DNA of 64,000 bases from Halothiobacillus sp. (GTDB lineage: Bacteria > Pseudomonadota > Gammaproteobacteria > Halothiobacillales > Halothiobacillaceae), in assembly GCA_016278265.1 (NCBI GenBank), contig JADQCE010000002.1, positions 248,001-312,000 of the forward strand, read 5' to 3'. Each line of letters starts with the position of its first letter. The first letter of the stretch is position 1. A program made the translations under genes and the position numbers. Under the pieces are notes generated by a model, which saw only the letters and a program-made list of their open reading frames with translations, was not told where the DNA came from and made no database searches. Positions 1 through 64,000 of the stretch are shown here, piece by piece.

Positions 1-2
1 GG

Positions 3-1631
3 GATTTCTACGCCGAGCAGGGTGGCGATCGCCAACAGCGCGTCCAGACCATCGCGGCCCATCGCGGCATGATCACCGATCGCCACGGTGAGCCGCTGGC
101 CATCAGCGTGGCCATGTACGCGATCTGGATCGATCCGAAGGTGATCGGGGCCCACCCCGAGGCGGTCACCCGGCTCGCGGGCATGCTCGACCAGCCGGCC
201 GCCGAGTTGCAGCATCGTGTACGCGAATACGGCTCACGCCGCTTCCTCTACGTCGCTCGCCAGGTGCGCCCGAGTCTGGCCGAGACGGTGCGTACGGCCA
301 AGTTGCCGGGCGTGGGTCTCAAGCGTGAGTACAAGCGTTTCTACCCGACTGCCGATGTCACCGCCCCGTTGCTCGGGTTTACCAACATCGACGATGAAGG
401 CTTGGCCGGCATCGAGCTGAGCTTTGATCAGTTGCTCGCCGGCACGCCGGGCAAGCGGCGCATCCTCAAGGACGGCGATGGCCGCGAGATTGTCGACTTG
501 GGCGTGATTCAGGTCGCACGGCCGGGGCAGGACGTTGCGCTCTCCATCGATCGGCGGTTGCAATATCTCGCGTATCGAGAGCTGTCGCGTGCGGTCGAGG
601 AACACGCGGCGCTGGCCGGTTCGGCCACCCTGATGAACGTGGCCACCGGCGAAGTGCTGGCCATGGCCAGCGCGCCGTCGTTCAACCCGAACAACCGGGC
701 CGCGATCGACCCGTCGTTTACCCGCAACCACGCGATCGTCGACCAGCTCGAGCCGGGATCGGCGGTCAAGCCCTTTACCGTGGCGGCCGCGCTGGCCAGC
801 GGTCGTTGGCAGCCGTCCGACACCATCGACACGGCCCCCGGCTACCGTCGAGTCGGTGGTTTCACCATCCACGATCACCGCAATTACGGCACGCTGGACC
901 TGACCGGCCTGCTGGAAAAGTCGAGCAATGTCGGGGCGAGCCTGTTGGCCGAGGATATTGGCGCCCAGGCCCTTTGGACGACCTATCGCGGATTGGGATT
1001 CGGGCAGGCCACCGGGGTGGGCTTCCCGGGCGAGGCCTCCGGCTCACTCAGCCTGTGGCGCGACTGGCGGGTGGCGGACACGGCCGCCCATAGCTACGGC
1101 TATGGCCTGGCGGTTTCCCCGTTGCAGCTCGCCTCGGCCTATGTCGCCCTGGCCAATGGAGGTCAGTTCGTGGCGCCCAGCCTGTTGCGTCTTGACGACC
1201 CACCCGAAACCCGCCCGGTGTTTGCGCCCAAAGTGGCCGACCGCGTGGTCGGCATGTTGCGTGCCGTGGTCTCGCCGACCGGGACGGCACCCAAGGCGGC
1301 CGTGACCGGTTTTCAGGTCGCCGGCAAGACCGGCACCGTGCGCCGACTCGACGAGGGCGGCTACTCCCGTACCGACTACAACACCGTCTTTGCCGGCCTG
1401 GCCCCGGCCAGTGATCCGCGGCTGGTCCTGGTCGTGGTCTTACACCGCCCCAGTGCCGGCCAGGTCTACGCCGGCGATGTCGCTGCCCCCGTATTCCAGC
1501 GGGTAATGAGCGGCGCGCTGCGCATGCTCAACATCCGTCCGGACAACCTGCCGGAACTGCCCGCCGGGCAGATTGCCGGGGACCTGCCGTCCGTCGTGGC
1601 CGACACGACACGATCTCGGGAGGCTGGCTGA
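3..1631 (+). CDS. ftsI: FtsI / PBP3, peptidoglycan D,D-transpeptidase (5' end cut by window edge)
   Basis: Division-specific transpeptidase that cross-links septal peptidoglycan in the periplasm with FtsW. The reading frame is open from base 3, and the 22 codons before the first ATG at 69 still match the family (FYAEQG..., AHRGMITDRHGEPLA), so the gene starts left of the window and the ATG at 69 is internal. The N-terminal cytoplasmic tail and membrane anchor are missing. Class B PBP dimerisation region is followed by the transpeptidase domain with SxxK as SAVK (Ser codon at 759), SxN as SSN (codon at 921) and KTGT (Lys codon at 1326). First gene of the visible division/cell-wall cluster; its stop lies 1 base before murE. 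Confidence 0.95.
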   Translation, partial: DFYAEQGGDRQQRVQTIAAHRGMITDRHGEPLAISVAMYAIWIDPKVIGAHPEAVTRLAGMLDQPAAELQHRVREYGSRRFLYVARQVRPSLAETVRTAKLPGVGLKREYKRFYPTADVTAPLLGFTNIDDEGLAGIELSFDQLLAGTPGKRRILKDGDGREIVDLGVIQVARPGQDVALSIDRRLQYLAYRELSRAVEEHAALAGSATLMNVATGEVLAMASAPSFNPNNRAAIDPSFTRNHAIVDQLEPGSAVKPFTVAAALASGRWQPSDTIDTAPGYRRVGGFTIHDHRNYGTLDLTGLLEKSSNVGASLLAEDIGAQALWTTYRGLGFGQATGVGFPGEASGSLSLWRDWRVADTAAHSYGYGLAVSPLQLASAYVALANGGQFVAPSLLRLDDPPETRPVFAPKVADRVVGMLRAVVSPTGTAPKAAVTGFQVAGKTGTVRRLDEGGYSRTDYNTVFAGLAPASDPRLVLVVVLHRPSAGQVYAGDVAAPVFQRVMSGALRMLNIRPDNLPELPAGQIAGDLPSVVADTTRSREAG

Positions 1632-1632
1632 C

Positions 1633-3150
1633 ATGGCGCGCGTGGCATTCCCCGAAATCGGTCTGCGAGAGATCGCCCGGCTTCGCCATGCCGGCGCCCC
1701 GGATCGGCGAGTGCGCGCGATCAGCGACGACAGCCGCGATCTCGACGCCGGCACGCTCTTCTATGCCCGCGAAACCCAGTCGCACGATGCCGATCGGTTC
1801 GTCGCGGATGCACTGGCCCGCGGGGCGGCGGGGGTCATCGGTGCCGGGCTTACGCCGGCCGAGGGCGTGGTGTTGGTCGACCGGCCGGAGGAGGCGATCG
1901 CCGAACTGATCATTCAGGCCAATGGCTGGAGCCACGACGCGGTCGCGATCACCGCGGTCACCGGGACCAACGGCAAGACCACCGTCTGCCACCTGATCGC
2001 CGGGTTGATCGGCTTCGACGGCGAGCCCGTCGGGGTGATCGGTACGCTGGGCTGGGGTTTGTGGTCGCCGCGAGCGGAGTACCAGGCCACGACCAACACC
2101 ACGCCGGGCCTGATCGAGAACTGGCGTCTGATCGGCGAGCTGGTCCGTGAAGGTGCGCGCGAGATCGTCATGGAAGTCTCCTCCCACGCCCTGACCCAAG
2201 GCCGGGTGGACGGCCTGCCCATCCGCACTGGGGTATTTACCAACCTCGGGCGGGACCACTTCGACTATCACGGCGATATCGAGGCCTATCTCGGGGCCAA
2301 GGCCCGCCTGTTCGCCTTGCCGAGCCTGCGCCAGACGGTACTCAATGCCGACCAGTCGGCGACGGCACGGATGCTCGACATACTCGCTGCGCGAGAGGAC
2401 GCGCCACGCCAATTGTGCTACTCGCTGGCCCCGGCTGGCGGCTCGACCGACTGCCGCCCGTGCCTGACCGGCGTGCTCGAGGCCCCGGAATCGGGCCGCA
2501 TGCGGCTGGCGGTCAGCGGCTTCGGCGAACGGGCCGAGCTCGAGGCGCCGCTGGCTGGTCGCTTCAATGCCGAAAACCTGCTCGCCGCGCTGGCCGCGCG
2601 CCTGGTGGTCGGTGAGACGCTCGATACCCTTGCCCACCAGGTCGGACGGCTCAAGACCCCGCCGGGCCGGATGGAAACCTTTGCGGTCGGTCGCGGCATG
2701 ACCGCCGTGGTCGACTACGCCCATACCGCCGATGCCCTGGAGAACGTGCTTGCCAGCCTGCGTGAAGGGTTGCCTCATGGCGCCCGTCTGGGCGTGATCT
2801 TCGGCTGTGGCGGCGATCGCGACACCGGCAAGCGCCCGCTGATGGGTGCCGTGGCCGAGCGGCTGGCCGACTGGGTAATCGTCACCAGTGACAACCCGCG
2901 CAGTGAATCGCCCGAGGCGATCATCGACGCGATCGTGGCCGGCATGAAGCACCCGGCGGAGGTCGAGCGCCTCGTCGATCGGCATCAAGCGATTGCCACG
3001 GGTATCCGCCGGCTCGCCGATGGGCGTTCGGGCGATTGCCTGTTGGTGGCCGGCAAGGGCCATGAAACCGGCCAGGAAGTCGGCGACCAGGTGCGTCCGT
3101 TCGATGATCGTCTGGTGGTTCGCGAACAGGCTCGGGAGGTGGCGCCATGA
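1633..3150 (+). CDS. murE: MurE, UDP-MurNAc-L-Ala-D-Glu:meso-diaminopimelate ligase
   Basis: Cytoplasmic ATP-dependent ligase adding the third residue of the peptidoglycan stem peptide. 505 aa from ATG 1633, one base after the ftsI stop; a longer open frame from 1573 would run inside ftsI and is not preferred. The Mur-ligase P-loop TGTNGKTT is visible (Lys about residue 115), as is the DNPR motif at about 420-423, which in this family marks meso-diaminopimelate rather than lysine as substrate. The C-terminal GKGHE signature (VAGKGHETGQ) is present. The stop overlaps murF by 4 bases (ATGA), indicating translational coupling. Confidence 0.97.
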   Translation: MARVAFPEIGLREIARLRHAGAPDRRVRAISDDSRDLDAGTLFYARETQSHDADRFVADALARGAAGVIGAGLTPAEGVVLVDRPEEAIAELIIQANGWSHDAVAITAVTGTNGKTTVCHLIAGLIGFDGEPVGVIGTLGWGLWSPRAEYQATTNTTPGLIENWRLIGELVREGAREIVMEVSSHALTQGRVDGLPIRTGVFTNLGRDHFDYHGDIEAYLGAKARLFALPSLRQTVLNADQSATARMLDILAAREDAPRQLCYSLAPAGGSTDCRPCLTGVLEAPESGRMRLAVSGFGERAELEAPLAGRFNAENLLAALAARLVVGETLDTLAHQVGRLKTPPGRMETFAVGRGMTAVVDYAHTADALENVLASLREGLPHGARLGVIFGCGGDRDTGKRPLMGAVAERLADWVIVTSDNPRSESPEAIIDAIVAGMKHPAEVERLVDRHQAIATGIRRLADGRSGDCLLVAGKGHETGQEVGDQVRPFDDRLVVREQAREVAP

Positions 3151-4601
3151 TCCGGGCCACGCTCGACCAGATCACCCGCTGGGCCGAGGGACGCTTGGCC
3201 CCGAACGCCGACGGTGCACTGCCGGTTGCCGGCGTAGGCACCGACACCCGTGCCGAGCTGGGCGGCCGACTGTTCGTCGCCCTGAAAGGCCCGAATTTCG
3301 ACGCGCATGGTTTTATCGACCAGGCGGCCCAGCAGGGGGCGGTCGCCGCGCTGGTCGAACGCGAACATCCGGATTGCGACCTGCCGCAGGTGATCGTCGA
3401 CGACACACTGGCCGCCCTGGGCCGGTTGGCCCGCGGCTGGCGCGAGGCGGTCGAACCGACCGTGATCGGTATCACCGGCAGCAGCGGCAAGACCACGGTC
3501 AAGGAACTGCTGGCCGCCATGCTGGGCGAGATCGGCGCCACCGCGGCCACCCGCGGCAACCTCAACAATGACATCGGCGTGCCGCTGACCCTGCTCGATT
3601 GGGCGCCCGAGACGCGTTTCGCGGTGGTTGAGATGGGGGCCAACCACGTCGGCGAGATCGCCCGGCTGACCGAGTTGGCTGCCCCGGACATCGTCGTGGT
3701 CACCATGGCGGGGCGCGCCCACGTGGGCGAATTCGGCTCGGTTGAACGCATCGTCGAGGCCAAGGGCGAGATCTATCGTCATCGTCCCGCAGATGCACGC
3801 GCCCTGGTCAATCTCGATTCGACGGGCGCGGATTGCTGGCTGATGGACGCGCCGCAGGCGGAGACCTTCACGCTCGACCCCTGCCATCGCGAATGGGCAA
3901 CCTGGTTCGGGGAGTACGACGCGGCGGCCCACGAGTTGTCGGTCACCGAACACGGCCAGCCGCTGTTCGATCGACTTGCCGTGCCCATGCCCGGTGCGCA
4001 CAACGCGGCCAATCTGCTCGCCGCGATCGGCCTGGCCCGCCTGGCGGGGGCCTCGGTGGAGGCAATCACGACCGGGCTGGCCACCTTCCACCCGCCGGCC
4101 GGGCGGATGGGTCTGGTGGTGCTCGCCAATGGCTGGCAATTGATCGATGACAGCTACAACGCCAACCCTGAATCCATGCGCGCCGCACTCGGCTACCTCG
4201 CTGCTCAGCCGGGGGAACGGTTTGCCGTGCTCGGCAGCATGGGCGAGCTGGGCTCGGAGGACGAGCTGCTGCATCGCCAACTGGGTGAGTTCGCCGCGGG
4301 CCAGGAACTCCAGGGGGTGATCGCGGTCGGTCCGGGGGGCGCGGCGCTCGCCGCGGGGTTCGAGGCCGGTGGTGGCCAGGCCGGCTCGCTCGATGTGGTC
4401 GAGGACAGCGAGTCGGCCACCCAGGCATTGCGCCAACGCCTGACCGACCACGGCCGGACGGCCGTGACCGTGCTGCTCAAGGGCTCACGCTTCATGCACA
4501 TCGAACGGGTCCGCGAGGCCCTCGAACGGGAGATCGGCATCGCGCCGGGGACCGGCAACGAATCCACAGGGAGGGGGCGAGATGCTGCTCTGGCTGACTG
4601 A
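3147..4601 (+). CDS. murF: MurF, UDP-MurNAc-tripeptide:D-Ala-D-Ala ligase
   Basis: Last cytoplasmic Mur ligase, attaching D-Ala-D-Ala to make UDP-MurNAc-pentapeptide. 484 aa, somewhat longer than the E. coli enzyme. P-loop [11 protein letters not shown] (Lys about 115), [11 protein letters not shown] and the [10 protein letters not shown] motif typical of MurF are visible. The ATG overlaps the murE stop by 4 bases. The 3' end overlaps the mraY start by 20 bases, so the two are probably translated from one message with coupled initiation. Confidence 0.97.
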
Positions 4602-5664
4602 ATGGCTGACCCAGTACGCCAGCTTTTTTGGCGTATTCGAATACCTGACGTTCCGCGCAATGCTGGGCGTGGCCACGGCGCTGTTGATCTCGCTGGCGAT
4701 CGGCCCGTTCGTCATCCGCTGGCTGCAGAGCGTCAAGGCCGGTCAGCCAATCCGCGAACTCGGCCCGCAGACCCATCTGGCCAAGGCGGGTACGCCGACC
4801 ATGGGCGGGGCCCTGATCCTGATCTCGATCGCGGTCTCGATGCTGCTCTGGGGCAGCCTGGGCAATGTCTATGTCTGGGTGGCATTGCTGACCACCATGG
4901 GTTTTGGCCTGATCGGCGGCTGGGACGATTACCTCAAGCTCTCGCGCCGCCACAGCGACGGGCTGGCCGCGCGCTGGAAGTACCTGGGCCAATCGGTGAT
5001 CGCCCTGATCGCCGCGGTCTTTCTGTTCATCATCGCCGAGACGCCCGCCGAGACCAGCCTGCTGATCCCGCTTGTGCGGGATGCCCTGATCCCGCTGGGC
5101 TTCGGCTTCGTGATCCTGACCTATTTCGTGGTGGTCGGCAGCTCGAACGCCGTCAATCTCACCGACGGGCTGGATGGCCTGGCGATCATGCCGACCGTGC
5201 TGGTCGCCGCCGGTCTGGGTGCGTTCGCCTATGTCACTGGCCATTACGAGTTCGCCAATTATCTGGGTCTGCCGTTTATCGCCGGGGTGGGCGAACTGGC
5301 AGTCTTTTGCGCCGCGATCGTCGGGGCAGGACTCGGCTTTCTCTGGTTCAACAGCTACCCCGCCCAGGTATTCATGGGCGACGTGGGTGCGCTGGCCCTG
5401 GGCGCGGCCCTGGGCATCGTCGCGGTGATGGTCCGCCAGGAGATCGTGCTGTTCATCATGGGCGGCATCTTCGTACTCGAGACCGTCTCGGTGATGCTCC
5501 AGGTCGCCTCGTTCAAGCTGACCGGCAAGCGGATCTTTCGCATGGCGCCGATCCATCATCACTTCGAGCTCAAGGGCTGGCCGGAACCGAAGGTGATCGT
5601 GCGCTTCTGGATCATCACCGTGATCCTGGTGTTGATCGGCCTGGCAACGATGAAGGTGCGCTGA
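4582..5664 (+). CDS. mraY: MraY, phospho-MurNAc-pentapeptide transferase
   Basis: Integral membrane enzyme transferring phospho-MurNAc-pentapeptide to undecaprenyl phosphate, giving lipid I. 360 aa, the same size as E. coli MraY, with about ten hydrophobic segments. Active-site landmarks: GGWDDYLK (Asp115-Asp116), [24 protein letters not shown] and the histidine-rich IHHHFE loop near the C-terminus. The start lies inside the murF end, with a GGGAGGGGGCGAG Shine-Dalgarno-like stretch just upstream. The stop overlaps the murD ATG (TGATG). Confidence 0.98.
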
Positions 5665-7130
5665 TGAAACTGATCGTCGGCATGGGACAGACTGGATTCT
5701 CCGCAGGGCGCTTTTTCGCCCGTCGCGGCGAGTCGTTCGTCGCCGCCGACACCCGCGGGGCGAGCGCCCCATGCGCCGCCTGGCTCGAGGCATTTGGCGT
5801 CGGCACGGTCTTCGACGGAGAGATCGGTGCGGCCATGCTCGACTCGGCCGAACTCCCTGCGCTCGACGGCATCGTGCTGAGCCCGGGGTTGAACCCCGCG
5901 GTCGAGCCGCTGGCGGGGCTGCTGGGCGAGGCGCGCCGCCGCGGCATCCCGGTGGAGAGCGACATTGCCGTTGCCCTGCGCCACGCCCCGGTGCCCTATG
6001 TCCTGATCACCGGTTCCAACGGCAAGAGCACGGTCACGGCACTGACCGCCGAACTGCTCACCGCCGCGGGGTATCGGGTGGCCATCGGAGGCAACTACGG
6101 CACACCGGCCCTGGATCTGCTGGCCGAGGCGAGCGACATCCTCGTGCTCGAGGTGTCGAGCTTCCAGCTGGAGGCCTGCGATCCCGAGGCCATCCGCGCA
6201 CGGGCCGCGGCCGTACTCAATATCAGTGCCGATCACCTCGATCGGCATGGCTCGATCGACGCCTACGCGGCGCTCAAGCAGAAGATCCTCGTCCATGCCG
6301 AGACGGCCGTGATCAATACCGACGATGCGCGCGTTGCGGCGATGGCGGCCGACTGTGGCGGTCGGGTCGTGACCATTTCGGCCGGGGCGGACGACGATTC
6401 GTTTGGCGCCGAGCATCGCTACTACTTGGATGTCGACGGCGAATCGCTCTGTCGCGATGACCAGGTGCTGTTCGCCAGCGAGGAACTTTCCTTGCCGGGG
6501 GCTCACAACCGCATGAATGCCCTGGCTGCCCTGGGGCTGGTCGAGGCGGTTGCGGGACGGGCAGCGCTCGATGGAAAGGCCCTGCGTGCTGCCCTCGCGG
6601 CGTTTGTGGGACTGCCGCATCGCATGCAGGTGGTCTGCCGTTGGCCGGTCAATGGCGGCGAGGTGCGATTCATCAACGACTCCAAGGCCACCAATGTCGG
6701 CGCGGCCGTGGCCGCGATCGACGGGTTGGCCGCCGGTGGGGCCGATGGGCAGGTGGTAATCGTTGGCGGTCAGGCCAAGGGGCAGTCCTTCGACGACCTG
6801 GCCGCGGCCCTGAAGGCACACGCCCTGGGCGTGGCGCTGATCGGCACCGACGCCGGCCGGATCGAATCGGTATTGGCCTCGGTGGCCGGTGACACGATGC
6901 CCATCGCACGCTTCGAGTCGCTCGAGTCAGCCGTGGCCTGGTCAGCCGACCAGGCGTCTGTCCGGGTATCGGCGGGTCGACAGGTCGTGGTGTTGCTTTC
7001 ACCGGCATGCGCGAGCTTCGACCAGTTCAGCGGCTATGCCGATCGAGGTGAGCATTTTGCCCGGGCGGCCGAGGCGATCTGCGATCTGAGTGATGTGCCG
7101 GCACCCGTTTGTCCGGAGGTGGCCTCATGA
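5664..7130 (+). CDS. murD: MurD, UDP-MurNAc-L-Ala:D-Glu ligase
   Basis: Cytoplasmic ligase adding D-glutamate to UDP-MurNAc-L-Ala. 488 aa from ATG 5664, about 50 residues longer than E. coli MurD. The frame is open far upstream into mraY, but the ATG at the mraY stop is the sensible start and gives the expected N-terminus [19 protein letters not shown]-loop TGSNGKSTV (Lys about 121), NISADHLDRH and the C-terminal LSPACASFDQF motif identify MurD. A GGAGGT stretch near its 3' end serves as the Shine-Dalgarno of ftsW, and the stop overlaps the ftsW start. Confidence 0.97.
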   Translation: MKLIVGMGQTGFSAGRFFARRGESFVAADTRGASAPCAAWLEAFGVGTVFDGEIGAAMLDSAELPALDGIVLSPGLNPAVEPLAGLLGEARRRGIPVESDIAVALRHAPVPYVLITGSNGKSTVTALTAELLTAAGYRVAIGGNYGTPALDLLAEASDILVLEVSSFQLEACDPEAIRARAAAVLNISADHLDRHGSIDAYAALKQKILVHAETAVINTDDARVAAMAADCGGRVVTISAGADDDSFGAEHRYYLDVDGESLCRDDQVLFASEELSLPGAHNRMNALAALGLVEAVAGRAALDGKALRAALAAFVGLPHRMQVVCRWPVNGGEVRFINDSKATNVGAAVAAIDGLAAGGADGQVVIVGGQAKGQSFDDLAAALKAHALGVALIGTDAGRIESVLASVAGDTMPIARFESLESAVAWSADQASVRVSAGRQVVVLLSPACASFDQFSGYADRGEHFARAAEAICDLSDVPAPVCPEVAS

Positions 7131-8383
7131 GCCTGTGGCAACTCAACGCGCGCGGTTGGCAATGCCTCGGACGTTTCGGTAGTCGGGGTCTGCAATGGCT
7201 CGCCGATCGCAATGTGGTCGACGGGGCGAAGGATGCCACCAGTGGCATCTCCCTGGACCGGTCGTTCCTTATCGCGCTGGTGGCGCTGCTGTCGATCGGC
7301 CTGGTGATGGTGGCATCGACCACCCTCGGCATGGGCGATTTCACGGCCGCCGGCCGTGGCCTGCTGATTCGTCAGTCGGGCGCGGTGGTCGTCGGCTTGA
7401 TCGCGATGGCGGTGCTGCTGATGGTGCCGTTGCGCCACTTCGTGGCCCTGAGAAACGCGATCCTCATCGCCTCGATCCTGTCGTTGGCCGTGTTGTTCAT
7501 TCCGGGCGTCGCGCACACCGTCAACGGGGCGACGCGCTGGATCGATCTGGGTTTCGTGCGGGTGCAGGTAAGCGAGTTCGCCCGGCTGGGCATGATCGTC
7601 TGGATGGCCGCCTACCTCGGGGTGCACCTGGAGAAGGTGCAGACGCGTATCCGCGGCATGGCCGCCCCGGTGGGCGTGATCATGCTCGCCTCGACCCTCC
7701 TGCTAATGCAGCCGGACTACGGCAACACCCTGGTGCTCGGCGCGACGCTCTTTGCCATGGCCTGGCTGATGCGCGCCCAGCTGCAAACCATGCTGATGCT
7801 GATGATCGCCGGCGGGGCATTGGCCGTCGTTGGCGTGTTCTCGGCCCAGTACCGGGTCGATCGTCTGCTGTCGTTCTCTAATCCGTTTGCCGACCCGTTC
7901 GGCGATGGCTACCAGCTGGTCAATGCCCTGATCGCCATCGGCACCGGCGGGCTGTTCGGCCGCGGCCTGGGCGAGGGCGTGCAGAAACTGGCCTACCTGC
8001 CGGAGGCCCACACCGATTTTATCTTCGCGGTCTACGCCGAGGAGTTCGGGCTGTTCGGCGTCATTGCACTGCTGGGGCTCTACAGCGTGTTGGTGTGGCG
8101 TGGCTTCGTGATTGCGCGAATGGCCTGGGTGGTGAAGCACTACACCGGCGCAGCACTGGCCTGGGGCATCAGCACCTGGATCGGCATGCAGACGCTGATC
8201 AACATGGGCGTGAACATGGGGCTCCTGCCCACCAAGGGACTGACACTGCCGCTGATCAGTTACGGCGGCTCGGCGATGGTCGCGACCCTGCTCGCCATGG
8301 GGTTGATCCTCCGTGTGCATCACGAGGCCAGTCGAGCCCTCGCCGATGCCGGCATCGAGGATGTGCGGGAGGTGAAGCGATGA
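7127..8383 (+). CDS. ftsW: FtsW, septal peptidoglycan glycosyltransferase (SEDS family)
   Basis: SEDS-family polytopic membrane protein polymerising lipid II at the septum together with FtsI. 418 aa from ATG 7127, chosen because GGAGGT at 7115-7120 sits six bases before it; the frame also has a TTG at 7109. Ten or so hydrophobic segments and the family motifs NGATRWIDLG, QPDYGN and the C-terminal LPLISYGGSAM are visible. The N-terminal 45 residues are a hydrophilic cytoplasmic extension. The gene overlaps murD upstream and murG downstream by 4 bases. Confidence 0.97.
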   Translation: MSLWQLNARGWQCLGRFGSRGLQWLADRNVVDGAKDATSGISLDRSFLIALVALLSIGLVMVASTTLGMGDFTAAGRGLLIRQSGAVVVGLIAMAVLLMVPLRHFVALRNAILIASILSLAVLFIPGVAHTVNGATRWIDLGFVRVQVSEFARLGMIVWMAAYLGVHLEKVQTRIRGMAAPVGVIMLASTLLLMQPDYGNTLVLGATLFAMAWLMRAQLQTMLMLMIAGGALAVVGVFSAQYRVDRLLSFSNPFADPFGDGYQLVNALIAIGTGGLFGRGLGEGVQKLAYLPEAHTDFIFAVYAEEFGLFGVIALLGLYSVLVWRGFVIARMAWVVKHYTGAALAWGISTWIGMQTLINMGVNMGLLPTKGLTLPLISYGGSAMVATLLAMGLILRVHHEASRALADAGIEDVREVKR

Positions 8384-9522
8384 CCCGGGCGGTGATCTAC
8401 ATCATGGCCGGCGGGACCGGCGGGCACGTGGTGCCGGCTCTAGCCGTGGCCGGGGCGCTGGCCGAGAGCGGCTACGCCATCCGCTGGATGGGCACCGAGC
8501 GGGGCATCGAATCCCGCCTGGTGCCGGAGGCGGGCTACCCGATCGACTATCTCGACATTAGTGGGCTGCGCGGCAAGGGCCTGGCTACTCGCCTGGCCGC
8601 TCCCGTCCGTCTGCTGCATGCCGTCTGGCAGGCCGGCCGGCTGTTGCGCCGTCACCGGCCCGCGCTGGTGATCGGCATGGGCGGCTTTGCCGCCGGTCCG
8701 GGCGGGCTCGCGGCTTGGTTGCTGCGCCGGCCGCTGGTGATCCACGAACAGAACGCCATCGCCGGGCTGACCAACCGGGCGTTGTCCCGGCTGGCCCGCG
8801 TGACGCTGACGGCCTACCCGAAGGCCTTCGGAAAGGCGCTGGCTTCAAGCCAAGTGGTGGGCAATCCCGTGCGTGCCGATATCGCGGCGCTCCCGGAGCC
8901 GGTCAGCCGTTTCGAGGGTCGTGGTCGGCCGGTGCGCGTGCTGGTGCTCGGCGGCAGCCTGGGCGCCCAGGCGCTCAACGAGGCCGTACCCCAGGCCCTG
9001 GCGCGGATCAGTCAGCAAACCGATCTCACTGTGCGTCACCAGGCGGGGCCACGTCATCTGGAGAAGGCAGTCGCCCATTACGAGTCTGCCGCTTGGGGTG
9101 CCGACAGTCGCCACGAGGTATCGGGCTATATCGACGACATGGCCGAGGCCTTCGGTTGGGCGGATTTCGTCATCGCCCGGGCGGGCGCCATGACCGTCGC
9201 CGAGATCGCCGCGGCGGGTATCGGCGCACTGTTCGTGCCGTTCCCGCACGCCGTGGACGATCACCAGCGATTCAACGCCGCCTGGCTGGTGGATCAGGGT
9301 GCCGCTCGACTCCTGAATCAGCGCGAGGCGGACGTCGACACCCTGGCTCGCCTGCTCGGGCCGCTGCTGGCCGACCGGGCTGCCTTGCTCGACATGGCGA
9401 CACGTGCCCGCGAGGCGGCCGTGCCAGATAGCACGGCGCGGATCGCGGCGATCTGCGAGGACGTGATCGCCGGGAAAACCAAAAACACGCAACCCGGGGA
9501 GGGCCGGTCATGGATGCAGTGA
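8380..9522 (+). CDS. murG: MurG, lipid II-forming N-acetylglucosaminyltransferase
   Basis: Peripheral inner-membrane GT28 glycosyltransferase converting lipid I to lipid II. 380 aa from ATG 8380, overlapping the ftsW stop. N-terminal glycine-rich motif GGTGGH at residues 11-16, HEQNAIAGLTNR in the acceptor domain, LGGSLGAQALN in the donor domain, and the UDP-GlcNAc-binding stretch with ARAGAMTVAEIAAAG then HAVDDHQ. The 3' end overlaps murC by 13 bases, and the murC Shine-Dalgarno (GGGGAGGG) is inside it. Confidence 0.97.
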   Translation: MTRAVIYIMAGGTGGHVVPALAVAGALAESGYAIRWMGTERGIESRLVPEAGYPIDYLDISGLRGKGLATRLAAPVRLLHAVWQAGRLLRRHRPALVIGMGGFAAGPGGLAAWLLRRPLVIHEQNAIAGLTNRALSRLARVTLTAYPKAFGKALASSQVVGNPVRADIAALPEPVSRFEGRGRPVRVLVLGGSLGAQALNEAVPQALARISQQTDLTVRHQAGPRHLEKAVAHYESAAWGADSRHEVSGYIDDMAEAFGWADFVIARAGAMTVAEIAAAGIGALFVPFPHAVDDHQRFNAAWLVDQGAARLLNQREADVDTLARLLGPLLADRAALLDMATRAREAAVPDSTARIAAICEDVIAGKTKNTQPGEGRSWMQ

Positions 9523-10946
9523 CAGCCGATTTCGCCCCGGTCGCCCAGGTGCGCATGCGCAAGGTGCGCCACCTGCATTTCGTCGGTATCGGCGGGGCGG
9601 GCATGAGCGGTATCGCCGAGGTGCTCCACACGCTGGGCTTCGTCGTGTCCGGCTCGGACATGAACGAATCGCCGGCCGTCCAGCATCTGCGGGAACTCGG
9701 CATCGAGGTGTTTATCGGTCACGCCGCGGCGAACCTTGCCGGCGCCGACGTGCTGGTGGTCTCGACCGCTATTGCCGCGGACAACCCGGAACTGGTGGCA
9801 GCGCACGAACGCCGGATGCCGGTGGTGCGTCGTGCCGAGATGCTCGCCGAGATCATGCGCTTTCGGATCGGATTGGCGGTCGCCGGCACCCACGGCAAAA
9901 CCACCACCACTTCGCTGCTGGCCGCGATCATGGCCGAGGCGGGCCTGGACCCGACCTACGTGATCGGCGGCAAGCTGCTGTCCAGTGCTTCGAACGCGCG
10001 CCTGGGCCGGGGTGAATACCTGCTCGCCGAGGCCGACGAGTCGGATGCCTCGTTCCTGCACCTGCAGCCGCACGTCGCGGTGGTCACCAACATCGACGCC
10101 GATCACCTCGAGACCTACGACAACGACTTCTCGAGGTTGCTCGATCACTTCGTCGAGTTCCTGCACAACCTGCCGTTCTACGGGCTGGCGGTGCTCTGCG
10201 CCGATGATCACCACACCATGAGCATCGTCGACCGGGTGGGGCGGCAGGTGCTGACCTATGGCATCGATGAGCCGGCCGATGTGCGCGCTACGGCCATCCA
10301 CAGCGACGGCTTCGAGTCAAGCTTCGACGTCAGCCTGCCGGGCGGCGAGTCGTGGCATTGCCGGCTGGCGATGCCGGGGCGGCACAACATCCTCAATGCC
10401 CTGGCGGCGATTACGGTCGCCCACGACCTCGGTATCGACGGCAAGGCGATCGTCCGGGCACTGGCCGGGTTCAAGGGGGTCGGCCGTCGTCTCGAGCGCC
10501 GCGGCTCGCTTGCCTTCACCCAGGGCCGGCGGATGCTGCTCGACGATTACGGTCATCACCCGCGCGAGGTCGCCGCGACCCTGGCTGCGGTGCGCGATGC
10601 CTGGCCGGATGAGCCGCTGCTGCTGATCTTCCAGCCGCATCGTTACACCCGCACCCGCGACTTATTCGAGGACTTTGTCGAGGTGCTCTCACAGGTCGAC
10701 CAGCTGATCCTGATGGAGGTCTACGCCGCCGGCCAGCAGCCCATTGCCGGCGCCGATGGTCGCAGTCTGGCCCGCGCAATCCGCGCCCGTGGCCAGGTCG
10801 ACCCGGTGTTCGTTTCCGAGCCGGCCCAGGTGGTCGAGGTAATCGACGACATGGTCCGTGAAGACGGCATTGTGCTGACCCTGGGTGCCGGCAATGTCGG
10901 CAGCCTGCCGGGGTTGCTGCTGGAGCACTGGGAGGACCGGGCATGA
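9510..10946 (+). CDS. murC: MurC, UDP-MurNAc:L-alanine ligase
   Basis: First Mur ligase, adding L-Ala to UDP-MurNAc in the cytoplasm. 478 aa from ATG 9510, which has a good Shine-Dalgarno 8-10 bases upstream. The N-terminal Rossmann motif HFVGIGGAGMSGIAEVL and P-loop AGTHGKTTT (Lys about 130) are clear, as is the C-terminal FQPHRYTRT motif. It overlaps ddl by 4 bases. There is no murB between murC and ddl, where many gammaproteobacteria keep it, so murB must be elsewhere in the genome. Confidence 0.97.
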   Translation: MDAVTADFAPVAQVRMRKVRHLHFVGIGGAGMSGIAEVLHTLGFVVSGSDMNESPAVQHLRELGIEVFIGHAAANLAGADVLVVSTAIAADNPELVAAHERRMPVVRRAEMLAEIMRFRIGLAVAGTHGKTTTTSLLAAIMAEAGLDPTYVIGGKLLSSASNARLGRGEYLLAEADESDASFLHLQPHVAVVTNIDADHLETYDNDFSRLLDHFVEFLHNLPFYGLAVLCADDHHTMSIVDRVGRQVLTYGIDEPADVRATAIHSDGFESSFDVSLPGGESWHCRLAMPGRHNILNALAAITVAHDLGIDGKAIVRALAGFKGVGRRLERRGSLAFTQGRRMLLDDYGHHPREVAATLAAVRDAWPDEPLLLIFQPHRYTRTRDLFEDFVEVLSQVDQLILMEVYAAGQQPIAGADGRSLARAIRARGQVDPVFVSEPAQVVEVIDDMVREDGIVLTLGAGNVGSLPGLLLEHWEDRA

Positions 10947-11941
10947 ACGAGCAGGCACAAGCCCAAGCCCTGGGGCGCGTAATGGTGCTGATGGGCGGCT
11001 GGTCGGCTGAGCGTGACGTTTCGCTGGCCAGCGGCCGGGCCGTCCACGAGGCATTGCTCTCCGTCGGGGTGGAGGCAATCGGCGTCGATCTCGATCGCGC
11101 CGGTGCCCAGGAACTGGGCCACCGCTTGGTGACCGAGCGGATCGACCGGGTCTTTATCGCCTTGCACGGTCGTGGCGGCGAGGACGGCCAGGTCCAGGCA
11201 TTGCTGGAACTGGCCGAGGTGCCCTATACGGGCAGCGGCATGGCCGCGTCGGCCATCGGCATGGACAAGGTGATGTGCAAGCGCATCTGGCAGGGCGCGG
11301 GGCTGGACACGCCCGCCTTTGCGGTGGTCGACAGCCTCTCCGCGGCCCGCGAGGCCGCCGAGGGGCTGGGTTGGCCGGTGATCATCAAGCCGATCGCCGA
11401 CGGTTCCAGCGTCGGCGTGAGCAAGGTCGATGAGCCGGCGGGCGTCGAACCGGCGTTCCACGAGGCGGCCGCCCACGGCGAGGTGATGGTCGAGCAGTTC
11501 ATTGCCGGCGGCGAGTACACCGTCGCGATCCTCGGCGAACAGAGCCTGCCGGCGATTCGGATCGAGGCGAGCGCCGAGCATGCCTTCTACGACTACCAGG
11601 CCAAGTACGAGGCCGAGGACACGGGCTACCGGATCCCCTGTGGCCTTTCCGGCGAGGATGAGGCCCGGTTGGCCGAGGTGGCCCGGAAGGCGTTCGCCCT
11701 GATCGGCGGCCGTGGCTGGGGTCGGGTGGATTTCATGCGCGACGCGGAGGGGCGTCACTGGTTGATCGAGGTGAACACGGTCCCCGGGATGACCAGTCAT
11801 TCGCTCGTGCCCATGGCGGCACGCGCGGTGGGCGTGGACTTTCCGGGGCTGTGTGTCGCGATTCTCGAACAGACCCTGGGCAACCCGGGCAACCCGGGCG
11901 AGGCGCGCACGGGAGGTGAGTCGGCTGATGGAGCGGTTTGA
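10943..11941 (+). CDS. ddl: Ddl, D-alanine:D-alanine ligase
   Basis: ATP-grasp enzyme making the D-Ala-D-Ala dipeptide used by MurF. 332 aa; the N-terminal GWSAERDVSLASG motif, IKPIADGSSVGVSKV in the ATP-grasp domain and the C-terminal EVNTVPGMTSHSLVP signature are visible. The start overlaps murC by 4 bases. The C-terminal tail after about residue 310 contains a short Asn-Pro-Gly tandem, encoded by repeated CAACCCGGG units near 11880. The final base is shared with the ftsQ ATG. Confidence 0.97.
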   Translation: MNEQAQAQALGRVMVLMGGWSAERDVSLASGRAVHEALLSVGVEAIGVDLDRAGAQELGHRLVTERIDRVFIALHGRGGEDGQVQALLELAEVPYTGSGMAASAIGMDKVMCKRIWQGAGLDTPAFAVVDSLSAAREAAEGLGWPVIIKPIADGSSVGVSKVDEPAGVEPAFHEAAAHGEVMVEQFIAGGEYTVAILGEQSLPAIRIEASAEHAFYDYQAKYEAEDTGYRIPCGLSGEDEARLAEVARKAFALIGGRGWGRVDFMRDAEGRHWLIEVNTVPGMTSHSLVPMAARAVGVDFPGLCVAILEQTLGNPGNPGEARTGGESADGAV

Positions 11942-12750
11942 TGACAACGCGACGAGCCTCCCGGGTACGGCCCCGCGGGCCGAGCTGGCGCGAGCGCTGG
12001 ACGGCATTCGTCACCGCCCTGCGAGTGGCGTTGCGCTGGGCCTGGCGGATCGGACTGTGGCTGGCCTTTGTCGCCGCGGTGGTTCTGGTCTCGCAGCGGG
12101 TCTGGCTCAAGCTCCAGTCGCCGGTTACGTCACTGGAAATCGATGGGGCCAACCGTTTTGTCACCGAGGAGCAGGTGCGACAGGAACTTTGGCCGGCGCT
12201 TGGACAGGGCATCTGGACGGTGGATATCGCGGCGTTGCGGGCGCGGCTGCTCGAGGATGGCTGGCTCACCGAGGTGCGTATCACCCGCCAATGGCCGGAT
12301 CGACTGCTGGTGAGTCTGCGGACGCATCAGCCGATCGCCGCCTGGAACGAGGATCGACTGCTGAGCGCGGCCGGCGTGGTGTTCGCGCCGCAGCGCCGTC
12401 CGGTCGATCTGCGCTTGCCGAGGCTTGCTGGACCGACCGGCAGTCAGTGGACCGTCTGGGAGCGCTACACGAGCCTCAAACCGGTGCTTGCCGGCGTGGG
12501 GATGGAACTGACCGGTGTGGCCATGAGCCCGCGCGGCTCGTTGAGCCTGTCGCTCGCTTCCGGGGCGGTGATCCAGACCGGGCAGCAGACGCTGGAGGCG
12601 CGCCTCCAGCGTCTGCTCGACGTCTATCCGGACACGTTGGCGGGAAAGATGGATCAGGTCGAGCGGATCGATCTGCGTTACAGCAACGGCTTTGCCGTGG
12701 CGTGGCGCAACACGGACGACAAAACAAACAACAAGACAACAAAAGACTGA
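11941..12750 (+). CDS. ftsQ: FtsQ, divisome bitopic membrane protein
   Basis: Inner-membrane divisome scaffold that links early cytoplasmic and late periplasmic division proteins through FtsB/FtsL. 269 aa: basic cytoplasmic N-terminus, one membrane segment at about 35-55, POTRA domain beginning LEIDGANRFVTEEQV, then the FtsQ beta domain. ATG 11941 is preferred over a TTG at 11938 because GGAG lies seven bases upstream. The last codons are unusually A-rich (12718-12747; Asn/Lys/Thr), unlike the rest of the cluster. Confidence 0.93.
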   Translation: MTTRRASRVRPRGPSWRERWTAFVTALRVALRWAWRIGLWLAFVAAVVLVSQRVWLKLQSPVTSLEIDGANRFVTEEQVRQELWPALGQGIWTVDIAALRARLLEDGWLTEVRITRQWPDRLLVSLRTHQPIAAWNEDRLLSAAGVVFAPQRRPVDLRLPRLAGPTGSQWTVWERYTSLKPVLAGVGMELTGVAMSPRGSLSLSLASGAVIQTGQQTLEARLQRLLDVYPDTLAGKMDQVERIDLRYSNGFAVAWRNTDDKTNNKTTKD

Positions 12751-12758
12751 CAACAGGG

Positions 12759-12818
12759 ATGTTCGGGAGCCAGGAACGATCGGAAACCATGGCAATCAAG
12801 GGCAGAAACAGAGCATGA
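12759..12818 (+). CDS. possible 19-codon leader ORF overlapping the ftsA start
   Basis: A short frame starting at ATG 12759 ends with TGA at 12816-12818, overlapping the ftsA ATG (12815) in the same ATGA arrangement used between most genes of the cluster. ftsA itself has no convincing Shine-Dalgarno. The peptide resembles nothing I recognise and its own ribosome site is weak, so this may be chance. If real it would act through coupled re-initiation. Confidence 0.2.
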   Translation: MFGSQERSETMAIKGRNRA

Positions 12819-14059
12819 GCGCGTTGAGAAAAGGAGAGAGGGAGTTCGTTGTCGGACTCGACATCGGCACCAGCAAGGTGGCGGCCCTCGTTGGCGAATG
12901 TGACGGCGACGGGCGGTTGAGCCTGATCGGCTACGGCTCGCATCCGACCAACAAGGGGTTGCGGCGGGGTTCGGTGGTCGATATCGAATCCACCTCGATG
13001 GCGATTCGCCGCGCGATTGATGGGGCGAGCGCCCTGTCGGACTGCGAGATCGGCTCGGCTTGGGTCGGGGTCGCCGGCGATCACGTCCGCAGCCTGGACT
13101 CGCAGGGGATGACGGGCACCGGCGGTCGCGAGATCACCGACGCCGATGTCAGCCAGGTCATCCAGTCGGCCCGGGCGGTGAAGATCCCCGATGGCCAGCA
13201 GATTCTGCATTGCGAGGCGCAGGAGTTCCGCATCGACGGACAGGACGGCATCCGCAAACCGCAGGGTATGAGCGGCCATCGACTTGAGGCGAACGTGCAC
13301 ATCGTTACCTCGGCGGCGAACAACGTGCAGAACGTGATCAAGTGCGTCGAGCGCTGTGACGTGCATGTCGAGGGCACCATCCTCGAGCCGATTGCCGCCG
13401 CCCGCGCCGTACTCAACGACGATGAACGCGAACTTGGGGTGGTGCTGATCGACATCGGCGGTGGCACCACGGATATCGCCATCTACACGGGCGGGGCGCT
13501 GCGTTATGCCGCCGTCCTGCCGATCGCCGGCGAGCAGATCACCAACGACCTGTCCTACGGCCTGACTACGCCGCCGACCGAGGCCGAGAAGATCAAGATC
13601 AACCACGCCAACCTGGGCGCACTGGACGAGCGCGAGGCCTCGCGCGCCATCGAGGTGCCGGGGGTTTCCGGTCGCCCGCCGCGGCGCATCCCGCAGGAGA
13701 CGATGATGCGCATCGTCCGCCCGCGGGTGGAGGAACTCCTCTCCTACGTGCAGGAGGAGATCCGCCAGTCGGGCTGCCAGAACCTGGTGAACGCCGGCGT
13801 GGTGCTGACTGGCGGCACGGCGCAGATGCCGGGCTTCGTCGAGTTGGCGGAAGACTTTCTGCAGATGCCGGCCCGACTGGGCACGCCCCAGGGTGTGGTC
13901 GGCAACCTGGACGCCTTGGGGGACCCGGCGAATGCCGCCGGGATTGGTTTGATGCTGCACGGGCTGGAACAGGCCCGCGAACAAACGGCCCATGGATCGG
14001 CAACGGCCCATGGAAATGTTCTGGAACGGCTCAAGGGCTGGTTCCGTGATCACCTCTGA
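12815..14059 (+). CDS. ftsA: FtsA, actin-like divisome protein
   Basis: Actin-fold ATPase that tethers FtsZ filaments to the inner membrane and recruits later division proteins. 414 aa from ATG 12815; the open frame runs further upstream, but only this ATG gives the family N-terminus (EFVVGLDIGTSKVAALVGE). Visible landmarks: phosphate-binding loop VVLIDIGGGTTDIAIY, the LTGGTAQMPGF nucleotide-binding motif, and a C-terminal amphipathic membrane-targeting helix (VLERLKGWFRDHL). The ribosome site is poor. A 46-base spacer separates it from ftsZ. Confidence 0.96.
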   Translation: MSALRKGEREFVVGLDIGTSKVAALVGECDGDGRLSLIGYGSHPTNKGLRRGSVVDIESTSMAIRRAIDGASALSDCEIGSAWVGVAGDHVRSLDSQGMTGTGGREITDADVSQVIQSARAVKIPDGQQILHCEAQEFRIDGQDGIRKPQGMSGHRLEANVHIVTSAANNVQNVIKCVERCDVHVEGTILEPIAAARAVLNDDERELGVVLIDIGGGTTDIAIYTGGALRYAAVLPIAGEQITNDLSYGLTTPPTEAEKIKINHANLGALDEREASRAIEVPGVSGRPPRRIPQETMMRIVRPRVEELLSYVQEEIRQSGCQNLVNAGVVLTGGTAQMPGFVELAEDFLQMPARLGTPQGVVGNLDALGDPANAAGIGLMLHGLEQAREQTAHGSATAHGNVLERLKGWFRDHL

Positions 14060-14105
14060 TTCACACCACTTATCTGAACGCCACGCGAGAGAAGGAGACG
14101 ACATC

Positions 14106-15263
14106 ATGAGCAACTGGACTATGGCCGAAATGCAGACCGAAAGCGCCAAGATCAAGGTCATCGGCGTCGGTGGGGGCGGCGGCAACGCCGTGGCCCACAT
14201 GGTCATGCAACACATCGAGGGCATCGAGTACATCAGTGCCAACACCGATGCCCAGGCGCTGGTGAAGAGCAACGCGCCGTCGCAACTGCAGATCGGGGCG
14301 AACATCACCAAGGGTCTGGGTGCGGGTGCCGACCCGGAACTGGGCCGCCAGGCCGCCCTCGAGGACCGCGAGCAGATCCAGGAGGCGATCAGTGATGCCA
14401 ACATGCTGTTCATCACCACCGGCATGGGTGGTGGCACCGGCACCGGTGCAGCGCCGGTGATCGCGCAGATCGCTCGCGACATGAACATCCTCACCGTGGC
14501 GGTGGTCACCCGGCCGTTTTCCTTCGAGGGCAAGAAGCGCACCAGCGTGGCCATGGAGGGCATTCAGGAGCTCGAGGACAACGTCGACTCGCTGATCGTG
14601 ATCCCCAACGACCAGCTCACCGCAGTGATGGGCAAGCAGGCCGCTTTGCGTGATGCCTTTGCCGCCGCTAACGAGGTGCTGTTCACCGCCGTGGCCGGTA
14701 TCTCCGAGCTGATCACCCGCCCGGGCGAGATCAACCTCGACTTTGCCGACGTGCGCGCGATCATGACCGAGAAGGGCACGGCCATGATGGGCACCGGGGT
14801 CGGCACCGGCGACAACCGCGCCGCCGAGGCCGCCGAGGCCGCCATCCACAGCCCGCTGCTCGACGACATCAATCTCACCGGTGCCGAGGGTATCCTGGTC
14901 AACGTCACCTCCAACGGCGATCTCTCGATCGGCGAGTTCATGGAGATCGGCGAGATGGTCCAGGAGTTGGCCGGTGACGAGGCGGTGGTCAAGGTGGGCA
15001 CCGCGGTTGACGACGAGCTCGACGGCCAGTTGCGCGTCACGCTGGTGGCTACCGGGTTGTCCCGCATCAAGAACGTCACTGCCGAGTCGAGCAAGCCGCG
15101 GGTCGTGATCGACAACGCCCGCCGCGAGGAGTCGACCGAGTCGAGCGAGCCGTCGCGCGCCGAGGTCCAGCAGGCCTACGCCGGCACCGCCCATCGCGGC
15201 AACACCGCGATCAACCTCGACACCATCGACATCCCGTCGTTCCTGCGCCACCAGGCGGACTGA
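14106..15263 (+). CDS. ftsZ: FtsZ, tubulin-like cell division GTPase
   Basis: Cytoskeletal GTPase forming the Z ring. 385 aa from ATG 14106, preceded by AGAGAAGGAGACGAC. Tubulin signature GGGTGTG at residues 108-114, T7 loop with NLDFADVRAIM, and the conserved C-terminal peptide DIPSFLRHQAD that binds FtsA and ZipA are intact. Last gene of the cluster. lpxC, which follows ftsZ in E. coli and many relatives, is absent; a two-way terminator and convergent genes come next. Confidence 0.98.
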   Translation: MSNWTMAEMQTESAKIKVIGVGGGGGNAVAHMVMQHIEGIEYISANTDAQALVKSNAPSQLQIGANITKGLGAGADPELGRQAALEDREQIQEAISDANMLFITTGMGGGTGTGAAPVIAQIARDMNILTVAVVTRPFSFEGKKRTSVAMEGIQELEDNVDSLIVIPNDQLTAVMGKQAALRDAFAAANEVLFTAVAGISELITRPGEINLDFADVRAIMTEKGTAMMGTGVGTGDNRAAEAAEAAIHSPLLDDINLTGAEGILVNVTSNGDLSIGEFMEIGEMVQELAGDEAVVKVGTAVDDELDGQLRVTLVATGLSRIKNVTAESSKPRVVIDNARREESTESSEPSRAEVQQAYAGTAHRGNTAINLDTIDIPSFLRHQAD

Positions 15264-15316
15264 ATGATGGCCCCGCCCGGCCGGGAGGCCGGGTTGAAAA
15301 CTCGCGAGGCAAAAGC

Positions 15317-15346
15317 AAAGGCCCCGGACTCGTGTCCGGGGCCTTT
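15317..15346. terminator. two-way intrinsic terminator between ftsZ and the RDD gene
   Basis: 13-bp perfect inverted repeat (15317-15329 and 15334-15346) with loop TCGT, GC-rich core GGCCCCGGAC, flanked by A-run on the left and T-run on the right. It can therefore stop transcription from ftsZ and from the convergent minus-strand gene. Confidence 0.9.
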
Positions 15347-15371
15347 TCCATTTATCGGTTCCGATTGCGTG

Positions 15372-15851
15372 TCAGCCGCCGGGCAGCAATTGCACCACTC
15401 GCATGGCCTGGTGATCGTCGATCCAGCTGCGTCGCTGTGGATCGCGTAGGCTGATGAAAAACAACAGGCCGAGTGTCGCGAGACTCAGCAGACCGAAGCC
15501 GAATCGTGCCAGCATCGGCCCGAGGCAGGCGCCACTGCGCTCACGGATCAGTAGCAGGCGCCAGACCTTCATGCCGGGCGTCTGGCCGAAACGGCACCAG
15601 AAAAACACGAAATAGGCCGCGATCCAGGCGAGCAGGTAGAGGCGGAAGAGCCATTGGATTGGTCCTTCTGGCGGGACGGGCTCGCCGCCGGTGAACACCA
15701 GCGCGATGAACGTGGCCAGGATCACCACGGCGATGACGAACAGCGTGTCGTAGAAAAGCGCCGCGGCGCGTCGCCATAGCGGGGCAGTACGGGCGGGGCG
15801 CCCGGCTGGCCTGGGTGGCCCGGGTGCGTCGCGTTCGCTGGAGTCGGTCAT
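15372..15851 (-). CDS. RDD-family membrane protein
   Basis: 159-aa protein with a proline/arginine-rich N-terminus and three or four hydrophobic segments (about 28-52, 68-86, 110-130). An RDD-like start (WRRAAALFYDTLF), FGQTPGMKVWRLLLI in the middle and SWIDDHQAMRVV near the end match the RDD family. No enzymatic role is established for most members; some are linked to ion transport. Its ATG overlaps the mfd stop by 4 bases, so it is transcribed downstream of mfd. It ends just before the two-way terminator. Confidence 0.8.
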   Translation of the reverse strand: MTDSSERDAPGPPRPAGRPARTAPLWRRAAALFYDTLFVIAVVILATFIALVFTGGEPVPPEGPIQWLFRLYLLAWIAAYFVFFWCRFGQTPGMKVWRLLLIRERSGACLGPMLARFGFGLLSLATLGLLFFISLRDPQRRSWIDDHQAMRVVQLLPGG

Positions 15852-18800
15852 GTGTTGGCCTTGTTCGTCTCGGGCAGGGCGATGTCCTGCAGGATGGCCT
15901 CGATGGTCGTCAGGCGTTCGTGGAGCGTCGGCATTTCCCGGTTAAATCGCAGGGTGTCGGCCGAGAGCCGGTAGGTATCCGGGGCGGCCTGCACGGCGGC
16001 GACCAGCTTGGCCGGGTCGATGCGCGCGTTCTCGCCGAAGATCAGGCGACCACCGCGGGCCGTGAATTCGAGCTTGGTAATGCCGATCCGCCGGGCGCGG
16101 ATGCGCAGTCGGTGGGTCTCGACCAGGGCGACCACCGGCTCGGGCAGCAGGCCGAAGCGGTCGATCAGCTCCACCTTGAGCTCGTCGAGCGCCTCGTCTT
16201 CCGTCGCTGTCGACAGGCGTTTGTAGAGCGTCAGTCGGGTATGGACGTCGTTGACGAAGTCCTCGGGGATCAGCGCGGGCTCGCCCAGGTCGACCTCGGT
16301 GTTCACGTTTTGCATCGGGGCGTCCAGCGCAGGCTCGCGCCCCTGACGGATGGCGGCGACTGCCCGGTCGAGCAGTTGCATGTAGTAACGGTAACCGACC
16401 TCGTGCATCTGCCCGGATTGCCCCGAGCCCAGCAGCTCGCCGGCGCCGCGGATCTCGAGATCGTGGGTGGAGAGCGTAAAGCCCACGCCCAGGTCCTCGA
16501 GCGCGGCGATGGCCTCGAGCCGCTTCTGTGCATCCGGGGTGAGCTGCCCTGGCTCCGGGGTGATCAGGTAGGCATAGGCGCGATGATGCGAACGGCCCAC
16601 GCGGCCGCGCAGCTGGTGGAGCTGGGCCAGGCCGAACTTGTCGGCGCGATGGATCAGGATGGTGTTGGCGGTGGGGATATCGATCCCCGACTCGATGATG
16701 GTGGTCGAGACCAGCACATTGAATCGCTGGTGGTAGAAGTCCGACATCACCTGCTCGAGTCCGCGCTCGCCCATCTGGCCGTGCGCCACGCCGATGCGCG
16801 CCTCGGGAACAATCTCCTCGACCAGGCGGGCCATGCGATCGATGCTTTTGACCTCGTTGTGCAGGAAGTACACCTGACCACCGCGCTTGAGCTCGCGCTG
16901 GATTGCCTCGCGGATCTGTACCTCGTCCCAGCGCAGGATCACGGTCTTCACCGCCAGGCGCTCGCGCGGCGGGGTGGCGATGATCGACAGGTCCCGGATG
17001 CCCGAGAGCGCCATGTTGAGCGTGCGCGGGATAGGCGTGGCGGTCAGCGTCAACAGGTCCACCTCGGCGCGCAGACCCTTGAGGCGCTCCTTGTCGCGCA
17101 CGCCGAAGCGTTGCTCCTCGTCGATGATCACCAGCCCCAGATTGGCGAACTCCGGTGAATCGCGCAGTAACTTGTGCGTGCCGATGACGATATCGACCTT
17201 GCCGGCCTTGATTCGCTCGCGCAGCTCGGCGGTCTTCTTGCCGCCGGAAAGGCGTGACATGCTTTCGATGGTCACTGGCCAGTGGGCGAAGCGGTCACGA
17301 AAGTTGCGCAGGTGCTGCTCGGCCAGGAGCGTGGTGGGTACCAGCACGGCCACCTGGGTATGGTTCTCGACGGCGACGAAGGCCGCGCGCATTGCCACTT
17401 CGGTCTTGCCGAAGCCCACATCACCGCAGACGACGCGGTCCATCGGCTGGCTGGCCGCCATGTCGACCAGCACCTGCTCGATGGCCAGACGCTGATCGTC
17501 GGTCGGTTCGAAGGCGAATTCCTCGGCGAACTGGTGATAGTCGGCCTCGTCGACCTTGAGCGAGGTGCCTTTGCGTGCGGCCCGGCGCGCGTGGACGTCC
17601 AAGAGTTCGGCGGCGACGTCGTGCACCTGCTGGGCGGCGCGCTTCTTTGCCTTCTCCCATTGCCCAGATCCCAGTCGGTGCAGTGGGGCGGTACCCTCGG
17701 CCCCACCGGTGTAACGCGAGATCCGCTCGAGACTCGAGACCGGCACGTAGAGCTTGTCGTCGTCGGCGTAGGTCAGCAACAGGTACTCCTGCGGCTGATC
17801 GTTCATCTCCAGCGTGACCAGCCCCTGGAAGCGGCCCACGCCGTGATCCTCGTGAACCACCGGTGCGCCGATGGCGAGATCGTCGAGATTCTGGATGATC
17901 GCATCGGCGTCTCGACCCCGGCGCGACTTGGCCCGTCGTTGTGCGACCCGTTCGGCGAACAGATTGGTTTCACTGATCACCGCCACGGGGCGGCCCGCCG
18001 TCGGCAGGATGGCGCCATGCTCGAGCTCGGCCACCGCGATGGTCACCGACGCCTTGTCCGCCTCGTCCCAGCCCTTGATGCCGAGCGGTTTCAGGCCGGC
18101 GGCGTTGGTCTGCTCGACCAGGGCCTGCCGGCGGCCACTGCTCTCGGCGACCAGCAAGGTGTGGCCGTCGAACGCGCGCACGAATTCAGTGAGCCGCTCG
18201 ATCACGGCCTGCTGGGCAGCGCTACCGGCCGTCAGGTCGGGCAGCGGTCGGTCGCCGATGTCAGCGGCTTGAGGGAAACGGTCGTCCGAGCCGGCCACGA
18301 ACTGCCAGCGGGGTAGGCGTTTGATGTGTTCACCAAACTCGTCCGGTGTCTGGTAGAGCGCCTCGGGGGCAAGGATGGGGTGATCGATATCGCCGGCACG
18401 CTGGGCGAAGCGCTCGCTGGTCTCGTGAACGAAGCCCTCGATCGCCCGCTCGACCCCGTCGAACAGCAACAGCCGGGCCGACTCTGGCAGGTAGTCGAAT
18501 AGCGTCGCGGTCGAGTCGAAGAACAGCGGCAGGTAGCTCTCGATGCCCGCAGGCACTAACCCTTCCGACACCTGCCGGTAGATCGGGGCGCTGGTCGGGT
18601 CGCCGTGAAAGGTATTGCGCCAGTTCTGGCGAAAGGTGGCGATACCCTTGTTGGTCAGGGGGTATTCGCGGGCCGGCAGCAGGGTGATGGCCTCGACCGT
18701 CTCGGTGGAACGCTGCGATTCCGGGTCGAAATGGCGCAGGGTCTCGATCTCGTCGTCGAACAGGTCAATGCGCACCGGCTCGTTGGCGCCCATCGGGAAG

Positions 18801-19312
18801 ACGTCAATCAGTCCGCCGCGCAGGGCGTATTCGCCGTGCTGTTCGACGGTGGAGACCAGGCTGTAGCCGGCGGCTGCCAGCTGCTGGCGATAGGCCTCAC
18901 GGTCCAGACGCTGCCCGACCTCCAGCACCATGCCCTGGCCGGTGACGAAGGCCGGCGGCGGCAGGCGCTGGAGCAGGGTGGGCGCAGCGATCAGGGTCAG
19001 GCCCCGTGATTCGCCGGGGAGTCGCCACAGCCGCGAGAGCCGGTCGGAGATCAGGTCCTGGTGCGGCGAGAAGCGGTCGTAGGGCAGAACTTCCCAGTCG
19101 GGGAAGATGCTGGCCTCGACGCCCAGGAATGCCAGCGCGGCGCGGATGTCGTTGACCGTCCGGCTGTCGGGCAGCACGGCTAGTACCGGCCGGTCCGCGG
19201 CGCCGGCGGCTAAGCGCGTGGCCAGCGCTCGGCCGAGCTCTGTGTGCACGCGCAGGTAGATCGGGTCGCGGTGATCGGCAGGCTGGGCGATGGACTGCTG
19301 GGCGTCGCTCAT
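15848..19312 (-). CDS. mfd: Mfd, transcription-repair coupling factor
   Basis: Large SF2 translocase that removes stalled RNA polymerase at DNA lesions and recruits UvrA. 1154 aa from the ATG at 19312 (MSDAQQ...); an in-frame TTG at 19369 would add 19 Pro/Arg-rich residues and is less likely. UvrB-like N-terminal module, RNAP-interaction domain, helicase motifs with Walker A GDVGFGKTEVA (Lys about 636), DEEQ box (VIIDEEQRFGV), TATPIPRTL, and the C-terminal TRCF domain are all recognisable. Length is close to E. coli Mfd (1148). Confidence 0.97.
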   Translation of the reverse strand: MSDAQQSIAQPADHRDPIYLRVHTELGRALATRLAAGAADRPVLAVLPDSRTVNDIRAALAFLGVEASIFPDWEVLPYDRFSPHQDLISDRLSRLWRLPGESRGLTLIAAPTLLQRLPPPAFVTGQGMVLEVGQRLDREAYRQQLAAAGYSLVSTVEQHGEYALRGGLIDVFPMGANEPVRIDLFDDEIETLRHFDPESQRSTETVEAITLLPAREYPLTNKGIATFRQNWRNTFHGDPTSAPIYRQVSEGLVPAGIESYLPLFFDSTATLFDYLPESARLLLFDGVERAIEGFVHETSERFAQRAGDIDHPILAPEALYQTPDEFGEHIKRLPRWQFVAGSDDRFPQAADIGDRPLPDLTAGSAAQQAVIERLTEFVRAFDGHTLLVAESSGRRQALVEQTNAAGLKPLGIKGWDEADKASVTIAVAELEHGAILPTAGRPVAVISETNLFAERVAQRRAKSRRGRDADAIIQNLDDLAIGAPVVHEDHGVGRFQGLVTLEMNDQPQEYLLLTYADDDKLYVPVSSLERISRYTGGAEGTAPLHRLGSGQWEKAKKRAAQQVHDVAAELLDVHARRAARKGTSLKVDEADYHQFAEEFAFEPTDDQRLAIEQVLVDMAASQPMDRVVCGDVGFGKTEVAMRAAFVAVENHTQVAVLVPTTLLAEQHLRNFRDRFAHWPVTIESMSRLSGGKKTAELRERIKAGKVDIVIGTHKLLRDSPEFANLGLVIIDEEQRFGVRDKERLKGLRAEVDLLTLTATPIPRTLNMALSGIRDLSIIATPPRERLAVKTVILRWDEVQIREAIQRELKRGGQVYFLHNEVKSIDRMARLVEEIVPEARIGVAHGQMGERGLEQVMSDFYHQRFNVLVSTTIIESGIDIPTANTILIHRADKFGLAQLHQLRGRVGRSHHRAYAYLITPEPGQLTPDAQKRLEAIAALEDLGVGFTLSTHDLEIRGAGELLGSGQSGQMHEVGYRYYMQLLDRAVAAIRQGREPALDAPMQNVNTEVDLGEPALIPEDFVNDVHTRLTLYKRLSTATEDEALDELKVELIDRFGLLPEPVVALVETHRLRIRARRIGITKLEFTARGGRLIFGENARIDPAKLVAAVQAAPDTYRLSADTLRFNREMPTLHERLTTIEAILQDIALPETNKANT

Positions 19313-19469
19313 GGGGTCGGTTGCGGGTCGTGGTCGAGGCGGGCCCCGCGGGGGCCGGCGTGTATTCAAGGCGGTCGGATTCGGAGGCGCGATTGTCGCC
19401 TATTTGCCGCGCGGCTGCACGAGAGACGGGCTGGATGGCGGCGGTGGCCGTTGCCGGTATCGCGGCAAC

Positions 19470-19496
19470 AAAAAAATGCGGGCCGGAGCCCGCATT
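19470..19496 (-). terminator. intrinsic terminator of the 77-aa gene
   Basis: Read on the minus strand: 9-bp perfect stem AATGCGGGC/GCCCGCATT (19475-19483 with 19488-19496), four-base loop, followed by seven T (A-run 19470-19476 on the plus strand). It lies about 45 bases downstream of the stop of the small gene at 19540. Confidence 0.9.
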
Positions 19497-19539
19497 CCCA
19501 GGCAGCCGTCGTCGCTGCCCCGTGCCGATCCCGATCGGA

Positions 19540-19773
19540 TCAGGCGCGCACGTCGATCATGCTGCCTGGACCGCCGTCCTGTTGCTCGTCTCCGGCACGG
19601 TTTTGTGCCGTGGCGGTCGGTTCGCCGCCGTTGACGCGATTCTCCACCGGGTTCTGGACCGGCGTGTTGCGGGTCTGGGCGCTCGGGTTGGCCGTCTGTT
19701 GATTGGACGGTGTCGAGAGCATGCCATCGGCCGCCGCCACGTTGCTGTAGCCGCTGTCCACATTGGCGATCAT
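19540..19773 (-). CDS. unrecognised 77-aa Asn/Gln-rich small protein
   Basis: I do not recognise this protein. It begins MIANVDSGYSNVAAADGML, is rich in Asn, Gln, Gly and Pro, has no Cys, no signal peptide and no membrane segment, looks disordered in the middle, and ends SMIDVRA. The gene is well supported: GGGGAGG lies eight bases before the ATG, a promoter-like pair with 17-base spacing lies about 50 bases upstream, and a strong intrinsic terminator follows. It is therefore a solitary transcription unit between mfd and the antiporter gene. The N-terminus faintly resembles the first helix of flagellar rod/hook proteins, but that is too weak for an assignment. Confidence 0.75.
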   Translation of the reverse strand: MIANVDSGYSNVAAADGMLSTPSNQQTANPSAQTRNTPVQNPVENRVNGGEPTATAQNRAGDEQQDGGPGSMIDVRA

Positions 19774-19825
19774 GTCGCTTGCCTCCCCTGACTATCGGGA
19801 TCAGGTGTTTGTCATCGATAGACCC

Positions 19826-19854
19826 ATCCTAGTGAAATGCCGGCGCATTTCCAA
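19826..19854 (-). promoter_or_regulatory. promoter with palindrome in its spacer, for the 77-aa gene
   Basis: On the minus strand: -35 TTGGAA (19849-19854), 17-base spacer, -10 TAGGAT (19826-19831). The spacer is filled by GAAATGC-CGGC-GCATTTC (19834-19851 on the plus strand), a perfect 7-bp inverted repeat where a repressor would block polymerase. It could alternatively be a weak terminator of the antiporter gene, but no T-run follows. Confidence 0.55.
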
Positions 19855-19871
19855 TTTTGTTGCCCCGACCG

Positions 19872-21869
19872 TCAGTCGGGCCGTCCGGTCAGGAGCAGTT
19901 GTTCGGCGGTGTCGAGGGTCTCGGGCGAACCGTACAGGGTCAGTACGTCGCCTTCCTGGAGCTCGACCTCGTCGCTGGGGCTCTCGCCGCGGATGCCGTG
20001 ACGATTGATGGCGTCGACGACCACGTCGTCGTGGTCGGTCAGCAGGGCGCCAAGTCGCTTGCCGATCGCCGCGGCCCCCGGTACCAGTGCGACGTTCTTC
20101 AGGGTGCGCGGCGCGAGCAGGGTGAAATCGTTTTCGTCCCGGGCGCGGTCGCCGTGGAAGGTGTGCCGCAACGGGGCGTAATCGGCCTGGCGGATTTCCT
20201 GGATCTGGCGGAGGATCTTCGCTAACGGCACATTGAGCGTGCGCAGCACGTGACCGCCAAGCGCGAGGCTCATCTCGTAGACGGAGGCAACCACCTCGGT
20301 GGCCCCGGCATCATGGATGCGGTCGAGATGCTCGTCGGTGCGGGTGCGCACGATCACCGGGATGTCGCGATTGTGGCCGCGGATCACCTCGATGGTCTTG
20401 ATGGTCGAGGCATCGTCGAGGTGGCTGATCACCACGGCGCGCGCCCGATTCAGGCCCGCCGATTGCAGGATGTCGAGGTGGGTCGAGTTGCCGAAGTACA
20501 CCCGCAGTCCCGCCTCGTTGGCCTGCTGGACGATATCCGGATCGACCTCGATCGCGGTGTAGTCGATGCCTTCGCTCTTGAGCAGGCGGGCGACGTTCTG
20601 GCCGACCCGGCCGAACCCGCAGATGAGCACGTGCCGGGACACGTCGCTGGCATCGGCGCGCACCTCGATGTTGTGCTCGCGCCGGCTTTTCGCGTAACCG
20701 GGTACCAGCCGCTTGGCGATCGCACCGTTGTACTTGACCAGGATGGGCGTGAGCACCATCGAGAAGATCACCGTGCCCAGCACGATCTGGTGTTCCATGT
20801 CGGTCATCAGGCCGGGGCTGGCGATCGAGAGCATGGCAAAGCCGAACTCGCCGCCCTGGGCCAGCACCAGCCCCGAGCGCAGCGCCACGCCGGGCGCCTC
20901 CCCCATTGCCCGGCCGATCAGGAAGATGATCGCCAACTTGGCAAGGATCAGGATGGCCAGGAACATCAGTACCCAGTGGCCAATGTCGGCCAGACCGCCG
21001 ACGTCGAGCATCATGCCGATGGTGATGAAGAACAGGCCCAGCAGCACGTCGCGGAACGGACGGATGTCGGCCTCGATCTGGTGCTTGTACTGGGTCTCGG
21101 ATAGGGCGATGCCGGCCAGGAATGCGCCCAGCTCCCAGGACAGGCCCGCCGTGTCGGTCATCCAGCCGGCGCCCAGCACCGTCAGTAGCACCGCCAGGGT
21201 GAACAGTTCGGCCGAGCGGGACTTGGCGATTTCGCGGAACAGCGGCCGCAGCACCCAGCGCCCACCGAAGAACAACATGATGGCGGCGAGCACGCCCGCG
21301 CCCAGGGTGAGCGTGATCTCCAGGGTCAGGTTGCCCGCGTCGCCCGCTGCCCCCGACACGCCCAGCACCGGGATGACGATCAGGAAGGGGATGACCGCGA
21401 GGTCCTGGAACAGCAGGATGCCGACGGCGTTGTTGCCGTGCCGGGAATTGATTTCCAGTTGCTCGCCGAGCTGGCGGATAACGATGGCCGTCGAGGAGAC
21501 GGTCATCACCCCGGCCAGCGTGAAGGCCGCGGCCGGGGAAAAGCCCATCATCAGTGCCACCCCGCCGGTGATCACGGCGGTGAGCAGCACCTGTGCCCCG
21601 CCCATGCCGACGACTGCCCGGCGCATCGCGATCAGTCGCGACAGCGAGAATTCCAGCCCCAGCATGAACAGCAGGAACACCACGCCGAACTCGGCGATCA
21701 GGTGGATGTCGTGAATGTCCTTGACCAGCCCGAGCGCGTGCGGCCCGGCGAGCATGCCGACGGCGAGATAGCCGAGGATCGCCGGCAGATTCAGACGTCG
21801 CAGGGCGACCACGGCGACGACCGAGATCAGCAACAGAGTCAGCAGAATGCCCATGGTGTCGGCTGGCAT
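19872..21869 (-). CDS. CPA2-family cation:proton antiporter with TrkA-N and TrkA-C domains (KefB/YbaL type)
   Basis: 665 aa. Residues about 5-380 form a 12-13 segment Na+/H+ exchanger domain (LNLPAILGYLAVGMLAGP, FMLGLEFSLSRL, GILLFQDLAVIP, LGLFFITIGMMLD). About 405-525 is a Rossmann RCK/TrkA-N domain (HVLICGFGRVGQNVARLL), and about 570-660 a TrkA-C domain. This matches KefB/KefC/YbaL-type K+/H+ antiporters, which help control cytoplasmic pH and K+ and may be gated by nucleotides or glutathione adducts. No KefF/KefG ancillary subunit is adjacent, so closeness to YbaL is more likely than to KefC. Start ATG 21869; the ribosome site is not strong. Confidence 0.88.
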   Translation of the reverse strand: MPADTMGILLTLLLISVVAVVALRRLNLPAILGYLAVGMLAGPHALGLVKDIHDIHLIAEFGVVFLLFMLGLEFSLSRLIAMRRAVVGMGGAQVLLTAVITGGVALMMGFSPAAAFTLAGVMTVSSTAIVIRQLGEQLEINSRHGNNAVGILLFQDLAVIPFLIVIPVLGVSGAAGDAGNLTLEITLTLGAGVLAAIMLFFGGRWVLRPLFREIAKSRSAELFTLAVLLTVLGAGWMTDTAGLSWELGAFLAGIALSETQYKHQIEADIRPFRDVLLGLFFITIGMMLDVGGLADIGHWVLMFLAILILAKLAIIFLIGRAMGEAPGVALRSGLVLAQGGEFGFAMLSIASPGLMTDMEHQIVLGTVIFSMVLTPILVKYNGAIAKRLVPGYAKSRREHNIEVRADASDVSRHVLICGFGRVGQNVARLLKSEGIDYTAIEVDPDIVQQANEAGLRVYFGNSTHLDILQSAGLNRARAVVISHLDDASTIKTIEVIRGHNRDIPVIVRTRTDEHLDRIHDAGATEVVASVYEMSLALGGHVLRTLNVPLAKILRQIQEIRQADYAPLRHTFHGDRARDENDFTLLAPRTLKNVALVPGAAAIGKRLGALLTDHDDVVVDAINRHGIRGESPSDEVELQEGDVLTLYGSPETLDTAEQLLLTGRPD

Positions 21870-21984
21870 TGGGTGTCTCGTTCCTAAAAATGGGCGGGAC
21901 GGCGGCGTTCGCGGCGCAACTGGCTAAGGAGCCCCTGCATTGGTGCAGCGATTCCCCAATGAGCGAAAGAGCGCGCTTGTTTTA

Positions 21985-22671
21985 TCACAAACCGCCTGGA
22001 AACCCGGTCCGGCTATCGGCGCCGGCCGCCTCGTCGAGCCAGCGCGTGAACACCGAGCGCGGGTATTCCTCGGCACCCAGCCCAAGCAGGTGCTCGGTCG
22101 TGAACTGGGCGTCGAGGAAGTCGATCGGTCCCCAGGCACCGTCGACCAGAATGGCGGCCAGCGCGAACTTTGAGGCGTTGGCGGCGCGGCTGAACATCGA
22201 CTCGCCAAAGGCGGCCCGGCCGATGCGGCTGCCGAACAGCCCGCCCACCAGCTCCTCGCCCGACCAGACCTCCACCGAGTGGGCGATGCCGGCGGCATGC
22301 AGGTCGACGAAGGCCTGGCGCATGGCCGGCACGATCCAGGTGCCCGGATCGCCTAGGCGCGGTCCGGCGCAGCCGTCAACCACCGCGGCAAATGCCGTGT
22401 CTACCGTCACGCGGTAGCGCTGCTGACGGCGCCATTTGGCCAGGCTGCGGGAGACGTGGAATCGCTCGGGGGTGAACAGCGTGCGTGGGTCAGGGCTCCA
22501 CCAGAGGATGGGGTCGCCCTCGGAGTACCACGGGAAGATCCCGCGCCGGTAAGCCGTCGCCAGTCGATCGACCGACAGATCGCCCCCGGCGGCCAGCAAG
22601 CCGTTGGGTTCCTTCAGGGCACTGGTGACCGGCGGGAAGGCCCGCGGATTCGGCCCGAGCAGCGGGATCAT
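21985..22671 (-). CDS. aat: Aat, leucyl/phenylalanyl-tRNA--protein transferase
   Basis: N-end rule enzyme transferring Leu or Phe from tRNA to N-terminal Arg/Lys of proteins, marking them for ClpS/ClpAP. 228 aa, close to E. coli Aat. GIFPWYSEGDPILWWSPDPR and FGESMFSRAANASK are family signatures. The ATG overlaps the yhbY stop by 4 bases, so the two form an operon. The usual partners clpA/infA are not in the window. Confidence 0.96.
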   Translation of the reverse strand: MIPLLGPNPRAFPPVTSALKEPNGLLAAGGDLSVDRLATAYRRGIFPWYSEGDPILWWSPDPRTLFTPERFHVSRSLAKWRRQQRYRVTVDTAFAAVVDGCAGPRLGDPGTWIVPAMRQAFVDLHAAGIAHSVEVWSGEELVGGLFGSRIGRAAFGESMFSRAANASKFALAAILVDGAWGPIDFLDAQFTTEHLLGLGAEEYPRSVFTRWLDEAAGADSRTGFPGGL

Positions 22672-22985
22672 CGTTGGCCGGTTTTCCCCGGCTTGGGCAG
22701 GTTGAAGTCGGAGTAGCTGGCGCGCGGGCGGAACAGCACGGCGATGTGACCAACCGTCTGCACCAGGGTGGCCTTGGTTGCATCGGTGATCGCGTCGATG
22801 ATCTCGCGTTTCTCCTCGCGCTCGACGCCGGGGACCCGCACCTTGATCAGCTCGTGGATCTCGAGTGCCTGCTCGATCTCGAGGAGTACCGCCTCGGTCA
22901 GGCCGTGCTGGCCGAGGAGAACCACAGGCTTTAAGTGATGTGCTTCGGCGCGAAGATACTGTCGCTGGCGGGCGGTAAGGTTCAT
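22668..22985 (-). CDS. yhbY: YhbY, CRM-domain RNA-binding protein of ribosome assembly
   Basis: 105-aa CRM/YhbY-domain protein that binds pre-50S particles. N-terminal LTARQRQYLRAEAHHLKPVV and the GxxG-type loop LGQHGLTEAVL are clear. In many gammaproteobacteria yhbY is directly divergent from rlmE-ftsH. Here it is still divergent, but a copper-chaperone pair lies between it and rlmE. First gene of the yhbY-aat operon. Confidence 0.95.
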   Translation of the reverse strand: MNLTARQRQYLRAEAHHLKPVVLLGQHGLTEAVLLEIEQALEIHELIKVRVPGVEREEKREIIDAITDATKATLVQTVGHIAVLFRPRASYSDFNLPKPGKTGQR

Positions 22986-23020
22986 GTCGTCGGGACTCTC
23001 CGGGAATCAGGGAGGCGGCT

Positions 23021-23034
23021 GTGTGAAATCACAC
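23021..23034. promoter_or_regulatory. operator-like inverted repeat GTGTGA-AA-TCACAC
   Basis: Perfect 6-bp arms separated by two bases, in the 115-bp divergent region between yhbY (-) and the SCO gene (+). The arms resemble CRP half-sites, but the spacing (2 instead of 6) does not fit CRP or FNR. A dimeric repressor or copper/redox regulator is possible; chance cannot be excluded. Confidence 0.35.
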
Positions 23035-23100
23035 ATTGCAACGCCGTGGATGACCCGGCAGTTTACCGCTCTGGACACTCACGGACCAATCACCGACACC

Positions 23101-23748
23101 ATGTTGCTGCGCGCTCTGCTCCTGCCCTTCGTCCTCGTCTCGTTGCTCGCCGGCTGCCAGCCGGCTGCCGAGAACGCCGAGACCAACCCGCTCGCGGGTT
23201 ACGAGAGCCCCGAGCCGCTGGTGCTGCGTGCGCCCGAGGCACCCATGCCCGTACCCGGGGTGGTGCTCGATGGCGTCGATGGCCCCGTCGATGCCTCGGC
23301 GCTGTTCGCCGGGCGCTGGACCCTGCTCTACGTGGGCTACAGCTATTGCCCCGACATCTGCCCGACCGAGTTGGGTCAGCTATCCCGAATCCTGCCGGCG
23401 TTGCGGGAGAACTCGCCGCAATTCGATTGGCAGGTGGTGTTTCTCTCGGTCGACCCGGAGCGCGACACGCCCGCCCACCTGGAAAAGTACACCGCCTTCT
23501 TTTCCGAGGAGTTCGTGCCGGTGACCGGATCGCGTGAGGCGATCGACGCGGTCACCGGCGCGGTGAAGGCCGGGTATCGCATTGGCGAGCACGCGCCGGG
23601 CGAACGGCGCTACAGTGTCGATCACGACACCGGCTTTCGTCTGATCGACCCGCAGGGACGGATGTTGGCCCTGTTGCCCGGCCCGCATCACCCCGATCAG
23701 GTCGTCACGATGATCCAGTCATTCCTAGCTGAGGTACGCCCCGAATGA
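23101..23748 (+). CDS. SCO1/SenC/PrrC-family copper lipoprotein
   Basis: Membrane-anchored thioredoxin-fold copper chaperone for the CuA centre of cytochrome c oxidase. 215 aa from ATG 23101: lipoprotein signal with lipobox LLAGC (Cys19), CxxxC as CPDIC (Cys83, Cys87) and the conserved distal copper-ligand His in SVDHDTGF (His175). The frame is open to 22984 and a GTG at 23023 has GGAGG upstream, but only the 23101 start puts the signal peptide at the N-terminus. The stop overlaps the PCuAC gene (ATGA), so the two copper proteins are co-translated. Confidence 0.92.
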   Translation: MLLRALLLPFVLVSLLAGCQPAAENAETNPLAGYESPEPLVLRAPEAPMPVPGVVLDGVDGPVDASALFAGRWTLLYVGYSYCPDICPTELGQLSRILPALRENSPQFDWQVVFLSVDPERDTPAHLEKYTAFFSEEFVPVTGSREAIDAVTGAVKAGYRIGEHAPGERRYSVDHDTGFRLIDPQGRMLALLPGPHHPDQVVTMIQSFLAEVRPE

Positions 23749-24218
23749 AACGTCTCTCCTTCCTGATCACCGCCGCGTTTGCCGCCGTGATGACGCTGCC
23801 GGTCTCGGCCGCCGAACTGGACGTGCGTGAGCCAACGGTGGTGCTGGCCCCGCCGGGTGCCTATGCCACGGCCGCGTTCATGGAACTGCGTAACGCCAGC
23901 GAGGCGCCCGTAAACGTGGTTGGGGCCGACGCGCCCGGCTTCGAAGCGGTCGAGCTGCATCGATCGTTCAATGAGGACGGGATGCATCGGATGGTGCGCC
24001 AGGATCATATCCAGGTACCGGCCGGCGAGTCGGTTTCCCTTGCGCCCGGTGGGTTGCACATCATGTTGATCGGTCCGGAGCAGGCGCCAACCGAGGGTCA
24101 GCGCATTCCCATCGAGTTGCGTTTCGACGATGGCAGCACGCAGACGGTCGATGCCGTGGTGCGTCCGCGCGAGGCGCGACCCGTCGGGCATGACCACGAC
24201 GATCATCACCATCATTGA
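23745..24218 (+). CDS. PCu(A)C-type periplasmic copper chaperone (DUF461)
   Basis: 157 aa with a Sec signal peptide (cleavage near residue 22, VSA-A). The Cu(I)-binding pattern H-x10-M-x21-H-x-M is met exactly by His72, Met83, His105 and Met107. In this family the protein hands copper to SCO or directly to the CuA subunit of cytochrome oxidase, which fits its coupling to the upstream SCO gene. A histidine/aspartate-rich tail (HDHDDHHHH) adds a further likely metal site. No oxidase genes are in the window. Confidence 0.93.
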   Translation: MKRLSFLITAAFAAVMTLPVSAAELDVREPTVVLAPPGAYATAAFMELRNASEAPVNVVGADAPGFEAVELHRSFNEDGMHRMVRQDHIQVPAGESVSLAPGGLHIMLIGPEQAPTEGQRIPIELRFDDGSTQTVDAVVRPREARPVGHDHDDHHHH

Positions 24219-24316
24219 GGCCCGGCTGAGGTCGCTCACCCGGGCGGTCGCCCGATCGACGTTGCCCTGTTGCATCGGGACCCGATGCGCCTGATCGACC
24301 GTTTGATCGGCGCGAT

Positions 24317-24345
24317 TTGGGTCGCCGGAGGCGATGGGGGATAAT
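24317..24345 (+). promoter_or_regulatory. possible sigma-70 promoter for rlmE
   Basis: -35-like TTGGGT (24317-24322), 17-base spacer and -10-like GATAAT (24340-24345), about 35 bases before the rlmE ATG in a 161-bp gap after the PCuAC gene. The -35 box is imperfect. Confidence 0.45.
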
Positions 24346-24379
24346 CCCGCTCCCTTGTAACGTCCTACCCGGAGGCCTC

Positions 24380-25003
24380 ATGGCGCGGTCGGTCAGCAGC
24401 AAACGATGGCTCACCGAGCATTTCCGCGACGAGTTCGTGCAGAAGGCCCAGCGCGAGGGCTGGCGTTCGCGCGCCGTCTACAAGCTGATCGAGCTCAACG
24501 AGCGCGACCGCTTCCTGCGTGCCGGCATGACGGTGGTCGACCTGGGCGCCGCGCCGGGTGGTTGGACCCAGTACGCCGCCCAGGTAGTCGGGAGCAAGGG
24601 GCACGTCTTCGCCCTCGACCTGTTGCCGATGGATCAATTTGCCGACACCACGGTGCTGCAGGGCGATTTCACCGAGGATGCCGTATTGCACGAATTGGAG
24701 GCGGCCCTGGGCGAGAGCGAGGTCGACCTTGTGCTTTCCGACATGGCCCCCAACATGAGTGGTGTGGATTCGGTCGACATTCCCCGCTCGATGTATCTTG
24801 CGGAACTTGCACTGGATTTCTGTGATCGGATGCTCAAGCCGAAAGGCGCGTTCGTCACCAAGCTGTTCCAGGGCGAGGGGTTCGACGAGTACGTCAAGGA
24901 AGCGCGTCAGCACTTCGATCGCGTAGTGGTGCGCAAGCCAAAGGCTTCTCGGCCACGCTCGCGAGAGGTCTATCTGGTGGCAACCGGCAAGCGCGTGAGA
25001 TAA
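24380..25003 (+). CDS. rlmE: RlmE (FtsJ/RrmJ), 23S rRNA U2552 2'-O-methyltransferase
   Basis: Methylates U2552 of 23S rRNA in the 50S A-loop. 207 aa from ATG 24380, with GGAGG five bases upstream. SAM motif [15 protein letters not shown]; the K-D-K-E catalytic tetrad is present as Lys35, Asp121, Lys161 and Glu196. It precedes ftsH as in E. coli and most relatives, with a 93-base gap. Confidence 0.97.
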
Positions 25004-25096
25004 GGTTGTCCGAACAATATTCGATTCATTGATTCGCCAGGGCAGGCGGGCATCGAGGATGTCCGCCTGTTTGCGGCTGTACGCAGAGGTGTTGCG

Positions 25097-27108
<2,012 letters not shown>

Positions 27109-27112
<4 letters not shown>

Positions 27113-27942
27113 CCTCCGCTCCGCGCGCGTGTCCGGACTGGCGGCAGACGGGTCGCCCGCTGATCATGGGCATTCTCAATGCCACGCCGGACTCGTTTTC
27201 CGATGGGGGTCGTTTCGATACCGTTGAACGGGCAATCGACGCGGCACAGGCAATGATCGAGGCGGGTGCCGACCTGATCGACGTGGGTGGTGAGTCGACG
27301 CGCCCCGGCGCAACGCCCGTTGCCGAAGAGGACGAGCTGGCCCGCGTCATCCCCGTGATCGAGGCCCTGGCGTCGCGTTTCGATTGCCCCCTCTCGGTGG
27401 ACACCAGTTCCCCGGTGGTAATGAGTCGCGCGGTCGAGGCGGGCGCCTGCCTGATCAACGATGTGCGGGCGCTGACCCGGCCGGGTGCCGTCGAGGCTGC
27501 CGCCGCGAGCGGCGCCTCGGTGTGCGTGATGCACATGCGCGGCGAGCCTGGTGACATGGCGACACGCGCCGACTACGACGACGTGGTGACCGAGGTGGTC
27601 GACTACCTTTCCGAGCGGATGGGGTGCCTGCAAGCAGCGGGGATTGCGGCCGACCGCATCCTGGTCGACCCGGGCTTCGGTTTTGCCAAGGGCCACGAGC
27701 AAAACTTCGCCTTGCTGCGTCGCCTGGAGGAACTTGAGCGCCTAAGCGCGCCGATCCTGGTGGGCATGTCGCGCAAGCGCATGATTGGTGAGGCCACCGG
27801 GCAGTCGGTCGAACGGCGCGCTGTTGGGAGTGCGGCGGCCGCCCTGCTGGCCGCGGAACGTGGTGCCGCGGTGCTGCGCGTTCACGATGTCGAGGCCACG
27901 CGCGATGCGCTGGCGGTCTGGCAGGCCATGCGCATGGTATGA
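27109..27942 (+). CDS. folP: FolP, dihydropteroate synthase
   Basis: TIM-barrel enzyme condensing p-aminobenzoate with 6-hydroxymethyl-dihydropterin pyrophosphate in folate synthesis; the sulfonamide target. 277 aa; [32 protein letters not shown] and [11 protein letters not shown] are the classic motifs. ATG overlaps the ftsH stop by 4 bases. In E. coli glmM follows immediately; here a cytochrome c gene intervenes. Confidence 0.97.
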
Positions 27943-28158
27943 GTCCGGCGGCAGCGTACGCACAAACACGGCTTTCCCGCCATAAAAGCGTTTGCCTTGG
28001 AACGAATTAGGGTTTTCTGATATTTTGCTCGGCGGGGTTAATTTGGTTGACTTGAAATCACCGCCAATCCGCCGGATCACCGTTTTTCCGATGTCGGTGA
28101 CATCGAGGTGTTTTCTGCCCGGCGGATGCCGCGGGGTGCAACAGTTGAGAGAAAAATC

Positions 28159-28860
28159 ATGAAACAGATGCGTCGTTCACTCATTGCTCTTGCCGCCAGT
28201 GGTGCCCTCGCGGCCCCGATGCTGGCTCACGCCGCCGGCGATGTCGCCGCGGGCAAGGAAAAGTACGCCTCCTGCGCGGCCTGCCACGGCGCCGACGGCG
28301 GCGGCCAGGGCGGGGCATTCCCGAAACTGACCGGCCTGACCGCAGACGAGACCGTCCAGAAGCTGACCGCCTATCGCGAGGGTGATCAGGAATATCTGAA
28401 GAGCGTTGGGCTCGGCAGCCGTTACGGCACCATGGCGCCGAATGCGGCCAACCTATCGGACGAGGAAATCGCCAATCTTGCCGCCTTCATCGCCGAGGAG
28501 TTCGGCGGGGCGGCAGCCGGTGGCGATACCGCACCAGCCGATCAGGGTTCAGGCAAGCAGGCCGTTCCGGAAGGCATCGCTGAGGCCGACATCGCCCGGG
28601 GCGAGGCGCTGTACTCTTCCTGCGCCATCTGCCACGGCCAAGAGGGCGAAGGTGGGCATCTGTTTGCTGCGCCGGCGCTGAAGGGCATGACGGCCTCGCA
28701 GGCGGCGTCTCTGCTGAAGGTCTACCGCAAGGGCACCGAGATGGGGCCGAACTCTTACGCGATGATTCCGCAGGCAGTTCACCTGACGGATGCGGACATC
28801 TACAATCTCGCTGCCTACGTCGCCACCATCGGCGAAGATCAGGTCATCGAGCAGGAGTGA
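28159..28860 (+). CDS. diheme c-type cytochrome (cytochrome c4-like)
   Basis: Periplasmic electron carrier of 233 aa from ATG 28159. Signal peptide ends near residue 26 (AHA-A). Two cytochrome c domains, each with a heme-binding CxxCH: CAACH at 39-43 and CAICH at 155-159. Likely axial methionines are Met92 (TMAPNAANLS) and Met202 (AMIPQAVHLT). The two domains are joined by a Gly/Ala/Pro linker at about 116-135. Cytochrome c4 donates electrons to cbb3-type or aa3-type oxidases. A 216-bp A+T-richer region upstream probably holds its promoter, and a terminator follows, so it is monocistronic. Confidence 0.93.
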   Translation: MKQMRRSLIALAASGALAAPMLAHAAGDVAAGKEKYASCAACHGADGGGQGGAFPKLTGLTADETVQKLTAYREGDQEYLKSVGLGSRYGTMAPNAANLSDEEIANLAAFIAEEFGGAAAGGDTAPADQGSGKQAVPEGIAEADIARGEALYSSCAICHGQEGEGGHLFAAPALKGMTASQAASLLKVYRKGTEMGPNSYAMIPQAVHLTDADIYNLAAYVATIGEDQVIEQE

Positions 28861-28915
28861 ATCGTCGCCTGAGTCTGGTCGGGTGATCTGGCCGGGCAGA
28901 GGGAGCGAATCTTGG

Positions 28916-28941
28916 ACGCCGGCCATGACGCCGGCGTTTTT
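28916..28941 (+). terminator. intrinsic terminator after the diheme cytochrome gene
   Basis: Stem ACGCCGGC/GCCGGCGT (left arm 28916-28923, right arm 28930-28937) with a six-base loop and T-run 28937-28941. It lies between the cytochrome stop and glmM. Confidence 0.85.
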
Positions 28942-28982
28942 GTGTTTGCACGCGGGTTGTTGATGGTGGCGAGGAGAAAGGA

Positions 28983-30314
28983 GTGACCAGAGTATTCGGA
29001 ACCGATGGAGTGCGCGGGGCGGTCGGACAGTGGCCCATGACCCCGGAGTTCGTGCTCAAGCTGGGCTGGGCCGCCGGCAAGGTGCTGGGTGATCAGGGCC
29101 GGCGCCGAGTGTTGATCGGCAAGGACACCCGTGTGTCGGGCTACATGTTCGAGTCGGCCCTGGAGTCAGGCTTTTCCGCCGCCGGCGTGGACGTGCGCCT
29201 GCTCGGGCCCATGCCGACGCCAGCGATCGCCTATCTGACCCGCACGCTGCGCGCGTCCGCCGGCGTGGTGATCAGCGCCTCCCACAACCCGTTCGACGAC
29301 AACGGCGTGAAGTTCTTCTCCGCACACGGGGAAAAACTGCCAGACACGGTCGAGGACGAAATTCAGGCCATGCTCGGCCAGGATCTCGATGTGATCGACA
29401 GCCGCCGGCTGGGCAAGGCCGAGCGCATCAGCGATGCGGCCGGTCGCTACATCGAGTTCTGCAAGAGCACCGTGCCGATCGGCATGAGCCTCGCCGGCCT
29501 GCGCATCGTGGTCGACTGCGCGCACGGGGCCACCTACCAGGTCGCCCCGCGGGTGTTTTCCGAATTGGGCGCGGAGGTCGAGGTCATCGGCGCGGCGCCC
29601 GATGGCTTCAACATCAACGACGGGGTCGGCTCGACCCATCCGGAGACGCTGCAGACCGTCGTACGCGAGTCAGGTGCGGATCTCGGCATCGCCTTCGACG
29701 GCGATGGAGACCGGGTGGTGATGGTGGATGCCGATGGCATGATCCGCGATGGCGACGAGTTGCTGTACGTGATCGCCGCGGGTCGGATCGAGCAGGGCTA
29801 TGCCGGCGGCGTGGTCGGCACCCTGATGAGCAACCTGGGACTCGAACAGGCGATCGGGGCGCTGGGGCGGCCGTTCCTGCGGGCCAAGGTGGGCGATCGC
29901 TATGTCCACGAGACGCTCCGACGCGAACAGTGGCTGCTGGGTGGCGAGTCTTCCGGGCATTTGCTGTGCCTGGATCGCCACACGACGGGCGATGGCATCG
30001 TCGCCGCGTTGCAAGTGCTGGCGGAGATGGCGCGCCGCGAGCGTCCGTTGACCGAACTGCTCGAGCCGATGACCGTATTGCCACAGACGCTGGTCAACGT
30101 GCGCATCGAGCGGCCCGTCTCATTGGAGGACCCGGTGGTCGTCGACGCCGTGGCGGCCGCCGAGCGGGATCTGGCCGGACGGGGGCGCGTGTTGCTGCGT
30201 CCGTCCGGAACCGAGCCTTTGATTCGCGTGATGGTTGAGGGGGAGTCCCGAGACCAGGTGCGCGAGGTCGCCGAGGGGCTGGCCGAGGTGGTGCGCCGGC
30301 ACGCCGCGACCTGA
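28983..30314 (+). CDS. glmM: GlmM, phosphoglucosamine mutase
   Basis: Converts glucosamine-6-P to glucosamine-1-P for UDP-GlcNAc, feeding both peptidoglycan and lipid A. 443 aa from GTG 28983, with GAGGAG and AAGGA just upstream. N-terminal FGTDGVRG, phosphoserine loop ISASHNP (Ser100), metal loop DGDGDR, sugar-binding GGESSGH and the C-terminal [12 protein letters not shown] phosphate-binding motif are all present. The preceding terminator means it needs its own promoter or read-through. Confidence 0.97.
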
Positions 30315-30374
30315 CCGATGGCCCATGTCGGGGCGTCCGGTTCGCGTCCCGGTCGTCGGTGGTGACTTCGGCGG

Positions 30375-30403
30375 TTCCGTCTCGGGGCATTCTCCCGTAT
30401 AAT
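30375..30403 (+). promoter_or_regulatory. promoter of rpsB-tsf
   Basis: Perfect -10 TATAAT (30398-30403) with -35-like TTCCGT (30375-30380) and 17-base spacing. It would give a leader of about 140 bases before rpsB. The leader contains GC-rich stems and a second TATAAT at about 30530, too close to the start codon to act as a promoter. rpsB leaders in gammaproteobacteria are known S2-autoregulation sites, and rpsB here lacks a strong Shine-Dalgarno, which fits; the structure itself was not modelled. Confidence 0.6.
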
Positions 30404-30549
30404 CCGCGCGCCGGGCCGTGACTTGATCACGCTGTCCCGGAAATTCCACACGCCCATCAAGATGGCAGCGCGGGGTGCCCGACGGTTCGGCCGGGGTTGC
30501 GCTGTCAGATGTGGCGGAGGGCTAACCCAATATAATCAGGTAGTTACCA

Positions 30550-31290
30550 ATGGCTAAAATTACGATGCGTCAGATGATCGAGGCCGGTGTCCACTTCGGT
30601 CACCAGACTCGATACTGGAACCCGGGCATGGCGCCCTACATCTTCGGTCAGCGCAACCGGATCCACATCATCAACCTGGAAAAGACGCTGCCGATGTTCG
30701 AGGATGCCTTGAACTACGTCGGCAAGCTGGCAGCTAACGGCGGCAAGGTCATGTTCGTCGGCACCAAGCGCTCGGCCCGTGATCTGGTCGAGCAGGAAGC
30801 CAAGCGCTGCGGCATGCCGTACGTCAATCATCGCTGGCTCGGCGGCATGATGACCAACTTCCGCACCGTGCGTGCCTCCATCCGCCGCCTCAAGGCGCTC
30901 CAGCAGATGGAGGAGGACGGCAGCCTGGCCAAGTTGGTCAAGAAGGAAGCCCTCGAGACAACTCGCGAGCGCGCCAAGCTCGAGCGCTCGATCGGCGGCA
31001 TTCAGGACATGGAGCGTCTTCCTGACGCCCTGTTCGTCATCGACGTTGGTCACGAAGACATCGCCATCAAGGAAGCCAAGAAGTTGGGCATCCCGGTCGT
31101 GGCCGTGGTCGATACCAACAACAGCGCTCAGGGTGTCGACTACGTCATCCCGGGTAACGATGACGCCATCCGCGCCATCCAGCTGTACACCAGCTCCGTT
31201 GCCGATGCGGTACTGGACGCCAAGGGGGCGACCAGCGTCACCGAGTCGGACTTCGTCGAAGTTGCTGACGAGGAAGAAGCGGCCAAGTAA
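30550..31290 (+). CDS. rpsB: ribosomal protein uS2
   Basis: Small-subunit ribosomal protein S2, 246 aa. [22 protein letters not shown] at the N-terminus (split over the family signature), [15 protein letters not shown] and [10 protein letters not shown]-type motifs are diagnostic. The start has only a weak ribosome site (CAGGTAG 13 bases upstream). Followed by an attenuator and tsf. Confidence 0.98.
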
Positions 31291-31341
31291 TCGCCGCTCG
31301 AAGCGGGGTGGCCGGTTTGGTCGCTCCGCTGCAGATTTCTG

Positions 31342-31370
31342 AACAACGGGTCGCCTGACCCGTTGTTTTT
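31342..31370 (+). terminator. attenuator/terminator between rpsB and tsf
   Basis: 11-bp perfect stem (31342-31352 with 31357-31367), loop GCCT, then T-run to 31370. It lies 51 bases after the rpsB stop and about 30 before tsf. An intercistronic partial terminator here is known in E. coli and sets the S2 to EF-Ts ratio. Confidence 0.85.
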
Positions 31371-31400
31371 GTACAAGACAGATTCGGGAGAAGACAGCTC

Positions 31401-32276
31401 ATGGCAATTACCGCCTCTCTGGTCAAAGAACTCCGCGAGCGTACCGGCTCGGGCATGATGGAGTGCAAGAAGGCGCTGGTCGAGACCGACGGCGACATCG
31501 AGGCCGCGATCGAGCAGATGCGCAAGAGCGGTCTGGCCAAGGCCGACAAGAAGGCCGGCCGCGTTGCCGCCGAGGGCCAGGTCGCCATCGCCGTCAGCGA
31601 CGACCGCAAGAGCGCCGCGATGGTCGAGATCAACTCCGAGACCGATTTCGTCTCCAAGGGCGATGACTTCACCGGTTTCGCGCAGAGCGTCGCCGAGAAG
31701 ATCCTGGCCGACGATCCGGCCGACATGGACGCGGTCAACGCGTTGGATGTCGACGGTGAAAAGGCCGACGACCGCCGCAAGGCCCTGGTGGCCAAGCTGG
31801 GCGAGAACATCCAGATGCGTCGTTTCGTGCGCATGGCGACCAGCGGCGTGATCGGCGCCTACCGTCACGGCGAGCGCATCGGCGTGCTGGTCGAGCTCGA
31901 AGGTGGCAGCGAGGAGCTGGCGCGTGATCTCGCCATGCACGTGGCCGCGACCAAGCCGAGCTGTGTCGATGAGTCGCAGGTCGATGAGGACACCGTCGAG
32001 AAGGAGCGCGAGATCTTCCGCGCCCAAGCCGCCGAGTCCGGCAAGCCGCCGGAGATCGTCGAGAAGATGATCGACGGACGTATTCGCAAGTTTCTCGCGG
32101 AGATCACCCTGGTCGGTCAGCCGTTCGTCAAGGACCCCGATCAGACCGTCGGCCAACTCCTGAAGAAGGAGGGTGCCAAGGTGGTGCGCTTTGAGCGCAT
32201 GGAAGTCGGTGAAGGCATCGAGAAAGAGGAAGGCGACTTCGCCGCCGAAGTGATGGCGCAGGTCAAAGGGGGCTGA
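31401..32276 (+). CDS. tsf: elongation factor Ts
   Basis: Nucleotide exchange factor for EF-Tu, 291 aa. N-terminal [20 protein letters not shown], then [13 protein letters not shown] (the EF-Tu contacting TDF motif) and the C-terminal [16 protein letters not shown] are typical. Downstream of rpsB through an attenuator and closed by a strong terminator. Confidence 0.98.
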
Positions 32277-32287
32277 TCCCCTTGCCG

Positions 32288-32316
32288 AAAAGCCGGGCAT
32301 GCCCCGGCTTTTTTTT
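32288..32316 (+). terminator. intrinsic terminator after tsf
   Basis: 10-bp stem AAAAGCCGGG/CCCGGCTTTT (32288-32297 with 32303-32312) with a five-base loop and eight T (32309-32316). It separates rpsB-tsf from the pyrH operon. Confidence 0.92.
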
Positions 32317-32320
32317 GAAT

Positions 32321-32386
32321 CGCGGAATTTCCGCCTAAGCCCCGCCGCCCGGTTTTACGCGAGTCGGCGCTACTCGACGGGGCTTA
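32321..32386 (+). promoter_or_regulatory. stacked inverted repeats in the pyrH upstream region
   Basis: Three nested or adjacent pairings: GCGGAA-T-TTCCGC at 32321-32333, an outer pair TAAGCCCCG (32336-32344) with CGGGGCTTA (32378-32386), and an inner hairpin CGAGT (32360-32364) with ACTCG (32372-32376). Together they could fold as a leader RNA or mark regulator sites before pyrH. No clear -10/-35 pair was found. Confidence 0.35.
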
Positions 32387-32464
32387 TGCAGAAATCTCCG
32401 GCGCCGCCGCGCCCCGGCGCGAGCGGGCCGCCCCACGCAAGCTCACAGCCCACAGGTGAACGAT

Positions 32465-33208
32465 ATGCAAGCTGCCGGCTCTCCCCGTTATCGACGTGTT
32501 CTGCTCAAACTCAGCGGCGAGGCGCTGATGGGTGATCAGTCATTCGGGATCGACCCGGCCGTGATCAGTCGCCTCGGTGCAGACATCCAGGCGCTCAAGG
32601 ACCAGGGCGTCGAGGTGGCCGTGGTGGTCGGTGGCGGCAACATCTTCCGTGGCGAAGGCTTGGCCGGCGGTGGCATGGACCGCGTGACCGGCGACCAGAT
32701 GGGCATGCTGGCGACCGTGATGAACGGGCTGGCCATGCAGGACGTGCTTGAGCGGCTCGGACTCAAGGTGCGGGTTATGTCGGCGGTCTCGATCCACGCG
32801 GTGTGCGAGGACTACATCCGCCGTCGCGCGATCCGTCACCTGGAGAAGGGGCGAGTGGTCGTGCTGGTCGGCGGGACGGGTAATCCGTTCTTCACCACCG
32901 ACTCCGGCGCGAGCCTGCGGGCAGCGGAAATCAATGCCGATTTGATGATCAAGGCGACCAAGGTCGACGGGGTCTACAGTGCCGACCCGACCCTGGATGC
33001 CAGTGCAGAACGCTACGATCATTTGACGTACAATGCCGTGCTCGACCAGCGGCTGGGCGTCATGGACGCTACCGCGATCGTGATGTGTCGCGATCAGCAG
33101 ATGCCGTTGATGGTGGTTGACATCAATGAGCCGGGGAACCTGGTGCGCGCCGTCGCCGGCGAAGCCGTGGGGACCCTGGTGACAGCGGAGAACGAAAAGA
33201 ATGATTGA
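32465..33208 (+). CDS. pyrH: PyrH, UMP kinase
   Basis: Phosphorylates UMP to UDP; amino-acid-kinase fold, 247 aa. [41 protein letters not shown] and [11 protein letters not shown] are diagnostic. ATG 32465 is chosen because AGGTGA lies five bases upstream; an in-frame GTG at 32456 has no ribosome site. First gene of a run through lpxA. Its 3' end overlaps frr by 8 bases. Confidence 0.97.
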
Positions 33209-33758
33209 CGACATCGTCAAAGACGCCCGCTCGCGCATGAACAAGAGCATCGAGGCGCTCAAGGGCGAGCTCTCCAAGATCCGCACCGGGCGGGCGCATA
33301 TCAGCGTGCTCGATCATATCCACGTGGAGTACTACGGCAGCGACGTGCCGCTTTCCCAGGTCGCCAGACTGTCGGCCGAGGATGCACGTACCTTGGCGGT
33401 CACTCCATGGGAGAAGGACATGGTGGGCAAGATCGAGAAGGCGATCATGACCTCCGATCTGGGCTTCAACCCGTCGACCGCGGGCACCGTGATCCGTATT
33501 CCGATGCCGCCGCTCACCGAAGAGCGTCGTCGCGATCTGGGCAAGGTGGTCCGCAACGAGGGCGAGAACGCCAAGATCGCCATTCGCAATGTCCGTCGCG
33601 ATGCCAACAACGATCTCAAGAACTTTCTCAAGGAGAAGGAAATCTCCGAGGACGACGAGCGCCGCGGTCAGGACATCATCCAGAAGCTGACCGACGAACG
33701 GGTTGCCGAGGTGGACCAGCTCGTGGCGGATAAAGAAAAAGAGCTGATGGAAGTTTGA
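33201..33758 (+). CDS. frr: Frr, ribosome recycling factor
   Basis: Splits post-termination ribosomes together with EF-G. 185 aa, the usual length; [35 protein letters not shown] and [15 protein letters not shown] match the family. It overlaps the pyrH 3' end, so initiation is probably coupled. Six bases separate it from uppS. Confidence 0.98.
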
Positions 33759-33764
33759 GGCGAC

Positions 33765-34538
33765 GTGCGGCCGCGTAGCCATGACCCTAAGCCGGTGAGC
33801 GAGATCGACCCGGCGCACCTGCCGCGCCACGTTGCGATCGTCATGGATGGTAACGGCCGCTGGGCTCGGGCGCGTCATCTGCCGCGTACCGTTGGTCATC
33901 AGCGGGGACGGCGCGCCGTACGCGCCACCATTCGCGCGGCCATGCGTCAAGGGGTCCCGATTCTCACGCTGTTCGCCTTCTCTTCCGAGAACTGGAAGCG
34001 GCCGGCCGACGAAGTCGATGCGCTGATGAAACTGTTCATCAACGCGCTCGAGAAAGAGCTCGACGAACTCGACGAGAACGGCGTACGCCTGACCTTTATC
34101 GGTGAACGTTCACGGCTGGATGCCTCGGTTCAAGCGCTCATGGACGCCGCCGAGGCGCGCACGGCCGGCAACGACCGTCTCCATCTACAGATTGCCGTGA
34201 GCTACGGCGGCCAGTGGGACATCCTGCAGGCAGCCCGGAAACTCGCAGAGCGCCATGCCCAGTCCCCGCTGGCGCTCGACGACCCCGAAATCCTGAACTC
34301 GGCCTTCGAGTCCGGCTTGGCCACGACCGGACAACCGCCGGTCGATCTGTTCATCCGCACCGGCGGAGAACGTCGATTGAGCAATTTTCTCCTCTGGCAG
34401 GCCGCCTACGCCGAGCTCTATTTCACCGACGTCCTTTGGCCGCTGTTTGACGAAACCGAATTCGATCGCGCCCTGACCTGGTTCGCCGGGCGGGAGCGGC
34501 GCTTTGGCCGCGTCGAGTCCCACGAGGCAAAGCGATGA
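33765..34538 (+). CDS. uppS: UppS, undecaprenyl diphosphate synthase
   Basis: cis-Prenyltransferase making the C55 lipid carrier used by MraY and other envelope pathways. 257 aa from GTG 33765 with GAGG just upstream; an in-frame GTG at 33795 is an alternative. Catalytic MDGNGRWA (Asp28), FSSENWKRP, and RTGGERRLSNFLLWQ are visible. The 3' end overlaps cdsA by 4 bases. Confidence 0.97.
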   Translation: MRPRSHDPKPVSEIDPAHLPRHVAIVMDGNGRWARARHLPRTVGHQRGRRAVRATIRAAMRQGVPILTLFAFSSENWKRPADEVDALMKLFINALEKELDELDENGVRLTFIGERSRLDASVQALMDAAEARTAGNDRLHLQIAVSYGGQWDILQAARKLAERHAQSPLALDDPEILNSAFESGLATTGQPPVDLFIRTGGERRLSNFLLWQAAYAELYFTDVLWPLFDETEFDRALTWFAGRERRFGRVESHEAKR

Positions 34539-35359
34539 CCGGCACACCGTTGCGCCTGTTAACGGGAACGATCGCCGGCTTGGTCTCGTTGGCGGTCATC
34601 CTCCTTGCTCCCGATCGAATCTTTGCCGGCCTCACTCTGGTGCTGCTGGGCTGGGCGGCCGTGGAATGGTTTCGGCTCTGCGGCCTTGCCCCTTGTTACA
34701 TCTGGCCATGGGCGCTGGTGACTGTGGCCCTCGCCGTGGGGTGGCAGTGGGGCTGGCCTACCGAGCATCGGATGTGGCTGATGGTTGCCGCTGCGGTCGT
34801 CTGGGCATTCCTGTTCGCGGCGCAATTGCGCTATCGCCGCCGGCAGCCGCCGGCGCGACCGTTCTGGCAGCGCCGGCTGACCGGGTTGGTGATCCTGCCC
34901 CTGTTCTGGGTGGCGCTGGTCGACGTGCATGCCGCGCCCCAAGGCGAATGGCTGCTGGTCTTCGGCATCCTCGTCGTGGTTGTCGCCGATTCGCTTGCGT
35001 ATTTTGCCGGTCGAGCGTTCGGGCGCCGCAAGCTCGCGCCGATGATCAGCCCGGGCAAGTCCATCGAGGGGGTGGTTGGCGGTTTGGCCGGGGTTGCCGT
35101 GCTCGCCGCAATCGGGGCGGTGCTGCCGCTGTTCGCGGCCACGCCGAGCTGGCTGCTGGCCCTGTGGTGCGTGCTGGTGGCGCTGGCCTCGGTCGGGGGT
35201 GATCTCGAGGAGTCGCGTCTCAAGCGCGAGGCAGGAGCCAAGGACAGCGGTCGTATCCTGCCGGGGCATGGCGGGGTGCTTGATCGGCTCGATGGCCAGT
35301 TCGCCGCCATGCCCTTGTGGTGGTTGGGGCTGTGGCAGATGCAGCTGTTGGGAGGCTGA
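34535..35359 (+). CDS. cdsA: CdsA, phosphatidate cytidylyltransferase
   Basis: Inner-membrane enzyme making CDP-diacylglycerol, the phospholipid precursor. 274 aa with about seven hydrophobic segments. DSLAYFAGRAFGRRK, SPGKSIEGVVGG and the family signature KDSGRILPGHGGVLDRLDG are present. Overlaps uppS; dxr begins one base after its stop. Confidence 0.97.
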   Translation: MTGTPLRLLTGTIAGLVSLAVILLAPDRIFAGLTLVLLGWAAVEWFRLCGLAPCYIWPWALVTVALAVGWQWGWPTEHRMWLMVAAAVVWAFLFAAQLRYRRRQPPARPFWQRRLTGLVILPLFWVALVDVHAAPQGEWLLVFGILVVVVADSLAYFAGRAFGRRKLAPMISPGKSIEGVVGGLAGVAVLAAIGAVLPLFAATPSWLLALWCVLVALASVGGDLEESRLKREAGAKDSGRILPGHGGVLDRLDGQFAAMPLWWLGLWQMQLLGG

Positions 35360-35360
35360 C

Positions 35361-36605
35361 ATGGTGCAGACCCGCATCGGTATCTTCGGCTCGACCGGCA
35401 GCATCGGCACAAGCACGCTGGACGTGCTCGCCCGTCACCCGGAACGATTCTCCGTCGACGTGCTCGTTGCCCACTCGCGTGTCGACATTCTGTTCGAACA
35501 GATCAAGCGATTTGGTCCGGCGACCGTCGGGGTGGTCGATGCCGACCGGCGCGCCGCACTCGAACAGCGGCTCGCCAGCCTGCCGGCTGCCCAGCGGCCG
35601 ACCGTGGTGGTCGGTCAGGCGGCGGTGGACGAGTTGGCCGGTGACGCGTCGCTCGACACCGTCGTGGCGGCCGTCGTCGGGACTGCGGGTCTGGGTTCGA
35701 CCTGGAACGCACTGGCTGCCGGCAAGAGGGTGCTGTTGGCCAACAAGGAATCCCTGGTCGCTGCCGGCGAGCTGATGCTCGACGTGGCGCGCCGTGCCGG
35801 GGCGACGTTGTTGCCGATCGACAGCGAGCACAATGCCATCTTCCAGTGCCTGCCCGCCGACCAGGCCGCCGTGGTCGGTCGAGCCGGATTGGTAGGCGAT
35901 AGCAACGAGATCGAACGGCTGGTGCTGACGGCCTCGGGCGGACCGTTTCGCGAGCGACCGTTGGCCGATTTCGCCCACATCACCCCCGAGCAGGCTTGTG
36001 CCCACCCGAACTGGTCGATGGGACGCAAGATCTCGGTCGACTCGGCCACGATGATGAACAAGGGGCTCGAGGTTATCGAGGCGGCCCGGCTGTTCGGGGT
36101 CTCCGCCGAGCGCATTGAGGTGCTGGTGCATCCCGAATCGGTGATCCACTCGATGGTGCGTTTCGTCGACGGTTCGGTGATCGCCGAGCTTGGTGAGCCG
36201 GACATGCGCACCCCCATTGCCCACGCCCTGGCCTGGCCGGAACGGATCGAGTCGGGTGTCGCGCCGTTGGATTTCGGTGCGCTGGCCGGGCTGCATTTCG
36301 AATCGCCGGATCCGGAACGCTTTCCTGCCCTGCGCCTGGCCTTCGAGGCATTGGCTGCCGGCGGGATGATGCCCCTGGTGATGAATGCCGCCAACGAAGT
36401 GGCGGTGGCTGCATTCCTCGAACGCCGAATCGGTTTCATGGACATTCCGGCCGCGCTCCAGGCGGCCATGACGCACTTCGCCGGCAACGCGACCTCCGGT
36501 GCGCCGGAGAGCATCGAGGCGGTGCTGGTCGCCGATCGGGAGGTGCGGGCCTGGACCGAGTCGTGGTGTCGTGCGCTTGGCAGCGGCGCGGCGGTTGGGG
36601 GCTGA
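35361..36605 (+). CDS. dxr: Dxr (IspC), 1-deoxy-D-xylulose 5-phosphate reductoisomerase
   Basis: Second enzyme of the MEP isoprenoid pathway, NADPH-dependent; supplies UppS with precursors. 414 aa from ATG 35361, with GGGAGG upstream (frame open further left within cdsA). GSTGSIGTSTLDVL nucleotide loop, LLANKESLV, DSEHNAIFQ metal site, TASGGPFR and HPNWSMGRKISVDSATMMNKGLE identify it. Confidence 0.97.
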   Translation: MVQTRIGIFGSTGSIGTSTLDVLARHPERFSVDVLVAHSRVDILFEQIKRFGPATVGVVDADRRAALEQRLASLPAAQRPTVVVGQAAVDELAGDASLDTVVAAVVGTAGLGSTWNALAAGKRVLLANKESLVAAGELMLDVARRAGATLLPIDSEHNAIFQCLPADQAAVVGRAGLVGDSNEIERLVLTASGGPFRERPLADFAHITPEQACAHPNWSMGRKISVDSATMMNKGLEVIEAARLFGVSAERIEVLVHPESVIHSMVRFVDGSVIAELGEPDMRTPIAHALAWPERIESGVAPLDFGALAGLHFESPDPERFPALRLAFEALAAGGMMPLVMNAANEVAVAAFLERRIGFMDIPAALQAAMTHFAGNATSGAPESIEAVLVADREVRAWTESWCRALGSGAAVGG

Positions 36606-36608
36606 TCG

Positions 36609-37991
36609 ATGGATATTCTTCTGAGCTTGGTTGGCTTTCTGCTGACCATCGGCATCCTGGTGGCCTTCCACGAGTACGGTCATTTCTGGGTGGCGCGCCG
36701 CCTGGGTGTGCGGGTGCTCACCTATTCGCTGGGTTTCGGGCGGGCGATCTTCTCGACCCGCCGCGGCCCGGAGTCGATCGAGTACCGCGTCGGCCTGCTT
36801 CCCCTCGGTGGTTACGTGCGCATGCTCGACGAACGGGAAGGCCCGGTCGATCCTGCCGAGCGCCACCGGGCATTCAATCGCCAGTCGCTGAAGGTGCGGG
36901 CTGCCGTGGTGGCTGCTGGCCCTGCCGCCAACGTCGTGCTCGCCCTGGTGTTCTGGTGGCTGATGTTCATGGTGGGCATCCAGGGCGTGTTGCCCAAGGT
37001 CGGCGACCTGGGTGCCGAATCGCGCCTCGCCGCGGCGGGGCTGCAGGAGGGTGACGTCATCCGTGCCGTGGACGGCGACCCGGTGATGACCCTGTCGGAT
37101 CTGCGTTTGTCGCTGCTCAACGGGGCGATCGATCAACAAGCGTTACCGATTACCATCGAGCGGGACGGCAGCCGCCGAGACTTGACGCTCGATCTTCGCG
37201 AACTCGATCCGCTGGGCGGGGAGATCGGCCGGCAGCCCACGGATATTCTCGATCGGGTGGGTTTCGCCCCCTGGCGGGCACCGGCATACGCCGAGATTGC
37301 CGAGGTTCAGCCCGATTCGCCCGCCATGGCCGCCGGGCTAGAGGTCGGCTCGTGGATCGTCGCGATCGACGGGCGCGAATACCGGGACCCCTGGGCCTTG
37401 ATCGAGGCGATCGGCGCACGAGCGGGCGAGGCGACCCGATTGACCATCGAGACGGATGCCGGGCGTGAGGACGTGGACGTCACGCCACGTGCCACCGAGG
37501 TGGATGGCGAGATCGTGGGGCGAATCGGGGTGGCCCTGGGCGCACACCCGCTCGACGCGGAGGCGGCCGAATCGATGTTCCTGTTGGAACGGGCCGGGCC
37601 GGTCGAGGCCATGGGGCTGGCCGTCGAGCGCAGCTGGGAGATGACCACGTTGACGCTGTCCGTCTTCCACCGCTTGCTCACGGGCGAGGCGAGCATCGCC
37701 AACCTCTCGGGGCCTGTCGCCATCGCCGAGTATGCCGGCAAGAGCTTGTTGCTCGGGTTGTCGACCTTCCTCGGTTTTCTCGCCCTGGTCAGCCTGTCGC
37801 TGGCCATTCTCAACCTGCTGCCGATCCCGATGCTCGACGGTGGGCACCTGCTCCTCTACGCCATCGAGGCGATCAAGGGCGGGCCGGTTGGCGCCGTATT
37901 CGAGGAAGTCTTCGCCCGTCTGGGCATCCTGCTGCTCGGCCTGCTGATGGTGGTGGTCTTCTACAACGACATCGCGCGGTTGATGCACTAG
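36609..37991 (+). CDS. rseP: RseP, site-2 intramembrane zinc metalloprotease
   Basis: Cleaves the anti-sigma factor RseA within the membrane to release sigma-E and also removes signal-peptide remnants. 460 aa; zinc motif HEYGH (His21, Glu22, His25) in the first membrane segment, two PDZ domains (about 115-190 and 200-285), and the second zinc site LLPIPMLDGGH (Asp410). Three bases after dxr. Upstream of bamA, as in E. coli, tying sigma-E signalling to outer-membrane assembly. Confidence 0.97.
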   Translation: MDILLSLVGFLLTIGILVAFHEYGHFWVARRLGVRVLTYSLGFGRAIFSTRRGPESIEYRVGLLPLGGYVRMLDEREGPVDPAERHRAFNRQSLKVRAAVVAAGPAANVVLALVFWWLMFMVGIQGVLPKVGDLGAESRLAAAGLQEGDVIRAVDGDPVMTLSDLRLSLLNGAIDQQALPITIERDGSRRDLTLDLRELDPLGGEIGRQPTDILDRVGFAPWRAPAYAEIAEVQPDSPAMAAGLEVGSWIVAIDGREYRDPWALIEAIGARAGEATRLTIETDAGREDVDVTPRATEVDGEIVGRIGVALGAHPLDAEAAESMFLLERAGPVEAMGLAVERSWEMTTLTLSVFHRLLTGEASIANLSGPVAIAEYAGKSLLLGLSTFLGFLALVSLSLAILNLLPIPMLDGGHLLLYAIEAIKGGPVGAVFEEVFARLGILLLGLLMVVVFYNDIARLMH

Positions 37992-38108
37992 CCCCGCTTG
38001 GGCCACAATAGCCCGGATTTACCCTTGTGCCGGGTCGGCGAGTCAGCCGGGCCTCGGCCGGATTCCCGATTTTCCAATCCATCCGCCTGACCAGGAAAGC
38101 CTTTCGGC

Positions 38109-40451
38109 ATGACCATCACCCAACGCTGCACCTCCCTGGCGCTTGCCGCGCTGCTTCTCTTGCCAACGCTGGCACAGGCATTCGAAATCACCGACATCCG
38201 GGTCGAGGGGCTCAGGACCATCTCCCCGGGGACGGTATTCACCTACATCCCCTACGAGGTCGGCGACGACTTCCAGGCCGGTGACAGTACGCGCGTGATC
38301 GAGGCGTTGTACGACACCGGCTTTTTCAAGGACGTCCAGGTGGGACGGGCCCCGGACGACGCACTGCTGATCCGGCTGCAGGAGCGCCCGACCATCACGG
38401 CATTGGAAGTCAACGGCAACGACAAGGTCGAAACCGAAAAGCTGCAGGAAGCCTTGAAATCGATCGGGCTGGTCCAAGGGCGGGTGCTCGACCAGCGGGC
38501 GCTGGACAAGATGCAGACCGAATTGCAGCGCGTCTACTACAGCCTGGGTCAGTACGGTGTGCAGATCGAGACCGAGGTTGAGGAGCTCGAGGACAACCGC
38601 GTCTTCGTCAATATCGAAATCTATGAGGGCAAGCCGGCCTCTATACGCCGCGTGAGGATCATCGGCAACGAGGACTTCGACGAAGATGAACTGCTCGGCG
38701 AGTTCGAGCTTGGCCCGGTGTCCTGGTGGCGTTTCTGGTCGAGTGCCGACCAGTATTCCAAGCAGAAGCTGTCGGCGGACATCGAGCGGCTACGTTCGTT
38801 CTACCTCGATCGCGGTTACCTCAAGTTCGCGGTGGACTCCACCCAGGTGACCATCACGCCGGACAAGAAGGATATCGAGGTGGTGGTCAACATCACCGAG
38901 GGTGAGCGTTATACCGTCACCGACGTCACCTACAGCGGCAACATGCTGCTCAACGAGGAGACCCTCACGGAGTTGACGCAGGTCGAGGTGGGCGAGTACT
39001 TCAACCGCCGCCAGGTCGTCGACACCAGCGATGCTATCGGTAGCCGAATGGGCGACTACGGCTACGCGTTCGCACGGGTCGAGCCGCGCCCGGACATCGA
39101 TGAGGCCGAGAAGACCGTGGTGGTCGACTTCAACCTCGACCCGGGGCGTCGTGTCAGCGTGCGCGAGATCGAGTTCAAGGGTAACTACAACACCAACGAG
39201 GTCGTCTATCGTCGCGAAATGCGGCAGATGGAGGGCAGCTGGTATGCCGGCGACAAGCTCGACCGCTCCAAGCAGCGCCTCGAGCGGCTGCCGTCGGTGC
39301 AGTCGGTGGAGCAGCAGATCAAGCCGGTGCCCGAGGCGCCGGACCAGGTCGACGTCGAGTACGACATCACCGAGCAGCTGTCCGGATCGCTCACCGCCGG
39401 TGTGGGCTTCTCCCAGGCCGAGGGGGTGCTGTTCAACGTCGGTCTCAACCAACCGAACTTCCTTGGCACGGGCAAGGAAGTGGGCTTCAACGTCGAACGC
39501 AGCTCGTACCGCGAGTATTACCAGTTCAACTACCGTGACCCCTACTTCACCGTCAATGGCGTCAGCCAGGGGTTCGGGCTGTTCTATCAGAAACAGGACG
39601 GCACCGAATTGTCGTTGTCCCGGTACCTGGTCGATTCGTTCGGCGGCAATATCAACTTCGGCGTGCCGCTCTCGGAGCTGACCTACGGTTCGATCGCCTT
39701 TGGCGTCGAGAGCCAGGAGATCAAGGCCACGACGCGTTCGCCCAGCTGGGTAACCGGTGAAGCCGATGGCGACAACCCTGGCCCGGGCTTTGACGGTGAG
39801 CAGTTCTACACCTTCACGATCCGGCCGTCCTGGCGCTACGATTCGCGCAACCGGCACATGTTCCCCACCGCGGGCCAGTACCATAGCCTGTCGGCGACGG
39901 TGGCCGTGCCGGGCGGTGATCTGACTTACGTCAAGGGCGAGTACGACGGCGAGTTCTACCTGCCGCTGACCGACCTGTTCACCCTTCAGGCGCACGGCAA
40001 TGTCGGCCAAATCAAGTCTTACGGGGATACGGAGGCCGACTACAGCGGTGTGAGCCAGTACTACGACGGGGTGCCGCCATTCCTGAACTACTTCACCGGC
40101 GGCATTCGGTCGGTGCGCGGTTACGAGGATTACTCGCTGGGCCCGCGTGACAACAACAACGACCCGATGGGTGGTACCTTCAAGCTCAACGGCGGGTTGG
40201 CCATTTACTCGCCGCTGCCGTTCTTGACCGAGCAGCGCGATTCCGTGCGCATGTCACTGTTCTGGGACGTCGGTAATGCCTACCGTGACATCGAGAACTT
40301 CGAGGCCGATTCGCTGCGCCAGTCGGTAGGCGTAGGCCTGAGCTGGATCTCGCCGGTCGGCCCGCTGATGTTCAGCTTCGCCCAGCCGCTCAACGACGAG
40401 CCCGAAGACCGCACCCAAAGCTTCCAGTTCTCAATCGGCGCGTCGTTCTGA
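38109..40451 (+). CDS. bamA: BamA, outer-membrane protein assembly factor
   Basis: Core Omp85 protein of the BAM complex. 780 aa with a signal peptide ending near residue 24 (AQA-F). Five POTRA domains (about 25-420; the first starts ITDIRVEGLRTISPG), then a 16-strand beta-barrel (about 425-780) with the conserved YFTGGIRSVRGYE motif in the L6 loop and a terminal Phe (IGASF) as expected for an outer-membrane barrel. A 117-bp gap separates it from rseP; skp follows. Confidence 0.97.
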   Translation: MTITQRCTSLALAALLLLPTLAQAFEITDIRVEGLRTISPGTVFTYIPYEVGDDFQAGDSTRVIEALYDTGFFKDVQVGRAPDDALLIRLQERPTITALEVNGNDKVETEKLQEALKSIGLVQGRVLDQRALDKMQTELQRVYYSLGQYGVQIETEVEELEDNRVFVNIEIYEGKPASIRRVRIIGNEDFDEDELLGEFELGPVSWWRFWSSADQYSKQKLSADIERLRSFYLDRGYLKFAVDSTQVTITPDKKDIEVVVNITEGERYTVTDVTYSGNMLLNEETLTELTQVEVGEYFNRRQVVDTSDAIGSRMGDYGYAFARVEPRPDIDEAEKTVVVDFNLDPGRRVSVREIEFKGNYNTNEVVYRREMRQMEGSWYAGDKLDRSKQRLERLPSVQSVEQQIKPVPEAPDQVDVEYDITEQLSGSLTAGVGFSQAEGVLFNVGLNQPNFLGTGKEVGFNVERSSYREYYQFNYRDPYFTVNGVSQGFGLFYQKQDGTELSLSRYLVDSFGGNINFGVPLSELTYGSIAFGVESQEIKATTRSPSWVTGEADGDNPGPGFDGEQFYTFTIRPSWRYDSRNRHMFPTAGQYHSLSATVAVPGGDLTYVKGEYDGEFYLPLTDLFTLQAHGNVGQIKSYGDTEADYSGVSQYYDGVPPFLNYFTGGIRSVRGYEDYSLGPRDNNNDPMGGTFKLNGGLAIYSPLPFLTEQRDSVRMSLFWDVGNAYRDIENFEADSLRQSVGVGLSWISPVGPLMFSFAQPLNDEPEDRTQSFQFSIGASF

Positions 40452-40551
40452 CGGGCTGTGGCATAATGTGCCGCCATGCAAGAGTGGGGGCCGCCGGTCG
40501 GCGGTGCCCGTTCGGCCCACATCGGGCCATGACGTTTCAGGAGATGACCGA

Positions 40552-41064
40552 GTGATTCGCTTGCTTCAACGATTCGCCTTACTCACGATCGCGCTGATTG
40601 CCCCGCTGACGGTGCAAGCAGCTGATATCAAGATCGGCTTTGTCAATTCCTCGGTGCTGCTTGAGCAGGCGCCCCAGGCCGAGCAGGCCAAGCAGAAGCT
40701 CGAACAGGAGTTTTCCGCTCGCGAGGAGGAATTGCGCGGCCTTCGCCAGGAAGTCCAAGAGATGGAAAACCGTCTCAATCGTGACGGCGTGACCATGAAC
40801 GAGGGTGATCGCGGCAACCTCGAGCGCGAGCTCAATCGTAAGCTGCGCGATTTGCAGCGGCAGCAAAGCAATTTCCGTGACGACCTCAACCTGCGCAAGA
40901 ACGAGGAGCTCGGCAAGTTGCAGCGTCTCGTGCTCGACGCCATCCGTGAGGTGGCCCGTGAGCAAGGCTATGACCTCGTGCTTTCCGAAGGCGTGGTCTA
41001 CTCGGCCGATCGGGTTGAGCTGACGAAGGATGTCCTCGGCCGTCTCGAGCAGATGGGCCGCTGA
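40552..41064 (+). CDS. skp: Skp/OmpH, periplasmic chaperone
   Basis: Trimeric jellyfish-shaped chaperone carrying unfolded outer-membrane proteins to BamA. 170 aa from GTG 40552, with AGGAG about nine bases upstream. Signal peptide ends near residue 23 (VQA-A). The long heptad-rich Glu/Arg/Gln region (about 45-135) forms the coiled-coil tentacles, and KIGFVNSSVLLEQAP is the family N-terminus. Sits between bamA and lpxD as in E. coli. Confidence 0.94.
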   Translation: MIRLLQRFALLTIALIAPLTVQAADIKIGFVNSSVLLEQAPQAEQAKQKLEQEFSAREEELRGLRQEVQEMENRLNRDGVTMNEGDRGNLERELNRKLRDLQRQQSNFRDDLNLRKNEELGKLQRLVLDAIREVAREQGYDLVLSEGVVYSADRVELTKDVLGRLEQMGR

Positions 41065-41086
41065 TCCGGCCGGGGCCTGACGCACG

Positions 41087-42178
41087 GTGAGTATTTCGGC
41101 CAGCACGAGCACGACCGTCGGCGAGATCGCGGACTGGCTCGGTGCCCAAGGCATGGATGGTGCCATCGCCGTGGCCCCCGACGAGGCCGCCACCCGCATC
41201 ACGGGGGCGGCCTCGTTGGCCTGTGCGACCGCCGAGCAGGTCAGCTACTACGACGGAGATCGACGCAGCGCGGAACTGGCCGGCGCGACTCGGGCGGGTT
41301 TGGTGCTGACCAACGAGGCCGGGCGCCAGCACTTGCCCGAGTCCGCGAGTTGCCTGGTGGTCAACCAGCCAAGGGTGGCTTTCGCCCGGGTGCTAGAGCG
41401 TCTCTATGCGTTACCGGTCAGTCCGGCGGGGGTGCATCCCTCGGCCGTGGTCGACGAGAGTGCGACCATCGATCCCAGTGCCCGCATCGAGGCCCAGGTC
41501 TCCATCGGCGTCGGTGCACGTATCGGACCCAACGCCGTTATTGGGCCGGGCTGCGTGATCGGTTCGAATGTCGTGATCGGTGAGGCCACGCGGCTGCTGG
41601 CTCGAGTGACCGTGCTTGACGATAGCCTGATCGGCGCGCGCTGCGTGGTTCAGCCCGGGGTGGTGATCGGTTCGGATGGCTTTGGCTTGGCGCAGGAAAA
41701 TGGGGTCTGGCGCCGGGTGCCCCAAGTGGGGCGTGTCGTGATCGGGAATGACGTCGACATCGGCGCGAATACCACCATCGATCGTGGGGCGCTCGACGAC
41801 ACGGTGATCGCCGATGGCGTCAAGCTCGACAACCTGATTCAGATCGCGCACAACGTGCGGATCGGCGAGCATTCGGCGATCGCCGGTTGCGCCGGCTTGG
41901 CCGGCTCAAGCGAGGTCGGCCGTTACTGCACCCTGGGTGGTGGTGTCGGGCTTGCCGGCCATCTTAGCCTGACCGACAACGTGCACATTACCGGCATGTC
42001 GATGGTGACCCGCTCGATCCATCAGCCGGGCGTCTATTCGGCCGGCACGCCGCTGGATACGAATGAGCGCTGGCATCGAAATGCGGCGCGATTCAAACAA
42101 CTCGACCGGCTTGCGCGCCGGGTGAAACAACTTGAAAAGCGGCTCGGCGACACGCCGACGCCCGAGGAAGACTCGTGA
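41087..42178 (+). CDS. lpxD: LpxD, UDP-3-O-acylglucosamine N-acyltransferase
   Basis: Adds the N-linked hydroxyacyl chain in lipid A synthesis. 363 aa from GTG 41087, slightly longer than E. coli LpxD (341). N-terminal uridine-binding domain (about 1-115) followed by left-handed beta-helix hexapeptide repeats and [13 protein letters not shown], which holds the catalytic His. Ends with a short charged helix. The stop overlaps fabZ by 4 bases. Confidence 0.96.
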
Positions 42179-42633
42179 GCGAAGACAACACCATGATGGT
42201 GCAGGAGATCATGAACCTCCTGCCGCACCGATACCCGTTCCTGCTGATTGACCGGGTGGTTGACTGGAAGCCCAATGAGTATCTGGTCGCGATCAAGAAC
42301 GTGACCTTCAACGAGCCGTTTTTCCAGGGGCATTTCCCGATCCGCCCGATCATGCCGGGCGTGCTGATCACCGAGGCGATGGCGCAGGCAACCGGTGTGC
42401 TCGCCTTCCGTTCCAACGGTGGCAAGCCGAAGGACAACGCGCTCTACATGCTGGTTGGGCTGGACGACGTGACGTTCCGCCGCATGGTCGAGCCGGGTGA
42501 CCAGCTCACCATCCGGGTGGAGATCAAGCGTATGGCCCGCGGCATGGGTATTTTCAATTGCACGGCGCACGTGGGCGATGAGCTGGCCTCACGTGCCACG
42601 GTCAAGTGTGTGGCCAAGGAAGTGATCGAGTGA
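42175..42633 (+). CDS. fabZ: FabZ, (3R)-hydroxyacyl-ACP dehydratase
   Basis: Hot-dog-fold dehydratase of type II fatty acid synthesis that competes with LpxA for hydroxyacyl-ACP. 152 aa from GTG 42175, overlapping lpx[15 protein letters not shown], catalytic [20 protein letters not shown] split across His53 and Glu67. The stop overlaps the lpxA start (GTGA). Confidence 0.97.
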
Positions 42634-43397
42634 TTCATCCCAGCGCGATCATCAGTGACGAGGCCCGCTTGCACGAGAGTGTGCAGGTCGGTCCCTTTAC
42701 GATCATCGAAGGCGAGGTCGAGATTGGTGCCAACACGATCATCGAGTCGCACACGGTGATCAAGGGGCCGTGCCAGATCGGCACGGACAACCATATCTTC
42801 AGCCATGCCGTCGTGGGCGAGGTGCCCCAGGACCTCAAGTTCGCTGGCGAGCGCACCTTTCTCGAGATCGGCGATCGCAACCGTATTCGCGAGTTCTCCA
42901 CCATTCACCGGGGTACCGCCGGCGGGGGTGGCCTCACGCGACTGGGTTCGGACATCCTGGTGATGGCCTATGCCCATGTCGCCCATGACTGCCTGGTGGG
43001 TGATCACGTCATTCTCGCGAACGCCGCCTCGCTGGCAGGCCACGTCGAGGTGGGCGAGCATGCCATCTTCGGCGGCTTCGCCGTCGCGCACCAGTTCTGC
43101 CACATTGGCGCGCATGCCTTCATTGGCGGCTTTTCCAAGGTCTCCAAGGACGTGGTGCCGTTCGTGATGGCGGACGGCGCACGCGCCCGGGCCATCGGCC
43201 TGAACAAGGAAGGCCTCAAGCGTCGCGGCTTCTCGCCGGAAACCATCACGCTGCTCAACCGCTGTTTCCGCCAGTTGGTCAAGCGCCAGGGTGATGATCT
43301 GGTGTGGACCGAGTTCGAGCAGGCCGCCGAGACCGAGCCAGCGCTGAGCGAGATGCTCGATTTCATCCGCGAAAGCGAGCGCGGTATTACCCGCTGA
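42630..43397 (+). CDS. lpxA: LpxA, UDP-GlcNAc 3-O-acyltransferase
   Basis: First lipid A enzyme, a left-handed beta-helix acyltransferase. 255 aa from GTG 42630, overlapping fabZ by 4 bases. HPSAIISDEARL start, EFSTIHRGTAGGGG, and catalytic His119 in AHVAHDCLVGDH. In most gammaproteobacteria lpxB follows directly; here fumC follows and lpxB is on the other strand. Confidence 0.97.
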   Translation: MIHPSAIISDEARLHESVQVGPFTIIEGEVEIGANTIIESHTVIKGPCQIGTDNHIFSHAVVGEVPQDLKFAGERTFLEIGDRNRIREFSTIHRGTAGGGGLTRLGSDILVMAYAHVAHDCLVGDHVILANAASLAGHVEVGEHAIFGGFAVAHQFCHIGAHAFIGGFSKVSKDVVPFVMADGARARAIGLNKEGLKRRGFSPETITLLNRCFRQLVKRQGDDLVWTEFEQAAETEPALSEMLDFIRESERGITR

Positions 43398-43476
43398 TCC
43401 CCGAACCTCGGTGGCGTGGGCGCGTCAGGCGACCCGCGCTATCTTGTCCACCCCTTGATCCCGCCCCATCGACGCC

Positions 43477-44864
<1,388 letters not shown>

Positions 44865-44868
<4 letters not shown>

Positions 44869-46049
44869 CTCTTGCCGGCGATCATGCCGGCGGCCAGGTC
44901 AGCGAGGCGGTCGAACGCGCCCCGCTGACCCAGTCGACCGCGAATTTCCCTTAAGGCCGCGCGCTGAGCCGCCGACCCGTCGGGCGAGAGCAATTGCTCG
45001 ATGTCATCGGCCAGCCGCTCAGGCGTCGCCGCATCCTGCAGTCGCTCGGGCACGGCCTCTCGACCGAGGATAATGTTGGGCAGGCCGATGTGCTCGATGC
45101 GCACCAGGTGGCGTGCCAGGGCATAGGTCAGACCGTTGCTGCGATAGGCGATCACCATGGACGTGCCGATCAGGGCCGCCTCGAGCGAGGCGGTGCCACT
45201 GGCGATCAGCAGGGCGTCGCTGGCGGCCATCACGCGACGTGCGCCGCCGGTCGTGATGGTCAATCGCTCGTGGAGTCGGACCGAGGGGGAGCACGCCGCG
45301 ATGTGGTCGGTCAACCAGTCGGAATCGATGGAGTCGGCCCGTGGCAGGACGAAGCATCGTGTCGGGTCGGCCTCGAGTAGTCGCTCGGCGGCGGCGAGGA
45401 AGGTCGGCAACAGGCGCTCGATCTCGCCGCGGCGGCTGCCTGGCAGCAGACCCACCACCGGGTCGTGGTCCGGCAGTGACAGCGCGTGGCGGGCCTCGGC
45501 CTGGTCGGGTGCCTCGCGATCGATCAGCTCGATCAAGGGATGGCCGACATGGGTGGTCGGCAGGCCGTGTTGGGCGAACAGCGGCACCTCGAAATCGAAC
45601 AGCACCGCCAGGTGATCGGCATAGCGATGGAAGTGCCGTGCCCGGCCCGCTCGCCAGGCCCAGACCTGCGGTGCGACGAAGAACAGGACCGGGATGCCGC
45701 GCGCCTTGGCTGCCTTCGCCAGGCGCTGGTTGAATTCCTGGAAATCGATCACGATGACCAGATCGGGACGGTCGCGATCGAGCGCCTCGACCAGGGTATT
45801 CATTGCCGCGCGCAGCTGACCGTAGTGGCGTAGCACTTCGACCAGGCCCATCACCGACACCTGGTCCATGTCGACGACCGTTTCGATGCCCGCGGCCCGC
45901 GACTGCGCCCCGCCCAGACCGTAGGCCGTCAGGCCGGGCAGACGCTCGATCAGGCGCGGCATCAGCTCGGCGGCGTACATGTCGCCGGAGGCCTCCCCGG
46001 CGGCGATCAGGATGCGCGGGTGAGGATGGCGATGGGTGTCGGAATCCAA
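44865..46049 (-). CDS. lpxB: LpxB, lipid A disaccharide synthase
   Basis: GT19 glycosyltransferase joining UDP-2,3-diacylglucosamine and lipid X on the inner membrane. 394 aa. ILIAAGEASGDMYAAELM, FYFPQ-like region FVAPQVWAWRAGR, LLPGSRRGEIERLLP and ASGTASLEAALIGTSMVIAY are diagnostic. Unusually it is on the minus strand, convergent with fumC and divergent from rnhB (32-bp gap), so it cannot be transcribed with lpxA. Confidence 0.96.
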
Positions 46050-46081
46050 GCAGCCCCCGGAAACATAGGTGGTAACAACGA

Positions 46082-46702
46082 ATGGGCGCGAGTATGCCGC
46101 AAGCCGACTTGTTTGACGATCTGGACGCCGCCGGTTGCTACTGCGGCGTGGACGAGGCGGGGCGCGGGCCGTTGGCCGGTCCGGTGGTCGCCGCCGCCGT
46201 GATCCTCGACCCCGACCGCCCGATTCGTCTGCTGGATGACTCCAAGAAACTGACCGAGCGTCGCCGCGAGGCCCTGTTCGACGAGATCCGCGAACGGGCG
46301 GCCGGCTGGGCGATCGCCGAGGCGAGCGTGGCCGAGATCGACGAACTCAATATCCTGCACGCCTCGATGCTGGCCATGCGCCGCGCCGTACTCGCCCTGC
46401 TCGATGACGGTCATGTCTTCGACCGGGCGCATGTCGATGGCAACCGCTGCCCGGAGTTGCCGGTGCTGGGCCGCGCGTTGGTCGGTGGGGATGCCTCCGA
46501 CCCGGCCATCGCCGCGGCCTCGATCCTAGCCAAGGTGTCCCGCGATCGGCAGATCGTCGCCCTCGATGCCGAGCATCCCGGTTACGGTCTGGCCCGTCAC
46601 AAGGGCTATCCCACGGTCATGCACCTGGCCGCCCTAGCCGAACTCGGCCCCAGCCCGATCCACCGACGCTCCTTTGCCCCGGTACGCCGGTTGTTGCCCT
46701 GA
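46082..46702 (+). CDS. rnhB: RnhB, ribonuclease HII
   Basis: Removes ribonucleotides from DNA and RNA-DNA hybrids. 206 aa from ATG 46082 (ATG 46094 is possible). [15 protein letters not shown] with Asp24-Glu25, [19 protein letters not shown] and [10 protein letters not shown] cover the DEDD active site. The lpxB-rnhB neighbourhood is ancestral, but lpxB is inverted here. Confidence 0.96.
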
Positions 46703-46722
46703 TGGGTTGACCCGCCGAGACG

Positions 46723-47943
46723 TCAGCCGGCGCGGTCACGCAGGGTGACGAAATCCGCGTAATGACCCAGGAAGAGGTCGGTCAGACCGGGATCGAACTG
46801 GCGCCCGCGCTCGGTGGTGAACAGTTCACGGATGTGTGTGTCTTCCCAGGCGGGCTTGTAGGCCCGCTTGAACGACAGGGCATCGAAGACGTCGGCAATC
46901 GCCACCAGGCGGCCCTCGATCGAGATGCCGGTGCCCGACAGACCGCGCGGGTAACCGTTGCCGTCCCAGCGTTCGTGGTGTTCGTGGGCGATGGTGGCCG
47001 CGGCCTGCAGCAGGGGGCGGCCGGAGGCCTTGAGGATGCCGTGGCCGAGATGCGTATGCGACTGCATCTCGCGGAACTCGTCGTCGGTCAGGCGACCCGG
47101 CTTGTTGAGAATCCGGTCGGGGATCGCGATCTTGCCCACATCGTGCAGCGGGGCGGCCTGGTGGATCGCGGTGACGTGATGCTCGGGCAGACCGGCGAGT
47201 GTCGCCAGGTGCCGGGCATAGGCTGCGACACGCGCAACGTGATTGCCGGTCTCCTCCGAGCGTGCCTCGCACAACTCGCCCAGCAGGCGCACCAGGTCGG
47301 TCTGGGTCGATTCCAGCTCCCGGTTCAGGCCGCGGATCTGCTGGAGGCCATCGTCGACCTGGCGCTCGAGCTGCTGGCGAAAGGCCCGCTGCACGTCGGC
47401 CAGTTGCGCCTTGTAGCCCTGCATGAACCAGCTGATCACCGCCAGGAAGAACAGTGCGGTCACTTGCGCGCCGAGCGCGATATCCGTGTACATCAGCGGA
47501 TAGAGCCGCGTCCAATGCAGGGTGTACACACCCGCCACGAGTGCGAGAAAGGTGGCATCCCACAAGATCAGGCTGCGCGGGCGTTCGACCAAGAAGGCCG
47601 CGATTGGCGGAAAGAGCAGCATCCAGAGGATGTCGAAGCTCTCGATCTGCCCGATGAAGGCAAAGCTGATCAGGTAGGGCATCAACGCCGCCAGATACCA
47701 ACGCTTGGCCACCCGCCAGCCCCAGCCGGCCGCCACAGCCCAACTGGCGGACACCGCCGCGAGCATCAGGGCATGCGCCAACGAGAATGCCGGTCGCTCC
47801 AGGACCAGGTTGGCCAGCAACGAGATCAGCAACAGCGCGGCATTGACCAGCAAAAACCGGCGAAAGTGCCGGCCGGCATCGGGGCGGGCCGGTGACCGGG
47901 TCGGGGCCGTGTCCGGCACCGAGGCGTAAGAGGGTTGCGACAT
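46723..47943 (-). CDS. membrane-bound HD-GYP domain protein, putative c-di-GMP phosphodiesterase
   Basis: 406 aa from ATG 47943; an in-frame TTG at 47961 would add six residues and neither start has a good ribosome site. N-terminal half has about six hydrophobic segments (about 30-170) of an unnamed sensor type, then a coiled linker (about 175-220), then HD-GYP. The HD pair (LHDVGK, about 267-268), HEHHERWDGNGYPRGL with GYP at about 330-332, and downstream ADVFDAL are intact, so hydrolysis of cyclic-di-GMP is likely. It lies 54 bases after the PLP decarboxylase, probably as the third gene of that operon. Confidence 0.88.
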   Translation of the reverse strand: MSQPSYASVPDTAPTRSPARPDAGRHFRRFLLVNAALLLISLLANLVLERPAFSLAHALMLAAVSASWAVAAGWGWRVAKRWYLAALMPYLISFAFIGQIESFDILWMLLFPPIAAFLVERPRSLILWDATFLALVAGVYTLHWTRLYPLMYTDIALGAQVTALFFLAVISWFMQGYKAQLADVQRAFRQQLERQVDDGLQQIRGLNRELESTQTDLVRLLGELCEARSEETGNHVARVAAYARHLATLAGLPEHHVTAIHQAAPLHDVGKIAIPDRILNKPGRLTDDEFREMQSHTHLGHGILKASGRPLLQAAATIAHEHHERWDGNGYPRGLSGTGISIEGRLVAIADVFDALSFKRAYKPAWEDTHIRELFTTERGRQFDPGLTDLFLGHYADFVTLRDRAG

Positions 47944-47997
47944 GGATGCGGGGTTCTGCAAGGTGGGAGGTGGGGCGAGTGTTGGCCAGCCCGGTGG

Positions 47998-49284
47998 TCA
48001 GATCAAGTATTCGGTGACCGGGGCGCGCGAGAGAAAACCCGCCGGCGAGGCAGACGCCCCGTAGGCCCCCGACTGCAGCACGCCCAGCCAATCCCCGGGG
48101 GAAAGCGCCGGCAGGGGCTGGCCCTTGCCCAGGACGTCCAGCGGTGTGCACAACGGTCCGGCGATATCGACGGTCTCATTGGCCTCGCCGTCGAGATGGT
48201 CGACCGCGATCACCGGCCAGTTGCGCCGCAACACGGCACCGAGGTTGCCCGAGAGTGCCAGGTGGTGATGCATGCCGCCGTCGCAGACGAGATACGTGGT
48301 GCCCCGGGAGATCTTGCGATCGACCACCCGTGTCAGGTAGATGCCGGCACCGGCGACCAAAAAGCGCCCCATTTCCAGTCGTGTGTCGATCGGCGTGCTG
48401 CCACGCTGACCCAGCGCGGTCAGTTGCGCGTCGAGACGGGCGAAGGCCGGCGCCAGCCGGTCGAGGTCCAGCGGTCGATCGCCGGGGTGATAGGCCACGC
48501 CCAGGCCGGGGCCGATGATCAGTTCCGCCGGGGTGAATCCGGTGGTCTGCTGCCACTCGCGCAGCAGGTTGGTCCAGCCATCCAGGGTGGCGGCGATGGC
48601 CTCGGCATCCAGGCTCTGCGAGCCGGCGAACAAATGCAGCCCCACCAGGTCGATGCCGCCTTCGGCCAGCGTCTCGCGTTGGTCCAGCAAGGAGGGGATC
48701 GCCTCGCTGTCGATACCGAACGGCCGGGCGCCACCGCCCATGTGCATGCCCGAGCCCTTGAGCGCGAAGGGCGGGTTGACCCGCAAGGCGACTCGGGCAC
48801 GTCGGCCCGAAGTCCGGGCCACGACCATGATCCGTTCCAGCTCGCCGATTGACTCGGCGTTGATGGTGATCCCGGCCTTGATCGCGTAGCGGTGCTCGGC
48901 ACGCGATTTGGCCGGTCCGGCGATCGAGCGTTTCTGTTCGGGGCCGGCTACCTCGTCGGCCAGCCGCATCTCGTCCAGCGAGGCGCAGTCGAAGCCATCG
49001 ACCAGGCCGGCCAGGTGGCGCACCAGCGGCGGAAACGGGTTGGCCTTGATGGCGTAGTGGATGCCGATGGATTCGGGCAGCGCCGCGCGCAGTGAGGCGA
49101 CCGCCGTGTCGAGACAGCGGCGGCTGTAAAGGTAGGCCGGGGTCTGGGGTAGCCGGGCCGAGAGCGGCTGGCCGTCGATCGACAGGTAACCGTTCTCCCG
49201 TCCCCAGCAGTCGGCCAGCGGTCCGAGGGTGCGCTCGAGGATGGCCTCGCCGGTGGCCGAATCGGATGTGTCGTGCTTGGCCAT
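47998..49284 (-). CDS. fold-III PLP-dependent decarboxylase, exosortase-A-associated type
   Basis: 428 aa, alanine-racemase-fold decarboxylase related to diaminopimelate/ornithine decarboxylase. PLP lysine is Lys80 in HYAIKAN; GSGMHMGGGARPFG and HLFAGSQ shape the PLP phosphate site; the catalytic Cys379 lies in GPLCTPLDVL, and VCDGGMHHH precedes it. The pairing with an AMP-forming acyl-CoA ligase two bases upstream matches the pyridoxal-dependent decarboxylase / acyl-CoA ligase pair catalogued with exosortase A systems (TIGR03099 and TIGR03098, from memory). A true LysA is less likely because of that partner. The substrate is unknown. Confidence 0.82.
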   Translation of the reverse strand: MAKHDTSDSATGEAILERTLGPLADCWGRENGYLSIDGQPLSARLPQTPAYLYSRRCLDTAVASLRAALPESIGIHYAIKANPFPPLVRHLAGLVDGFDCASLDEMRLADEVAGPEQKRSIAGPAKSRAEHRYAIKAGITINAESIGELERIMVVARTSGRRARVALRVNPPFALKGSGMHMGGGARPFGIDSEAIPSLLDQRETLAEGGIDLVGLHLFAGSQSLDAEAIAATLDGWTNLLREWQQTTGFTPAELIIGPGLGVAYHPGDRPLDLDRLAPAFARLDAQLTALGQRGSTPIDTRLEMGRFLVAGAGIYLTRVVDRKISRGTTYLVCDGGMHHHLALSGNLGAVLRRNWPVIAVDHLDGEANETVDIAGPLCTPLDVLGKGQPLPALSPGDWLGVLQSGAYGASASPAGFLSRAPVTEYLI

Positions 49285-49286
49285 GC

Positions 49287-50819
49287 TCAGGTTGCCTCCG
49301 TCGTGGTCAGGGCCCGGCGGTCGAACTTGCCGTTGGCCGAGCGGGGCAGGGCGGCGTGGATCGTGATCGCCGCCGGCTGCTGATAGGGGGCGAGGTGGGT
49401 GCGCAGATGATGGCGAAGCGCCTCGAGATCCGCTTGCCCTGGTGCCACGTGCAGGATCAATCGCTGGTTGCCGCGCTCCGGATCGGGTTCGCCCACGACA
49501 ACCGCCTCCTCGACGCCCGGCGCGGTGGTCGCCACCGCCTCGATTTCCTCGGGACTGATGCGAAAGCCGGCCACCTTGATCTGCTCGTCGAGCCGACCCT
49601 CGAAGTACAGGCGCCCCGTCTCGTCCATGCGTACGCGGTCGCCGCTGAAGACCACGCGCTCGGCCGTCTTGTCCGGCCAGCCGGCTGGCGGGGGGCGGAA
49701 GCGTTGGGCGGTGGCCTCAGGGTCGTTGATATAGCCTTGTGCGACCAGTGGGCCGCCCTGCACCAGCTCACCGGTTTCGCTCGGCCCGAGCAGGCGGCCG
49801 TCTTCATCGACCAGTCCGATGGTGGTCCCCGGCAATGGGTAACCGATGGCATCCGGGTGGACGTCGACCTCACTGGGCGGCAGGAAGCTGGCCCGGAAGG
49901 CCTCGGTCAGACCGTACATCAGGAACAATTCCGCCGGCGGGCACGCCTCGCGCAACCGGTGAACGGCCGCGACCGGCAGGGCGCCGCCGGAATTGGTCAG
50001 CACGCGCAGGGCCGGGGCCTCATGGAGCCAGGATTGCCGGGACAGCGGCACCAGCAGGCCGGGCGTGCCGGCGAACACCGTCGCCGCCTCGCGCAGCAGC
50101 GGGCGCTTGAGGTCGGCGGGCAGCAGGTAGTCGTCGAGGTAGACCGCCGCCCCGCGGGAAAGCCCGGTCGTGATCTGCGAGAAGCCGTAGTCGAAGGCCA
50201 GCGGCAGCATGGCGGCAACCACATCGCTTTCCCGCACGTTGAGATAGTCGGTCACCAGACGGGTGCCGGTATCGAGATTGCCCTCGCTGATCATTACGCC
50301 CTTGGGCAGGCCGGTGCTGCCGGAGGTGAAGAACAGCATGGCCAGGCGGTCGGGGGATGGACGGTACTCGCGGGGTGGCAGGTCGACCGTGTCGTTGGCA
50401 ACGGTAGGCGGCAGGTCCTGCGGGGCATCGACCCCGGTTGCCCACCAGCCCCAGTCGGCATCGAATGTGGGTTGGCCGTATTGCCTCAGCCGGGCGCGAT
50501 CGGCGAGCAGGCCGCGGGCCTCGCAGCGGGCGAGTTGGTGATCCACCTGCTCGGGCTTGAGTCCCGGGTGGGCCGGGGCCGGCACGATGTCTTCGGCGAG
50601 CATGGCCAGCAGCCAGATAACCGTGTCGACCGACTTGCCCGCCCAGACCACCACGTGGTCGCCCGCTACGAGATCGAGCGCCCGCAGCGCGCCTCGCGCG
50701 GTCTGGAGTCGGCCTGCCAGTTCGGCATAATCCAGCCACTGCTGCCGGTCGCCCAGCGCGTGGGCATCCGGGCGGGTGCGGGCCTGCCGGTCGATGGTGG
50801 AGATGAGCTCGATGGGCAT
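49287..50819 (-). CDS. AMP-forming acyl-CoA ligase/synthetase, exosortase-A-associated type
   Basis: 510 aa ANL-superfamily adenylating enzyme from ATG 50819. P-loop FFTSGSTGLPKGVM, MYGLTE (A5), FSGDRVRMDETGRLYFEGRLDEQIKVAGFRI around A7-A8 (two stretches), and the A10 lysine in RSANGKFDRRAL are visible, so it should be active. The first gene of the minus-strand operon with the decarboxylase and HD-GYP protein. No acyl-carrier protein or exosortase is next to it. The ribosome site is weak, and a palindrome lies 21 bases upstream of the start. Confidence 0.83.
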   Translation of the reverse strand: MPIELISTIDRQARTRPDAHALGDRQQWLDYAELAGRLQTARGALRALDLVAGDHVVVWAGKSVDTVIWLLAMLAEDIVPAPAHPGLKPEQVDHQLARCEARGLLADRARLRQYGQPTFDADWGWWATGVDAPQDLPPTVANDTVDLPPREYRPSPDRLAMLFFTSGSTGLPKGVMISEGNLDTGTRLVTDYLNVRESDVVAAMLPLAFDYGFSQITTGLSRGAAVYLDDYLLPADLKRPLLREAATVFAGTPGLLVPLSRQSWLHEAPALRVLTNSGGALPVAAVHRLREACPPAELFLMYGLTEAFRASFLPPSEVDVHPDAIGYPLPGTTIGLVDEDGRLLGPSETGELVQGGPLVAQGYINDPEATAQRFRPPPAGWPDKTAERVVFSGDRVRMDETGRLYFEGRLDEQIKVAGFRISPEEIEAVATTAPGVEEAVVVGEPDPERGNQRLILHVAPGQADLEALRHHLRTHLAPYQQPAAITIHAALPRSANGKFDRRALTTTEAT

Positions 50820-50839
50820 GGACGGCTGGTCTTGGGAAG

Positions 50840-50854
50840 TGTCCGGATCGGACA
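50840..50854. promoter_or_regulatory. operator-like palindrome TGTCCG-GAT-CGGACA
   Basis: Perfect 6-bp arms around a three-base centre in the 220-bp divergent region between the acyl-CoA ligase (-) and aroC (+). TATACT/GTATAC follows at 50856-50862 and could be part of a -10 box on either strand. Position just upstream of the ligase suggests control of that operon. Confidence 0.4.
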
Positions 50855-51039
50855 GGTATACTCTGCAGTCTTTCGGCTCCGGCGTGTCCGCCGGCTCGAC
50901 GTCGCTATGACGGCGGTTGCCGTCACAGCGGGTCGCGCATTTTAGCACGCCCCGCGGGGCCGCCCGCGCGGGAGGCAACTGCTCGTCGTGGTCGCGGCGA
51001 GTGACAGTTTTGGAACGGCCAGTTTTTGGGATAACACGT

Positions 51040-52161
51040 ATGGCAGGCAACACCTTCGGCACCCTGTTTCGGGTCACGACCTTCGGCGAATCCCACGGAG
51101 CGGCGCTCGGCGCGATCGTCGATGGCTGCCCGCCGGGCCTGAAACTCTCCGAGGAGGACCTGCAGGCCGATCTCGATCGACGCCGGCCGGGCACCTCCCG
51201 GCACACCACCCAGCGGCGTGAGCCCGACCAGGTGCGCATCCTCTCGGGGGTGTTCGAGGGCGAGACCACCGGCACACCGATCGGGCTGCTGATCGAGAAC
51301 GTCGACCAGCGCTCCAAGGACTACTCCAAGATCGCCGAGCAGTTCCGCCCGGGACACGCCGACTACAGCTACCGGCAGAAATACGGTCGGCGCGACTACC
51401 GTGGCGGCGGGCGCTCGTCGGCCCGCGAGACCGCCATGCGCGTGGCGGCCGGCGCGATCGCCAAGAAGTGGCTGGCACAGATGCACGGCGTGAGCATACG
51501 CGGGCACCTCTCCCAGCTCGGTCCCATCGTCCTCAATGACGACTGCTTCAACTGGCAGGCGGTTGGCGAGAACCCGTTCTTCTGGCCCTGCGCCGACCAG
51601 GTGGCCGAGCTCGAGACCTTCATGGACGACCTGCGCCGCTCCGGCGACTCGGTGGGTGCTAAGGTCACCGTACGGGCCGAGGGTTGCCCGCCGGGCTGGG
51701 GCGAGCCGGTGTTCGATCGTCTCGATGCCGACATCGCCCATGCCCTGATGGGCATCAACGCGGTCAAGGGCGTGGAGATCGGTGACGGTTTCGACTGCGT
51801 GGCCGCCCGCGGTACCGAATTCCGCGACGAGATCACGCCGGACGGGTTTCTCTCCAACCATGCCGGCGGCGTGCTCGGGGGCATTTCCAGCGGTCAAGAC
51901 GTGATCGCCCACCTGGCCCTCAAGCCGACCTCCAGCATCCGCCTGCCCGGTCGCAGCGTCGACATGCAGGGCGAGGCAACCGAGGTGATCACCACCGGCC
52001 GTCACGATCCCTGCGTCGGCATCCGCGCCACGCCGATCGCCGAGGCGATGCTGGCGCTCACCCTGATGGATCACGCCCTGCGCCAGCGCGGGCAATGCGG
52101 TGATCTGACCACCGACACGCCGGTCATCCCGGCCGGGGACGGCTCGACACCCGGTCGATGA
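51040..52161 (+). CDS. aroC: AroC, chorismate synthase
   Basis: FMN-dependent last step of the shikimate pathway, EPSP to chorismate. 373 aa from ATG 51040 (the open frame extends upstream without homology). [46 protein letters not shown] (as adjoining motifs) and the C-terminal [17 protein letters not shown] are all present. It overlaps the MFS gene by 4 bases; this aroC-MFS order also occurs in Pseudomonas. Confidence 0.97.
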
Positions 52162-53366
52162 GCACGGCCCCGGCAGGACAGGGCGAGGCGGTTCGGTTGA
52201 ATCCGATCCGGCTCGGGTACTTCGCCTTCTTCCTGGGGCTGGGGATCTACCTGCCGTATTTCAGCCCCTACCTGATCGAGCAGGGGTTTGCACCCGACAC
52301 CGTCGGGGCGATGCTCGCGATGGTGATGGCCGCCAAGCTCGTTGCCCCACCGCTGCTCGGCTGGATGGTCGACCACAGCGGTCGGGTGATCGTCTGGCTG
52401 GTGGCCACGTCACTGGTCAGCGCCGTGCTGGCCATCGGGCTGGCGCTGCTGGCCGGCATCGATGCCGGGCTGGTGGGCTGGATGGTCCTCCTGGTGGCCT
52501 TCGGTTTTTTCTGGCAGCCGCTGCTCTCGCAGCTGGACGTGGCCGCCCTGCGGCTGACCGGCCCGGCGCCCGAGCGCTATCCCGCGCTGCGCGCCTGGGG
52601 CTCGATCGGTTTCATCGTCGCCTCGGTGGGGTTGGGTGCCCTGATCGACCGTATCGGTCTGGTCGCCGTGCCCTGGCTGATGGCCATCGCGCTGGTCGCG
52701 CTGGCGCTCGTGCTGTGGCGGGTGCCCGAACCGGGCGTGCCCCGCGAGACTGGCGCGCGCCCGGTGTCGATTCGGGATCGGCTCAAGGAACCCGCCATGC
52801 TGGGCTTTTTTGCCGGCTCGTTCCTGATCAATCTCTCCCACGGCGTCTACTACGCGTTTTTCTCAGTCCACCTGGCCGATCTGGGCTATTCGGCCACGGC
52901 CATCGGCTTGCTATGGGCGCTGGGCGTGGTCGCCGAGATCGTGCTCTTCTTCCTGCTGCCGGGGCTGCGCAACCGCTTCGCGCCATTGGTTCTATTGCTG
53001 ATCGCGATCGGCCTGATGGCGCTGCGCTGGCTGCTGATCGGCTACCAGGCCGATGTGCTCGGCTGGCTGCTGTTCGCCCAGCTGCTGCACGCGGCCAGTT
53101 TCGGCATGACCCACGCGGTGGGCATCTGGGTGGTCGACCACCAGTTTCCGGGGCGCGCCCATGCCCGGGGCCAGGCAATCCTGTCGGCGGCCAGCTACGG
53201 CGGTGGCGCGGCGCTCGGCCTGTACCTCGCCGGCCTGCTCTGGGGTAGAGTGGAGCCCGATATGGCCTTCGCCGCCATGACACTCGCCAGCTTGCTGGCG
53301 TTTGCGCTGATGCTCGCCGCCCGGCGGGTGGTGCGTTGGTCGCCGGGCGAGCGCGAAGTGGCCTGA
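52158..53366 (+). CDS. MFS transporter, MFS_1-like (3-phenylpropionate-permease type)
   Basis: 402 aa with about 12 hydrophobic segments and a cytoplasmic central loop (about 195-215). N-terminal [21 protein letters not shown] and the [13 protein letters not shown] segment match the MFS_1_like/PPP group. Substrate unknown; conserved coupling to aroC suggests an aromatic or small organic acid but proves nothing. The start is the ATGA overlap with aroC. Confidence 0.85.
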
Positions 53367-53409
53367 GGAAGGCCTGCTTGCAGAGACTCCTTACCTGCAC
53401 GAGGACGCC

Positions 53410-54213
53410 GTGAGTCAGAACCCAACCAAGGACAGTGCGCTTGCCGCCAGCGTGGCCGCGGCCGACTGGTATCGCGGTCCGGTCGGCCGACTGGTGGCCG
53501 CCGACCTGGTGGCCATGCTCGCCCGGCGGGCAGAAACCGCCTTCGGGTACCACGCCCTGGTGCTGGGTGAATCCGGCTTGGAGTTCGAGCAGCGGTTCGG
53601 CTGGGAGCGGCAGCTGCGCATCGATCATCGCGTGCTCGCCGGCCCCACGGGCGGTCGGGTCGGTCGTCAGGCCGAGTCGCTGCCGGTCGAGCTTGATGCC
53701 CTACCGATCGAGAGCGAGGCCGCCGATCTGGTGATCGCGCTGCACGTGCTCGAGGATCGCCGCAACCCGCACGAGATCCTGCGCGAGATCGACCGTACAC
53801 TGCGCCCCGAGGGGCGGTTGCTGATCGTCGGCCTGAACCCCGCGAGCCTGCTGCACCTGCGCTCGCGCTTCTGGCCCGGTTGTCATGCGCCCCTGGGGTT
53901 TGGTTACCACCACCCGACCTGGCGGGTGGTCGACTGGCTGCGCGTGCTCGGTTATCGCATTGACGGGATTGAGCCGCTTGGCGGTGTGACGCCGTGGTGC
54001 CGTGAGAAAGCCTACCGGCGAGGCGAGCGGTTCCGGCGGTTGAGCGGGGAGTGGGCCTGGTTCCTCAATGGCCTGTACGTCATCGACGCCACCCGCCGGG
54101 TGGCGCGTCCCAGTCGGCCCAAGTCCGCCTTTCGGTTTGCTTCCCTGGTCGGTCAGCCGGTGCGTGGCGAGGTCGCCGGCATGCGGCGCCAGTCTTCATC
54201 CGTTCATCGATAA
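53410..54213 (+). CDS. class I SAM-dependent methyltransferase-like protein (YafS type)
   Basis: 267 aa from GTG 53410. A methyltransferase_11-like core is recognisable by ALPIESEAADLVIALHVLE and the following IDRTLRPEGRLLIVGLNP, with the glycine-rich motif I poorly conserved (ALVLGESG). C-terminal part is basic. A gene of this type beside rnhA is typical of gammaproteobacteria (gloB-yafS-rnhA-dnaQ in E. coli), which supports the assignment. The substrate is unknown. Confidence 0.8.
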   Translation: MSQNPTKDSALAASVAAADWYRGPVGRLVAADLVAMLARRAETAFGYHALVLGESGLEFEQRFGWERQLRIDHRVLAGPTGGRVGRQAESLPVELDALPIESEAADLVIALHVLEDRRNPHEILREIDRTLRPEGRLLIVGLNPASLLHLRSRFWPGCHAPLGFGYHHPTWRVVDWLRVLGYRIDGIEPLGGVTPWCREKAYRRGERFRRLSGEWAWFLNGLYVIDATRRVARPSRPKSAFRFASLVGQPVRGEVAGMRRQSSSVHR

Positions 54214-54234
54214 GCTCTAGAAAAGTCACCCATC

Positions 54235-54711
54235 ATGGATCACGCCTCGAACGACACCTCGACAAGCCGCAAGGTGGTACATGTCTGGACCGATGGCGGC
54301 TGCCGCGGCAATCCTGGCCCCGGCGGCTGGGGGGCGGTGCTGCGCTTCGGCGAGCACGAGCGCGATCTCTGGGGTGCGGATACCGAGACCACCAACAACC
54401 GCATGGAACTGACGGCGGCGATCGAGGCGCTCGAGGCGCTCAGGGAGCCCTGCGAGGTTCACCTGACCACCGATTCGCAATACGTGCGCCAAGGTATCAC
54501 CGAGTGGATTCACAACTGGCGGCGGCGCAACTGGCGCACGGCCGCCGGCAAGCCGGTCAAGAACGCCGATCTCTGGAAACGTCTCGAGCAGGCGGCGGGC
54601 CGCCACCATGTTCACTGGCACTGGACCCGCGGGCATGTCGGCCACCCGGAGAACGAGCGCGCCGACCAGCTGGCCAATCGCGCCATGGACGAGGCGGCAT
54701 CCGGCGACTGA
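54235..54711 (+). CDS. rnhA: RnhA, ribonuclease HI
   Basis: Degrades RNA in RNA-DNA hybrids. 158 aa from ATG 54235, with a short extra N-terminus. The DEDD active site is complete: Asp20 ([15 protein letters not shown]), Glu58 (NNRMELTA), Asp80 (TTDSQYV), Asp144 (NERAD). dnaQ, which normally follows on the same or opposite strand in relatives, is missing from the window; a gene-poor stretch begins instead. Confidence 0.97.
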
Positions 54712-54750
54712 GGTCGAGACGGCGATCGGGTTGCTTGCGGCCGGGATCGC

Positions 54751-54778
54751 CATAGACGGTCCTGGCCAGCCGTCTGTG
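54751..54778 (+). terminator. hairpin downstream of rnhA, possible terminator
   Basis: 9-bp stem (54751-54759 with 54770-54778, one G-U pair) with a ten-base loop that contains CTGGCCAG. There is no T-run after it, so intrinsic termination is doubtful. Confidence 0.35.
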
Positions 54779-54874
54779 ATCGATCGCTCGATACGGAGCG
54801 TATGTTGGCTCACAGGTCAGCGACACCAAGCCGACCCAGCGGCCGATTAGCGCCCCGGACCAGGTGGTGACGGT

Positions 54875-55036
54875 ATGAGCCAAGAGCAGTCGCCGGGTGA
54901 TTGCCTCATTGACGAGGGTGAGGTGCTTGATGCTGGTGGCCTGTTTAGCGCCACGGGCCGATTCTGTCGTTTACTCCCCCTGAAGCTCCTCCAGATGAAA
55001 TTCTTGGGTGCCGTCCAGGTTGGCGGGCGTTTCTGA
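54875..55036 (+). CDS. possible 53-codon ORF, unknown
   Basis: ATG 54875 preceded by AGGTGG about seven bases upstream; the peptide starts MSQEQSPGDCLIDEGEVLDA and has two Cys and a basic-hydrophobic C-terminal half (RFCRLLPLKLLQMKF). No family recognised. It may be a remnant of a larger gene or chance; coding support is limited to the ribosome site. Confidence 0.25.
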   Translation: MSQEQSPGDCLIDEGEVLDAGGLFSATGRFCRLLPLKLLQMKFLGAVQVGGRF

Positions 55037-55184
55037 GGCGCCTGATCTCGACCGATGTATTCGGCTCAATTGATGGATTGTGTGTCGTATGGCTGTGCTC
55101 CCGGTGCCGGCTATCTGAGGTTAGGGCCTCGGGCTCCCTCTATTGGTGGTCTGTTAGACTGCGCCACGGGTCCTTCTGTGCTCC

Positions 55185-55236
55185 GGTTACCACAGAATTC
55201 GTTCGGCGAGAGAGCTCGCTGAAAGTTGGGGTAACC
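55185..55236 (+). repeat. nested inverted repeat upstream of the KaiC-like gene
   Basis: Outer arms GGTTACC (55185-55191) and GGTAACC (55230-55236) enclose an inner hairpin GCGAG-AGAG-CTCGC (55206-55219). It lies about 95 bases before the ATG of the KaiC-like gene and could be a leader structure or a regulator site. Confidence 0.35.
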
Positions 55237-55331
55237 TTGATTTGTGGCATTTGTTGGTCCGCACAGGATCTTCCTGCAACTGACACGGGGGGCAGATCGG
55301 ATCGCCACGGTTTTGCAACGAGGAGAGCAGT

Positions 55332-56796
55332 ATGGAAGGCACCGGTGAGGGACGTATATCCACTGGCGTGAGCGGATTGGATAGGGTCGTCTCGGGGGGG
55401 GCTGCTACCGGAGCGCGCCTACCTGGTTCGGGGTGGCCCGGGGTTGGGGAAAACCACGCTGGGCATGCAGTTCCTGACGGCCAAGGCCGGCGAGCCGGCC
55501 TTGTTCGTAACCATGGGGGAGCACGTCGATCAGCTGCGTACCGATGCGCGAAATCAGGGCTTCGACCTGTCGGGGGTCGAGTTTCTGGATCTCACGCCAG
55601 CTCAGGGCGATAGCATGGATCTGGAGAGCTATGACCTGATGGCGCCGGCCGAGGCGGAGTCCAATCCCATCGGGGAGCGCATCGGCGAAATCTTCAAGGC
55701 CTTACGTCCCCGCCGGGTATTCATTGATTCCCTGAGTCACCTCAGTTACCTAGCGCCGGATGCCTTCCAGTACCGCAAGCAAGTAATGGGGTTGCTGCGT
55801 TATTTGACACAGCACGGCGCTACCGTTCTCTCGGCGGCCGAAATCGTGGTCGAGCCGGCGAACGCCGACGAATTGCAATTCCTGGCCGACGGGATCATTG
55901 ATCTTTCCTGGCGGGGCGAGCGTCGGCTGCTCTCGGTGACAAAGTTCCGGGGGGCGGGCTATGTCGGCGGTGTCCACACGATCCGCCTGGACGGCCGAGG
56001 CATGACCTGCTATCCGCGTCTTGAACCGGGTGAGCATCAGCGGGGGCATCAACGCGAGACGCTCGAGAGCGGTGTGCCCGAACTGGACCGGCTCCTCATG
56101 GGCGGGATTACCAAGGGGACGGTCACTGTCATCAGCGGCCCCACCGGGGTAGGCAAGACGACCCTCGGCCTACAATTTCTCAGAGCGGTAGCGGCGCGTG
56201 GCGAACGTAGCGTGCTCTATAGCTTCGAGGAAAACGACCAGACGCTCCGTTGCCGCGCCGAATCCACCAGCCTTGACTTTGCTGAGGCGGAAGCCGATAA
56301 CCGCTTTGCCCTACATACCATCGAGCCGTTGCGTTACTCGGCAGATGAGTTCGCCGAGCGGCTCCGCGACGAGGTTGAGAATCGCGGGGCCAGCATGGTG
56401 ATGATCGATAGTTTGTCGGGATTTCGTCTCAGCGTGGCGGGAGACGATATGGTGCAGCGCATATTGTCCCTGTGTCGTTACCTGACCAATATGGGGGTCA
56501 CCGTCCTGGTGATTAACGAGGTGGCGAATATCGCCGGAGAGACTGTGCAGGTTTCGGAGGAGGGCATTAGTTTCTTGGCGGATTCCGTGCTGATGCTTCG
56601 GTATCTCGAACTCAATGGTCAGTTGCACAAGGCCATTGGCGTGCTGAAAAAGCGAACGGGGAATTTCGAGAAGACCCTGAGGGAGTTCGAGATCACCAAG
56701 GAAGGTATCCGTGTGGGCGAACCGCTCACCCAACTGCGTGGCATCCTGCGCGGTTTCCCCGAGCTCGTCGAACGTTCTGTCGACAGCGATAGCTAA
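55332..56796 (+). CDS. two-domain KaiC-like ATPase, reading frame interrupted at a G8 tract
   Basis: RecA-fold KaiC/circadian-clock-family ATPase. Frame one opens at ATG 55332 with a GAGGAG ribosome site and reads STGVSGLDRVVSGG, a typical KaiC start. At the run of eight G (55394-55401) the homology moves to the next frame (from 55402: LLPERAYLVRGGPGLGKTT) and continues to 56796. With one G removed the product is 487 aa: KaiC domain I with Walker A Lys about 40, and domain II (from about 240) with GPTGVGKTT (Lys about 275) and the Glu pair in LYSFEENDQ. As written, frame one ends at 55613 and an out-of-frame TTG at 55444 would start inside Walker A. Either a phase-variable or slippage gene, a fresh frameshift, or a sequence error. 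Followed 18 bases later by a c-di-GMP gene. Confidence 0.85.
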
Positions 56797-56814
56797 CCAA
56801 AGGTATATGCGTCG

Positions 56815-59124
56815 ATGTCGACCCGAGTCTCCGCACCCGAGGTGCGCTCGTCCCAGGAGTGGGCGGCTCCGTCCGGGCAGGAACGTATTCTTCTGTTGAT
56901 ACCCCCAGCGGACCGTCGTGTACTTGCCCGGGCACTGGATTATCCAGTGGTCGAGCCCGTTGGCGACCTGGCTCAATTCCGGGCTGATTTGATAATTGCC
57001 GATCTGCCCTACCTGGAGCGCCATGCCGAATCCTTGGCAATCATGCGGGAGCGCGCCGGGAATGTGATCTTGCCCTTACTGTTGGCCACTCCTCCGCAGC
57101 AATTTGCGGCCGCGGGGCGACACCTCGGTGGACTGGCCGAGGACGTTGTTCGCACCCCGATCTCCCAACTTGAATTGACGAGCAGGGTGCGCAACCTCTT
57201 GCGTTTGCGCCGCTATTCCATCGCCACGGCAGACATGATCCGAGGCACGGAAACCGAACTCGCAGGTTCCGAGCGCAACTTGCGGGTCTTGTCGGTTGCT
57301 AACGAACATTTGGTCCGTGCCAGAACGCAAGGAGAACTCCTCGATCGCGTGTGCGAGGGATTGGTCTCCGAGGGGGGGTACTGGGTGGCTTGGGTCGGTC
57401 GTGTGCAATCCGATCATCCCACGCGGGTTGTGCCTCTGTCCCAGGCGGGCCCTGGTGTTCGGGGTATGAGACGGGTCGACCTCCTGGCAGAGGAACGCAT
57501 CAGAAACCGGCTTGCCGTCGAAGCGGTTACCGAGGACCGGATGTGCGTCCTCAATGACACGGCTTCCGGCCCTGATGAGGGAGAGGAGGCGGCTGGTCTG
57601 TCGGAGGGAGAAGGGCGATCTGCGATTGCCCTGCCGATCCGTCTCGATCAACGGCCGGAATGGGTCCTCGTGCTCCATTCTGACCAGTCGCATGCCTTTG
57701 ACGAGGATGCGTGCCGGCTGCTGATTCGCCTTCGGGATAACCTCGCCTATGGCCTTTCCGCCCTGCGGGAGCAGGAACGTCGCATTTCCAGCGAGCATCA
57801 TGCGATTCACATCGCCAATCACGACAATCTTACCGGCGTGGCCAATCGAAAGGCGGCGGTGGAACGGTTGCGTGAGTTGTTGGAAAGCCGGGGCGAACGG
57901 CGAGACAGGGAGATTGCCCTGTTGTTCCTCGACCTGGACGGCTTCAAGCTGATCAACGATGTACTGGGCCATGATCAAGGGGACAAGATTCTGATCGAAG
58001 TGGCCCGGCGGCTGCAGTCGTCGGTGCGGGATAACGACTTGGTGGCCCGACAGGGTGGGGATGAATTCCTGGTGATCGTGGGAGGTGAGGGGTCGAATGG
58101 CGAGCCAATTCGTGTGGCTGCGCGCCGTGTCGCCAAACGTTTAATCGATGCACTGGGCGAATCTTTTGTGCTTGGCGGTTCCACCTACGATTTGAGGGTC
58201 AGTATCGGCATTGCGCTTTATCCGACGGATGCGACCGATCCGACGAGCCTGCTCGCGGGCGCGGACAGCGCCATGTACGAGGCCAAGCAGCGTGGCGGAG
58301 GCATGTATGAATTCTTCTCAGCGGATCTGGCGTCGCGTGAACGTCACCGTCTGACGCTGGAGCGAAACCTGCGGCGTGCCGTGGAAAATGGCGATCTAGA
58401 AGTGGCGTTCCAGCCGATTGTGGAACTTAATAAAGGCCAGATGGTGGGCGTGGAGGCCCTCATGCGTTGGCCACAGGACGACGGTTCTTTTATCTCCCCA
58501 ACCGAATTCATCCCTATCGCCGAAGACACAGGATTAATCCTGCCTATCAGTGATCGAATGATCGAGGCGACGGTCTCTGCGCTGGCGCGCTGGAATAATG
58601 CCGGTCATGACATGCGTGCCGCCATAAATCTTTCGACCGCCCAGATGCGTCGTGATGGCATCGTTGAACAACTGGTGGAAGTGATGGAGCGGCATGCCTT
58701 GCCGACCCACCGCTTGGATGTGGAGCTTACTGAAACCGAGTTGATGCATGACATCGAGCGCATGGAGGCAATCCTGTATGCACTGAGCGAGGCCGGTTTC
58801 GTTATTGCCATAGACGATTTCGGTACCGGCTACTCCTCCCTTGCTCGGCTCAAGAAACTGCCAATCAACAAGCTTAAAATCGACAAGGGGTTTTTGGCCG
58901 GTGTGCCAGAGAACCGGGGTGATGCCACTCTGGTGAGAACCATCACCACACTTGCCCACAATCTCGGTATCCAGGTGGTGGCTGAGGGCGTTGAAAGGGA
59001 GGAGCAATGGAGGTTGCTCCAGGAACTTGGCTGCGAGTGGGGACAGGGCTTTTATTTCGCTCGACCGACTGATGAAGCGGAGATCAGTCGATTGTTGGCC
59101 CTCGGGAAAAACATTCGCCCGTAG
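56815..59124 (+). CDS. response-regulator-like / GAF / GGDEF / EAL bifunctional cyclic-di-GMP enzyme
   Basis: 769 aa from ATG 56815. Residues about 22-130 resemble a degenerate receiver domain without an obvious phosphorylatable Asp pocket; about 150-315 is GAF-like; GGDEF domain about 335-500 with intact GGDEF (414-418) and the I-site RDND (405-408, five residues upstream); EAL domain about 515-765 with EAL (547-549), INLS, ELTETEL, DDFGTGYSSL, KIDKGF and VVAEGVE. Both synthase and phosphodiesterase sites look complete, and feedback inhibition is expected. It probably shares an operon with the KaiC-like gene. Its GC content looks lower than surrounding genes, and a G7 run lies in frame at 57372-57378. 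Confidence 0.92.
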   Translation: MSTRVSAPEVRSSQEWAAPSGQERILLLIPPADRRVLARALDYPVVEPVGDLAQFRADLIIADLPYLERHAESLAIMRERAGNVILPLLLATPPQQFAAAGRHLGGLAEDVVRTPISQLELTSRVRNLLRLRRYSIATADMIRGTETELAGSERNLRVLSVANEHLVRARTQGELLDRVCEGLVSEGGYWVAWVGRVQSDHPTRVVPLSQAGPGVRGMRRVDLLAEERIRNRLAVEAVTEDRMCVLNDTASGPDEGEEAAGLSEGEGRSAIALPIRLDQRPEWVLVLHSDQSHAFDEDACRLLIRLRDNLAYGLSALREQERRISSEHHAIHIANHDNLTGVANRKAAVERLRELLESRGERRDREIALLFLDLDGFKLINDVLGHDQGDKILIEVARRLQSSVRDNDLVARQGGDEFLVIVGGEGSNGEPIRVAARRVAKRLIDALGESFVLGGSTYDLRVSIGIALYPTDATDPTSLLAGADSAMYEAKQRGGGMYEFFSADLASRERHRLTLERNLRRAVENGDLEVAFQPIVELNKGQMVGVEALMRWPQDDGSFISPTEFIPIAEDTGLILPISDRMIEATVSALARWNNAGHDMRAAINLSTAQMRRDGIVEQLVEVMERHALPTHRLDVELTETELMHDIERMEAILYALSEAGFVIAIDDFGTGYSSLARLKKLPINKLKIDKGFLAGVPENRGDATLVRTITTLAHNLGIQVVAEGVEREEQWRLLQELGCEWGQGFYFARPTDEAEISRLLALGKNIRP

Positions 59125-59253
59125 GAAGAAATGGTGGGCTGAGCGGAACACCGCCCGGCCGGACAGGCAGCGAGCGAAGGTGACGTTTTGCGCGCATGCT
59201 GATGCCGTTGGCAGGTGGATGACGGGGCGGACGGCACAACGAGGGTGGCGACG

Positions 59254-60330
59254 ATGACGAGGAGATGGCTCAGACGCAATGCGGGCTGGTTGCTGATGGT
59301 GGCGGTGGTCGGCCTGCTGGCCGCATGGATCGCCACGGGCGAGCCGCCGCCCCCCGAGCCGTCGGTGGTCGAACGCTCCGATACGGTGCGCGTGGCGCTC
59401 GAGACCAGTCGGGCCGAACCGATCGAACGGCTGGTGACCGCCCAGGGCGAGATCGAGCCCGAGCAGGTCGTGACGGTGCGAGCCAAGACCGGCGGCGAGG
59501 TGATCGAGACCCCCGTCGACGAGGGGGGAGTGGTCGAGCCCGGCGCCCTGATCGCGCGGCTCGGTCTTGACGACCGCGAGGCCCGGCTGAGCCAGGCGCG
59601 CGCCGAGCTGCAGCGTGCCCAGAGCAACTACGCCGCGGCCTCCCGCCTGGCACAGGGCGGGTTCCAGGCCCAGCTGCAGGTCGAGCGGGCCCGCGCCGAA
59701 CTCGAAGCCGCACGGGCTAGCGTCGCGGCGATCGAGCTCGACATCCGCCATACCCGCATCACTGCCCCGATCGCGGGCGTGCTCAACACCCAGATCGCAC
59801 GTACCGGCGACTACATTGCCACCGGCGAGCCGGTGGCCGAGATCGTCGAGAACGACCCGTTGCGAGCTGTGGTCAGCATTCCACAGCACCGCGTCAGTGA
59901 TGTCCGCGAGGGTCAGTCGGCGCGGGTGACCTTCCTCGACGGCGAGCAGCGCGAGGGCCGGGTCAGTTACCTGTCGGTGACCGCCGATCCGGCCACGCGC
60001 ACCTTCACCGCGCGGGTGCGGGTCGACAATCCCGAGCGCAGCCTGCCGGCCGGCACCAGCGTCACCGTCGAGATCCCGGTCGAGCGGGTGCAGGCGCACG
60101 GCATTTCGCCGGCACTGATCTCCCAGGACGAAGACGGTCGGCTGGGTGTCAAGGTGGCCGTCGAGGGCGATGACGGCTTGCGGGCGCGTTTCGTGCCGGT
60201 CGAACCGGTACGGGCCAGTGCAAGCCGCATCTGGGTGACCGGCCTGCCCGAGGAGGTCCGGCTGATCTCGCTCGGCCAGGGTTTCGTGCGCGATGGTGAC
60301 CGGATCGAGGTGGGCGAGGGCGGTTCATGA
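59254..60330 (+). CDS. RND efflux periplasmic adaptor (membrane fusion protein)
   Basis: 358 aa from ATG 59254; an in-frame GTG at 59215 would add 13 residues. One N-terminal membrane segment (about 10-30) rather than a lipobox, then the biotinyl-lipoyl-like hairpin (VTVRAKTGGEVIETPVDEGG), a short alpha-hairpin coiled coil rich in Gln/Ala/Arg (about 110-170), and beta-barrel domain with DPATRTFTARV. It links the inner-membrane pump encoded next to an outer-membrane channel. Overlaps the pump gene by 4 bases. No TetR/MarR regulator or OMF gene adjoins. Confidence 0.92.
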   Translation: MTRRWLRRNAGWLLMVAVVGLLAAWIATGEPPPPEPSVVERSDTVRVALETSRAEPIERLVTAQGEIEPEQVVTVRAKTGGEVIETPVDEGGVVEPGALIARLGLDDREARLSQARAELQRAQSNYAAASRLAQGGFQAQLQVERARAELEAARASVAAIELDIRHTRITAPIAGVLNTQIARTGDYIATGEPVAEIVENDPLRAVVSIPQHRVSDVREGQSARVTFLDGEQREGRVSYLSVTADPATRTFTARVRVDNPERSLPAGTSVTVEIPVERVQAHGISPALISQDEDGRLGVKVAVEGDDGLRARFVPVEPVRASASRIWVTGLPEEVRLISLGQGFVRDGDRIEVGEGGS

Positions 60331-63300
60331 AGGGCGTACTCGCTGCCCTGTTTTCGCGTACCCGCAGCGTGCTGCTGCTCCTGCTGGCCTTGCTTGCTGC
60401 CGGTGGCATCGCCTACGTCTCCATCGCCAAGGAGGCGGCCCCCGACGTTGAGGTGCCGATCTTCTTCGTCACGGTCTCCTATCCCGGCATCTCGCCCGAG
60501 GACAGCGAGCGGTTGCTGATCCGCCCGCTGGAGCGCGAATTGTCGACCCTGGCCGGTCTGGACGAGATCCGCGCCAGCGCCGGCGAGGGCTTCGCCCTGC
60601 TGCGACTCGACTTCCAGGCCGGCTACGACAATCGCCGCGCGCTGGCCGACGTGCGCGAGGAGGTCGACCTGGTCCGCCCCGAGTTGCCGCCGGGTGCCGA
60701 GGAACCGGTGGTCACCGAGGTCGACCTGTCGATGTTTCCCGTGCTGACCGCGACCCTCTCGGGTTCGGTGCCCGAAGCGACCCTGATCCGCATCGCCCGC
60801 GACCTGCGTGACCGCATCGAGGCGGTGCCCGGCGTGCTCGAGGTGGCGATCGGCGGCGAGCGCGAGGACCTGCTCGAGGTGATGGTCGACCCGCAGACGC
60901 TGGAGACCTACCGGTTGCCTTATGGTGAGTTGATCGCGGCACTCGAGCGCAATAACCGCCTGGTCGCCGCTGGGGCGATGGATACGGGGGCCGGGCGTGT
61001 CACCCTCAAGGTGCCGGGCGTGATCGAGTCGGTCGAGGATGTCCTCGACCTGCCGGTGCTTGCCTACGAGGGCACCGTGGTCACCTTCGACGAGGTGGCC
61101 ACGGCCCGGCGCACCTTCAAGGATCCGGAAGGCTTCGCCCGCATCAACGGCCAGCCGGCGATCTCGCTGGAGATCCGCAAGCGCGGCGGGGCCAATATCC
61201 TCGATACCGTGGCGGCGGCCCGCGCCATCATCGACGAGGCCAGCCACGACTGGCCCGGCGGGGTCGAGGTACGTTATCTGCAGGACCAGGCGCGCGATAT
61301 CCGTGATCTGCTCGGCGACCTGGAGAACAGTGTCCTCACCGCCATCCTGCTGGTCATGCTGGTGATCGTCGCTGCCCTCGGCGGGCGGTCGTCGTGGCTG
61401 GTGGGGCTGTCGATTCCCGGTGCGTTTCTCAGCGGCGTGCTGGTGCTCTACCTGCTCGGCTACACGCTGAACATCGTGGTGTTGTTCTCGCTGATCCTGG
61501 TCGTGGGGATGCTGGTCGACGGCGCGATCGTCGTGATCGAGCAGGCCGATCGCTACCTGGCCGAGGGGCGCGCTGACACCGCCTATCGCGACGCGGCCCA
61601 GCGGATGGCCTGGCCGATCATCGCCTCGGTGGCGACCACGATCGCCGTGTTCCTGCCGCTGCTCTTCTGGCCCGGCGTGGTGGGCGAGTTCATGTTCTAC
61701 CTCCCGGCGACGGTGATCATCACGCTGCTGATGTCGCTGGCGATGGCCCTGGTGTTCATCCCGGTGCTGGCCGCCTCGCTCGGTGGCGAGCATCCCAGCC
61801 GTCCCGAGCAGGTGCGCCGCATCCGCGCCGCCGAGGACGGCCGTTTCGACGAGCTCGATGGGGGTACCGGACGCTACGTCCGGGTGCTCCGCTGGACGGT
61901 GGCGTACCCCGGCCAGACGTTGACGGCCGCCCTGATCGTCACCGCCGCGCTGTTCGTCGCCTATGCCGAACTGGGGCGGGGCGTGGACTTCTTCCCCGAG
62001 ATCGAGCCGCGTTTCGCCCAGGTCCAGGTGCAGGCCCGCGGCGACCTGTCCGTCTGGGAGGCCGACGACCTGGTGCGCTCGGTGGAGTCGCGCCTGCTCG
62101 ACCGGCCGTCGCTCAAGACCGTCTACGCCCGCACCATCGGCTCGTCGCAGGACCGTCTCGCCCAGGATTATGCCGAGGACGTGATCGGCGTGATCCAGCT
62201 GGAGTTCGTCGACTGGCAGCAGCGCCCGCCTGCCGCCGAGATCCTCGATCGGCTGCGCGCGGATCTGGCCGGTATCCCCGGCGTGCGCCTTCAGTTCTTG
62301 ACCGAGTCGGGTGGGCCGCAGGAGGGCAAGCCGGTGGTGCTGGAGGTCGTCGGCGAACGCAAGGGCGCCACGGTGAACGAGTTGACCGAGGGCGTCGAGC
62401 ACCTGCGCGCCGGGATGCAGGCGGTCGGCGGTTTCGTCGACATCGAGGACGATCGCCCGCTGCCGGGCGTCGAGATCCGGCTGGAGGTGGACCACCGCGA
62501 GGCGGCCCGTTTCGGCGCGGACGTGAGCCTGCTCGGCCGGGCCGTGCAGATGCTCACCCGCGGCCTGGAGCTGGGCGACTACCGGCCCGCGGATGCCGAC
62601 GAGGAGGTCGAGATCCGGGTGCGCTTCCCCTTCGACGAGCGCAACCTCGCCCAGCTGGTGAACCTGCGGGTGCCGACCCAGGCCGGCCTGGTGCCGATAC
62701 GCAATTTCGTCGACTTCGTCCCCGCGCCCAAGACCGGGATCATCAACCGCGTCGATGGTCGGCGGACCTTTACCGTCGAGGCGGATGTCGGTCCCGGGCG
62801 GTTGGTGGACGAGCGCGTCGGTGCGCTGAGCGACTGGCTCGAGTCCAATCCGATGCCGGAGGGGCTCAAGATGGCGGTCCGCGGTCAGCAGGAGGAGCAG
62901 GCCGAGGCCGGCCGGTTCCTCTCGTGGGCGTTCGTCATCGCGATCGGTCTGATGTTCCTGATCCTGGTAACGCAGTTCAACAGCCTCTACCAGGCCGGGC
63001 TGGTAATGAGCGCGATCGTGATCTCCACCGGCGGGGTGCTGTTCGCCCTGATCCTGCGCGGCGAGCCGTTCTCGATCGTGATGAGCGGCATCGGCGTGAT
63101 CGCCCTGGCCGGGGTGGTGGTCAACGACAACATCGTCCTGATCGACACCTTCAACCAGTTGCGCCGCGACGGCATCGCCGCCGATGAGGCAGCGCTGCGC
63201 ACGGGGGCGCAGCGCTTGCGCCCCGTGGTGCTCACCAGTGTGACCACGGTGCTGGGGCTCGCGCCGATGGTCTTCGGCCTGACCATCGACCTGATCGGCC

Positions 63301-63452
63301 GCGAATTCAGCATCGGTGCGCCCTCGACCCAGTACTGGGTGCAGCTGGCCACCGCGATCGCCGGCGGTCTGATCGCGGCCACCGCGCTGACCCTGCTGCT
63401 TACCCCCTCCATGCTTGCCTGGGTCGAGCGTCGGGGCGAAAAGGCGGCCTAG
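60327..63452 (+). CDS. RND efflux pump, AcrB/HAE1-like inner-membrane subunit
   Basis: 1041 aa with the 12-segment RND layout and two large periplasmic loops. In TM4 the AcrB Asp-Asp pair reads LVDGAIVVIEQADR: Asp398 is kept but the second Asp is Gly399. In TM10 the AcrB lysine position falls in VVNDNIVLIDTF (932-941). The same changes occur in some HAE1-like and HME-like subgroups, so the proton relay differs from AcrB, not necessarily lost. Substrate unknown. Its stop overlaps the convergent minus-strand gene by 4 bases (CTAG). Confidence 0.93.
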   Translation: MKGVLAALFSRTRSVLLLLLALLAAGGIAYVSIAKEAAPDVEVPIFFVTVSYPGISPEDSERLLIRPLERELSTLAGLDEIRASAGEGFALLRLDFQAGYDNRRALADVREEVDLVRPELPPGAEEPVVTEVDLSMFPVLTATLSGSVPEATLIRIARDLRDRIEAVPGVLEVAIGGEREDLLEVMVDPQTLETYRLPYGELIAALERNNRLVAAGAMDTGAGRVTLKVPGVIESVEDVLDLPVLAYEGTVVTFDEVATARRTFKDPEGFARINGQPAISLEIRKRGGANILDTVAAARAIIDEASHDWPGGVEVRYLQDQARDIRDLLGDLENSVLTAILLVMLVIVAALGGRSSWLVGLSIPGAFLSGVLVLYLLGYTLNIVVLFSLILVVGMLVDGAIVVIEQADRYLAEGRADTAYRDAAQRMAWPIIASVATTIAVFLPLLFWPGVVGEFMFYLPATVIITLLMSLAMALVFIPVLAASLGGEHPSRPEQVRRIRAAEDGRFDELDGGTGRYVRVLRWTVAYPGQTLTAALIVTAALFVAYAELGRGVDFFPEIEPRFAQVQVQARGDLSVWEADDLVRSVESRLLDRPSLKTVYARTIGSSQDRLAQDYAEDVIGVIQLEFVDWQQRPPAAEILDRLRADLAGIPGVRLQFLTESGGPQEGKPVVLEVVGERKGATVNELTEGVEHLRAGMQAVGGFVDIEDDRPLPGVEIRLEVDHREAARFGADVSLLGRAVQMLTRGLELGDYRPADADEEVEIRVRFPFDERNLAQLVNLRVPTQAGLVPIRNFVDFVPAPKTGIINRVDGRRTFTVEADVGPGRLVDERVGALSDWLESNPMPEGLKMAVRGQQEEQAEAGRFLSWAFVIAIGLMFLILVTQFNSLYQAGLVMSAIVISTGGVLFALILRGEPFSIVMSGIGVIALAGVVVNDNIVLIDTFNQLRRDGIAADEAALRTGAQRLRPVVLTSVTTVLGLAPMVFGLTIDLIGREFSIGAPSTQYWVQLATAIAGGLIAATALTLLLTPSMLAWVERRGEKAA

Positions 63453-64000
63453 ACCAGCAGCCAGGCGGTCAAGAGGCCGCCGACAAGTGACAGGACCATG
63501 GGGCCGGCGACGTGCAGCCCGAGCTGGCGTGTGCCGATGCTGCCGGCCATGCCCGTCTTCACCAGGTTGTTGCTGGTCGAGGCGATGATGATGCCCAGGA
63601 CCGCGGTGTGGATGGTGATCGAGTCGCGTGCCATGCGGGTCAGCGAGAGGTTGATCGCATCGACGTCGGCCACGCCCGAGGAGGCGGCCAAGAGGTAAAT
63701 GCCCGCGCTGCCGCGCCATTCGCGCAGCCACTCGCCGGCCAGCATGATCACCGTGAGCAGGGCGCCGAACAGCAGGGCGGAGGTGAGATCGAGCGGGTTC
63801 TGCCGCAGTTCCGGCTGCTTGACCGACGTGCGCCGCCGGGCGCGGTGCCACATCAGGCCGGCCGGTACGTAGAGCAGGACGGTCATGACCACCACCGGCC
63901 AGAGCAGGGGGGCGAAGATGGGCGGGTGGACGGCGGTGGCCACCAGTAGGACGCGCGGGAACATGGTGCCGCAGGCGATCAGAATGCCCACGGCGAGCAT
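63449..64000 (-). CDS. DUF4010/MgtC-SapB-like membrane protein, C-terminal part (cut by window edge)
   Basis: At least 183 codons, open to the right edge, so the visible first Met is internal. Five or so hydrophobic segments; the ASTSNNLVKTGMA stretch and the loop before it (SGVADVDAINLSLTRMA) match the DUF4010 domain that often follows an MgtC/SapB N-terminal domain. Role unknown; MgtC relatives are linked to magnesium limitation. The missing N-terminal half lies beyond base 64000. Confidence 0.8.
   Translation of the reverse strand: MLAVGILIACGTMFPRVLLVATAVHPPIFAPLLWPVVVMTVLLYVPAGLMWHRARRRTSVKQPELRQNPLDLTSALLFGALLTVIMLAGEWLREWRGSAGIYLLAASSGVADVDAINLSLTRMARDSITIHTAVLGIIIASTSNNLVKTGMAGSIGTRQLGLHVAGPMVLSLVGGLLTAWLLV

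Follow-up and report, generated by a model that had tools for sequence, protein, structure and literature searches.

In the window (the whole stretch of 64,000 nucleotides of Halothiobacillus sp. DNA analyzed), a gene of the KaiC type and a GAF-GGDEF-EAL gene lie together in a low-GC cassette. The features of the locus are as follows.

54712–59227, + strand: low-GC cassette of kaiC and its GGDEF-EAL neighbor, flanked by rnhA and an efflux operon (congener alignment, GC)
55320–55325, + strand: ribosome-binding site GAGGAG, ahead of the KaiC start (sequence)
55332–55613, + strand: 5′ frame from ATG 55332, with KaiC residues 1–23 and an out-of-frame tail after them (reading frame; no Pfam match)
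55372–56796, + strand: KaiC frame, covering CI from its Walker A onward and all of CII, with no internal stop (reading frame, Pfam)
55394–55401, + strand: G8 tract, junction of the two frames (sequence, run counts, homologue comparison)
56815–59124, + strand: GAF-GGDEF-EAL gene, co-directional, a regular partner of this KaiC type (Pfam, neighborhoods)

Direct reading of the sequence confirms eight G at 55394–55401 (+), and the two frames of kaiC meet inside that tract, at the conserved Gly-Gly of the CI domain. The 5′ frame gives MEGTGEGRISTGVSGLDRVVSGG, a typical KaiC start, then nonsense up to a stop after 93 aa; a Pfam search with the product of 55332–55613 returns no match. The KaiC frame, at +1 relative to the start, is open over 55372–56796 and reads GGLLPERAYLVRGGPGLGKTTLG... 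from the G8 onward. The one continuous reading frame of the KaiC family is thus interrupted, in the assembly, by a frame change at the tract. An alternative start rescuing the CI domain can be ruled out: the first ATG, GTG, or TTG in the KaiC frame is TTG 55444, within Walker A, so that no start restores that domain. The G8 is the longest homopolymer of kaiC (the next longest is a G6), and a break exactly there indicates a one-base slip, either in replication or in sequencing. No other stop or shift occurs across 1.4 kb of the gene. The initial annotation had described a KaiC N-terminus and its Walker A continuation in different frames joined at the G8, a strong ribosome site for the 5′ frame, and an otherwise undamaged gene; both frames, the GAGGAG at 55320 with a well-placed ATG at 55332, and the intact remainder bear this out. 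Its statement that kaiC is in an OFF state agrees with the gene as assembled, which reads OFF because a slip-prone tract has changed in length.

The product is a two-domain KaiC. The Pfam family PF06745 (KaiC) gives two separate matches along it (whole-protein E 1e-55), the Walker A motifs GPGLGKTT and GPTGVGKTT of two tandem RecA-like domains are present in the KaiC frame, and the nearest solved chains are KaiC. Such RecA-like domains with Walker A are common to the product and to the two-domain KaiC family of non-cyanobacterial type (PF06745; NF006799/TIGR02655), from which it differs in being out of frame as assembled and in its pairing with GGDEF-EAL. By the curated cut-offs, it is not a clock KaiC (207 vs. 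408 bits and 147 vs. 546 bits) and, unlike in the circadian KaiABC clock, no KaiB was found in the genome. At the CII phosphosite, in our reading of the comparison with solved KaiC chains, Ser is retained and Thr is replaced by Phe. The nearest homologues, at 51% identity, belong to Vreelandella utahensis and to a Halomonadaceae bin, the nearest named ones coming from Halomonadaceae and an Ectothiorhodospiraceae MAG.

In alignments with the congeners, the flanks of the cassette (rnhA and the efflux genes) are conserved, whereas kaiC and GGDEF-EAL are missing from all ten congeners searched. The GC content is 0.60 in the cassette versus 0.68–0.69 in the surroundings, and GC3 is 0.73 and 0.66 versus 0.84–0.91. 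Since both values fall below those of the surroundings, the cassette is probably a horizontally acquired, species-specific one. No long direct or inverted repeats, as would mark the ends of a mobile element, are present at its edges. Depending on the congener, the interval from rnhA to the efflux genes carries different cargo: about 60 bp separates the flanks in one congener (G005), a cation ATPase occupies the spot in five others, and kaiC with GGDEF-EAL is found here (54712–59227). Next to the cassette, there are no convincing remnants of the cation ATPase.

In other genomes, all 11 KaiC homologues compared (25–51% identical) are open from start to stop in a single frame, and the G runs ahead of their Walker A contain only 3–6 G. 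Because these homologues are intact with only 3–6 G near the site, the G8 tract, as judged from the aligned genes, is a local accident of GGG codons and not a kept feature. As in pseudogenes, the frame lesion of kaiC is absent from intact relatives (the 11 homologues); further inactivating mutations, another mark of pseudogenes, do not occur in its 1.4 kb, as would be expected if the loss were very recent or the break an error. Sister copies of kaiC were sought in the genus, the family, and the order, and none is closer than 26%; the genus has a single distant match, at 26%, and this is a different KaiC-like protein. With the cassette absent from the congeners, there is no sister copy in which variation of the tract length could be seen.

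Judged by composition, a G8 is unremarkable: the window has one, against 6.9 ± 3.7 expected from dinucleotide shuffles. When that expectation is scaled up to the genome, about 294 eight-mer G matches are expected and 38 are found; long G runs are avoided in this genome. Exact G runs occur genome-wide as 64 G7, 15 G8, 6 G9, 1 G10, and 2 G11 (the tallies from G8 to G11, 24 tracts of at least G8, counted by hand from the pattern-search list). The congeners have 2 to 41 eight-mer G matches, and the Halothiobacillus genome analyzed here is near the top of that range. In Campylobacter jejuni, which accumulates long G runs, the trend is opposite, with G runs exceeding chance and G9–G10 the commonest (PMC6321876). 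The G10 at L058:1501–1510 immediately precedes an alpha/beta-hydrolase-like gene, and the G11 at L049:907–917 a PAS sensor-like gene (both named from their translations); these two are possible promoter-spacing tracts.

The assembly is a draft of 23 contigs. A comparison of 272 kb with one congener (G009), covering about 190 conserved genes, yielded no convincing frameshift among the internal-stop flags checked, which were part of the total. The frame-split candidates that were checked carry no Pfam domain; others are located at over-long gene starts. Besides kaiC, at least five domain genes contain G8–G9 tracts that are in frame within the domain match: CheZ, DctM, a DNA methylase, a P22_AR gene (two tracts), and an FrhB/FdhB gene. 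With the conserved genes free of convincing frameshifts and several coding G8–G9 tracts in frame, a general assembly problem is unlikely. An apparent frame break at C18:329008 is actually the junction of two overlapping genes.

Two other genes are damaged at or near long G runs. In a polysaccharide cluster, a C5-epimerase-like gene breaks at a G8 (C10:707324–707331; L067:1501–1508; L200 near 7325), with PF06662 positions 1–69 before the tract and 65–159 after it in the next frame, a break in the same direction as in kaiC. That gene has an additional nonsense codon downstream from the G8 and lies in a region with a GC content of 0.45–0.48; its damage looks like genuine decay, in a gene of the accessory kind. 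A damaged cytochrome b561 gene holds a G11 (C10:46906–46916; L053:1501–1511), with the damage just upstream of the run, and the congeners have no G run at that site. This damage could be either a local assembly error or decay.

With moderate confidence, we attribute the break in kaiC to a real and recent slippage event that inactivated this accessory gene and was probably not selected. In the acquired cassette, the two conserved glycines are encoded by GGG GGG, and the codon before them has G as its last base. This yields a slip-prone run, and on this reading a one-base change of its length has put kaiC out of frame. As long as it is out of frame, only the 93-aa fragment would be made from the normal start, and the control by KaiC of the downstream c-di-GMP enzyme, which we infer from the conserved gene pair, would be lost; the change should in principle be revertible through slippage. 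Indel rates climb with homopolymer length in mismatch-repair-deficient lines (PMC5854121). In the present genome, MutS is intact by profile, so that the instability of the kaiC G8 would be modest. The C5-epimerase-like gene, with a G8 break and a nonsense codon, argues for real decay of accessory genes in this genome. Against a real slippage mutation, the G11 region of the cytochrome b561 gene hints at local G-rich errors, and kaiC is without a second lesion, so its decay is not proved. A homopolymer error, with a true tract of another length and an ordinary intact kaiC, is a tentative but serious possibility: the change amounts to one base, at the longest homopolymer in a gene free of other damage, the assembly is a draft, a second gene (the C5-epimerase-like one) is broken at a G8, and the G11 region, with no run in the congeners, is messy. 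According to published work, many frameshift pseudogenes are assembly artefacts (PMC11017572), and lone frameshifts that homology confirms often stem from sequencing errors (PMC3711429); kaiC, with one homology-confirmed break that no homologue shares, resembles such singleton frameshifts and nothing distinguishes it from them. The conserved genes without convincing frameshift and the other coding tracts in frame speak against this explanation, and a homopolymer error would leave the nonsense codon of the C5-epimerase-like gene unexplained. As matters stand, the case is a caution that G8 frame breaks in GC-rich drafts need read support.

Slippage could also have been selected, with the G8 switching KaiC between on and off in some of the cells, as the initial annotation had proposed; this is improbable. 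Like the poly-G phase-variable genes of Campylobacter and Neisseria, kaiC has within the gene, near the start, a G tract long enough (at least 7–8) for a one-base change to set the frame, and in Campylobacter switching is demonstrated from G8 upward (PMC6321876). The gene is free of other lesions and is a regulatory one adjoining a c-di-GMP enzyme. However, unlike in those systems, the tract is conserved in none of the 11 homologues and the genome is depleted in long G runs instead of enriched. MutS is present, kaiC is an acquired, species-specific accessory gene missing from the congeners, and the C5-epimerase-like accessory gene, broken at its G8 in the same direction, is plainly decaying. 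We strongly doubt, then, that the G8 makes the KaiC ATPase phase-variable and that the population is split through KaiC control of the c-di-GMP enzyme. A literature search on phase-variable or frameshifted KaiC found nothing relevant; a true switch would be the first phase-variable KaiC as far as the searched literature shows, and would link ATPases of the clock type with bet-hedging in c-di-GMP signaling. Recoding, in which ribosomes shifting by +1 or a polymerase slipping during transcription of the G run would yield some full-length KaiC, is very improbable. Both frames do overlap at a homopolymer, and polymerases are able to slip on long runs. But the required shift is +1 (or −2) and not the common −1, and RNA folding around the G8 is no stronger than in shuffled controls (z −0.46 and 0.53). 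Programmed sites have a conserved frame change at a slippery sequence, whereas the 11 homologues use one frame and 0/11 have a frameshift or a comparably long G tract at the site. The earlier suggestion that a part of the transcripts is corrected in this way thus finds no support.

Whatever the origin of the break, the pairing of kaiC with GGDEF-EAL is also seen in Vreelandella utahensis and in three or more further genomes (L039:7425–9713; L114, L115, L116). A KaiC of this type followed by GGDEF-EAL in several genera suggests an output from KaiC to c-di-GMP. Among the titles and abstracts listed for KaiC with GGDEF or c-di-GMP, none describes such an operon. The occurrence of the pair across several genera makes this output testable in a host with an intact gene, for example, a Halomonas relative.
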